37,598 nt of DNA, from the IMG/VR virus record IMGVR_UViG_3300002835_000491, positions 1 to 37,598 of that record; one strand, given 5' to 3'. The DNA is from a virus. Shown one piece after another: positions 1 to 37,598 of the stretch. A model generated the notes under the pieces. It searched no databases. It saw only the letters and a list, made by a program, of their open reading frames with translations, and was not told the DNA's origin. Position numbers and translations under genes: made by a program. Within the stretch, counting starts at the first letter, position 1. Each line of letters opens with the position of its first letter.

Positions 1-657
1 TCAGCAACCACGGATACTACAGTTGCTGATAACATTACATCAGGTACCTTACCTGCGGCTAGATTACCAACAACAGCAGTAACTGTTGGAACATATGGTT
101 TTGCAGCTGGTTCCGCATATTCAAGATTTGTGGTCGATTCTTATGGTAGAATTACATCAGCAGCCAACGTTGCAATATCAATATCATCTTCACAAGTTAC
201 TGGTTTGGCCACGTCAGCAACGACAGACACAACAGATGCAGCTAATATAAACACAGGATTTTTACCATCTGCTAGACTAACTATAACAGGTGTAACGGCT
301 GGCTCACTTGGGTCACAAGCCTTTGTGCCAAGATTCACCGTTGATAACAGAGGTAGACTTACTTCAGCAAACAATATTGCAATTTTAATTAACGCATCAG
401 CTGTTGCAGGTTTAGCTTCAGTGGCTACCTCAGGTTCTTACTTTGATTTATCAGATAAACCTTCTATTCCTACCACAATAAATACATTAACCACTGGTTA
501 TCCGATAGGTTCAATTTATATGAACGGATTGAACAGTGCTAATCCAAATACATTGTTTGGTTTTGGTACCTGGGTAGCAGTTACCAACACAGCCTTTGCC
601 ACAGCAAATACAACACCGGACATTGATCCATTATATGTTTGGATGCGAACCGAATAA
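1..657 (+). CDS. Tail-fibre-like protein, 5'-truncated by the window edge
   Basis: The frame is open from base 1 to the TAA at 655-657, so only the C-terminal 218 residues are visible. Two copies of a roughly 67-residue repeat can be read; each begins ATTDTT, continues with NI-x-x-G-x-LP-x-ARL, and later has RF-x-VD-x-x-GR(I/L)TSA-x-N. A YFDLSDKPSIPT linker follows, of a kind common in phage fibres. The C-terminus carries YPIGSIYMN, then NPNTLFGFGTWV, the tip motif often found at the end of myovirus short fibres and collar-type fibres. This makes a baseplate-attached or tail fibre subunit likely. Its position, about 30 kb before gene 13, fits the T4 baseplate and fibre region. The true N-terminus and full length are unknown. 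Confidence 0.85.
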   Translation, partial: SATTDTTVADNITSGTLPAARLPTTAVTVGTYGFAAGSAYSRFVVDSYGRITSAANVAISISSSQVTGLATSATTDTTDAANINTGFLPSARLTITGVTAGSLGSQAFVPRFTVDNRGRLTSANNIAILINASAVAGLASVATSGSYFDLSDKPSIPTTINTLTTGYPIGSIYMNGLNSANPNTLFGFGTWVAVTNTAFATANTTPDIDPLYVWMRTE

Positions 658-659
658 CT

Positions 660-667
660 GATAAATA
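660..667 (+). promoter_or_regulatory. Candidate T4-type late promoter (GATAAATA)
   Basis: GATAAATA followed by CCTCT closely resembles the T4 late -10 element TATAAATA, which is read by the gp55 sigma factor with the sliding clamp. It lies about 20 nt before the ATG at 687, with an AGGGG ribosome binding site between. No -35 element is expected for this class. Confidence 0.6.
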
Positions 668-686
668 CCTCTAAAGGGGTTAAAAA

Positions 687-1028
687 ATGCCAGCAGGTTA
701 TCAAGAATTATTTTTAGAACAAGGTTCAAGCTTCAATACATCCGTAGCATTGGATGAGGCTGACGGTACACCTTTTCAATTAGTTAATTGCCAAATTAAA
801 GCTGTGATGAAAAAATCATACTATTCAAGTAACACAACAGCGCAATTCGTTATAACTATTAATGATCCAACTGAAGGCATCATGGTTATGTCTTTACCAT
901 ATGCAAACACAGCAAATATTTCTGCTGGTAGATATGTATATGATGTTGTTATAAAAGATTCTTCTAACAATGTTACAAGGGTTTTAGAAGGAATTGTGAA
1001 CGTATTGCCTCAAGTTACTGTATTTTAA
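687..1028 (+). CDS. Small virion protein with a baseplate-type beta domain
   Basis: This 113-aa protein begins MPAGYQELFLEQGSSF and shows an alternating strand pattern throughout. The order is a motif on 'quality' of input (DGTPFQLVNCQIKAVMKKSYYS), shortened here to DGTPFQL then KKSYYSSNT, followed by the late block SAGRYVYDVVI and then VTRVLEGIVNV. I recognise this pattern from small beta-sandwich proteins in marine T4-like phages, and it is similar in style to the N-terminal domain of baseplate upper proteins. A structural role at the baseplate or as a fibre attachment point is inferred. The start is supported by AGGGG about 8 nt upstream and by the late promoter-like box at 660. No catalytic motif is visible. 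Confidence 0.75.
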   Translation: MPAGYQELFLEQGSSFNTSVALDEADGTPFQLVNCQIKAVMKKSYYSSNTTAQFVITINDPTEGIMVMSLPYANTANISAGRYVYDVVIKDSSNNVTRVLEGIVNVLPQVTVF

Positions 1029-1037
1029 AGGAACATC

Positions 1038-1571
1038 ATGACAACAGTAACAGTCAGACAACCAGCAACCGTTAGGGTAAGAATAGAAGGACAAAAATCA
1101 AGGGTCAAAACTCTATCTTACGGTACACAAACACTTAGAAGTTTAACAGACTTATCTTTAACTGGTGCAAACACCGGTGATGTGATAGTTTATAATTCAA
1201 CCACCAAAACATTTTCTGCCAAAGGCCTTGGTACCGATACACCAATTCATGGTAATTTAATACCAACAGAATCAAGAACATTTGACCTTGGTAGTAGAAC
1301 AAGAAAGTTCCGAAGTCTATATCTAAGTGGTAACACTATTGACTTGGATGGTACAGTCATTAAATCTGAAGCAACAACTGGTGCAATTTCATTTGCAGCT
1401 GCACCGACAGCAGCAAATCCTAATCCGATTGCGCTTGTCGTATCACCGGTTGGTGGTCTTACACCAGTACAGACCATTGCTGGTGTGATTCCAGAAGAAG
1501 CAATTCAACGTGCAGTGGCAAACTCAGTAACTTATTTGGCATTCCAGGGTGTTGATATGGGTTTCTTTTGA
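1038..1571 (+). CDS. Fibre-like virion structural protein
   Basis: This 177-aa protein starts 9 nt after the previous stop, with AAAGGAA as ribosome binding site. Residues about 35-60 hold LSLTGANTGDVIVYN, a linker repeated in many phage fibres. Residues about 72-105 hold NLIPTESRTFDLGS, then FRSLYLSGNTIDLDG, a recognisable fibre motif seen before C-terminal intramolecular-chaperone or head domains in many marine phages. The C-terminus (AVANSVTYLAFQGVDMGFF) is hydrophobic and ends at the stop. No chaperone peptidase signature is seen. A short fibre or fibre connector is the most likely role, and the exact position in the virion is unknown. Confidence 0.75.
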   Translation: MTTVTVRQPATVRVRIEGQKSRVKTLSYGTQTLRSLTDLSLTGANTGDVIVYNSTTKTFSAKGLGTDTPIHGNLIPTESRTFDLGSRTRKFRSLYLSGNTIDLDGTVIKSEATTGAISFAAAPTAANPNPIALVVSPVGGLTPVQTIAGVIPEEAIQRAVANSVTYLAFQGVDMGFF

Positions 1572-1579
1572 GATAAGTT

Positions 1580-1807
1580 ATGGCATCAAATACAACAATC
1601 CAGATACTGCGTTCCTATGCGAACACTGCACCAAGTAACTTGGCTGACGGAGAATTGGCATTTTCTTTTCTTTCCAACACACTTTTCATTGGTAGTACCA
1701 CATTAAATGTGGAAACCCAATTATGGACCAATAATATCGTCAGTATTGCTGGTCCAGAGTATATTGCTAATGCACTTAGTATAATTGATGCAGGCAATTT
1801 TTCATAA
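1580..1807 (+). CDS. Short Mtd-N-like virion protein
   Basis: This 75-aa protein begins MASNTTIQILRSYANTAPS and continues LADGELAFSFLSNTLFIGS. That is the pattern (I-Q-x-x-R-S ... L-x-x-GELAF ... N-x-LFIG) of the small N-terminal fibre domain found at the start of phage receptor-binding proteins and the Bordetella phage tropism determinant. The protein stops shortly after this domain, so it has no shaft or head. It may be a free-standing trimeric cap or a remnant of a longer fibre such as the next gene, whose first 45 residues follow the same pattern. It starts 8 nt after the preceding stop. Confidence 0.65.
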   Translation: MASNTTIQILRSYANTAPSNLADGELAFSFLSNTLFIGSTTLNVETQLWTNNIVSIAGPEYIANALSIIDAGNFS

Positions 1808-1810
1808 ATA
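1803..1810 (+). promoter_or_regulatory. Candidate late promoter (CATAAATA)
   Basis: CATAAATA followed by GATATAGG overlaps the end of the previous gene and lies about 42 nt before the ATG at 1853. It matches the NATAAATA late box of T4-like phages at seven of eight TATAAATA positions. Confidence 0.5.
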
Positions 1811-1852
1811 GATATAGGATTTAAATCCAACTAATCAAAAAGGATAATAATA

Positions 1853-3769
1853 ATGGCCATCGGAAACACCTCAATTCTAATCAAGCGTTCCACCACGTTA
1901 GGCACACCAGTAAGCCTACAAGCTGGTGAACTTGGTTATTCATACCTTTCAAATACTATTTTCATTGGTTCACCATCTGGTACAGGTGTTGTTAATGTTG
2001 GTGGTCAATACTATACCTCACAGATTGATGCAGCTACCAGTTCAAATACCGCAAGCACCATAATTAAACGTGACGCAGCTGGTAACGTTTTCTTAGGCCA
2101 CGCAAACGTCAGAAGTATTAGTTTCTCTGATGGTGGTGTACTGAGTACTGGTGCTTTCTCAGGTAACGCAAACTCCGCAACGCAATTCCAAACAGATAGA
2201 TTTATTGATGTTACTGGTGGTGACATTACTGCTTCTGCACAGTTGTTTAATGGTACTGCAAATGCAACATTAAGTGCATCACTTAATACGATTGCTGGTC
2301 TAACTGCTGGTACTTATGGTGGTTCAACAGTAATACCTATCATTCAAGTGTCTGCAAACGGTCGTGTTATGACCATTGCCAATTCGGCAACAATCTCAAC
2401 AACACTGGCTATTAAAGGCGACACCGGTACAGATTCAGTTAATTTAGTTGATGACACAATCACTTTCATTGGTGGTGAAGGTATCACATCAGCAGTAACA
2501 GACAATGCGGTTTCTTTTGGTGTAGACACTACAGTTGTTCGTGCAAATACTGCATCTTTGAATCAAACAATTGATGGTAATATTACCATCAGTGGTAACC
2601 TTGCTGTTCTAGGTGCAGTTACAAAATATGATGTAACAACATTGACAGTTGAAGATTCATTGATTGGTCTTGCAGCAAACAACACAGGTGATGCAGTCGA
2701 TATTGGTTTTGTTGGTTCATATAATGATGGATCGGCCCGTTCTGCTGGTTTGATTCGTCATGCTGGTGATGGTGCATATTATCTATTCGATAATTACACA
2801 GGCGATCCAACAAGTAACGTAATTAACGTTGCAGATGGAACCTTCCGCCAAGCAACTTTAAAATCCAATTTAATTGCAGCATACGCTAATACAACTCAAG
2901 CAAACGTTGGAACATTATTTGTTGCTGGCACCGCTGAGATTAATAATCTCATCTTAGGTACAGATTTAGTAGTATCAAGTGGTGGTACTGGTGCAAGTTC
3001 GTTCACAGCTGGTTCTATCCTTGTTGGTGATGGTTCAAACTCATTAAAACTACTTGCTAATACAACTTATGTTGAAACTGGTGCTGGCGCACAAAATAAC
3101 ACCATTACTTCTGTAACTGTTGATGCATATGGTAGAACAACCGCTGCAACATTCAGTCAAATTTCTGGTCTAACAGTTGGCCAAGGTGGTACAGGACAAA
3201 GTACATTCAACGCAGGTCAGGTTGTTCTTGGTAACGGCACAGGTGGTCTAGTATCACAAGCAAACGTTTCTGTTGTAAACGTAAACGTTGCAACATCAAA
3301 CACAGTTAACAATATTACAACAGACGTATATGGTCGTGTAACAGGATTCACACAACAAGAAATTTCTGGTCTATCAGTTGCTCAAGGCGGTACTGGTGCA
3401 TCGACATTCACCGCTGGTAGAATGTTGGTTGGTAATGGCAATGGTGCAATTCAAGCAATCGCTAACGTAACGTATACATTGACTGGTACATTAGGTGCCG
3501 CTAAGACAATCACATCGTTGACTGTTGATGCCTATGGCCGTGTAAGTGCTGCAACTGCTGGTGATATATCTGGTCTGACTGTAACACAAGGCGGTACTGG
3601 TGCTTCTACATTTACAACAAAGGGTATCGTATACGGCGATGGTTCAAATGCACTAGCTGTTACTGCTGCTGCAGGTTCATCCGACCAAACATGGTCTAAT
3701 CAAATTCTTACAGTAACCAATGCAGGTGTTCCTATTTGGTCATCCGCTTTGGATGGAGGTCAATTCTAA
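1853..3769 (+). CDS. Long tail-fibre protein with GGTG repeats
   Basis: This 638-aa protein opens with an Mtd-N-like domain (ILIKRSTTLGTPVSL, then GELGYSYLSNTIFIG). Residues about 240-345 carry NLAVLGAVTKYDVTTL and VEDSLIGLAANNTGD, then IGFVGSYNDG, AGLIRHAGDGAYYLFDN, a beta module known from many phage fibres. From about residue 376 there are four copies of a 67-68-residue repeat starting GGTG(A/Q)S(S/T)F, with VD-x-YGR in the spacer, and the protein ends shortly after the fourth. AAGGAT sits about 8 nt before the start. A homotrimeric fibre shaft with a small tip is the likely structure. The repeats offer both length variation and recombination. Receptor specificity is not predictable. Confidence 0.85.
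   Translation: MAIGNTSILIKRSTTLGTPVSLQAGELGYSYLSNTIFIGSPSGTGVVNVGGQYYTSQIDAATSSNTASTIIKRDAAGNVFLGHANVRSISFSDGGVLSTGAFSGNANSATQFQTDRFIDVTGGDITASAQLFNGTANATLSASLNTIAGLTAGTYGGSTVIPIIQVSANGRVMTIANSATISTTLAIKGDTGTDSVNLVDDTITFIGGEGITSAVTDNAVSFGVDTTVVRANTASLNQTIDGNITISGNLAVLGAVTKYDVTTLTVEDSLIGLAANNTGDAVDIGFVGSYNDGSARSAGLIRHAGDGAYYLFDNYTGDPTSNVINVADGTFRQATLKSNLIAAYANTTQANVGTLFVAGTAEINNLILGTDLVVSSGGTGASSFTAGSILVGDGSNSLKLLANTTYVETGAGAQNNTITSVTVDAYGRTTAATFSQISGLTVGQGGTGQSTFNAGQVVLGNGTGGLVSQANVSVVNVNVATSNTVNNITTDVYGRVTGFTQQEISGLSVAQGGTGASTFTAGRMLVGNGNGAIQAIANVTYTLTGTLGAAKTITSLTVDAYGRVSAATAGDISGLTVTQGGTGASTFTTKGIVYGDGSNALAVTAAAGSSDQTWSNQILTVTNAGVPIWSSALDGGQF
2981..3670 (+). repeat. Four in-frame GGTG fibre repeats, ~204-nt period
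   Basis: The motif GG(T/C)GGTAC(A/T)GG begins at about 2981, 3185, 3386 and 3590, giving periods of 204, 201 and 204 nt. Each encodes GGTG-x-STF followed by (V/L)GNG or (V/Y)GDG, then a beta segment containing V(D/Y)-x-YGR in the first three copies. The copies differ at synonymous positions, so they are not recent exact duplications. Confidence 0.85.
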
Positions 3770-3814
3770 GCTGACTATATAATGTAATAGATTTTTTTAT
3801 GATAGGAGTTTGAG

Positions 3815-4540
3815 ATGGCAAATGAAAAGTATTTAAATTATTATATTGAAACATTGACGGCAACAATGACAGACTGTGTTGTCCGAAATGTTTCAATGCA
3901 AGCGAACCAAAAAATTACTGATGATGTAGTAAAAGAACAGAGTGAAAAACTTGAAGCATTGGCAAGATCCAATAATGAATTACAATCATTAATTGAAGAA
4001 TTGGAACAGGCCAATGCATCAAATGAAAATAATGTTATACAAGAATTAAGAAACAAGTTAGACGAAAAGGAAAAACTTGTTTCTAAACAAAGTACCGACA
4101 TTAATGAATTGGCCAATAAACATCGTGTTGAACTTGAAGAATTAAACACAAAGTTTAGAGACTATGAAAGTGTTAAGAATCAAGCAACACACGTTGAAAC
4201 GTTTAAAGGTGAATTGATTCGAGCCAGAGAAGAAACTAATAGAGTTCGTACAGAACTTGAGAATAGAATCAACTCTATTAATGCCGAAAATAATGGAAAG
4301 ATTGATGGCATTAATCAAGAAAATGACAAGAATGTTAAACTGTTGACTCAGAAACATGAAACTGAAAAAAGTAATTTAAATGATACGATTAAATCATTAA
4401 CTGAAAAGATTGAATACTTACAACTACCTCCTGCCAAGCGAAAAAAAATTGAAGAACAGCTGAATAAAGAAGTGGCACCAACTGCTATAACAAGTTTAGT
4501 TAGTGCTGATGGCGAACTCAAGGATGGCGGATCGTTTTAA
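3815..4540 (+). CDS. Charged coiled-coil protein, function unknown
   Basis: This 241-aa protein is unlike its neighbours. It is rich in Glu, Lys and Asn, with few of the Gly, Thr and Ser of the fibre genes. Residues about 40-215 form an almost continuous predicted coiled coil (for example EKLEALARSNNELQSLIEEL and KLDEKEKLVSKQSTDI). A basic patch, PPAKRKKIEEQ, follows near residue 207, then a short disordered tail. The N-terminal 35 residues (YLNYYIETLTATMTDCVVRN) look like a separate helical element. There is no signal peptide or membrane segment. The start follows TAGGAGT by 7 nt, and TATAAT at 3778-3783 is a possible -10. A fibre assembly chaperone or a virion rod are both possible. I do not recognise the family. 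Confidence 0.8.
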   Translation: MANEKYLNYYIETLTATMTDCVVRNVSMQANQKITDDVVKEQSEKLEALARSNNELQSLIEELEQANASNENNVIQELRNKLDEKEKLVSKQSTDINELANKHRVELEELNTKFRDYESVKNQATHVETFKGELIRAREETNRVRTELENRINSINAENNGKIDGINQENDKNVKLLTQKHETEKSNLNDTIKSLTEKIEYLQLPPAKRKKIEEQLNKEVAPTAITSLVSADGELKDGGSF

Positions 4541-4544
4541 GTAA

Positions 4545-5024
4545 ATGTCAAACACAGCAATACAGTTAAAAAAATCAGGCGTAACAGGAAACACACCATC
4601 AGGTCTTGCATTTGGTGAGGTCGCTCTTAACTACGCCGATGGAAAACTGTTTTATAAAAACAGTCTTGGTGGAACTTCATACATCTCCAACCAATTTTCG
4701 TTTGACACAATCAACTCAAACAGCTCCCTAATATTTGCGGGAAGTGGTTCAGACACCTTGTCTTTCGTTGCTGGTAATAATATTACCATCAGCACCAACA
4801 CAACCACAAAAACAATCACAATCAATGCATCGGTATCAGGAGGAAGTGATCCTGGTCCTGCGTTTGACCGTGCCAACGCTGCATATGCAGCACAAAATAC
4901 CACGGCTATATTTGCTAATGCAGCCTTTATTCATGCCAACGCAGCCTATGATAAGGCAAACACAGGAACAACCGCCCTAGATGTAAACTCCGACATTGTT
5001 GCGTTCACAATCGCCTTTAGTTGA
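4545..5024 (+). CDS. Mtd-N-like virion protein with Asn/Ala heptads
   Basis: This 159-aa protein begins 4 nt after the coiled-coil gene. Its N-terminus, AIQLKKSGVTGNTPSGLAFG, then EVALNYADGKLFYKNS, is the short trimeric N-terminal fibre domain of the tropism-determinant type. Residues about 45-95 form a beta segment (SSLIFAGSGSDTLSFVAGNN). Residues about 105-146 contain ANAAYAAQNT, FANAAFIHANAAYDKAN, the heptad module shared with the large fibres in this window. A short C-terminus, VNSDIVAFTIAFS, closes it. It may be a fibre base or connector on which the following two gene products assemble; that is inferred from order and shared modules. Confidence 0.75.
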   Translation: MSNTAIQLKKSGVTGNTPSGLAFGEVALNYADGKLFYKNSLGGTSYISNQFSFDTINSNSSLIFAGSGSDTLSFVAGNNITISTNTTTKTITINASVSGGSDPGPAFDRANAAYAAQNTTAIFANAAFIHANAAYDKANTGTTALDVNSDIVAFTIAFS

Positions 5025-5027
5025 TAG

Positions 5028-5035
5028 AATAAATA
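5028..5035 (+). promoter_or_regulatory. Candidate late promoter (AATAAATA)
   Basis: AATAAATA followed by GATAATAATAGGG lies in the 31-nt gap after the stop at 5024, about 20 nt before the ATG at 5056. It matches the T4-like late box except at the first base. Confidence 0.5.
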
Positions 5036-5055
5036 GATAATAATAGGGAATTTAA

Positions 5056-5382
5056 ATGGCAAATACTTTTAAAAATCAACTACAAGCAGCAGTCGGAACA
5101 TCACCTACCACAATCTATACAGCTGGTGCCAATGTATCGACCACGGTCATTGGCATGACGATTGCAAACATATTAAACACATCAATAACTGCAAACGTTA
5201 TCTTAACTTCCGGTGGGTCGGATTATTATATGGTTAAGATGGCTGTAATTGATCCAGGTAATTCTTTGATTACAATTGGTGGTGAACAGAAATTAGTAAT
5301 GAGAGCCAATGATGCTCTCAAAGTTTCAACAAGTAATGCTTCAGCAGCAGATGTTATTTTGAGTTTATTGGAAATAACATAA
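5056..5382 (+). CDS. Small beta-sandwich virion protein
   Basis: This 108-aa protein is made almost wholly of predicted strands: TTIYTAGANVSTTVIGMTIA, then TANVILTSGG, DYYMVKMAVIDPGNSLI, LVMRANDALKVSTSNAS. The order (T-x-(I/L)YT, STVI-x-x-(I/M)-x-IAN, later D-x-L-x-V) matches the 109-aa product at 14396, suggesting paralogy. Both lie just after an Mtd-N-like gene and just before a large adhesin or fibre. Its stop is 1 nt before the next start, so translation is probably coupled. A tail or fibre adaptor is the likely role; no enzymatic motif is visible. Confidence 0.75.
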   Translation: MANTFKNQLQAAVGTSPTTIYTAGANVSTTVIGMTIANILNTSITANVILTSGGSDYYMVKMAVIDPGNSLITIGGEQKLVMRANDALKVSTSNASAADVILSLLEIT

Positions 5383-5383
5383 C

Positions 5384-8300
5384 ATGGAATTTAGTTACAT
5401 TGGCAACCAAGATAAAAAGGATGTAAGGTTAGCCGGTTCATTTGCCAATGGTGCATTTGTAACTGCTAACTCAGCAGCCTCTTTTGCCAATGCGGCCTTT
5501 GCTCGTGCCAATGCGGCTTATGCTCAAGCAAATACGGGTGGAAACTTTACTGCAGCACCAGTATCAGTTTATTCTGATGAGTTCACTGCTAATGGTGCAA
5601 CAACAACATTTAATTTAAGTACAACACCGACTAGTGAAAATTATATAATTGCAGTTGTTGATGGTATTACTCAATTAAGAAGTACATATACTGTTACTGG
5701 TAATGTAGTTACATTTGACAGCACATTTGAAAATGGTGCCAATGTTGAGATAACAACTATCACTGGCGGTGGTGCCGTAGACCCATATGCATCAAACACT
5801 GCCAATGCAGCGTATGCAACTGCCAATGCGGCCTTCTTACAAGCCAACAATAGTTCTACCGATACATGGGTAAGAACACAAGCTAACACGGCATATGATA
5901 AGGCCAACTCGGCAGCTTCGTTTGCCAATGGTTCTTTTGTGGTTGCTAACTCGGCATCTATATTTGCAAATGCATCCTTCGATAGAGCCAATGCTGCTTA
6001 TGCACAGGCAAATAATTCTACTGATACGTGGGTAAGAGGTCAGGCTAATAATGCATTTGATACGGCTAATTCATCAGCATCGTTTGCTAATGCGTCCTTT
6101 GTAACCGCAAATGCATCATATCTTTCACAAAACACTACTGCAATCTTTTCTAATGCAGCCTTTGACCGTGCTAATGCGGCCTACGCACAGGCTAACAATT
6201 CAACAGATACTTGGGTAAGAGGTCAGGCTAATAATGCATACGATACAGCCAATAGCGCTAGTAGTTTTGCTAATGGTGCCTTTGTAACTGCCAACTCAGC
6301 AGCAAGTTTTGCTAACGGAGCATTCACAACATCCAATACAGCTGATAGTAAAGCAACAAGTGCCGGTTCATTTGCAAACGGTGCATTTGATAGAGCAAAC
6401 TCCAGTTATGTTACGGCAAATTCAGGTTCTAGTTTTGCTAATGGTGCTTTTGTAACAGCCAATGCGGCAGCATCATTTGCTAATGGTGCCTTCACGCAGG
6501 CAAACAATGCAAGTTCATTCGCTAATGGTGCATTTGTTGCAGCCAATTCAGCCGCAATCTTTTCTAATGCAGCCTTTGAACGTGCAAATTCTGGTTACGG
6601 AGTTGCAAATACTAGTGCATCATTCGCTAACGGAGCTTTTGTATCAGCCAATTCTGGTGCAACATTTGCTAATGCATCTTTTGTAACAGCCAATGCGGCA
6701 GCATCATTTGCTAATGGTGCTTTTTTAAGAGCCAACTCCGGTTACGAAGTTGCAAACTCTGGTGCTTCATTTGCTAATGGTGCATTTACACAAGCCAATA
6801 CCGGTGTAACAATATCTAGTTTGGCTTTTAGCCATGCTAATGCAGCCTATGCACAAGCAAATACGGGTGGTGGTGCAGACACTTTTGCAAGAGCACAAGC
6901 AAATGCGGCTTTTATTACAGCCAATTTAGCATACAACACAATTATTACAGCTAGTAATACTGCTGCTTTATATTATATAACCAGAAATTTTACTGGTGAT
7001 GGTAACACAAATACATTTTCAATTTCATCTAATACAACAGCAAATAGTATTCTTATTTTTGATAATGGTATTACACAAAATCCATTAACAGATTATAGTG
7101 TAACAGGAAATACTATTACCTTTGTGGAATCTCCCGCAAACGGATCAATAATTCAAGTACGTGAATTGTTAAGTAATGTTCCAGTAGTTACAGACAATTC
7201 CAATTCTGCATTTAACAGAGCCAATTCGGCATATGCAACCGCTAATGCGGCCTTCTTACAAGCGAACAATTCTACTGATAGTTGGGTAAGAACTCAAGCT
7301 AATAATGCATATGATACAGCCAATAATGCTGGTAGTTTTGCTAACGGTGCCTTTGTTACAGCCAACTCTGGTGCTTCGTTTGCTAATGCATCCTTTATCG
7401 TTGCCAACTCAGCCGCATCGTTCGCTAATAGTGCCTTCATAACTGCTAATGCTGCCTTTAATGCGGCCAATAACTCAACAGATACTTGGGTAAGAACACA
7501 AGCAAACGCAGCATACAATGCAGCCAATTCTGGTGCATCATTTGCTAATGGTGCCTTCATAACAGCCAATGCAGCATATGCTTGGGGCAATCATGCTTCT
7601 GCTGGATATGCAACAACAACTTATGTTGGTAATGCAATTGCAAATCTTGTAAACTCTGCGCCAACAACGTTAGATACATTAAATGAATTGGCAACTGCAT
7701 TAGGTAATGATGCAAACTTTAGTACAACAATTGCAACATCAATAGGTGTAACTAACTCATTCGCAAACGGTGCATTTCTAAGAGCCAATGCATCCTATGA
7801 CGCACAAAATACAACGGCTGGTTTCGCTAATGCATCTTACACAACGGCAAACTCTGGTGCCTCATTTGCTAATGCAGCTTTTATAACTGCTAATGCATCC
7901 TATACAGCACAAAATACAACTGCATCATTTGCTAATGGTGCTTTCGATAAAGCAAACTCAGCTGCATCATTCGCTAACGGTGCCTTTGTAACTGCTAACG
8001 CAGCCTTTAATGCTGCTAACAATGCAACGGATCCGTGGGTTAGAAATCAAGCCAACAACGCATACAACACAGCCAATGCGGCTTTCACGGCAGCCAATAC
8101 TGCTGGCGGTGCAGACACTTGGGCTAGAGCACAAGCAAACGCAGCCTTCAATAAGGCAAACACCGGTTCTGGTGGAACATTAACTGGTTATGTTGATGCA
8201 TTTACTGGTGATGGTTCAAATTCAGCATTCACTTTGTCTACAACACCAGACAGTGAAAATATAATCTTTGTTTCTGTACAAGGTGTAATGCAACCTAAAA

Positions 8301-8926
8301 CTTCTTATAGTTTATCAGGAAACATTTTAACATTTGATTCTGTTCCACCAAATACTGCTTACATTGAAGTTACAACTTTAGCAGCAACAAGTATAGTAAG
8401 TAGTTCAGGCACTCTGGTGTATAGAACATATACTGGTAACAACACAGCAACAAACTTTACAGTAACATCAGGTGTCAGTGCAAATAATTTACTTGTTGCA
8501 GAAAATGGTATCTTACAAAGACCAATTACAGATTACACAGTATCTGGAGCTAACGTAGTATTTTCTACTGCGCCAGCTAATGGTGTTGATATTCAAGTGC
8601 GTGAATTGGTTGCAGCTAGTTCGAGTGGTTCATCAATGACATGGTATATTGCAAATGCAAACACGACCATGGTTACAAGCAGTGGATATTTTGTTGACAC
8701 AACAGTTGGTCCAATAACAATGACGTTACCAGCAAGTGCAACACTAGGTGATACGATTCGTTTCAATGATTTGGCTGGAACATTCAGTGCAAACAATTTA
8801 ACTGTTGCAAGAAACAGTCATAAGATTCAAGGTATTGCTAGTGATTTGTTAGTAGACATAGACCAAAGTAGTTTTGGTTTAGTTTATAGTAACACTACAT
8901 ATGGTTGGAAGGTATTGGAACTATAA
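5384..8926 (+). CDS. Giant fibre protein with Asn/Ala heptad shaft
   Basis: This 1180-aa protein alternates shaft and globular modules. Dozens of heptads of the form ANxAFxx (for example SFANGAFVTANSAASFAN) fill residues about 15-55, 135-520, 600-745 and 785-925. Four beta modules with a shared pattern (F-x-GDG, later G(I/V)-x-Q, Y-x-V(T/S)G, then I-x-V) lie near residues 59-130, 532-597, 934-1004 and 1010-1080. Residues about 735-785 have AYAWGNHASAGYATTTYVGN and APTTLDTLNELATALGND, a hallmark fibre motif. The C-terminal ~95 residues (TMTLPASATLGDTIRFNDLA to GWKVLEL) form a beta head also known in phage fibres. A long trimeric fibre with knobs is inferred. Its stop overlaps the next start (TAATG). 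Confidence 0.9.
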   Translation: MEFSYIGNQDKKDVRLAGSFANGAFVTANSAASFANAAFARANAAYAQANTGGNFTAAPVSVYSDEFTANGATTTFNLSTTPTSENYIIAVVDGITQLRSTYTVTGNVVTFDSTFENGANVEITTITGGGAVDPYASNTANAAYATANAAFLQANNSSTDTWVRTQANTAYDKANSAASFANGSFVVANSASIFANASFDRANAAYAQANNSTDTWVRGQANNAFDTANSSASFANASFVTANASYLSQNTTAIFSNAAFDRANAAYAQANNSTDTWVRGQANNAYDTANSASSFANGAFVTANSAASFANGAFTTSNTADSKATSAGSFANGAFDRANSSYVTANSGSSFANGAFVTANAAASFANGAFTQANNASSFANGAFVAANSAAIFSNAAFERANSGYGVANTSASFANGAFVSANSGATFANASFVTANAAASFANGAFLRANSGYEVANSGASFANGAFTQANTGVTISSLAFSHANAAYAQANTGGGADTFARAQANAAFITANLAYNTIITASNTAALYYITRNFTGDGNTNTFSISSNTTANSILIFDNGITQNPLTDYSVTGNTITFVESPANGSIIQVRELLSNVPVVTDNSNSAFNRANSAYATANAAFLQANNSTDSWVRTQANNAYDTANNAGSFANGAFVTANSGASFANASFIVANSAASFANSAFITANAAFNAANNSTDTWVRTQANAAYNAANSGASFANGAFITANAAYAWGNHASAGYATTTYVGNAIANLVNSAPTTLDTLNELATALGNDANFSTTIATSIGVTNSFANGAFLRANASYDAQNTTAGFANASYTTANSGASFANAAFITANASYTAQNTTASFANGAFDKANSAASFANGAFVTANAAFNAANNATDPWVRNQANNAYNTANAAFTAANTAGGADTWARAQANAAFNKANTGSGGTLTGYVDAFTGDGSNSAFTLSTTPDSENIIFVSVQGVMQPKTSYSLSGNILTFDSVPPNTAYIEVTTLAATSIVSSSGTLVYRTYTGNNTATNFTVTSGVSANNLLVAENGILQRPITDYTVSGANVVFSTAPANGVDIQVRELVAASSSGSSMTWYIANANTTMVTSSGYFVDTTVGPITMTLPASATLGDTIRFNDLAGTFSANNLTVARNSHKIQGIASDLLVDIDQSSFGLVYSNTTYGWKVLEL
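5423..8165 (+). repeat. Asn/Ala heptad coding repeats (21-nt unit)
   Basis: Codons for Ala-Asn recur every 21 nt over long stretches, with Ala, Phe or Tyr at fixed places between. Frequent DNA words are variants of TCATTTGCTAATGGTGC and GCCAATGCGGCC. Synonymous variation is high between copies, while the amino-acid pattern is strict. The array is broken by beta modules at about 5559-5775, 6979-7175 and the NEL-type motif at about 7590-7745. Confidence 0.85.
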
Positions 8927-10335
8927 TGGCAACAAGTTTAAAATCATTAAAAGCAAACTCATTTACTCCTGTTATCGTTAGTGCAGGTGTATCGTCTAGT
9001 GTTAAGGTAACATCAGTAACTCCTTCTGTTGACGTTCCTGCTGGCGGACAAACATTGACTGTGACTGGTTCCGGTTTCAATTCTGGTGCAGTAGTTTATG
9101 TGGATTCAAATACTTGCAGTACAACTTATGTAAGTAGTACTAGTTTAACTTTTACTAGTCCAGCAAAAAGTTTAGGTGCATATCACCTGTATGTTTATAA
9201 CACTGATGGTAGTGTAGGTATAAAACCGAACGGCATAACATATAGTACTGCACCTTCATGGGTAACATCAAGTGGATCTTTATTTAATGCTGGTGTTGGA
9301 ACATCCTACACACAATCAGTTAGTGCAACAAGCGATTCAACTATTACATATAGTTTAACTAGTGGAAGTTTACCTTCTGGATTAAATTTAATTAGTGCTA
9401 ATGGTGCAATAACTGGTACACCAAGTACATCAGGCACAAGTACATTTACTATCACAGCCACAGATGCAGAAGGACAAACTGCAAGCAGGTCATTCTCAAT
9501 TGCTGCTGCGGATTCACCAACAAGCATTAACTATCTGTTGGTTGCCGGCGGCGGTGCTGGTGGAGCATATGGTGCTGGCGGTGGTGCTGGCGGACTCTTA
9601 ACTAATGACCTTTCTATTTCCTCGGACGTAATTTACACCGTAACTATTGGTTCAGGTGGAACATCCACAACAAGTTCAACTACTAGTGGTGCAAATTCTT
9701 CTATCTCTGGTTCTGGAATAACAACATTAACAGGTATTGGTGGTGGCGCAGGTGGTAGATCCCCGTTCCAAAATGCACAAGGTGCTAACGGAGGAAGTGG
9801 CGGCGGTAGTGGAACTGCTGACAACAACGTTGTGACTGGCGGATTAGGTACCGCAGGACCACCACGGCAAGGTTATAATGGCGGATCTTTCAATGGCGGC
9901 GCCAATTACTATGCAGGCGGTGGCGGCGGAGCCGGTGCTGTAGGTTATGACAATGATGCTCCGAGTAACAATCAAGGCAAAGGTGGTATTGGTGTTACTT
10001 CATCAATTACTGGCACATCAACATACTATGCAGGCGGTGGCGGCGGTGGAGGTTTTAATGGTCTAAGTTATGGCGGACTTGGCGGCGGCGGCCGTGGCGG
10101 CGGCAGTACTGAAACCTTTACTGGTACAGCGGGAAGTATTAACACCGGTGGTGGTGGCGGTGGCGGCGGTTATTCTGGCGGCGTTATAGCTGGTGGTTCT
10201 GGCGGCTCAGGTATTGTGGTTATACGATATGCAGATACATATCCAGATGCAGTAGTTACGGGTTCGCCAACATTCACAACAACTGGTGGTTACAAAATTT
10301 ACAAATTCACATCCTCTGGTAGTATAACATTTTAA
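8926..10335 (+). CDS. IPT/PIG plus glycine-rich adhesin-like protein
   Basis: I take the ATG at 8926, overlapping the previous stop as TAATG, rather than a TTG at 8905; this gives 469 aa. Residues about 27-107 are an IPT/TIG-like immunoglobulin fold (GGQTLTVTGSGFNSGAVVYV, then Y-x-LYVYNTDGS). Residues 110-194 resemble a putative-Ig (PIG) repeat: ITYSLTSGSLPSGLNL, ITGTPSTSGTSTFTI, ATDAEGQ. From 201 to about 436 is a glycine-rich domain beginning YLLVAGGGAGGAYG and ending GGSGIVVIRY. A final strand pair (GGYKIYKFTSSGSITF) closes it. This layout suits a surface-exposed adhesin, perhaps analogous to polyglycine-II tip adhesins of T-even phages, which is inference. The N-terminal half is paralogous to the next gene. 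Confidence 0.85.
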   Translation: MATSLKSLKANSFTPVIVSAGVSSSVKVTSVTPSVDVPAGGQTLTVTGSGFNSGAVVYVDSNTCSTTYVSSTSLTFTSPAKSLGAYHLYVYNTDGSVGIKPNGITYSTAPSWVTSSGSLFNAGVGTSYTQSVSATSDSTITYSLTSGSLPSGLNLISANGAITGTPSTSGTSTFTITATDAEGQTASRSFSIAAADSPTSINYLLVAGGGAGGAYGAGGGAGGLLTNDLSISSDVIYTVTIGSGGTSTTSSTTSGANSSISGSGITTLTGIGGGAGGRSPFQNAQGANGGSGGGSGTADNNVVTGGLGTAGPPRQGYNGGSFNGGANYYAGGGGGAGAVGYDNDAPSNNQGKGGIGVTSSITGTSTYYAGGGGGGGFNGLSYGGLGGGGRGGGSTETFTGTAGSINTGGGGGGGGYSGGVIAGGSGGSGIVVIRYADTYPDAVVTGSPTFTTTGGYKIYKFTSSGSITF

Positions 10336-10341
10336 TTAAAA

Positions 10342-13300
10342 ATGACACTCAAGATTTCAACAGACAATATACAAACATCAACGTTAGCATCTCTAGCTTC
10401 CGTTAGTATTCCAAAAATTACCAGCATAACTTATCCTGGAGATGACACTGCGGCAACAACAGCAGGCGGTCAAACAATCACTTTGACTGGTAGTGGTTTT
10501 ATTGCCGGTGCATCTGTTATAGTTGATGGATCATATGCAGGTGTTGTTACTGTAGTAAGCAATACATCTATAACATTTACAGCACCATCAAATAGTGGCG
10601 GTACATATCCATTGTATGTTGTCAATACGGATGGTGGCACTGCCATATCTATTCCTGGTATTAGTTATAGTGGTACACCAGCATGGAGTAACACTGCTGG
10701 AAGTTTAGCGACAGTATATGAAACTGATGCGTTAAGTACACAATTAACAGCCACAGGAGATGCAGCAATAACATACAGTGTTTATTCTGGTACGTTGCCA
10801 CCTGGAAGTTCTTTGAATACTTCAACAGGTTTGTTATCAGGTACAACACAAGCAACTGAAAGTTCAACAACATACACATTCACAATTCGTGCAACTGACG
10901 CACAGAATCAGGATACAGACCGTACATTTAGTATAACAATCAATCCAGATGTTGTTACATGGAGTTCACCTGCTGATGGAACAGTTACTGCATTGTTTCA
11001 GGACACAACAATGTCGAATGTTGCGCTAAGTGCAACTAGTGTGGCCGGACAATCTATTGCGTATACCGCAAATGCATTGCCAACTGGAGTAACTATAAGT
11101 GGTTCTAATGTAACAGGAACTCCAACAGTAGTTGGTAATACAATAAGTGTCATAACAGCCACAGCTGCAAATACAAATAGAACAGCAACAAGAACATTTA
11201 CATGGGTGGTTAGTGTTTCTAGTGACGCATTTTTTAAGAATACAACATTGTTATTGAATGGTGAAGGCACTTCGGCAAACAATGGTTCAAACAATAATAT
11301 ATTCATAGACTCAAGTAACAATAATTTCACTATCACAAGAGTAGGTAATACAAGTCAAGGTTCATTTAGTCCTTATAGTGTGACGGGTTGGAGTAATTTC
11401 TTTGATGGTACTACTGATTTTATAACTGCGGTAGGATCTGGTGCAGTAGTAAGAAGTTCCGGCAGTTTTACTATAGAAGGTTGGTACTATCCAACTTCAT
11501 CGGCTGCATCGTTTAGAGCAGTTTATTCTAGTGGTACAGGATACGCTACGGCGGGCAGACTTTATCAAAATAATACAACTCTAACTTTTTATTGGGCTGG
11601 TTCGGGCGGTATCACAGGCTCAATTGGTTGGACATTAAATACCTGGAATCATTTTGCAGTAACTTGGGACGGAACCACAACTAAAGTCTATGTCAATGGA
11701 CAACAGAGTATTAGTAGCACTTCGCCTACATATTCCGGTACAGTTGATTTATCTATTGGTGAATCAACGTATTCACCTTTTGGTTATATTAGTAATTTTA
11801 GAATTGTAAATAGTGTTGTTTATTCCGCAACATTTACACCAAGCACAACTCCACTAACAGCAATAGCAAATACAAGTTTATTAACCTGTCAAAGTAATAG
11901 AATTATTGACAACTCACCTAATAGTTTTACATTAACTAGAAACGGTGATGTTTCAGTTCAAGCATTTGGTCCATTCGGTAGTATACCTGAAGCAGTACCA
12001 ATAAGTTATAGTACATATCTAAATGGTTCTAGTTATGTAACTGTGCCAAGTACTTCAGCTGATAGTCTGTTTGGATCAGGAAACTATACAGTTGAATTTT
12101 GGACAAAAACAGATGATACAAGTTGGGAAATGATTGCACCTGAAACTGGTGTTGGTTTAGCACTTATTATCGCTAGTGGTAATTTAATTCTTCAAAACCA
12201 ATATGGTCAAGCAGGTATACTTACTGTCAGTGCTTCTTCTATATTGAATAACGCTTGGCACCATGTTGCTGTGGTACGCAATTCAGGAACAATCACAATA
12301 TATTTTGATGGTACGAGTGTAGGCACAGCAGCAAATAGTACAGACTATTCTAACCAAAATCTAACATATGATATTGGTTATGGTAATCAAAGTGCGGGTA
12401 GATATCTTAGTGGTAAACTATCAAACTTTAGAATTGTTAATGGTACAGCAGTATATACAAGCAATTTTACTCCACCAAGCACACCATTAACTAATATAAC
12501 AAATACAAAAGTATTAACGTTTCAAAATCCTACACTAATAGACAACTCATCTTCTGCAAGAAGTTTAGGTGTGTCAGGAACACAGAATATTTTTATAGAT
12601 AATCCATTCGGATACACCGCACAGAGTTCAGCAAGTTATACTCCAAGTTTACATGGTGGTAGTGCATACTTTGATGGTACTGGGGATTATCTAAGTACAC
12701 CAAGTAATTCTGCTTTTGCATTTTTGAAAGGTGCGTTGACTGTAGAAATGTGGATATATCCTACTGCTACTATAACGACACCGGCTAACATTGGTTTGTT
12801 TTATGTTGAAGAAACCAGTGGGTTAGTAGTTGGGTTGTCTAGTGGATATTTAGCAATGGGAAGAAGAACCATTGGGTATGATTTAACATCATCATATATT
12901 CCACCTCTTAATACTTGGACTCATGTTGCAGTCACTAGATCCGGAGCAACTGCATGGATATTTGCAAATGGTGTACAAGTTGGGACGGTCACTGCATCGG
13001 GGGGAGATGCAAATAATAATGCAAATTATGTATGTACTACCGGGTTACCTACGTTAGCAGGAAATTATGCAGGTGGCGCTGGTTTTGGATATTTTCCTGG
13101 GTATATATCTGACCTTCGTGTAGTCAAAGGTACTGCATTATATACAACAGGATTCATCCCACCAGCTGCACCTGTAATACCAATAGCAAATACAAGTTTA
13201 TTGTTGAACTTCACCAATGCAGGTATCATTGACCAACACGGTAGTAATGTGATAGAGACTTTAGGTGGTGTACAAATAAGCACTGCGGTTAAAAAGTATA

Positions 13301-13839
13301 ACAACGCTAGCATCTATTTTGATGGTACTGGAGATTATCTATACGGTGCATGGAATCCAAATCTTGAATTAGGTGCTGGCAATTTTACAATCGAATTTTG
13401 GATATATGCAGTAGGCGGAAATAGTTTGTACTGTTGGTCAACAGATTGGCATTATGCCATGTCTTGGAATTATGGCGGTGCAAGTTCAAATCGTGTTGGC
13501 ATTTGGGCCTCATCTAATGGATCTACTTGGAATATTTTTAATGCTGACGGTGGTGGCAATGGCATCTCTACTGGAACTATAACAGCCAATACATGGACTC
13601 ATGTTGCGTTAGTACGTAATGGAAGTGCATGGGCATTATATTTGAACGGAACTTCTGCTTGGACTGGAACATCAAGTGCAACTATTATTACTAGAACTGA
13701 TACTTTTAGAATTGGTGGCCCTTGGCCAAATTCAGGTCCTTCGGACTTCAATGGCTACATAGATGACCTAAGAATAACAAAAGGTATCGCACGTTATACA
13801 GCAAACTTTACACCACCATCAGCATTACCAACCAAGTAA
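10342..13839 (+). CDS. IPT/PIG plus four LamG-like domains, putative adhesin
   Basis: This 1165-aa protein begins LKISTDNIQTSTLASLASV. Residues about 25-110 are IPT/TIG-like (GGQTITLTGSGFIAGASVIV), 112-200 and 203-292 are PIG-like, and four concanavalin-like LamG domains follow at about 345-498, 555-711, 772-940 and 985-1159. Each LamG domain has (Y/F)FDGT-x-D(Y/F) or YLNGSSYV, then F-x-(I/V)E-x-W, a W-x-H-(V/F)A(V/L) strand, and the closing motif FRIVN/LRVVK/LRITK followed by Y-x-x-x-F-x-PP. LamG folds often bind carbohydrate or protein, so a receptor-binding role is plausible. It starts 6 nt after the previous stop. No metal ligand set could be assigned with confidence. Confidence 0.88.
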   Translation: MTLKISTDNIQTSTLASLASVSIPKITSITYPGDDTAATTAGGQTITLTGSGFIAGASVIVDGSYAGVVTVVSNTSITFTAPSNSGGTYPLYVVNTDGGTAISIPGISYSGTPAWSNTAGSLATVYETDALSTQLTATGDAAITYSVYSGTLPPGSSLNTSTGLLSGTTQATESSTTYTFTIRATDAQNQDTDRTFSITINPDVVTWSSPADGTVTALFQDTTMSNVALSATSVAGQSIAYTANALPTGVTISGSNVTGTPTVVGNTISVITATAANTNRTATRTFTWVVSVSSDAFFKNTTLLLNGEGTSANNGSNNNIFIDSSNNNFTITRVGNTSQGSFSPYSVTGWSNFFDGTTDFITAVGSGAVVRSSGSFTIEGWYYPTSSAASFRAVYSSGTGYATAGRLYQNNTTLTFYWAGSGGITGSIGWTLNTWNHFAVTWDGTTTKVYVNGQQSISSTSPTYSGTVDLSIGESTYSPFGYISNFRIVNSVVYSATFTPSTTPLTAIANTSLLTCQSNRIIDNSPNSFTLTRNGDVSVQAFGPFGSIPEAVPISYSTYLNGSSYVTVPSTSADSLFGSGNYTVEFWTKTDDTSWEMIAPETGVGLALIIASGNLILQNQYGQAGILTVSASSILNNAWHHVAVVRNSGTITIYFDGTSVGTAANSTDYSNQNLTYDIGYGNQSAGRYLSGKLSNFRIVNGTAVYTSNFTPPSTPLTNITNTKVLTFQNPTLIDNSSSARSLGVSGTQNIFIDNPFGYTAQSSASYTPSLHGGSAYFDGTGDYLSTPSNSAFAFLKGALTVEMWIYPTATITTPANIGLFYVEETSGLVVGLSSGYLAMGRRTIGYDLTSSYIPPLNTWTHVAVTRSGATAWIFANGVQVGTVTASGGDANNNANYVCTTGLPTLAGNYAGGAGFGYFPGYISDLRVVKGTALYTTGFIPPAAPVIPIANTSLLLNFTNAGIIDQHGSNVIETLGGVQISTAVKKYNNASIYFDGTGDYLYGAWNPNLELGAGNFTIEFWIYAVGGNSLYCWSTDWHYAMSWNYGGASSNRVGIWASSNGSTWNIFNADGGGNGISTGTITANTWTHVALVRNGSAWALYLNGTSAWTGTSSATIITRTDTFRIGGPWPNSGPSDFNGYIDDLRITKGIARYTANFTPPSALPTK

Positions 13840-13845
13840 TAAATA
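13838..13845 (+). promoter_or_regulatory. Candidate late promoter (AATAAATA)
   Basis: AATAAATA begins within the stop codon of the LamG gene and is followed by TAAAAGG. It is about 15 nt before the ATG at 13861, which would give a very short leader, so this call is weaker than the others. Confidence 0.4.
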
Positions 13846-13860
13846 TAAAAGGTTTAAAAA

Positions 13861-14100
13861 ATGGCAACTAAAATTAGAACATATAACATAGAAGACCAGA
13901 CATTAGTTGATTTGGGTTATGCGAGTTCTGATACATTTACTCAGGTTAAATTTCCTTTAGGTGATATGGGTTCAGTAGCAGAAGAAATTTTTGGTGGACT
14001 AGGTTTAGAACAGTATGGTAGAATTTGGGATAATAAAACAACAATATCAGTTTTTTATCCAGATAGTTTAATCCCACTTGATGCTGGTTATCTAACATAA
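13861..14100 (+). CDS. Small conserved-type protein, unknown function
   Basis: This 79-aa product begins MATKIRTYNIEDQTLVDLGY and includes FTQVKFPLGDMGSVAEEIFG and IWDNKTTISVFYPD. The N-terminal KIRTYNIED stretch resembles the short strand that opens other virion proteins here (LKISTDNI in the LamG protein, for instance). The rest is not recognisable. It is acidic, has no membrane segment and no cysteine. AAAAGG lies 10-15 nt before the start. Its place between an adhesin gene and an Mtd-N-like gene suggests a virion component. Confidence 0.7.
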   Translation: MATKIRTYNIEDQTLVDLGYASSDTFTQVKFPLGDMGSVAEEIFGGLGLEQYGRIWDNKTTISVFYPDSLIPLDAGYLT

Positions 14101-14103
14101 ATA
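14096..14103 (+). promoter_or_regulatory. Candidate late promoter (CATAAATA)
   Basis: CATAAATA followed by CATATATTAAGG spans the stop of the previous gene and lies about 20 nt before the ATG at 14123. It matches seven of eight bases of the T4 late box. Confidence 0.5.
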
Positions 14104-14122
14104 CATATATTAAGGAATATAA

Positions 14123-14392
14123 ATGGCTACACAACTACAATTCAGGCGAGGAACTACTGCACAAACCATAATCTTTACCGGAGCAACCGGAGAAGTTACT
14201 GTTGATACAACTAAAGGTGTGGTAGTCGTGCATGATGGTACAACTGTAGGTGGTGTACCATCAGTCACCGAAGCATTTGCAAGTTCATCCGCAAATACAG
14301 CCAACAATTCATATGCAACAGCTAATGCAGCATTCACATCTGCAAACGTTGCATTGACATATACAAACACGTTTTTATTAATGGGAGCTTAA
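14123..14392 (+). CDS. Mtd N-terminal-domain protein with short heptad tail
   Basis: This 89-aa protein begins MATQLQFRRGTTAQTIIFTG, continues GEVTVDTTKGVVVVHDGTT and GGVP. It is the clearest match in this window to the N-terminal domain of the Bordetella phage BPP-1 major tropism determinant (Q-F-R-G-GTTAQ, later D-T-x-K-x-x-VVVHDG). After that come a few Asn/Ala heptads (ANNSYATANAAFTSAN) and a short hydrophobic end. There is no C-type-lectin domain, so it is not a full tropism determinant. It may cap or anchor a fibre. AAGGAAT precedes the start by about 6 nt. Confidence 0.85.
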   Translation: MATQLQFRRGTTAQTIIFTGATGEVTVDTTKGVVVVHDGTTVGGVPSVTEAFASSSANTANNSYATANAAFTSANVALTYTNTFLLMGA

Positions 14393-14395
14393 CAA

Positions 14396-14725
14396 ATGCC
14401 ATCGGTCTTAAAAATTTTAGGTCAATCTAATCCATCACCAAATACTGCAACAACTCTTTACACAGTACCTGCATCAAACAGTACAGTAATTTCTACGATT
14501 TCAATTGCAAACTTGTCAGCAAACACAACAAGTTTTAGAATTGCTTGCAGACCAGCTGGTGCATCATTGGCCAATTCACAATACATTTCATACGACACAG
14601 TTTTAGGTGCAAGTGATACTGTTGCTTTGACATTAGGTTTAACACTAGCAGCAACTGATGTTCTTACTGTTTATGCTAACACAGGCAACGTTACCTTCAG
14701 TGCGTTTGGTTCGGAGAATTATTAA
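14396..14725 (+). CDS. Small beta-sandwich virion protein, paralogue of 5056 product
   Basis: This 109-aa product reads as alternating strands: TTLYTVPASNSTVISTISIA, then TTSFRIACRP, YISYDTVLGASDTVALTLG, LTLAATDVLTVYAN, VTFSAFGSENY. The order of T-x-LYT, STVI, (I/M)-x-IAN and D-x-L-x-V matches the 108-aa protein at 5056. It sits 3 nt after the Mtd-N-like gene and its stop overlaps the start of the glycine-rich gene as TAATG, so coordinated translation is likely. A fibre or baseplate adaptor is inferred from this linkage. Confidence 0.75.
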   Translation: MPSVLKILGQSNPSPNTATTLYTVPASNSTVISTISIANLSANTTSFRIACRPAGASLANSQYISYDTVLGASDTVALTLGLTLAATDVLTVYANTGNVTFSAFGSENY

Positions 14726-15618
14726 TGGCAATTAAAAAATCTTCCTTAAGTGGATTAAGTTTTAATAGGTCTATATCTTATGTGCAACCAGTTGCTTCAG
14801 CTGGAGGTGGTGGCGGTGCTGTCACAGTTGGACCTACGGCCACGGGTGGTACAGTTACCACATTTACCGATGCAAACAATGCAACATACAAAGTACATAC
14901 ATTCACATCAAGTGGTTCATTTGTAGTAAGTTCTTTAGGTGCATCCAATAATAGTATTGAATTATTAGTTGTGGGTGCTGGTAGTGGTGGCTATTTGAAT
15001 ACAACCGGTGGTGCTGGTGGCCAAGTAAAATATTATGGCGCAGAAAATGCAAATCTTTTTACTAGAGATGTAGCTATTGCGGGTTCAGCACTAGCAACTT
15101 TAGAAGCAGCAACATACACAGTAACAATTGGTGCTGGTCAAGCAGCTGGTACCATTGGCACTGCGGCATCATCTTCTTTTATCGGAACAGGTATAAGTGT
15201 AACATCGACTGGTGGATCAAATCCACAAAGCGGACAAACCTATAGGATTTATTCAATAAGCGGTAATGGTTTTCAAACCGGTACATCAGGCAGCAATGGA
15301 TATTCACACGGTGGTTCTGGTGCAGCGGGCAGAGGAAGTACATACAACTCCGATATAGGTGGCCAAGGTGGAAATGCACAATATTTTATGATAAAAGGAA
15401 ACACAGTTACATTTGTTGGTGGTGGCGGTGGTTTTGGAATTAATGAAGGATATGGAGCAAATATGGAAAGATATAGAGCAACTGGTGGCCAAGGCGCCGG
15501 TAGAGCAGATGAAACTGGTGTAGCTAACATGGGTGGCGGCGGCGGTGCTGGTTGGAACGGTAGCGGCGCAAAAGCTGGCGGTTCAGGTATTGTAATTGTT
15601 AAATATAGAATTTCTTAA
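14725..15618 (+). CDS. Glycine-rich adhesin-like protein
   Basis: This 297-aa protein starts AIKKSSLSGLSFNRSISYVQ. Residues about 50-75 form the strand pair ATYKVHTFTSSGSFVV, which precedes glycine-rich domains elsewhere in this window. From about residue 78 (IELLVVGAGSGGY) the protein is glycine-rich, with TYTVTIGAGQAAGTIG in the middle and GGSGIVIVKY near the end. No IPT or LamG domain is present, so it looks like a stand-alone version of the domain in the 8926 and 21656 products. Such domains may form stacked polyglycine-II helices and bind host surface ligands, which is inference by analogy with T-even tip adhesins. Confidence 0.82.
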   Translation: MAIKKSSLSGLSFNRSISYVQPVASAGGGGGAVTVGPTATGGTVTTFTDANNATYKVHTFTSSGSFVVSSLGASNNSIELLVVGAGSGGYLNTTGGAGGQVKYYGAENANLFTRDVAIAGSALATLEAATYTVTIGAGQAAGTIGTAASSSFIGTGISVTSTGGSNPQSGQTYRIYSISGNGFQTGTSGSNGYSHGGSGAAGRGSTYNSDIGGQGGNAQYFMIKGNTVTFVGGGGGFGINEGYGANMERYRATGGQGAGRADETGVANMGGGGGAGWNGSGAKAGGSGIVIVKYRIS

Positions 15619-15627
15619 GAGGTAAAA

Positions 15628-16008
15628 ATGGCACACTTTGCACAAATTGATAGTAACAACATCGTAACACAAGTTCTAGTAATAGAACAAGATGTGATTA
15701 ATACAGGTTTGTTTGGAGAACCAAGTTCTTTCGTACAAACAAGTTACAACACACATGGCGGTGTACACACATTAGGTGGAACACCATTGAGAAAGAATTA
15801 TGCTGGTACAGGATATACTTATGATTCAGTCCGTGATGCATTTATACCACCTAAACCATACAATAGTTGGACACTAGTAGAAGACACTTGTTTGTGGACT
15901 GCACCAGTCGATATGCCTACAGATGGTAAAGTGTATAAGTGGGATGAAGAAACACTTTCATGGAAAGATATATCTGACGGAGAATCAACACCTGTAGTAA
16001 CTGTTTAA
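15628..16008 (+). CDS. Virion protein of a family common in marine T4-like phages
   Basis: This 126-aa protein begins MAHFAQIDSNNIVTQVLVIE, then has SYNTHGGVHTLGG, LRKNYAGTGYTYDSVRDAF, IPPKPYNSWTL and YKWDEETLSWKDI. I recognise this order (MAHFA-x-I/L-D, THG-x-x-x-LGG-x-PLRKNYAG-x-GYTYD, PPKPY-x-SW) from small proteins of cyanophages and related marine phages. They lie near fibre genes and are annotated as hypothetical or structural. The aromatic C-terminal half suggests a compact beta fold. AGAGGT lies 7 nt before the start. Biochemical function is unknown. Confidence 0.8.
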   Translation: MAHFAQIDSNNIVTQVLVIEQDVINTGLFGEPSSFVQTSYNTHGGVHTLGGTPLRKNYAGTGYTYDSVRDAFIPPKPYNSWTLVEDTCLWTAPVDMPTDGKVYKWDEETLSWKDISDGESTPVVTV

Positions 16009-16023
16009 AAGGTTTATATTATT

Positions 16024-16401
16024 ATGTCATCACATGAACTTGGTTATTTTGGAAACATTTGGGTTAGACAACATGTTCTGGAAAGAAAAGGAGATAAAGC
16101 TCCTGGACACAAACATTTTTTTGACCATGTAACGTTACTAACAAAAGGTAAAGTAGAAGTTATTGTTGAGGGTAAAGAACCAAAACAATTTACGGCACCA
16201 ACATTTATTGTTATTAAAAAAGAACAAGAACATAAAATTGTTTCTTTAGAAGATGACACAATTTATTATTGTGTATTTGCTTTAAGAAACATTGACGGAG
16301 AAGTTATTGGTGACATTTACGGAGAACAACATGATCCGAATTCAGCACAAACATGTCCAGAAGATTATTGGGAAAAAGTAAAAAAGATTGAAAACATTTA
16401 A
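16024..16401 (+). CDS. Single-domain cupin protein
   Basis: This 125-aa protein has a cupin barrel. The first motif is about residues 28-45 (GHKHFFDHVTLLTKGKVEV), supplying His29, His31 and possibly His35 or Asp34. The second is about 58-75 (APTFIVIKKEQEHKIVSLED), supplying His70. These can form a 3-His metal site like those of iron- or manganese-binding cupins, although the usual glutamate of motif 1 is not obvious. The C-terminus has YGEQHDPNSAQTCPEDYWE. Cupins include sugar epimerases, isomerases, dioxygenases and ligand sensors, so the reaction cannot be named. It is the only likely small-molecule enzyme or sensor in a block of structural genes. Confidence 0.82.
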   Translation: MSSHELGYFGNIWVRQHVLERKGDKAPGHKHFFDHVTLLTKGKVEVIVEGKEPKQFTAPTFIVIKKEQEHKIVSLEDDTIYYCVFALRNIDGEVIGDIYGEQHDPNSAQTCPEDYWEKVKKIENI

Positions 16402-16422
16402 GAGATATCAATTAAATAAAAA

Positions 16423-18147
16423 ATGTCACTACTAAAAATTAAACCGTTCATTATAGATGATACAACTGCAAGTGATGCATTTGTACAGGCTAATGCGGCT
16501 TTTTCACAGGCAAATTCTTCTGGTTCATTTGCTAATGGTGCCTTTGCACATGCTAATGCATCTTTTGCTTTCGCAAATACCATATCTGGTGGAGCCGCAA
16601 TTGATAATGTTGCTAGAAGTTTAGCCAATTCAAGTGCTTCATTTGCCAATGGTTCTTTCGATAGAGCTAATTCTGGTTACGACCAAGCAAACACTGGTGC
16701 ATCATTTGCTAATGGTTCATTTGTTGTTGCTAATTCAGCAGCCTCATTTGCTAACGGTGCCTTTGTAACAGCCAATGCAGCTGCTGTGTTTGCCAACGGT
16801 GCTTTCGATAGAGCTAATTCTGGTTATGGTGTTGCAAATACTGGTGCTTCATTTGCTAATGGTGCCTTTGTAGTTGCAAACTCGGCGGCCTCATTTGCTA
16901 ACGGTGCCTTTGTAACTGCTAACGCAGCCTTCATTCAAGCCAATTCAAATTATACAAGTGCTGTAACTAAGTTGATGGTTACAACTCCTGGTATGTACTA
17001 TAGTATTGACCAGTATTCAGGTAATAATCCAACAATTTATATTCGTGCTGGTGAAACAATTGCATTTAATCTAAATGTTTCTGGCCATCCATTTATGGTT
17101 CGATTGTCATCAGGAGGATCCAATTACGACACGGGTCTAACTCATATAGCTACAGACGGAACATTAAGTACAGGATCTTCAGCTCAAGGAAAAATTACTG
17201 GAATTTTATATTGGAAAGTTCCTTACGATATAGTTGGTTCAACTTACGTGTACCAATGTTCTGTTCATTCTGGAATGGTTGGAAATATTGTAATTGACCA
17301 ACCTACAGTAATTGCATTTAATCAAGCTAATGCTGCGTTCACACAAGCTAATGCTGCGTTCACAGCTGCCAATAATTCTACAGATGCATGGGTAAGAACT
17401 CAAGCCAATAATGCTTTTGATACAGCTAATGCATCCTTCATACAAGCAAACACACCGAGTTCTTTTGCTAATAGTTCTTTTGCTCATGCTAATGCGGCCT
17501 TTAATCAGGCGAATACTGGTGGTACAGATTCATGGGTAAGAACTCAAGCCAATAATGCTTTTGATACAGCTAATGCAGCCTTTAACCAAGCAAATACTGG
17601 TGGTACGGATGCATGGGTAAGAACTCAAGCCAATAATGCATACAATACCGCAAACTCAGCAGGTTCATTTGCTAATGGTTCATTTGTTGTTGCCAATTCA
17701 GCCGCAAGTTTTGCTAACGGTTCTTTTGTAACCGCAAATTCTGGTGCAACATTTGCCAATGCAGCCTTTGCTCGTGCTAATGCGGCCTATGCACAGGCAA
17801 ATACTGGTGGCGGTGCTTCATCCGTAGATACATATATCAGTCTAACAATGACCGGTGTAATAACTGTACCTTATACAGGCACCAGCAAGTTTTATCCACC
17901 TCGAGCTATGACATTAAGTGCAGTCTATGCAAATTTATCAACAGCAGCCAGTGGTGGTAACTTTACATTTATCATTAAGAAAAACGAAACTAGTATAGGT
18001 AATACATTTACTATTACTCAGAATCAAACTGTTATGACACCAGCGAATATAAGTGTAAGTTTGGCGACTACCGACTATCTAACTTTAGACGTAAATGGTT
18101 CACCTGCAACAGACTTATTCGTAAGAATTAAATATACAAACACCTAA
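16423..18147 (+). CDS. Heptad fibre with embedded cupredoxin-like domain
   Basis: This 574-aa protein starts MSLLKIKPFIIDDTTASDAF. Asn/Ala heptads occupy residues about 20-175 and 298-460. Between them, about 182-294, lies a cupredoxin-like beta domain: TIYIRAGETIAFNLNVSGHP, later YVYQCSVHSGMVGNIVI. Candidate type-1 copper ligands are His222, Cys279, His282 and Met285; the C-x2-H-x2-M spacing equals that of amicyanin. Residues about 467-574 form a beta head (FTFIIKKNETSIGN, TTDYLTLDVNG, DLFVRIKY) homologous to the head of the 26478 product. A trimeric fibre bearing a copper-site knob is the inferred structure. Whether copper is bound is unknown. Confidence 0.88.
   Translation: MSLLKIKPFIIDDTTASDAFVQANAAFSQANSSGSFANGAFAHANASFAFANTISGGAAIDNVARSLANSSASFANGSFDRANSGYDQANTGASFANGSFVVANSAASFANGAFVTANAAAVFANGAFDRANSGYGVANTGASFANGAFVVANSAASFANGAFVTANAAFIQANSNYTSAVTKLMVTTPGMYYSIDQYSGNNPTIYIRAGETIAFNLNVSGHPFMVRLSSGGSNYDTGLTHIATDGTLSTGSSAQGKITGILYWKVPYDIVGSTYVYQCSVHSGMVGNIVIDQPTVIAFNQANAAFTQANAAFTAANNSTDAWVRTQANNAFDTANASFIQANTPSSFANSSFAHANAAFNQANTGGTDSWVRTQANNAFDTANAAFNQANTGGTDAWVRTQANNAYNTANSAGSFANGSFVVANSAASFANGSFVTANSGATFANAAFARANAAYAQANTGGGASSVDTYISLTMTGVITVPYTGTSKFYPPRAMTLSAVYANLSTAASGGNFTFIIKKNETSIGNTFTITQNQTVMTPANISVSLATTDYLTLDVNGSPATDLFVRIKYTNT
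17387..17577 (+). repeat. 47-bp perfect direct repeat in the fibre shaft
   Basis: The sequence at 17387-17433 recurs identically at 17531-17577, 144 nt (48 codons) downstream, and its first ~31 nt recur again from 17612. It encodes WVRTQANNAFDTANA. The exact identity contrasts with the synonymous drift of most heptad repeats, so this is probably a recent in-frame duplication. Confidence 0.85.
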
Positions 18148-18157
18148 ATATAAGAAC

Positions 18158-18469
18158 ATGACAAACTACTATAAACAAATTTTTTCAATTTATTCAGGCT
18201 ATGTCTATGAATTTACAGGTAATGTTCCTAACGGTGAATCGCCTTTAGAATATATTACTGGACAATTTGTAACTGAGCATGGCAACGGACAAATTCAATC
18301 ATCTGTGACACGATTACCAAGCGGTAAATATATCATACACAGTTTTGAAAATTTGGAAAGTGAACAATTCACACGGGTTGCAGACTTGAATTATCAAGAA
18401 CCATTGCTTCCTAATCCAGAGCCAGAAGCCAATACAGAAATTGAGTCAGTAACACAAGGAGACCAATAA
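18158..18469 (+). CDS. Small acidic-tailed protein after fibre gene
   Basis: This 103-aa protein begins [20 protein letters not shown] and ends in a proline- and acid-rich tail ([18 protein letters not shown]). The body is predicted beta strand, with [17 protein letters not shown] in the middle. Its stop overlaps the next start as TAATG. A protein of similar size, also with a Pro/Glu tail, holds the same place after the 26478 fibre. No clear sequence identity is visible between the two. A fibre chaperone or adaptor is a guess from position alone; I do not recognise a family. Confidence 0.7.
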
Positions 18470-20322
18470 TGTTAGTTAGATACAGAATGAATAGTTTGTG
18501 TACACTAGAAAATATGCAAGCCGATATTGATGCAATAATTCAAGGTACAGCTACATTTAATGGTAGCGGTGTCCCAACTAATTTAAGTGCAGGATGTGAT
18601 ACAGCTAATAGTATCAAGTACGGTACTTATCCTACAGCTAAGTATGCTAAAGTAGGAACAGGAGCTACCGCTAACGGTGCAACTTCGAGTATTGCCGGAA
18701 CTGTACTAACAGTGGGTGGATCAGTTACTGGCACTTTTGCTGTAGGTATGAAAGTAACAGGCACTGGTGTAGCTGTCGGTACAAGCATTGTAGCACTAGG
18801 TACAGGTACAGGCGGCGCAGGTACATATGTAGTAAGTATAAGTCAATCAGTATCTTCTACTAATATTACTGGTAATCCAATGACCGATACTTTCAGTAAG
18901 ATTCATAATGACTACGGTGATGTAACACATTATTTCAGATTAGCTTATGGACACGTACAGACTGCTACTTGCTCGGCAGCTACTATTAGTGGCACTACAC
19001 TTACTATTCCTGCCGCAATTAATACAGGCAAATTTATTGTAGGCATGGTAATAACCGGTACTGGAATCAGTGCCAATACTACTATTACTGCATACGGCAC
19101 AGGCACAGGTGGTTATGGCACATACACAGTGAGTGTGAGTCAAACAGTATCAACCGCAACCGCCATCACTGGTTCATTCACTGACAACACCGGAGGTAGC
19201 ACAGCTTCTAGTATATCAGGAACTACTCTAACTGTAGGAGGTGTAGTTACCGGTGAGTTTATTCCAGGCATGATATTAACTGGTACTGGTGTTACTGCTA
19301 ATACTACTGTTGTATCACAGTTGACCGGTACTGTTGGCCAAGCAGGAACTTATCAGGTCAGTGCTAGTCAAACAGTATCTTCTACTGCTATCACAGCAGT
19401 GACAACAGTTACTCTAGCACAAACCGGTGCATTAACTAGTATGACACTAGCAAAGAGTTATACCTCAGGCACAGACACACTAGTCAATGCAAGAGAAATT
19501 AACCGATATAAAGATGTTGGCCAAGTGCAGGGTACATTTAACGGTACTATCTTTACCGCAAATTATGCAACTCCTCTACTTAATGATGTATTTGGAAAAT
19601 TATTACTTGGAAACGGTATACAAGCAGGAGACGTATTTACGTCAAGTTACCATCCATTGTATAACACTGGATATGAGTTGAGTAATACTGAACTAACTGG
19701 TCGTGCAAGAATTCTGAGTTCAACTGCAATTTTATCACAATTAACAGGCACTTCGGGATTGGAAGGAACATACAGCATTAACACGGTGAACTTTACTGGT
19801 GCAACGCATTGGCAGGTGTTCAGACCAGAAAGTCATAGAGTCAGTATGAACGTCTATAATGCACAAAACTCACCTTATGGAATTGATATTATAGTTAGTA
19901 CAAAATTAATTTATATAAGCAGTCCTTACAGCGGTTCACATGTTGGTATATTTGATATCGGCAAAAACGGTGTCGGCAGAATTTATACTGATAACATGTT
20001 GATGGCAGGTATAGATATGCGACAAGAAGTATTTGGTGCTACAATACCATATACTTACAAATTTAATACTAATACCTATGGTGCTCAAACTGGGTTAGGT
20101 TTAAGTTCAATATCACCTACAAAAGAATTCAACAGTTCTTTTGAATTGGTAGTAATAGAAAACCCTGTTTTTATGTATCAAGAAGATAATGGTAATGTAG
20201 CATCTGTAGTTTATGGTATAATGAAGTTGCCAGAAAATACTTATGGTTCTAGTGCAACATATACAGATGGAAGTGCAGTAAGGCGTCTTACCATCAATGA
20301 CTATGCAATTTTAACGGAGTAA
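18469..20322 (+). CDS. Putative adhesin with repeated Ig-like inserts
   Basis: This 617-aa protein begins [20 protein letters not shown]. Three copies of a ~63-residue beta repeat lie at about residues 73-135, 172-236 and 247-310. Each has ISGTTLT or IAGTVLT, then G-x-x-TG-x-F-x-x-GM-x-x-TGTG, GTYxVSxSQxVS and an I-x-G end. A weaker fourth copy is at 354-449. They interrupt a unique backbone ([20 protein letters not shown]), so they look inserted into a parent protein. The C-terminal ~165 residues ([20 protein letters not shown] onward) are a separate domain ending YAILTE. A host-contact role is inferred from repeats and context. Confidence 0.78.
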
Positions 20323-20327
20323 ATAAT

Positions 20328-21623
20328 ATGTTATGCAAAATCAACGCTACGGTAGGTGGCGCAACAGACGAAAAAGCTAGAGCAATAAACTTTCTACGGG
20401 CTATTCAAGCTATCTGTACTGCACCAGCAGGATCAACACCGAGTGTAGCATCAGTAACTACACCTACAGCTAGTCCAGTGATTGGTACTTCTGGTAGCGT
20501 TAACGTTATTACAGAGGTTATCAGTAACACAGAAGCCGGTGGATGGTCATCTAGTTCTACTACCAATATAACACCTAATTACAATGCTTCTTTAGGTGAA
20601 GTCTATGTAGTAGATTTATATAAAGACAGTGGCAAAGCCACTTATCCATATAGTAAACTAAGTTTTAGAACTAATCCTAATCATTTATTCAACGGTGCAT
20701 ACTCAACATATCCGTTAATCGGAGTGAGTATGGGTTATAATCAGCAACAATCTGCTACAGGTAACTATACATTAGGTCAAACTTTTGACAGTATAGTCAG
20801 CCAAGGAGTTAGTAACAGATATAGAATTGATGTAAATAATTGGAATGATAATGGTAGTTCTCACGGATTTAGGCCTACTGCGGGTGAATGGTTAATAGCT
20901 AGTACTGAAAGATATTTTATTGCTATGAGTGGTACATTAGGATCAACGGGCTCACCTGGTATGATGATGTATGTGGGATTAAGAACTACTAATAATTGGG
21001 AAGACTTATATGATGATAATCCTCCATTAGCAAGTTTAGTATATGATGGTACGCAAAATTATGGTGGTTGTAGTGGTCAAAATGCATATGCGTGGATGAG
21101 AACCATGCAGACCACTGGTGTGGTCAATAGCCAACCTATGTGGTACCGATTACAAAACATTACTTCCTCTATGACTGGACGTCCGGCAACAACTGGAGAG
21201 AACGTAGATCCTCTCAGCGGATTCAGCAATTACACATCAGGTGAAGCTTATAACAACTTCGGAACAGTATCTGAATATTACTGGGGAAATGAACTATCGA
21301 CACCCATGCTGCCGGGTGGTTGGGGTCTGATGCGCTCAAAGTTTAGACAAAACACGGTAATGACAGGACCAGTTTCAGATCCTGCAACAGGTGCATTAGT
21401 ACCGCCGGCGTTTCCTATAACTTTTGCTAGATATAAACAAGCCAGTCATAATTCAGGTGGAACCGCAATAGGATTATATAAGAGTTTGGGAGGTTCAGAC
21501 TCATTTATGCAACAGTATTATGCACCTGGTCAAACTTTTATAGTTAATAATGAAGCATATTATCCATATGTTATAGGTAACGACACACTCTACAGAGATT
21601 TGTTCTTGGTAAGAAAAGCATAA
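20328..21623 (+). CDS. Putative adhesin of the tandem-duplicated family
   Basis: This 431-aa protein starts MLCKINATVGGATDEKARAI, 5 nt after the previous stop and with GGAGT over that stop. It is aromatic and Gly/Ser/Asn-rich, with WLIASTERYFIAMSGTLGST and PGMMMYVGLRTTN in the centre. The C-terminal block YYAPGQTFIVNNEAYYPYV, then RDLFLVRKA, follows the same plan (PG-x-x-F ... Y-x-x-x-P ... R-x-x-x-x-V) as the ends of the 27554 and 28807 products. Overall similarity to those is weak by eye. A virion surface or tip protein is the best guess from gene order. Confidence 0.72.
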   Translation: MLCKINATVGGATDEKARAINFLRAIQAICTAPAGSTPSVASVTTPTASPVIGTSGSVNVITEVISNTEAGGWSSSSTTNITPNYNASLGEVYVVDLYKDSGKATYPYSKLSFRTNPNHLFNGAYSTYPLIGVSMGYNQQQSATGNYTLGQTFDSIVSQGVSNRYRIDVNNWNDNGSSHGFRPTAGEWLIASTERYFIAMSGTLGSTGSPGMMMYVGLRTTNNWEDLYDDNPPLASLVYDGTQNYGGCSGQNAYAWMRTMQTTGVVNSQPMWYRLQNITSSMTGRPATTGENVDPLSGFSNYTSGEAYNNFGTVSEYYWGNELSTPMLPGGWGLMRSKFRQNTVMTGPVSDPATGALVPPAFPITFARYKQASHNSGGTAIGLYKSLGGSDSFMQQYYAPGQTFIVNNEAYYPYVIGNDTLYRDLFLVRKA

Positions 21624-21655
21624 AATAAATCACTTTGATAATATAGAATAATTAA

Positions 21656-24600
21656 ATGTCAACTATTAGTATTTCCCCATCAGTTAGTGGGAAATCAACT
21701 TGGGATTTCGCTGTTGATGGTCCTTTAACCTTATCAACTGCTGGAACGTGGACGATTGTACCGTCAACCAACCTGTCTGTTCCCACAAAGATATGGGGTG
21801 GCGGTGGTGGTTCAGGTGAAGGTGGTGCAGGTGCAGGTGCAGGTTATGCAAATGGTTCTGTAACACTCGCATCAGGTACATCATATCAATTAATAGTAGG
21901 TGGCGGTGGTACAGGCGCAGGTTCAGCTACTCGTACTGCTGGTGGCGGTGGTGCCGGCTCAGGCATACAATTCACATCAAATTCAACTGCAATTCTAGTT
22001 GCTGGCGGTGGCGGTGGTGCTGCTGGTGGTGCAACACGACAAGGCGGTGGCGGTGGCGGAACTTCAGGTTCTAATGGTGATAGTGCTGGTTCTGGTGGTG
22101 GTAATGGTGGCACTCAATCAGCTGCAGGTGCCGGTGCCGTTGGCAGTCGAAGAACTGGCAACTCAGGTTCTGGCCGCAACGGCGGCGGCGGTGGTACAGG
22201 TACATCTACATCAGCAGGTGGCACAGGTTTTGGTAATGGCGGCGTAGGAACATACAACGGTGCCGATTCAGGTTCAGGCGGCGGTGGCGGTGGTTACTAT
22301 GGTGGCGGTGAAGGTGGCGGTGACGCTGGTGGTTTTGGTGGCGGTGGCGGTTCAGGTTATCTGCATCCAACACTTGTCTTAAACGGATCAATGACCAATG
22401 GTTCTAACAACCTATATGCCGGAAATTATACAGACTCAATTGCAGGAACCTCAGGACAAGGCGGTAATGGTTCAAGTAGTTTAAATGGAAATGCAGGTAA
22501 GATTTACTTAGATTTGACTGTGCCAGGATTTGTTGTAGCTGCAACAGTAATCGCCGGCAGAAATATTTCCATTACTTATAATCATAGTTCAAGTTCTAGT
22601 CCAGTAGCATACACTATCACTGGTGTTACCAGCGCAGACATAGGTGGAAATTCTTTAACTGGTGATATAACATTGTCTGGCCAGGCTGGAACTTTGTCAA
22701 TACCCACATCAGTATTTTCCACCGGCGGTAACAAAACACTGACGATTTCCGCAGGAGGATATTCTGCTTCAGTTTCTATCACACCTACACCGTATGTTAG
22801 AGCAGCTTCTGGTGGAACACAAAGTACTTTTGCTTCCGGCGGTAAAGTATATCGAGCACACACATTCAATGATAGTAGTAGTTTCACAATCTCTAACTTG
22901 GATGCCGGAGCTACTGCTAATGTATTGATAGTTGCTGCTGGCGGTGGCGGTGGCGGATGGGGTGGCGGCGGTGGTGCTGGCGGAGTCTTAACTTCAGGTA
23001 CTGTTGCATTAAGTCAACAAACATACACTATAACAATTGGTGCCGGTGGTGCTAGAGGAACTTCAGCATACACAGGCGGGGGAAATGGTGCAAACACCAC
23101 TGCTTTAGGGTTGACTGCTATCGGTGGTGGTGGTGGCGGTTGGTATAACGGTAACAATGGGTTATCAGGTGGATCCGGTGGCGGTGGCGGTATGGGTGAA
23201 GGCACCGGTGGTATCGGTGGCGCAGGAACTACTGGCCAAGGATTCGCTGGAGGAACGGGTTCAACCAATATCAGTAGTTGGGGTTCTAGTCGTGGCGGTG
23301 GTGGCGGTGGTGCCGGAGCAAATGGCACCACTGGAGTTGTTGCCACGGCCGGTTCTACTAATGCTGGTAAAGGCGGCGATGGATTAATCTGGCCTACTGG
23401 CGGATCAACATATTACGGCGGTGGCGGTGGCGGCCATGGTGGCACAACCGCCGGCAGAAGCATAGGTGGTTTAGGTGGCGGCGGTGCTGGCGGCAGATAT
23501 CAAGCTATTGGTGGTGATAGTGGTACGATTAACACAGGCGGTGGCGGTGGCGGTTCTTGGGGTGGTTCAGGTGAATTATGTGGTTTAGGTGGTTCTGGAA
23601 TCGTTATTGTATCTTATGAGTTGGAACCAGGTATTATTACGGCAAACTCGGTGACGGCAGGTGGTAACGTTGATGTTACTTATATTCATAGTTCTAATAC
23701 AGGTAACGTAGCCTATACTATCACTGGTGTTATCAGTGCAGATATAAATGGCACTGCACTGACTGGCAATGTGGTCGTAACAAATTCACAAGCCACATTA
23801 TCAATACCTACCGCATCTAAAATTGCTACCACAAATATATTAACACTTACGCTCGGTGCGTTTACTGCGAATGTGACCATCACGCCTGGTATTTCTGCAA
23901 GATATCTTATAGTTGCAGGCGCTGGCGGTGGCGGTTCTGACATGGGTGGTGGCGGTGGCGCAGGTGGATATCTTGCTGGTACTGGTTTATCACTAACAGG
24001 ACTTAACACCATTACGATTGGTGCCGGTGGCATAGGCGCACTTCCCGGTACTTCAGGTCCAGCCGGATCAAACGGAGCGAATACAACAGCATTTGGATTA
24101 ACTGCTATAGGTGGCGGTGGCGGTGCCAGTGTCCACAACACAGCTGGTTACAATGCAGGCAATGGTGGTTCAGGTGGCGGTGGATCTGGTGCTCGTCAAA
24201 GCAGTGCCAGTTACGGTGGTTTACCGGGAACCGGAACAGCAGGTCAAGGTAGTAATGGTGCTGCTAGTGGTGTGACATGGTATCCTGGTGGTGGCGGTGG
24301 CGCCGGTGCGGCCGCAAGTCAGACTGGTAGTCAGCAGGCAGACGGCGGTATTGGTTTAGTCAATGATATTTTAGGTACTAGTTATTATTGGGCAGGCGGT
24401 GGCGCAGGCGCTGGTTATAGTACATTTGGTGGTAATGGTGGTTTAGGTGGCGGCGGTGGCGGTGCACCAAGGCAAGGTGCCGGCACTACTAATGGTACAG
24501 GCGGTGGTTCTGCACTAAATTCAGGTTCAGTAGCTGAAATTGGAACCACAGTTGCTCAGACCAACAAAAAAGGCGGCGCAGGCGGCGTTAACACCGGCGG

Positions 24601-26428
24601 TGGCGGTGGCGGCGGATCACATTACAATGTAACAAATGATGGTGGTGCAGGTGGTTCTGGTATTGTAGTGGTTAGATACGCAGGTAGCCAACGGGCACTA
24701 GGCGGTAATGTTACTACAGTTGGTTCAGATACAGTTCATACATTTTATAGTAGTGGAACACTTCAAGTTTTCTCTGCTGGTTTAGTAGCAAGCGCAAACG
24801 CTTTATATTGGGGTGATAGTGTAACACTTACATATGCTGATGACTTGGCTGATGGAAGTAATGTTGCATACACAATTACTGGTGTTGATAGCGCACAAAT
24901 TAATGGTGCGTCACTTACTGGCAATTTTACTATTGCTAATAATATATCACAATTAACTTTACAAACGACACAAACAACTGTTTCAGCCAACACTATAACT
25001 ATTACTGCTGGTGGTTATACAGTAAATATAGCTGTATCTTATTTAACATCTTTCACAGGATCAATTGGTTCAAGTTGGGGTGCAAATTTAACATACACAG
25101 CTACAACAAATGGATTAAGCAATAACGCATTGATTCCTTATGCCATCACAGGTAGTAATGTTACTAGTTCGCAGTTAGCTAATTTTCCTTTAACTGGAAC
25201 ATTTACGAATATAATCGCACCGCTGCCATTAGGTAGTAATTATTTTGATGGCACCGGTGATTACTTAACTGTTCCTAATGGATCAGCATTTCAATTTGGT
25301 ACAGGTGACTTTACTATCGAATGTTGGATTAAAACCACAGACGCAGGATTTGATATCATCAATCAATATACATCAGGTGGAACAAATTGGGCTCTTTTAA
25401 TTCTTTCAGGTAATATCTACTGGCAAAACTCAAATGCGGCGTCCAGTTTGTATTATCTTGCACTCAGTTCATTACCTGCCAATCCAACAAGTGGTTCTTG
25501 GACACACGTTGCAATTACTAGAACATCGGGTACATTGAAATACTGGATCAATGGAGTAGGCACTTCATCGACACAGGGTGATTCCACTAATTATGCAGGC
25601 GGTGCATCACTCGTAAGAATAGGTTCAGGTAATTATGGAGATTTGCAAGGCAACATTTCTAATTTAAGAGTTGTTAAAGGTGTTGCAGTTTATACATCAA
25701 ACTTTACTCCTTCTGTAACACCATTATTTGCAACACAAAGTTCTGGAACAGGTATTGCTGCAATTACAGGTACACAAACAAGTTTATTAACATGTAAAAG
25801 TCAAAGCACTCTTACTGATTATAGTACGAATGCATTTGTTGTTACAGGTAACGGAAACGTTGCGGCCAATACAGAATATCCAGGAACATTTACTTCCGCT
25901 GGTCCAACTACAAACGTAGGAACAGGCACATTAATAATAACTACAAACACAAGTGAGCCTATATTATCTTCAGCAAATGGTTTTGTTACTGTTGGTGGCA
26001 CAACAAGGTCATTTACAATTAGAAATCCAAATCCTGCGATTCTTGGTGCTCGTAGTGCAGCTGCAGTCAATTCTATATCATTTATTAACACTCCAACTTC
26101 TGATATATATTCTGCAAATACTGAATCACTAACAAGTAATATTGCAATTATCTATTCACAATTAGAAACATCAAGATACACAACAAATACAGGTAATTCG
26201 GTGTTTATTAATACCATTGAATCTGATATTCACACACAAAACATAGAAGCAAAAACAGCTGTTGTATCGAATACACTAAATGCAGTATTAGAAATTACCA
26301 GAACAAGTACAACAATCACAACAATTATTCCAACTTCTACTTTTGCATACAGTTCAGGCACAGAAATATCAGCCAATGGAAATGCAATATCTGCGCCGGC
26401 TACGGTTACTCAAACCTGGTACATCTAA
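21656..26428 (+). CDS. Giant glycine-rich, Ig-like and LamG protein
   Basis: At 1590 aa this is the largest product here. Glycine-rich domains lie at about residues 47-286, 383-655 and 747-1037; the last two end in GGSGIVIVSY and GGSGIVVVRY. Each is followed by an Ig-like strand domain containing AYTITGV-x-SA-(D/Q)I-x-G-x-(S/A)LTG, at about 295-377, 660-744 and 1044-1128, with a shorter relative near 1131-1187. A LamG-like domain spans about 1190-1360 (NYFDGTGDYLTVPNG, FTIECWIK, WTHVAITR, LRVVKGVAVYTSNFTP). The final ~225 residues are Thr/Ser/Asn-rich with a helical part. A very large surface adhesin is inferred. AAATAAAT near 21626 is only a weak late box. Confidence 0.85.
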   Translation: MSTISISPSVSGKSTWDFAVDGPLTLSTAGTWTIVPSTNLSVPTKIWGGGGGSGEGGAGAGAGYANGSVTLASGTSYQLIVGGGGTGAGSATRTAGGGGAGSGIQFTSNSTAILVAGGGGGAAGGATRQGGGGGGTSGSNGDSAGSGGGNGGTQSAAGAGAVGSRRTGNSGSGRNGGGGGTGTSTSAGGTGFGNGGVGTYNGADSGSGGGGGGYYGGGEGGGDAGGFGGGGGSGYLHPTLVLNGSMTNGSNNLYAGNYTDSIAGTSGQGGNGSSSLNGNAGKIYLDLTVPGFVVAATVIAGRNISITYNHSSSSSPVAYTITGVTSADIGGNSLTGDITLSGQAGTLSIPTSVFSTGGNKTLTISAGGYSASVSITPTPYVRAASGGTQSTFASGGKVYRAHTFNDSSSFTISNLDAGATANVLIVAAGGGGGGWGGGGGAGGVLTSGTVALSQQTYTITIGAGGARGTSAYTGGGNGANTTALGLTAIGGGGGGWYNGNNGLSGGSGGGGGMGEGTGGIGGAGTTGQGFAGGTGSTNISSWGSSRGGGGGGAGANGTTGVVATAGSTNAGKGGDGLIWPTGGSTYYGGGGGGHGGTTAGRSIGGLGGGGAGGRYQAIGGDSGTINTGGGGGGSWGGSGELCGLGGSGIVIVSYELEPGIITANSVTAGGNVDVTYIHSSNTGNVAYTITGVISADINGTALTGNVVVTNSQATLSIPTASKIATTNILTLTLGAFTANVTITPGISARYLIVAGAGGGGSDMGGGGGAGGYLAGTGLSLTGLNTITIGAGGIGALPGTSGPAGSNGANTTAFGLTAIGGGGGASVHNTAGYNAGNGGSGGGGSGARQSSASYGGLPGTGTAGQGSNGAASGVTWYPGGGGGAGAAASQTGSQQADGGIGLVNDILGTSYYWAGGGAGAGYSTFGGNGGLGGGGGGAPRQGAGTTNGTGGGSALNSGSVAEIGTTVAQTNKKGGAGGVNTGGGGGGGSHYNVTNDGGAGGSGIVVVRYAGSQRALGGNVTTVGSDTVHTFYSSGTLQVFSAGLVASANALYWGDSVTLTYADDLADGSNVAYTITGVDSAQINGASLTGNFTIANNISQLTLQTTQTTVSANTITITAGGYTVNIAVSYLTSFTGSIGSSWGANLTYTATTNGLSNNALIPYAITGSNVTSSQLANFPLTGTFTNIIAPLPLGSNYFDGTGDYLTVPNGSAFQFGTGDFTIECWIKTTDAGFDIINQYTSGGTNWALLILSGNIYWQNSNAASSLYYLALSSLPANPTSGSWTHVAITRTSGTLKYWINGVGTSSTQGDSTNYAGGASLVRIGSGNYGDLQGNISNLRVVKGVAVYTSNFTPSVTPLFATQSSGTGIAAITGTQTSLLTCKSQSTLTDYSTNAFVVTGNGNVAANTEYPGTFTSAGPTTNVGTGTLIITTNTSEPILSSANGFVTVGGTTRSFTIRNPNPAILGARSAAAVNSISFINTPTSDIYSANTESLTSNIAIIYSQLETSRYTTNTGNSVFINTIESDIHTQNIEAKTAVVSNTLNAVLEITRTSTTITTIIPTSTFAYSSGTEISANGNAISAPATVTQTWYI

Positions 26429-26449
26429 AATTTTCAATAAAAAATGTGA

Positions 26450-26457
26450 AATAAATA
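26450..26457 (+). promoter_or_regulatory. Candidate late promoter (AATAAATA)
   Basis: AATAAATA followed by GAATGAAAAGG lies in the 49-nt gap after the stop at 26428, about 20 nt before the ATG at 26478. AAAAGG downstream serves as ribosome binding site. Confidence 0.55.
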
Positions 26458-26477
26458 GAATGAAAAGGTTATAAAGA

Positions 26478-27266
26478 ATGTCAACTCAAGTCCCTCCATC
26501 AAGATTAGATTCGACCAAAGACTTTTCTTCTTTGGTACCATCTGCATTTGCAAGAGCTAATGCTGCTTTCTTGCAAGCAAATAATTCTACTGACACATGG
26601 GTAAGAGTACAAGCCAATAATGCATATGATTCAGCTAATGCGGCCTTTCTACAAGCGAACAATTCTACCGATACATGGGTAAGAGTACAAGCCAATAATT
26701 CTTTTAATAAAGCAAATTCAGCCGCAGACTTTGCTAACGGTGCATTTACAACAGCCAATTCAGGTGCATCATTTGCTAATGCGGCCTTTGACCGTGCTAA
26801 TGCTGCTTATACTCAGGCAAATACAGGTGGTGCAGACGCATTTGCAAGAACACAAGCAAACAGTTCGTTTAATACCGCTAACGCAGCCTTTGCCACAGCG
26901 AACGCAGCCTTCGCAGCTGCAAATACAGGTGGTGGCGGTGGTACTACCGCAGCTTACGTAAAGACCTATTACTGGAAAGGTGCATTGACAGAAAACGTTG
27001 GCACACTAAGACACTATATACCTCTTGTAACAGCAAACGTAACATCAATTACTTCCTATTTGGCCTCTCCAGGTTTAACACAAAGCACAGCTGTTGTTAA
27101 GAAGAATGGTACTGTTATAAACACAATAAGATTTGCGGGTGCTGGAACATCAAACACACAAACAGGTTTAACGATTCCAGTTACCTCATCAGACTACTTA
27201 ACAGTTGATATTACACAAAGTAGCAGTGGTTCAGATTTATACATTAACTTCATATATCAAGGATAA
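26478..27266 (+). CDS. Heptad fibre with beta head
   Basis: This 262-aa protein has a short N-terminal anchor (MSTQVPPSRLDSTKDFSSLV), Asn/Ala heptads at residues about 23-150 and a beta head at 157-262. The shaft includes two near-identical NNSTDTWVRVQANN blocks 26 codons apart. The head (RHYIPLVTANVTSITSYLAS, TAVVKKNGTVINTI, SSDYLTVDITQSSSGSDLYI) aligns in order with the head of the 16423 product. It lacks the cupredoxin-like domain. A short trimeric fibre is inferred. It may be a shortened paralogue of the 16423 fibre. Confidence 0.85.
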   Translation: MSTQVPPSRLDSTKDFSSLVPSAFARANAAFLQANNSTDTWVRVQANNAYDSANAAFLQANNSTDTWVRVQANNSFNKANSAADFANGAFTTANSGASFANAAFDRANAAYTQANTGGADAFARTQANSSFNTANAAFATANAAFAAANTGGGGGTTAAYVKTYYWKGALTENVGTLRHYIPLVTANVTSITSYLASPGLTQSTAVVKKNGTVINTIRFAGAGTSNTQTGLTIPVTSSDYLTVDITQSSSGSDLYINFIYQG

Positions 27267-27269
27267 GTT

Positions 27270-27554
27270 ATGAGATTCGAAGAAATACAAAACATCTTTC
27301 AAACTCCATGGTTGTCACCATGGCAACATGATTATTATGCAGCAACATTCTTGGAACCAAAAACAAGCCAAGAATTCTTGGACTATGCATACAGTAAGAT
27401 TGAAAATCTTTCAGGCATTTGGTACGAAGTGGCTGGTCCAATGGCATATTTTGTTGTGGCCAAAGGCACTATAATTCCAGAAGATTTTGCTTATGCATTA
27501 GCACAGGCTGAAGATGTACCAGAACAACCTGTGATAGAAGAAGGAACAGAATAA
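27270..27554 (+). CDS. Small acidic protein after fibre gene
   Basis: This 94-aa protein begins MRFEEIQNIFQTPWLSPWQH and ends DVPEQPVIEEGTE. It is aromatic in the first half and acidic at the end. AAGGA lies within the last codons of the fibre gene, and its stop overlaps the next start as TAATG. The position equals that of the 103-aa product at 18158, after a heptad fibre and before two large adhesins. Sequence similarity between the two is not evident beyond the Pro/Glu tail. Function is unknown; an assembly helper is only a positional guess. Confidence 0.7.
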   Translation: MRFEEIQNIFQTPWLSPWQHDYYAATFLEPKTSQEFLDYAYSKIENLSGIWYEVAGPMAYFVVAKGTIIPEDFAYALAQAEDVPEQPVIEEGTE

Positions 27555-28804
27555 TGTATATCAAATTAAATTTTACATCAGATAAAAAAATACACCACAT
27601 ATATCGTGTTGTCAACGAGATTATCAATACGGGTATCGCTAACGTTGCATCTTTGCAAAGTGCTGCGACTGCCAACAGTTGGTGGTCAACATTGTTGACT
27701 GGTTTTGATGCAAACACAAGTGAAATTATTAGAACAGGTACTGGTACGACCGGACTAACATCAAACACGGTTTCTCGTTATGCTAGAAACGGCCCTGGTG
27801 CGACAGATGACCAACATGCATGGACACTTGAGTTCTCTCATTATGATGATAACACAAAAAAATATTATATTCAATTTCAAAATGCTACGGATTCCGCTGG
27901 CGTATCAACGGTTAGAACAGCTAACGGTTTATCTAGTGGAACTTTATCAAGCGCAAATAGTCAACCTATTTCAGGAACTGGTACTGCAACTACAGTTCTT
28001 GGCACACCGCCAACTTTTAACAATTCAGTGGCTTCAGGATCATCTGGTTCAATTGGTTCGAGTACCAGTGGATTTAGTACTGTAAGAACTTTCTTCATGT
28101 ATTTAAGTGATAATGCTCTTGTTTTTTGTTGCACAAATGGCAACACTTATAGCCTTGGATTTGGTAATAGTTATAGTGCTAGTACATCATTTAGTGGACC
28201 ATTCATCTTTAGTCAATATAATAGGTTTGATTACACAAACACCAATGCAACAAATATAACACCATTAATGTTTACAAATTGGGGTAGAGGAGTAGGTATT
28301 GGTTTTGGTGGCGTAGCAGATTGGGACAGAATAGATAACACACAACACAATTCGGCCACAGGCAATTTTATTCCATTTAGAGTGTTTAATTTAATTAGTG
28401 CTTATCCGTCAACAACTGCCAGCTGGCCAATGATACTTCAACCTTATGTTACTTGGGGTATAGGTACTAGATACAATGAGTTTACTGCATTGACAACAGT
28501 TTCAGCTGGTTCTATCAGCACCATCACCACCGCAGCACAAGGTGCAGCTATTTTTAAAACAGTACATACACGTTATCCTAGTTCAGATTTGAAGACTCAA
28601 ACTTTTGGAATGTTACCAATCTCATGGAGACATTCATACTACAATAATTCTGGCGGTGATGCCAGCACACAAGGTGGTTGGTATCTATTTAATGGAGATT
28701 ATTATCCAGGAGATGAGTTTTCATTTAATGGAAAAACATACAAAATTTTACCAACTTTTTCTGGATACACAGACCGTGTTGGCATAGCAATTCCAAAGGA
28801 ATAA
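27554..28804 (+). CDS. Putative adhesin, first of a tandem paralogous pair
   Basis: This 416-aa protein begins MYIKLNFTSDKKIHHIYRVV, followed by NEIINTG and FDANTSEIIRTG. The same order occurs in the next product (MFIKLSFTADTRF, ADIVNTS, FDANNSTIIRT). Both also share a mid-region FSQYNRFDYTN / TQYTRFDYHN element and the end block (Y-PGDEF or Y-TPGDTF, KTY, then RVG-(I/F)-A-(I/V)-P). The pair is therefore a tandem gene duplication. The protein is rich in Ser, Thr, Gly and Asn, with no transmembrane segment. A role as virion tip or surface protein is inferred from its position after a fibre gene. Confidence 0.78.
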   Translation: MYIKLNFTSDKKIHHIYRVVNEIINTGIANVASLQSAATANSWWSTLLTGFDANTSEIIRTGTGTTGLTSNTVSRYARNGPGATDDQHAWTLEFSHYDDNTKKYYIQFQNATDSAGVSTVRTANGLSSGTLSSANSQPISGTGTATTVLGTPPTFNNSVASGSSGSIGSSTSGFSTVRTFFMYLSDNALVFCCTNGNTYSLGFGNSYSASTSFSGPFIFSQYNRFDYTNTNATNITPLMFTNWGRGVGIGFGGVADWDRIDNTQHNSATGNFIPFRVFNLISAYPSTTASWPMILQPYVTWGIGTRYNEFTALTTVSAGSISTITTAAQGAAIFKTVHTRYPSSDLKTQTFGMLPISWRHSYYNNSGGDASTQGGWYLFNGDYYPGDEFSFNGKTYKILPTFSGYTDRVGIAIPKE

Positions 28805-28806
28805 TC

Positions 28807-30027
28807 ATGTTTATTAAATTAAGTTTTACAGCAGACACTAGATTTACAATTCCGTTAAGAATAATAGCAGACATTGTTAACACAAGTTCAATCACCAGTG
28901 TGAGTGCATTGCAAAGTAGATTTACTAGTGCTTCTTATTCGGCAACATTAACAGCAAACTTTGATGCAAACAATAGTACGATTATTAGAACTGTTAATCC
29001 AGCAAATACAAAAGCACACGTATTCACCAACGATTTGCAAAATGCAATGTTAAACTTTACGTTAGAACAACCAGTATATGATGCACCTTCTAGTAATGTT
29101 TATACACGAATAGTTGGTCCAGCTGGAACCGGTTACGCATACTTTGAGGTTGGTACTGCGATTACAGGTGGCACTATGTCCTCAACATCAATGCCAGTAA
29201 CGTTTAGTGAAATTACTGCCGGTACTTCAGGTACTAACTTAACATTAGGTGGAAATAATTATGGAAATATATCACCCCAGTTGGCATCTGGTAGTGGCCA
29301 TGCTAACATTAGAACATTTTGGGCTTACATAACGGATAAGTGTTTCTTTTGGGCTGTCACCAACGCCACTAGTTACAACGTTGGCTGGGGCACATCTTAT
29401 TCTAACAGTAACATACAAGGTGGACCATTTTTCCAAACACAATATACTCGTTTTGACTATCATAACCTTGATAGTAACGGAATTTATCCTGTATTATACA
29501 CATCTCAACGAGGTGCAGGTATAGGATATGGTACAAACAATGACTTAACTACTGTACAAAATTTATATTTTACTACCAACACTACCACGTTACCACTACG
29601 TGTTCATAGTATAGTGTCTGCTTTGCCGCAGGTTGCTACTGCTTGGCCAAGAATTTATAATCAAGGGGTTCATATGACTATGAACGGCAGAACTTCTGGT
29701 AATTATGGGTTACAAACAGTTCAAACAGCAGGTACATTAACAAGTGCTGTACTTCCGTCATACTCAGGCTCGTATAGTAACGTAACAAGCAATAGATATC
29801 CAAGTGCTGATTTAGCATCTACAGGTTTCGGCTTGATGCCATTCGGATGGGAAGCAACCCCATATGGTAATTACGGCGGTAACGCTAGTGACCAATGCGG
29901 TGTATATATATTTAATGGCGAGTATACACCTGGAGATACATTCGTGTACAATACTAAAACTTATATGATTTGGCCAATGTACCAAGGTAATGGCCAACGG
30001 GTTGGTTTTGCGGTGCCGATGGAGTAA
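28807..30027 (+). CDS. Putative adhesin, second of the tandem paralogous pair
   Basis: This 406-aa protein starts 2 nt after its paralogue, with AAAGGAA over the upstream stop. Shared features are the N-terminal (Y/F)IKL-x-FT-x-D, LQS, FDAN-x-S-x-IIRT, the central (S/T)QY-x-RFDY and a C-terminal GGNASDQCGVYIFNGEYTPG block. The variable middle (residues about 75-170) differs strongly, as expected for proteins diversifying in receptor contact. Aromatic clusters such as FWAYITDKCFFWAV are conserved in position with the paralogue (FFMYLSDNALVFCC). Host-receptor binding is plausible but unproven. Confidence 0.78.
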   Translation: MFIKLSFTADTRFTIPLRIIADIVNTSSITSVSALQSRFTSASYSATLTANFDANNSTIIRTVNPANTKAHVFTNDLQNAMLNFTLEQPVYDAPSSNVYTRIVGPAGTGYAYFEVGTAITGGTMSSTSMPVTFSEITAGTSGTNLTLGGNNYGNISPQLASGSGHANIRTFWAYITDKCFFWAVTNATSYNVGWGTSYSNSNIQGGPFFQTQYTRFDYHNLDSNGIYPVLYTSQRGAGIGYGTNNDLTTVQNLYFTTNTTTLPLRVHSIVSALPQVATAWPRIYNQGVHMTMNGRTSGNYGLQTVQTAGTLTSAVLPSYSGSYSNVTSNRYPSADLASTGFGLMPFGWEATPYGNYGGNASDQCGVYIFNGEYTPGDTFVYNTKTYMIWPMYQGNGQRVGFAVPME

Positions 30028-30031
30028 TTAA

Positions 30032-30376
30032 GTGGCATTAATAAACACAGCAACACTATTGTTGGTAACTACATCAAATACGTTTAGTACAGTCAATCCT
30101 ATTCCAGGACAGATGAATATTATTCAAAGTGTTGTTGCTTCAAATGTAGTTGGTGATGCAAACATATCTACAATTGCTGGCCAGATGAATATTATTCAAA
30201 GTGTTGTTGCTTCAAATGTAGTTTCTGATGCAAATATATTATTGGTAACTAATGGTTCGATGCAAAACGCTGCAAGTAAATCATATACAACTATGACAAA
30301 TACAATCAACGGAAGAATTGATGCAAATATCGTTAAACCTTTTGGAGAAATTGCCCAAAGAGAATATTGGATGTAA
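30032..30376 (+). CDS. Short repeat-containing protein before gp13 (GTG start)
   Basis: The start is GTG at 30032, 8 nt after GGAG in the preceding gene's end; no suitable ATG lies near. The 114-aa product carries two copies of GQMNIIQSVVASNVV-x-DAN, 24 codons apart, encoded by a 42-bp perfect repeat. The end, IDANIVKPFGEIAQREYWM, is unique. The position just before gene 13 is that of the T4 whisker gene wac, but no fibritin-like coiled coil or foldon is seen, so that identity is not supported. Helical oligomerisation is possible. Family unknown. Confidence 0.65.
   Translation: MALINTATLLLVTTSNTFSTVNPIPGQMNIIQSVVASNVVGDANISTIAGQMNIIQSVVASNVVSDANILLVTNGSMQNAASKSYTTMTNTINGRIDANIVKPFGEIAQREYWM
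30110..30223 (+). repeat. 42-bp perfect direct repeat, 72-nt period
   Basis: Bases 30110-30151 and 30182-30223 are identical. The unit is 72 nt including spacer, so the duplication keeps the reading frame. The spacer differs more than the core. Confidence 0.9.
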
Positions 30377-30395
30377 TTTGAGTGGAAACCCGAAG

Positions 30396-30403
30396 CATAA
30401 ATA
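30396..30403 (+). promoter_or_regulatory. Candidate late promoter before gp13 (CATAAATA)
   Basis: CATAAATA followed by TCCCTATAGGG sits 19 nt before the gp13 ATG in the 45-nt gap between 30376 and 30422. It matches seven of eight bases of the T4 late box and overlaps a hairpin. Confidence 0.55.
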
Positions 30404-30420
30404 TCCCTATAGGGGGATAT
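30401..30420 (+). promoter_or_regulatory. Hairpin covering the gp13 ribosome binding site
   Basis: ATATCCC at 30401-30407 pairs perfectly with GGGATAT at 30414-30420, with a 6-nt loop. An alternative register is the palindrome CCCTATAGGG at 30405-30414. The right arm contains the G-run that would serve as the gp13 ribosome binding site, so the fold could limit initiation. Confidence 0.5.
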
Positions 30421-30421
30421 A

Positions 30422-31198
30422 ATGGCGAAAACAATCACAACAAGAACGGCATTCAAAGATTATTGCCTGCGTAGACTAGGGTTTCCAGTAATCGAAATCA
30501 ACGTTGATGACGACCAGGTAGAAGACCGTATTGATGATGCACTTCAATATTGGCAAGATTACCATTTTGATGGTCTGCAAAAAGTCTATTACATTAAAAA
30601 AATAGACCAGACAGACATTAACAACAAGTATTTGAACATAGCTCAAGCCACAGATTCCTCAAACAACGTTCTACAAATTGCTGGTATAACCAGAATATTT
30701 CCTATTTCAGATTCACATTCTCAAGTCAATATGTTTGATTTGAGATACCAGTTGCGTTTAAATGAACTGTATGACTTTACCTCCGCTTCATACATTAACT
30801 ATACGTTGACATTACAACACTTGCGTATGTTGGAACAACTGTTCACTGGTGAAGTTCCTATTAGATTCCAAAGACACATGCAAAGATTGTATATTGATTG
30901 GGGTTGGGGTCGCAACGAAGCACCAATCGGTACAACAGTAATTGCAGAATGTTATGCGGTAATTGATCCTGATGTGTATACACAAGCTTGGAATGACCGT
31001 TGGTTAAAAGAATATGCAACAGCACTTATCAAACGTTCTTGGGGAAATAACCTTAAAAAGTTTGAAGGCATTCAATTGCCAGGTGGTGTCAAGTTAAATG
31101 GTGACAAAATCTATGGTGAGGCCAAAGAAGAAATAGATGCGTTACATGCAGAAATTGGTGACAAGTATGGTGCACCACTAGAAATGTTCATGAACTAA
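30422..31198 (+). CDS. gp13: Neck protein gp13 (head completion)
   Basis: This 258-aa protein matches T4 gp13 at both ends. Near residue 17 is RRLGFPVIEINVDDDQVEDR, with ALQYWQDYHFDGLQK following; T4 has RRLGAPIINVELTPDQI and EYHFDGLNK in the same place. Near the C-terminus is WNDRWLKEYATALIK, then LPGGVKLNGDKI, and T4 has NNRWVKDYATALAK and LPGGVTIDGQRL. The central part is shorter than in T4 (309 aa total), as in marine T4-like phages. gp13 joins the DNA-filled head to gp14 and the tail at the neck. The start is set by the G-rich ribosome binding site at 30412-30416. Confidence 0.96.
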   Translation: MAKTITTRTAFKDYCLRRLGFPVIEINVDDDQVEDRIDDALQYWQDYHFDGLQKVYYIKKIDQTDINNKYLNIAQATDSSNNVLQIAGITRIFPISDSHSQVNMFDLRYQLRLNELYDFTSASYINYTLTLQHLRMLEQLFTGEVPIRFQRHMQRLYIDWGWGRNEAPIGTTVIAECYAVIDPDVYTQAWNDRWLKEYATALIKRSWGNNLKKFEGIQLPGGVKLNGDKIYGEAKEEIDALHAEIGDKYGAPLEMFMN

Positions 31199-31199
31199 T

Positions 31200-32081
31200 A
31201 TGGCAACCTCGGTTTATTTCAATAACTATAACTCTCTTGCTGAGCAGAGGGTAGTTGAAGACTTGATTGTTGAATCAATCAAGATTATGGGTTTTGACGC
31301 CTACTATTTACCTATTGAAAATGAAACCGATAGAGACATATTGTATGGTGAAGATCCAATTAAAAGATTCAGTGCAGCCTTTCCAATTGAATTCTACCTA
31401 TCAAGTTCTATGGAATATGGTGGCGAAAAAGAATTCTTTTCTAAATTTGGTCTTGAAATTAAGAACACTGTTAACATCATTCTTTCTAAACGTTCTTTCT
31501 CTCAACGTGTACCACAAGATATATTCACAAGACCAAGAGAAGGTGATTTGATTTATGTACCGTTCTTAAATGGTACTGGTGAGTTGTTTGAAATTAAATT
31601 TACAAACCAAACAAAAGACTTTTTCATGTTGGGACGTAAGATACCATTCTTCTATGAATTGGAACTAGAGAAATTCAAGTACTCACAAGAAGTTATCGAC
31701 ACTGGTGTGGAAGACATTGATGATGTAATGATTCAATCAAGTTACACACTAGACTTGACTACTGGTACTGGAACTGGAACATATGAAGCTAGAGAAGTTG
31801 TATTTCAATCTACAGATAATACACAAGCAAATGCATGGGTTGTGGCTTTAGTACAAGAATGGATCAAACCAGATGACTCACTAAAGGTCACAAATATTGC
31901 AGGTGAATTCCGTGACAACGTTGCAATCATTGGTGCAACAAGTAATGCAAGATACTTTTTGGCATCTTATGATCCATTAAAAGATAGTACAAAAAATGAA
32001 AGTTACGACAATTCTTATTTGTTTGATACTGCAAATAACATTATTGACTTCACTGAAACCAATCCGTTTGGAAGAATTTAA
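31200..32081 (+). CDS. gp14: Neck protein gp14 (head completion)
   Basis: This 293-aa protein aligns with T4 gp14: VYFNNYNSLAEQRVVEDLIV, ESIKIMGFDAYYLP, ILYGEDPIKRF, FFSKFGLEIKNTV, EGDLIYVPF. With gp13 it closes the head and forms the neck where the tail docks. Residues about 193-256 hold a small beta module (ALVQEWIKPDDSLKV, TNIAGEFRDNVAIIGATSN) that recurs in gp15 here. Its start is 1 nt after the gp13 stop, and its stop overlaps the gp15 start as TAATG, so the neck and tail-terminator genes are translationally linked. Confidence 0.95.
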   Translation: MATSVYFNNYNSLAEQRVVEDLIVESIKIMGFDAYYLPIENETDRDILYGEDPIKRFSAAFPIEFYLSSSMEYGGEKEFFSKFGLEIKNTVNIILSKRSFSQRVPQDIFTRPREGDLIYVPFLNGTGELFEIKFTNQTKDFFMLGRKIPFFYELELEKFKYSQEVIDTGVEDIDDVMIQSSYTLDLTTGTGTGTYEAREVVFQSTDNTQANAWVVALVQEWIKPDDSLKVTNIAGEFRDNVAIIGATSNARYFLASYDPLKDSTKNESYDNSYLFDTANNIIDFTETNPFGRI

Positions 32082-33097
32082 TGTCAACATATAATCGTGT
32101 CATAAGAAAATTGGTTGTAGGATTTGGTAATCTATTTGATAGCATTACCTTGTATAGATTTAAACCAGACCTTACAGAATCAGAAAGATTTATTGTTCCT
32201 ATTGCATATGCAAGTAAAGAACGTTATGTCATGCGCCTTGAAGAAGATTTGAATTTAGATAAAAAAGTTCAATTGACTTTACCTCGTATGTCATTTGAAA
32301 TGGCTGGTTTATCATACGACTCAAGTAGAAAACAAAACACAAACATTAAAAATTTTTCAGGAACTCCACCATCAGGAGTACTTTCACAATACAATCCAGT
32401 ACCATACAATTTCGATTTTAATCTTTACATCTATGTACGTAACATAGAAGATGGTACACAAATCATTGAACACATTTTACCATTCTTTACACCAGATTAT
32501 ACGATTAAATTAAACCTTATTCCTGAGATGGGAATTATTAAAGAAGTTCCTGTCATTTTAAATTCCACACAACATGAAATTACTTATGAAGGTGGTAGAG
32601 AAAATGAAACTCGAATGATTGTTTGGACATTGAACTTCACAGTCAAAGGTTTTATATTTGGTAAGGTTACAGAGACTAGTGTTATCAATCGTGCCTTTGT
32701 TTCTGTTTACAACTTAGTGTCACAAGAAGAAGTAATTGAATTTTACATGAACTTAGATTCTGGTTATGGAACATATAAAGTGGGTGAAAAAGTATATCAA
32801 GGTTATACTCCAGATGATGCATCAGCAACAGGCATGGTTGTTCAATTTACAGATAATGTATTGAGACTAAAAGAACTAACAGGAAACTTCGTGTCTGACA
32901 AACCTATATACGGGATTAACACATTGGCAAATTATAACTTTACATCATACAACTTGAACCCATTGAAATTCGTTGAAGTCGATTCGATTGGTAGAGTTAG
33001 TACAGATATTGATTACATGTCTGTTGACAAAGAAGAAGCTAAGGCAGATAATACATTGGCTGAAGTTACTACAATCAATAAAGCTGCAAATCAGTAA
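32081..33097 (+). CDS. gp15: Tail terminator / sheath stabiliser gp15
   Basis: This 338-aa protein matches T4 gp15 in FGNLFDSITLYRF, VPIAYASKERYVMRL, LPRMSFEMAGLSYDS, SQYNPVPYNFDFNLYIYVR, IEHILPFFTPDY and MIVWTLNFTVKGFIFG. gp15 caps the finished tail tube and sheath and connects to the neck. It is longer than the 272-aa T4 protein. Residues about 228-290 hold an added beta module (YKVGEKVYQGYTPDDASATG, LRLKELTGNFVSDKPIYGIN) that resembles the one in gp14. A charged tail (DKEEAKADNTLAEV) ends the protein. Confidence 0.96.
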   Translation: MSTYNRVIRKLVVGFGNLFDSITLYRFKPDLTESERFIVPIAYASKERYVMRLEEDLNLDKKVQLTLPRMSFEMAGLSYDSSRKQNTNIKNFSGTPPSGVLSQYNPVPYNFDFNLYIYVRNIEDGTQIIEHILPFFTPDYTIKLNLIPEMGIIKEVPVILNSTQHEITYEGGRENETRMIVWTLNFTVKGFIFGKVTETSVINRAFVSVYNLVSQEEVIEFYMNLDSGYGTYKVGEKVYQGYTPDDASATGMVVQFTDNVLRLKELTGNFVSDKPIYGINTLANYNFTSYNLNPLKFVEVDSIGRVSTDIDYMSVDKEEAKADNTLAEVTTINKAANQ

Positions 33098-33115
33098 ACA
33101 AAACGAGAGAAATAA

Positions 33116-34858
33116 ATGGCTAAACAAATTATTAATATTGGTATTAGAGCAAATGATGGCAAAGGCGATTCATTAAGAACGGCTTTTACCAAAACAAATA
33201 ACAACTTTACTGAGTTGTATACTACAGTTTCTTTTAACTCAAATACATCAAATACATATTATGAAACCAACCAAGAGTTGGCACAGAATGCTTTCAACAA
33301 AGCAAACACTGCTTCATTGGGTGATATTTTATTTGACAATACCACCATGTATAGTAATACAAAGGTTGAAATTGCTACTGACCCACATGAACAAAGAGCT
33401 TGGGGTATGTTGTTTGGTCAAATAGATACACAAGCCAACAATGCGTATGGCCATAGTGTTGCATATGATTCTGCAAATAACATTGTAGTATCAATGACAA
33501 CACAGAATGAAGTTACTGGTTTACCACAGGCAACAGTTATTAAATTTGATCCATATGGTTCAATATATTGGAGAAAATCTGTTCCTGCGGCCAACGTGGG
33601 TGGAACATTAGTAGCAAGTTATGGTGATTCAGTAACAGTTGATGGAAATAACAACATATACTTATTGACAAACATTCCAGATGACAGTTCAACCCGTGTT
33701 ACAAAATTCAATTATCTCGGACAAAATGTTTGGAACACTTTAATTACCGATTCAATTGGTTCTAAAGATATCTGTGTTGACGATGAAGATTTTCCATATT
33801 ATACTGGTGAACACAATTTAATTACGGGTCTTGATATTACAGGTGAATTGTATTTCACGTTTTATAATGCAGGTAATGCGGCAAACGCATCCGTTATTAT
33901 TGCTTTACCAAATCGTGGTGGTTTATTAGTTGGATCAGCAAACGGCCAAGTGCATAAGTTTGATACAGAAGGTGTTTACATTAGAACAAGTAATGTCAAC
34001 AAATATGGAAACACAATCATTGGACTAAGTTACGATTCTTCAAACAACTGGTATGCTGCAACGAATACAAACATCTATATGTTTAGAGCAAACAACGAAT
34101 TGGTTTGGGAAAAAGAAATAACTGGTGTAACATCACCAAAAATTAATTGGATTAAGTATAGTAATAATTATCTATATGTAAACGGAACAACCACAGACCC
34201 TAACAGTAAAACTGGATTCATTAATTACAAGGTGCTTGCGGCCAATGGTTACCTTGCTTGGGCAAATTCACTTCAAGTTCCAGGCGCAGGTCAAAATATT
34301 AGACTTGGCCATAGACAGATGGACGTAAAAGGTGATTTTCTTGTTGGTACCGGATATGCATATCCAAACGGCAGTTCAAAAGCAATTGCAATTACCTATG
34401 AATTACCGATAGACGGAACTTTACCTGGTCTGTATGCATATTCAAGTTCAACCAAATGGGGCGACTTTACATATGTGACTGTACCATCTGCAGCAACCAC
34501 AACAAGCACAACAGTTGGTAGTGGAAACACAACAGTAACACTTGCTATTAATACAACATATTCATATACAATGAATGCTGTTACTTATCAGAATCCTAGT
34601 CCAGAAAATGAACAAACAGTTGATTATTTTAAAGAACAATGGGAATTTACAAGCAACGGAACAATTGTTATACCTTCTTCAGGATCAAGCAACGTAGCTT
34701 TAGATGTAAGTGGAAAATCTTTGGCAAATGTTGCAAGCATTCAATTTGCAAACAATACAATTCAAGTTGGTGCTTCTGTACCTTTGGCTAATCTAAAGGT
34801 ATTGGTTGCGGCATCATCCGACTTCAATGACTTTAAGACTAGAATCGCAGCATTATAA
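33116..34858 (+). CDS. Beta-propeller-like virion protein between gp15 and gp16
   Basis: This 580-aa protein opens with IINIGIRANDGKGDSLRTAF, then NNNFTELY, an N-terminal motif seen in many T4-like fibre and baseplate proteins, and one short heptad (LAQNAFNKANTAS). Residues about 110-440 show at least five blade-like repeats of the form (I/V)-x-(K/M)F-x-x-x-G-x-x-x-W: VIKFDPYGSIYWRKSV, VTKFNYLGQNVWNTLI, VHKFDTEGVYI, YMFRANNELVWEKEI, YKVLAANGYLAWANSL. This suggests a beta-propeller. A beta C-terminus (FTSNGTIVIPSSGSSNVALD) follows. T4 has no gene here. Propellers often bind glycans or proteins, so a neck or tail decoration or receptor role is possible. Confidence 0.8.
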   Translation: MAKQIINIGIRANDGKGDSLRTAFTKTNNNFTELYTTVSFNSNTSNTYYETNQELAQNAFNKANTASLGDILFDNTTMYSNTKVEIATDPHEQRAWGMLFGQIDTQANNAYGHSVAYDSANNIVVSMTTQNEVTGLPQATVIKFDPYGSIYWRKSVPAANVGGTLVASYGDSVTVDGNNNIYLLTNIPDDSSTRVTKFNYLGQNVWNTLITDSIGSKDICVDDEDFPYYTGEHNLITGLDITGELYFTFYNAGNAANASVIIALPNRGGLLVGSANGQVHKFDTEGVYIRTSNVNKYGNTIIGLSYDSSNNWYAATNTNIYMFRANNELVWEKEITGVTSPKINWIKYSNNYLYVNGTTTDPNSKTGFINYKVLAANGYLAWANSLQVPGAGQNIRLGHRQMDVKGDFLVGTGYAYPNGSSKAIAITYELPIDGTLPGLYAYSSSTKWGDFTYVTVPSAATTTSTTVGSGNTTVTLAINTTYSYTMNAVTYQNPSPENEQTVDYFKEQWEFTSNGTIVIPSSGSSNVALDVSGKSLANVASIQFANNTIQVGASVPLANLKVLVAASSDFNDFKTRIAAL

Positions 34859-34872
34859 ACTAAATTAAAAAT

Positions 34873-35286
34873 ATGAATACATTTGACAAAAACATGGAAA
34901 AATTATTTGATGTAACACCGGTAGAACAAGAAGTAAAACCTCTGTTACCGGTAGTTACTAAGAGTGAAGAAGGTCCAGATTTAAAAACAGACTTACAAGA
35001 TGCCTACGAACAAACGAAGGACAATCTACAAGAGTTGATTGATAACGGCAAAGATGCAATGGAAGAACTAAGACACATTGCATCTGCTGGACAACATCCA
35101 CGGGCATTTGAAGTCTATGCAACACTACTAAAGAATGTGGTTGATGCGAACAAAGAACTACTTGCGGTACAAAAACAAATGCGTACAATGGATGGTAAAC
35201 AAAAAGAAGGTGATACCAAAATTGATAAAGCAATTTTCGTTGGTTCAACCGCTGAATTAAATAAACTTTTAAAAAGTAAAGAATGA
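34873..35286 (+). CDS. gp16: Small terminase subunit gp16
   Basis: This 137-aa protein lies directly before gp17, and its stop overlaps the gp17 start as ATGA. Residues about 40-105 form two long helices (TDLQDAYEQTKDNLQELIDN, EELRHIASAGQHPRAFEVYA, LLKNVVDANKELLAVQKQ), the core oligomerisation region of T4-type small terminases. The C-terminus KAIFVGSTAELNKLLKSKE fits the end pattern of this family. The small subunit recognises concatemer DNA, forms a ring and regulates the gp17 motor. No strong ribosome binding site is visible before the start, so the exact N-terminus is less certain. Confidence 0.92.
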   Translation: MNTFDKNMEKLFDVTPVEQEVKPLLPVVTKSEEGPDLKTDLQDAYEQTKDNLQELIDNGKDAMEELRHIASAGQHPRAFEVYATLLKNVVDANKELLAVQKQMRTMDGKQKEGDTKIDKAIFVGSTAELNKLLKSKE

Positions 35287-36980
35287 TTGATAATGTAGAT
35301 TTAAAATTTGGTGAAGCGTACCGAGATAATCCATTACTTAAAAAGGCCGGTGTTAAGGTAGAATATACACAGGAACAAGTTGATGAATATATAAAATGTG
35401 CCAAAGACCCTGTTTATTTTGCAAAAAATTATATTAAGATTGTTAACGTTGATGACGGCCTAATCAACTTTAAGATGTGGCCGTTCCAAGAAAAAATGTT
35501 AAAACTTTTCAAGGACAACCGGTTCGTTATCACTAAATGTCCTCGACAGGTTGGTAAAACTACAACCACCGTAGCGTATATGTTATGGGCAACCATATTT
35601 ACAGACCAACAAAACTGTGCAGTTCTTGCAAACAAAGGTGCTTTGGCTCGTGATATTTTGGCCAAATACCAACTTGCATATGAAAATTTGCCAATGTGGT
35701 TACAACAAGGTATCGTTACATGGAACAAAGGTAACGTAGAACTTGAAAATGGTTCCAAGATTGTTGCTGCATCCACTTCATCATCTGCAATTCGTGGAGG
35801 TTCTTTTAACATCGTATTCTTGGATGAATTTGCTTTCGTACCAAACAATATTGCGGAAGAATTCTTTAACTCTGTTTACCCTGTAATTTCATCAGGTAAA
35901 AAGACAAAGATTATTATTGTATCTACACCTAATGGTATGAATCTATTCTACAAGTTATGGATGGACTCAATTAATAAGAAAAATAATTATATTAATTTTG
36001 AAATACATTGGTCACAAGTACCTGGTCGAGATGAGAAGTGGAAAGAAGAAACAATTCGCAATACTTCTCAACGACAATTCTCACAAGAATTTGAAACTGA
36101 GTTTTTAGGTTCTTCAAACACTTTGGTTTCTGGTTACAAACTGCAACAGTTGGTATATACCGACCCAATTGCGAACCACGACCTGTTAAAAATATATGAA
36201 CATCCGGTTAAAGAAGGTGTGAATGAATCTAAATCCGACCACCTGTATGCAATCACGGTCGATGTTTCAGAAGGTAGAAATCTTGATAGTTCAGCCTTCT
36301 CTGTAATTGATATCTCACAGACACCATACAAACAAGTGGCAACCTATAAGAGTTCATCAATTACACCTATATTGTTTCCAACAGTCATCTATAATGCAGC
36401 GAGATATTACAACGATGCATATGTTTTGGTGGAAATTAATAACAATCCCCAGGTAGCAGACTCATTACATTCAGATTTTGAATATGAAAACCTTTGGAAA
36501 ATATTTACAGGCAATAAGAAACCGCAACAATTGTCGGCTGGGTTTGCCCGTGGCGTTCAAATGGGATTGAAAATGTCTCCTCAGGTCAAGGCAATTGGTT
36601 GTTCAAACCTTAAGACTTTGATTGAAGGTGACAAATTGTTGATTCAAGATTTTGATACATACTCCGAGTTGACCACTTTTATTCAGCAAAAGAATTCCTT
36701 TAGTGCAGAAGATGGTGCAAATGACGATATGGTCATGTCTCTGGTCATGTTTTCTTGGGTAACAACCCAACAATATTTTAAAGAGATTGTTAACCACGAC
36801 ATACGTAAACAGATTCAGTTAGAAAATATGAATCAAATGGATGATGATGTTTTGCCAGCTCCAATCATCGAAGATGGTTTGGAACATGATTTTGAGATTA
36901 TGGGTGGTGACATGTGGGAAGTTGCAGACGGTGGAGAAACGTATGCAAAGTTTATGAGAAACAGATTGGAAAGGTTATAA
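35283..36980 (+). CDS. gp17: Large terminase subunit gp17 (packaging ATPase and nuclease)
   Basis: This 565-aa protein carries all the hallmarks of the T4 packaging motor. Walker A is at residues 86-93 (CPRQVGKT), Walker B with the catalytic glutamate at 177-182 (IVFLDE), and the coupling motif near 214-218 (STPNG). Further matches to T4 gp17 are GIVTWNKGNVELENGSKI and PVISSGKKTKIIIVSTPNG. The RNase H-like nuclease has Asp327 in VDVSEGRNLDSSAF, Glu384 in LVEINNN and Asp481/Asp482 in DDMVMSLVMF. It translocates DNA into the prohead and cuts the concatemer. No intron or intein interrupts it. All catalytic positions appear intact. Confidence 0.98.
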   Translation: MIDNVDLKFGEAYRDNPLLKKAGVKVEYTQEQVDEYIKCAKDPVYFAKNYIKIVNVDDGLINFKMWPFQEKMLKLFKDNRFVITKCPRQVGKTTTTVAYMLWATIFTDQQNCAVLANKGALARDILAKYQLAYENLPMWLQQGIVTWNKGNVELENGSKIVAASTSSSAIRGGSFNIVFLDEFAFVPNNIAEEFFNSVYPVISSGKKTKIIIVSTPNGMNLFYKLWMDSINKKNNYINFEIHWSQVPGRDEKWKEETIRNTSQRQFSQEFETEFLGSSNTLVSGYKLQQLVYTDPIANHDLLKIYEHPVKEGVNESKSDHLYAITVDVSEGRNLDSSAFSVIDISQTPYKQVATYKSSSITPILFPTVIYNAARYYNDAYVLVEINNNPQVADSLHSDFEYENLWKIFTGNKKPQQLSAGFARGVQMGLKMSPQVKAIGCSNLKTLIEGDKLLIQDFDTYSELTTFIQQKNSFSAEDGANDDMVMSLVMFSWVTTQQYFKEIVNHDIRKQIQLENMNQMDDDVLPAPIIEDGLEHDFEIMGGDMWEVADGGETYAKFMRNRLERL

Positions 36981-36991
36981 AACCAGCCTTT

Positions 36992-36999
36992 CATAAATA
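36992..36999 (+). promoter_or_regulatory. Candidate late promoter before gp18 (CATAAATA)
   Basis: CATAAATA followed by CTCTTATGG lies in the 67-nt gap between gp17 and gp18, about 49 nt before the gp18 ATG. The downstream CTCTT also resembles strong T4 late promoters. Sheath protein is needed in high copy, so a late promoter here is expected. Confidence 0.6.
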
Positions 37000-37047
37000 C
37001 TCTTATGGTATTTTGCCAAAAGAACATAATAATTCAAGGAGAATAAA

Positions 37048-37598
37048 ATGGCATTTCAAATCTCTCCAGGCGTAACTGTAGCTGAAGTGGACGCAACAAC
37101 AGTTGTACCCGCAGTTCAACAGACCGCTGGTGCATTTGCTGGAACCTTTCAATGGGGTCCAGCAGACAAGGTAAAACAGATAGATAGTGAAATAACACTC
37201 GCAAGCACATATGGTAAACCTAATTCAGATTCAGCAGTATCATTCTTTACTGCTGCAAACTTTCTGTCTTATGGTAATAACTTAAGTGTTGTACGTGCAG
37301 TTGGTGCATTAGCAAACAATGCAACCGATGGTAGTACATTAAATGTACAAATTAAAAACGAAGATGTTTTTGAATCTACTTATTTAAATACCACAAATAG
37401 CAATAACTACGGTCCATTTGCGGCCAGATATGCAGGTGTTTTAGGAAACTCTATCACTGTTGCGGTTTGTGCAAACAATCAAACATATAGCACATGGGCA
37501 TACAAAAATTATTTCACATCTGCACCAGGCACATCAGATTTTGCTGATTCTGTTAATGGTGTAAATGATGAGATGCACATCGTTGTTATTGACCAAGA
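37048..37598 (+). CDS. gp18: Tail sheath protein gp18, 3'-truncated by the window edge
   Basis: The frame starts at ATG 37048, with AAGGAG 6 nt upstream, and stays open to the last base (183 complete codons). The N-terminus FQISPGVTVAEVD, then AGAFAGTFQWGPADKVKQ, LASTYGKP, FFTAANFLSYGNNLSVVRAV matches T4 gp18 (LLSPGIELKE, LAGKFQWGPAFQIKQ, NTFGQP, MNFLQYGNDLRVVRAV). The part corresponding to T4's ALYPGELGDKIEI (here ARYAGVLGNSITV) comes only about 45 residues after VRAV. T4 has a much longer insertion there, so this is a compact sheath protein. It polymerises around the tail tube and contracts on infection. Confidence 0.97.
   Translation, partial: MAFQISPGVTVAEVDATTVVPAVQQTAGAFAGTFQWGPADKVKQIDSEITLASTYGKPNSDSAVSFFTAANFLSYGNNLSVVRAVGALANNATDGSTLNVQIKNEDVFESTYLNTTNSNNYGPFAARYAGVLGNSITVAVCANNQTYSTWAYKNYFTSAPGTSDFADSVNGVNDEMHIVVIDQ

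Follow-up and report, generated by a model that had tools for sequence, protein, structure and literature searches.

The tail fibre encoded by a T4-like phage was found to carry, between two shafts, a domain that is a cupredoxin and that retains the four residues of a complete type-1 copper site. The reading that we hold to be probable, with some reserve, is that this domain is a true cupredoxin forming a knob in the middle of the shaft, and that its site is occupied by a metal, copper being the likeliest one, which stabilizes a surface-contact or spacer module. The DNA under investigation (hereafter, the window) is the whole 37.6-kb stretch of a virus record (37,598 nucleotides), in which the fibre gene is an open frame on the + strand. 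A sequence-only reading of this DNA had proposed a cupredoxin-like fold with a complete type-1 ligand set inside the fibre; the structural model, the fold search, the profile search and the conservation of the ligands all support this proposal. The features referred to in the text are the following:

16423-18147, + strand: tail-fibre gene holding the domain, 574 aa (open frame, PHROG tail matches, T4-like virion neighbours)
16465-16965, + strand: N-terminal Asn/Ala-rich shaft, about residues 15-181 (sequence; matches other phage fibre shafts)
16966-17304, + strand: cupredoxin domain, residues 182-294 (AlphaFold2 model, PDB fold matches, profile matches to PDB)
17086-17088, + strand: His222, first ligand, in the HPF motif of an interstrand loop (codon; invariant in 27 copies; aligns with the plastocyanin His)
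17257-17259, + strand: Cys279, thiolate ligand (codon; invariant in 27 copies)
17266-17268, + strand: His282, ligand (codon; invariant in 27 copies)
17275-17277, + strand: Met285, axial ligand (codon; invariant in 27 copies)
17305-17820, + strand: C-terminal Asn/Ala-rich shaft, residues 295-466 (sequence)
17821-18144, + strand: C-terminal fibre domain, residues 467-574, without the ligand set (no Cys, no His; sequence)
33116-34858, + strand: gp9-like protein, 580 aa (matches phrog_677 at positions 1-180 only, E 6.3e-12)

The codons of His222, Cys279, His282 and Met285 are present as had been claimed, and the beta domain does lie between two Asn/Ala shafts. Cys279 is the sole cysteine among the 574 residues of the fibre, whose histidines are located at positions 43, 222, 241, 282 and 355. 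Shaft-like flanks on both sides were also recognized, using a simple pattern, in 51 of the 90 distinct domains of related viral contigs. The full-length protein does not match any Pfam family at its cut-off; the shaft matches phrog_13173, a PHROG tail family (E 7.2e-5), and the cupredoxin domain matches phrog_677 (E 1.8e-25 to 1.8e-21), exclusively at positions 282-409 of the 412 of that profile. This family corresponds to gp9 of T4-like cyanophages (the baseplate wedge tail fibre connector), which ends in the module described here and, in the gp9 copies inspected, has all four of its ligands; the N-terminal part of gp9, in contrast, is absent from the 574-aa fibre and is represented in a separate gene of the window (33116-34858). 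The translation of the latter contains neither HPF nor C-x2-H-x2-M and lacks the cupredoxin domain; its N-terminus is like phrog_677, while its C-terminal part is unlike cyanophage gp9.

On the 3' side of the fibre genes, family matches disclosed genes for a head-tail adaptor, head closure, a tail sheath stabilizer, the gp9-like protein and the terminase, and PHROG matches place baseplate-wedge and fibre families before and among these virion genes. On the evidence of its shaft and of this virion gene neighbourhood, the 574-aa product of 16423-18147 is a tail fibre. Promoter- and terminator-like sites between 15500 and 18800 are fewer than the shuffled mean. The window terminase shares 54-56% identity with its counterparts in Synechococcus phages (best 12 of 2640 records), and a phrog_677 match exists in 11/11 related viral records; a megablast search with two thirds of the window (12600-37598) matched no phage record, and psbA, sought as a sign of a cyanobacterial host, was found in none of the 11 related records, which correspond to 12 given loci and may be fragments. 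The window phage seems to be related to the T4-like cyanophages and to come from an aquatic habitat, presumably fresh water.

Two further aspects of this region deserve to be reported. The gene located directly before the fibre (16024-16401) encodes a 125-aa cupin-like protein, which scores below the cut-off of Pfam Cupin_2 and weakly resembles phage families of short tail fibres and adhesins. Moreover, phrog_2295 is matched by three window genes (8905-10335, 14725-15618, also containing Pfam Gly_rich_2, and 21656-26428), pointing to repeated glycine-rich, putatively adhesin-like parts within one fibre cluster.

The fold of the domain was predicted with AlphaFold2 from an alignment of 38 copies, with a pLDDT of 97.0 and a pTM of 0.89, and the model is a Greek-key beta sandwich of the cupredoxin superfamily. 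According to DSSP, His41 (domain numbering) is located in the loop that joins strand 31-37 to strand 43-46, Cys98 ends strand 93-98, and His101 and Met104 lie in the loop preceding the last strand; this placement of the ligands agrees with that of cupredoxins. The Foldseek search against PDB retrieved rusticyanin first (E 4.5e-5), followed by plastocyanin, amicyanin, copper nitrite reductase and laccases; all of the 50 matches listed have a cupredoxin fold, and their identity to the domain is 11-23%. The comparison with plastocyanin and amicyanin that had been suggested for the predicted structure thus places both of them among its cupredoxin-fold matches. In the VIA-align comparison, copper nitrite reductase (CuNIR) gave a Z of 10.8, with 102 residues aligned at an rmsd of 2.3 Å, and AcoP a Z of 9.3. 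The named fold matches in BFVD, where many rows are nameless, include cyanophage fibre, gp9 and S8/S53 peptidase proteins; giant-virus proteins were also retrieved, namely beta-sandwich proteins of Marseillevirus and Pithovirus and a blue type 1 copper protein of Fadolivirus.

Searching PDB with the single sequence yielded weak matches only (pseudoazurin, E 0.47; plastocyanin, E 0.71), so that profiles were needed. With the profile of 38 copies (set A1) the match to amicyanin had an E-value of 0.0081, which became 8.6e-6 with a profile of 27 copies picked for diversity (set A4: 21 domains from phage records, the window domain and five domains from viral contigs); the 55 distinct PDB sequences matching the 27-copy profile at E<=0.1 are all of the cupredoxin type. 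In these alignments the Cys-His-Met loop is joined to that of amicyanin without gaps, and the C-x2-H-x2-M spacing is that of amicyanin, as had been recognized from the sequence. The first His is placed with less precision: relative to amicyanin it lies two positions off in 5/5 alignments of the 27-copy profile, and with the 38-copy profile it is in register in one of three alignments and two positions off in the other two. The sequence evidence for a type-1 copper site consists of Cys, His and Met of the last loop, which are conserved and placed as in amicyanin and PetE, and of a first His, which is placed as in plastocyanin and invariant in the 27 copies.

The domain scores 17.2 bits with Pfam PF00127 (Copper-bind), i.e., below the gathering cut-off of 21.2, although 32 of the 38 members of the 38-copy set match the same family at E<=1, the best of them at 3.3e-5. 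The scores with the families of small copper proteins lie far below their cut-offs: 14.3 bits versus 110.2 for amicyanin (TIGR02657), 15.0 versus 87.85 for plastocyanin (TIGR02656), and 16.7 versus 146.7 for rusticyanin (TIGR03095). Thus, the domain shares with amicyanin, plastocyanin and rusticyanin the predicted fold and the His...Cys-His-Met set, and with amicyanin also the loop spacing, but differs from all of them in these scores and in being part of a phage fibre. On the basis of the profile and PetE alignments (see below) and of the scores below the cut-offs, it is a cupredoxin outside every named family of small copper proteins.

PetE, the type-1 copper protein of T4-like cyanophages, is a free protein rather than a virion domain. 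Its copies in Syn33, P-SSM2 and S-H9-1 align with the fibre domain at all four ligands (hhalign, probability 92-94%); in HMMER alignments the first His is matched to that of PetE in two of three cases, the third alignment ending short of it. Among the six phages searched, these three are those in which a free PetE scores above the Pfam cut-off, and each of them also harbors the virion domain. A direct descent of the domain from cyanophage PetE was set aside, since both the length of the metal loop (C-x2-H-x4-M in PetE versus C-x2-H-x2-M in the fibre) and the residue following the first His differ, the plastocyanin copies having His-Asn and the fibre domain His-Pro. PetE is listed among cyanophage photosynthesis genes in the accessible part of PMC3037559.

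The module is widespread in virion proteins, a point that the sequence-only reading had not brought out. It is matched by 335 of 50,697 phage records, 329 of which are named Synechococcus, Prochlorococcus or cyanophage (many being close isolates), and relatives of it occur in at least 504 viral contig stretches. According to annotations or notes, in many cyanophages it is located at the C-terminus of gp9 or baseplate wedge tail fibre connector proteins; two copies are present in the proximal tail fibre of P-SSM2, and in S-H9-1 it lies at the end of a subtilisin-like protein. In PHROGs it is found inside phrog_677 and other families, nowhere labelled as a cupredoxin, and a search of Syn33 gp9 against PDB returned matches for its N-terminus only (residues 3-62, with T4 gp10 and gp9) and no solved structure with the domain. 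Judging from the variety of proteins that carry it, the domain is a mobile, shuffled virion module.

A domain with the same His-Cys-His-Met set was also observed as the last part of numerous proteins from marine Flavobacteriaceae and from other Bacteroidetes (L116-L156, e.g., L119, L122 and L138), retrieved from genome contigs with a pattern that demanded the Cys-His-Met motif. Two domain loci were found in each of the genomes AG-430-N14, AG-914-G02, SP3040 and TMED96, and these copies look like a C-terminal module of large, putatively surface or secreted proteins. A domain from a contig of the Nonlabens xiamenensis assembly (L117:3744-5237) is nearly identical to that of a protein of cyanophage P-TIM40 (L064:1265-2740), and might be either a phage-like sequence or contamination in the assembly.

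The conservation of the ligands is the point on which the role of the site can best be judged. A search with the window domain retrieved 62 IMG/VR loci, and these keep each ligand position that they cover. Since some of the patterns used in this first search contained the ligands, the database was scanned again with patterns lying between His222 and Cys279, which gave 78 loci (best of 138 relatives), many of them on contigs from the earlier scans. Among the 58 distinct domain strings found in these loci with a profile blind to the four columns, 54 have His-Cys-His-Met, three have lost all four residues and one is cut by the contig end. After clustering at 70% identity, all four ligands are found in 25 of 28 clusters and none of the four in the remaining three; rows covering less than 65% of the profile had been dropped before this count, including S-CAM1 (L069) and the segments L044-L046 cut at locus ends. 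Overall, 111 distinct rows were kept: 107 complete, three ligand-less and one with His only, at a contig end (L022 and L176 being one contig). The 41 loci from genome contigs were excluded from these counts, because the search pattern itself held Cys, His and Met.

The same picture emerges from the phage records. A complete domain is present in 20 of the 21 loci inspected (of the 335 matching records), for a total of 21 such domains, and all the inspected records except P-HM1 (20/21) are classified as Kyanoviridae. In the isolate S-CAM1 the copy keeps His-Pro-Phe and breaks off ahead of the Cys-His-Met strand. The 27 diverse copies agree without exception in just six columns (H41, P42, Y96, C98, H101 and M104), i.e., the ligands themselves, a Pro that follows the first His, and a Tyr close to the Cys. 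The His and Cys codons vary synonymously among 38 copies; dN ranges from 0.10 to 0.30 and dS from 0.39 to 3.65 in 26 of 37 relatives, these being crude estimates with a partly saturated dS. Over 92 ORFs, 96 Cys were counted in 12,358 domain residues versus 51 in 65,987 residues outside; the fibres are Cys-poor outside the domain.

A reading that might compete with metal binding is that the cupredoxin fold has been reused as a pure scaffold, i.e., a protein-contact knob whose four residues serve for packing or are kept by descent, with no metal in the virion. This is rather unlikely, even though three kinds of domains have in fact lost the ligands (L201, residues 93-234; L101, also found as L185, residues 632-765; L220, residues 419-546) and sit in fibres similar to the ligand-bearing ones. 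In all three the loss was read from the sequences, the loop being a gap in the profile alignment for two of them. One of these domains, L201, is still modelled as cupredoxin-like, with a pLDDT of 71.7 and low confidence over residues 1-37; copper nitrite reductase is again the top fold match, with a Z of 8.2, near the middling level of the tool. Other copies in the alignment used for this model carry the ligands, so that the predicted fold of L201 may lean on them. Moreover, SufI, a protein of cupredoxin fold that is not known to bind copper, is among the VIA-align matches of the window domain. The cupredoxin fold can probably be used in fibres without a metal site, as far as the L201 model indicates, and the L201, L101 and L220 knobs represent natural negative controls for metal binding.

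Nevertheless, common ancestry by itself would not be expected to preserve exactly the ligands and two adjacent residues when the median pairwise identity of the 25 ligand-keeping clusters is 0.386, nor should it lead to the loss of the ligands as a set. Whenever the site is present it is intact, and this is the best evidence available here that it has some function. Since hardly any column other than the ligands is invariant, and complete copies have either all four of them or none, the comparison of sequences favours a metal site in use over residues retained merely by descent, the latter being one of the possibilities raised by the sequence-only reading; another of its suggestions, a metal-binding knob, is strongly suggested by the same data.

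As regards the metal-binding knob, the presence of the four metal-holding residues in nearly all the relatives inspected suggests that a metal is probably present in the virus particles, copper being the likeliest. Copper is preferred because it is the metal bound by this set of ligands, within the same fold, in the characterized small cupredoxins; the His-Pro step is reminiscent, in turn, of the HPxHLH motif of multicopper oxidases. Free copper is scarce in the cytosol, where the fibre is made, which renders a loading after lysis more likely: the site would be filled at that stage with copper from the cell or from the water. The metal might then tether the last loop to the strand facing it and thereby stiffen or protect the knob, whose task in the fibre would be surface contact or spacing and not electron transport.

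A bolder proposal, which we regard as decidedly unlikely, is that many T4-like phages of aquatic habitats have virions that are copper proteins, whose type-1 centres, embedded in knobs of the fibres and baseplate connectors, would load after lysis and act in adsorption or baseplate triggering, either through their redox state or through a metal-controlled shape. Less probable still is a redox centre passing electrons, for instance with the host envelope or with electron carriers at adsorption; a redox-active knob had also been envisaged in the sequence-only reading, and nothing was found in its favour beyond the following. Electron-transfer proteins are typically recognized by having a complete type-1 ligand set, and the nearest solved sequences are those of amicyanin, plastocyanin and rusticyanin, which are electron carriers; however, no partner gene was recognized among the window proteins scanned, the knob is located in a fibre shaft, and the first His is followed by Pro instead of the Asn of the PetE copies. 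A type-1 site, on the other hand, buries its copper and holds it tightly. The idea of a copper lure, i.e., a counterpart of the Ferrojan Horse in which the metal borne by the fibre docks at a metal-uptake receptor of the host, appears far-fetched, since such a site is ill suited to hand-over, no receptor is known and psbA is found in 0/11 related records, in spite of the frequency of the domain in aquatic phages and of the iron in T4 gp37 and the HxH motifs of marine phage fibres discussed in the accessible part of PMC11705849. The iron-binding HxH motifs described there for the T4 gp37 and R22Y gp12 fibres do represent a metal site in a phage fibre; the window fibre, unlike them, has no HxH motif in its 574 residues, and hence does not fall among the iron fibres of the T4 gp37 type.

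Cupredoxins, to which the blue copper proteins of photosynthesis and respiration belong, are known as electron carriers and as domains of oxidases. No earlier description of a cupredoxin as a recurring module of virus particles was found among the open PMC papers listed; the accessible parts of those consulted (including PMC8115048 and PMC9605863) describe no cupredoxin in a phage fibre or baseplate, and neither "cupredoxin" nor "plastocyanin" occurs in the accessible part of the A-1(L) tail structure paper (PMC10966104). Metal loading is directly testable, since cultured phages (Syn33, P-SSM2 and P-TIM40) carry the domain. If the virions of these phages were indeed copper proteins acting at adsorption or baseplate triggering, this would be the first copper-dependent step of phage entry known to us. 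A loaded site would mean that copper is borne by abundant aquatic phages, which would affect their adsorption, the stability of the virion and trace-metal chemistry.
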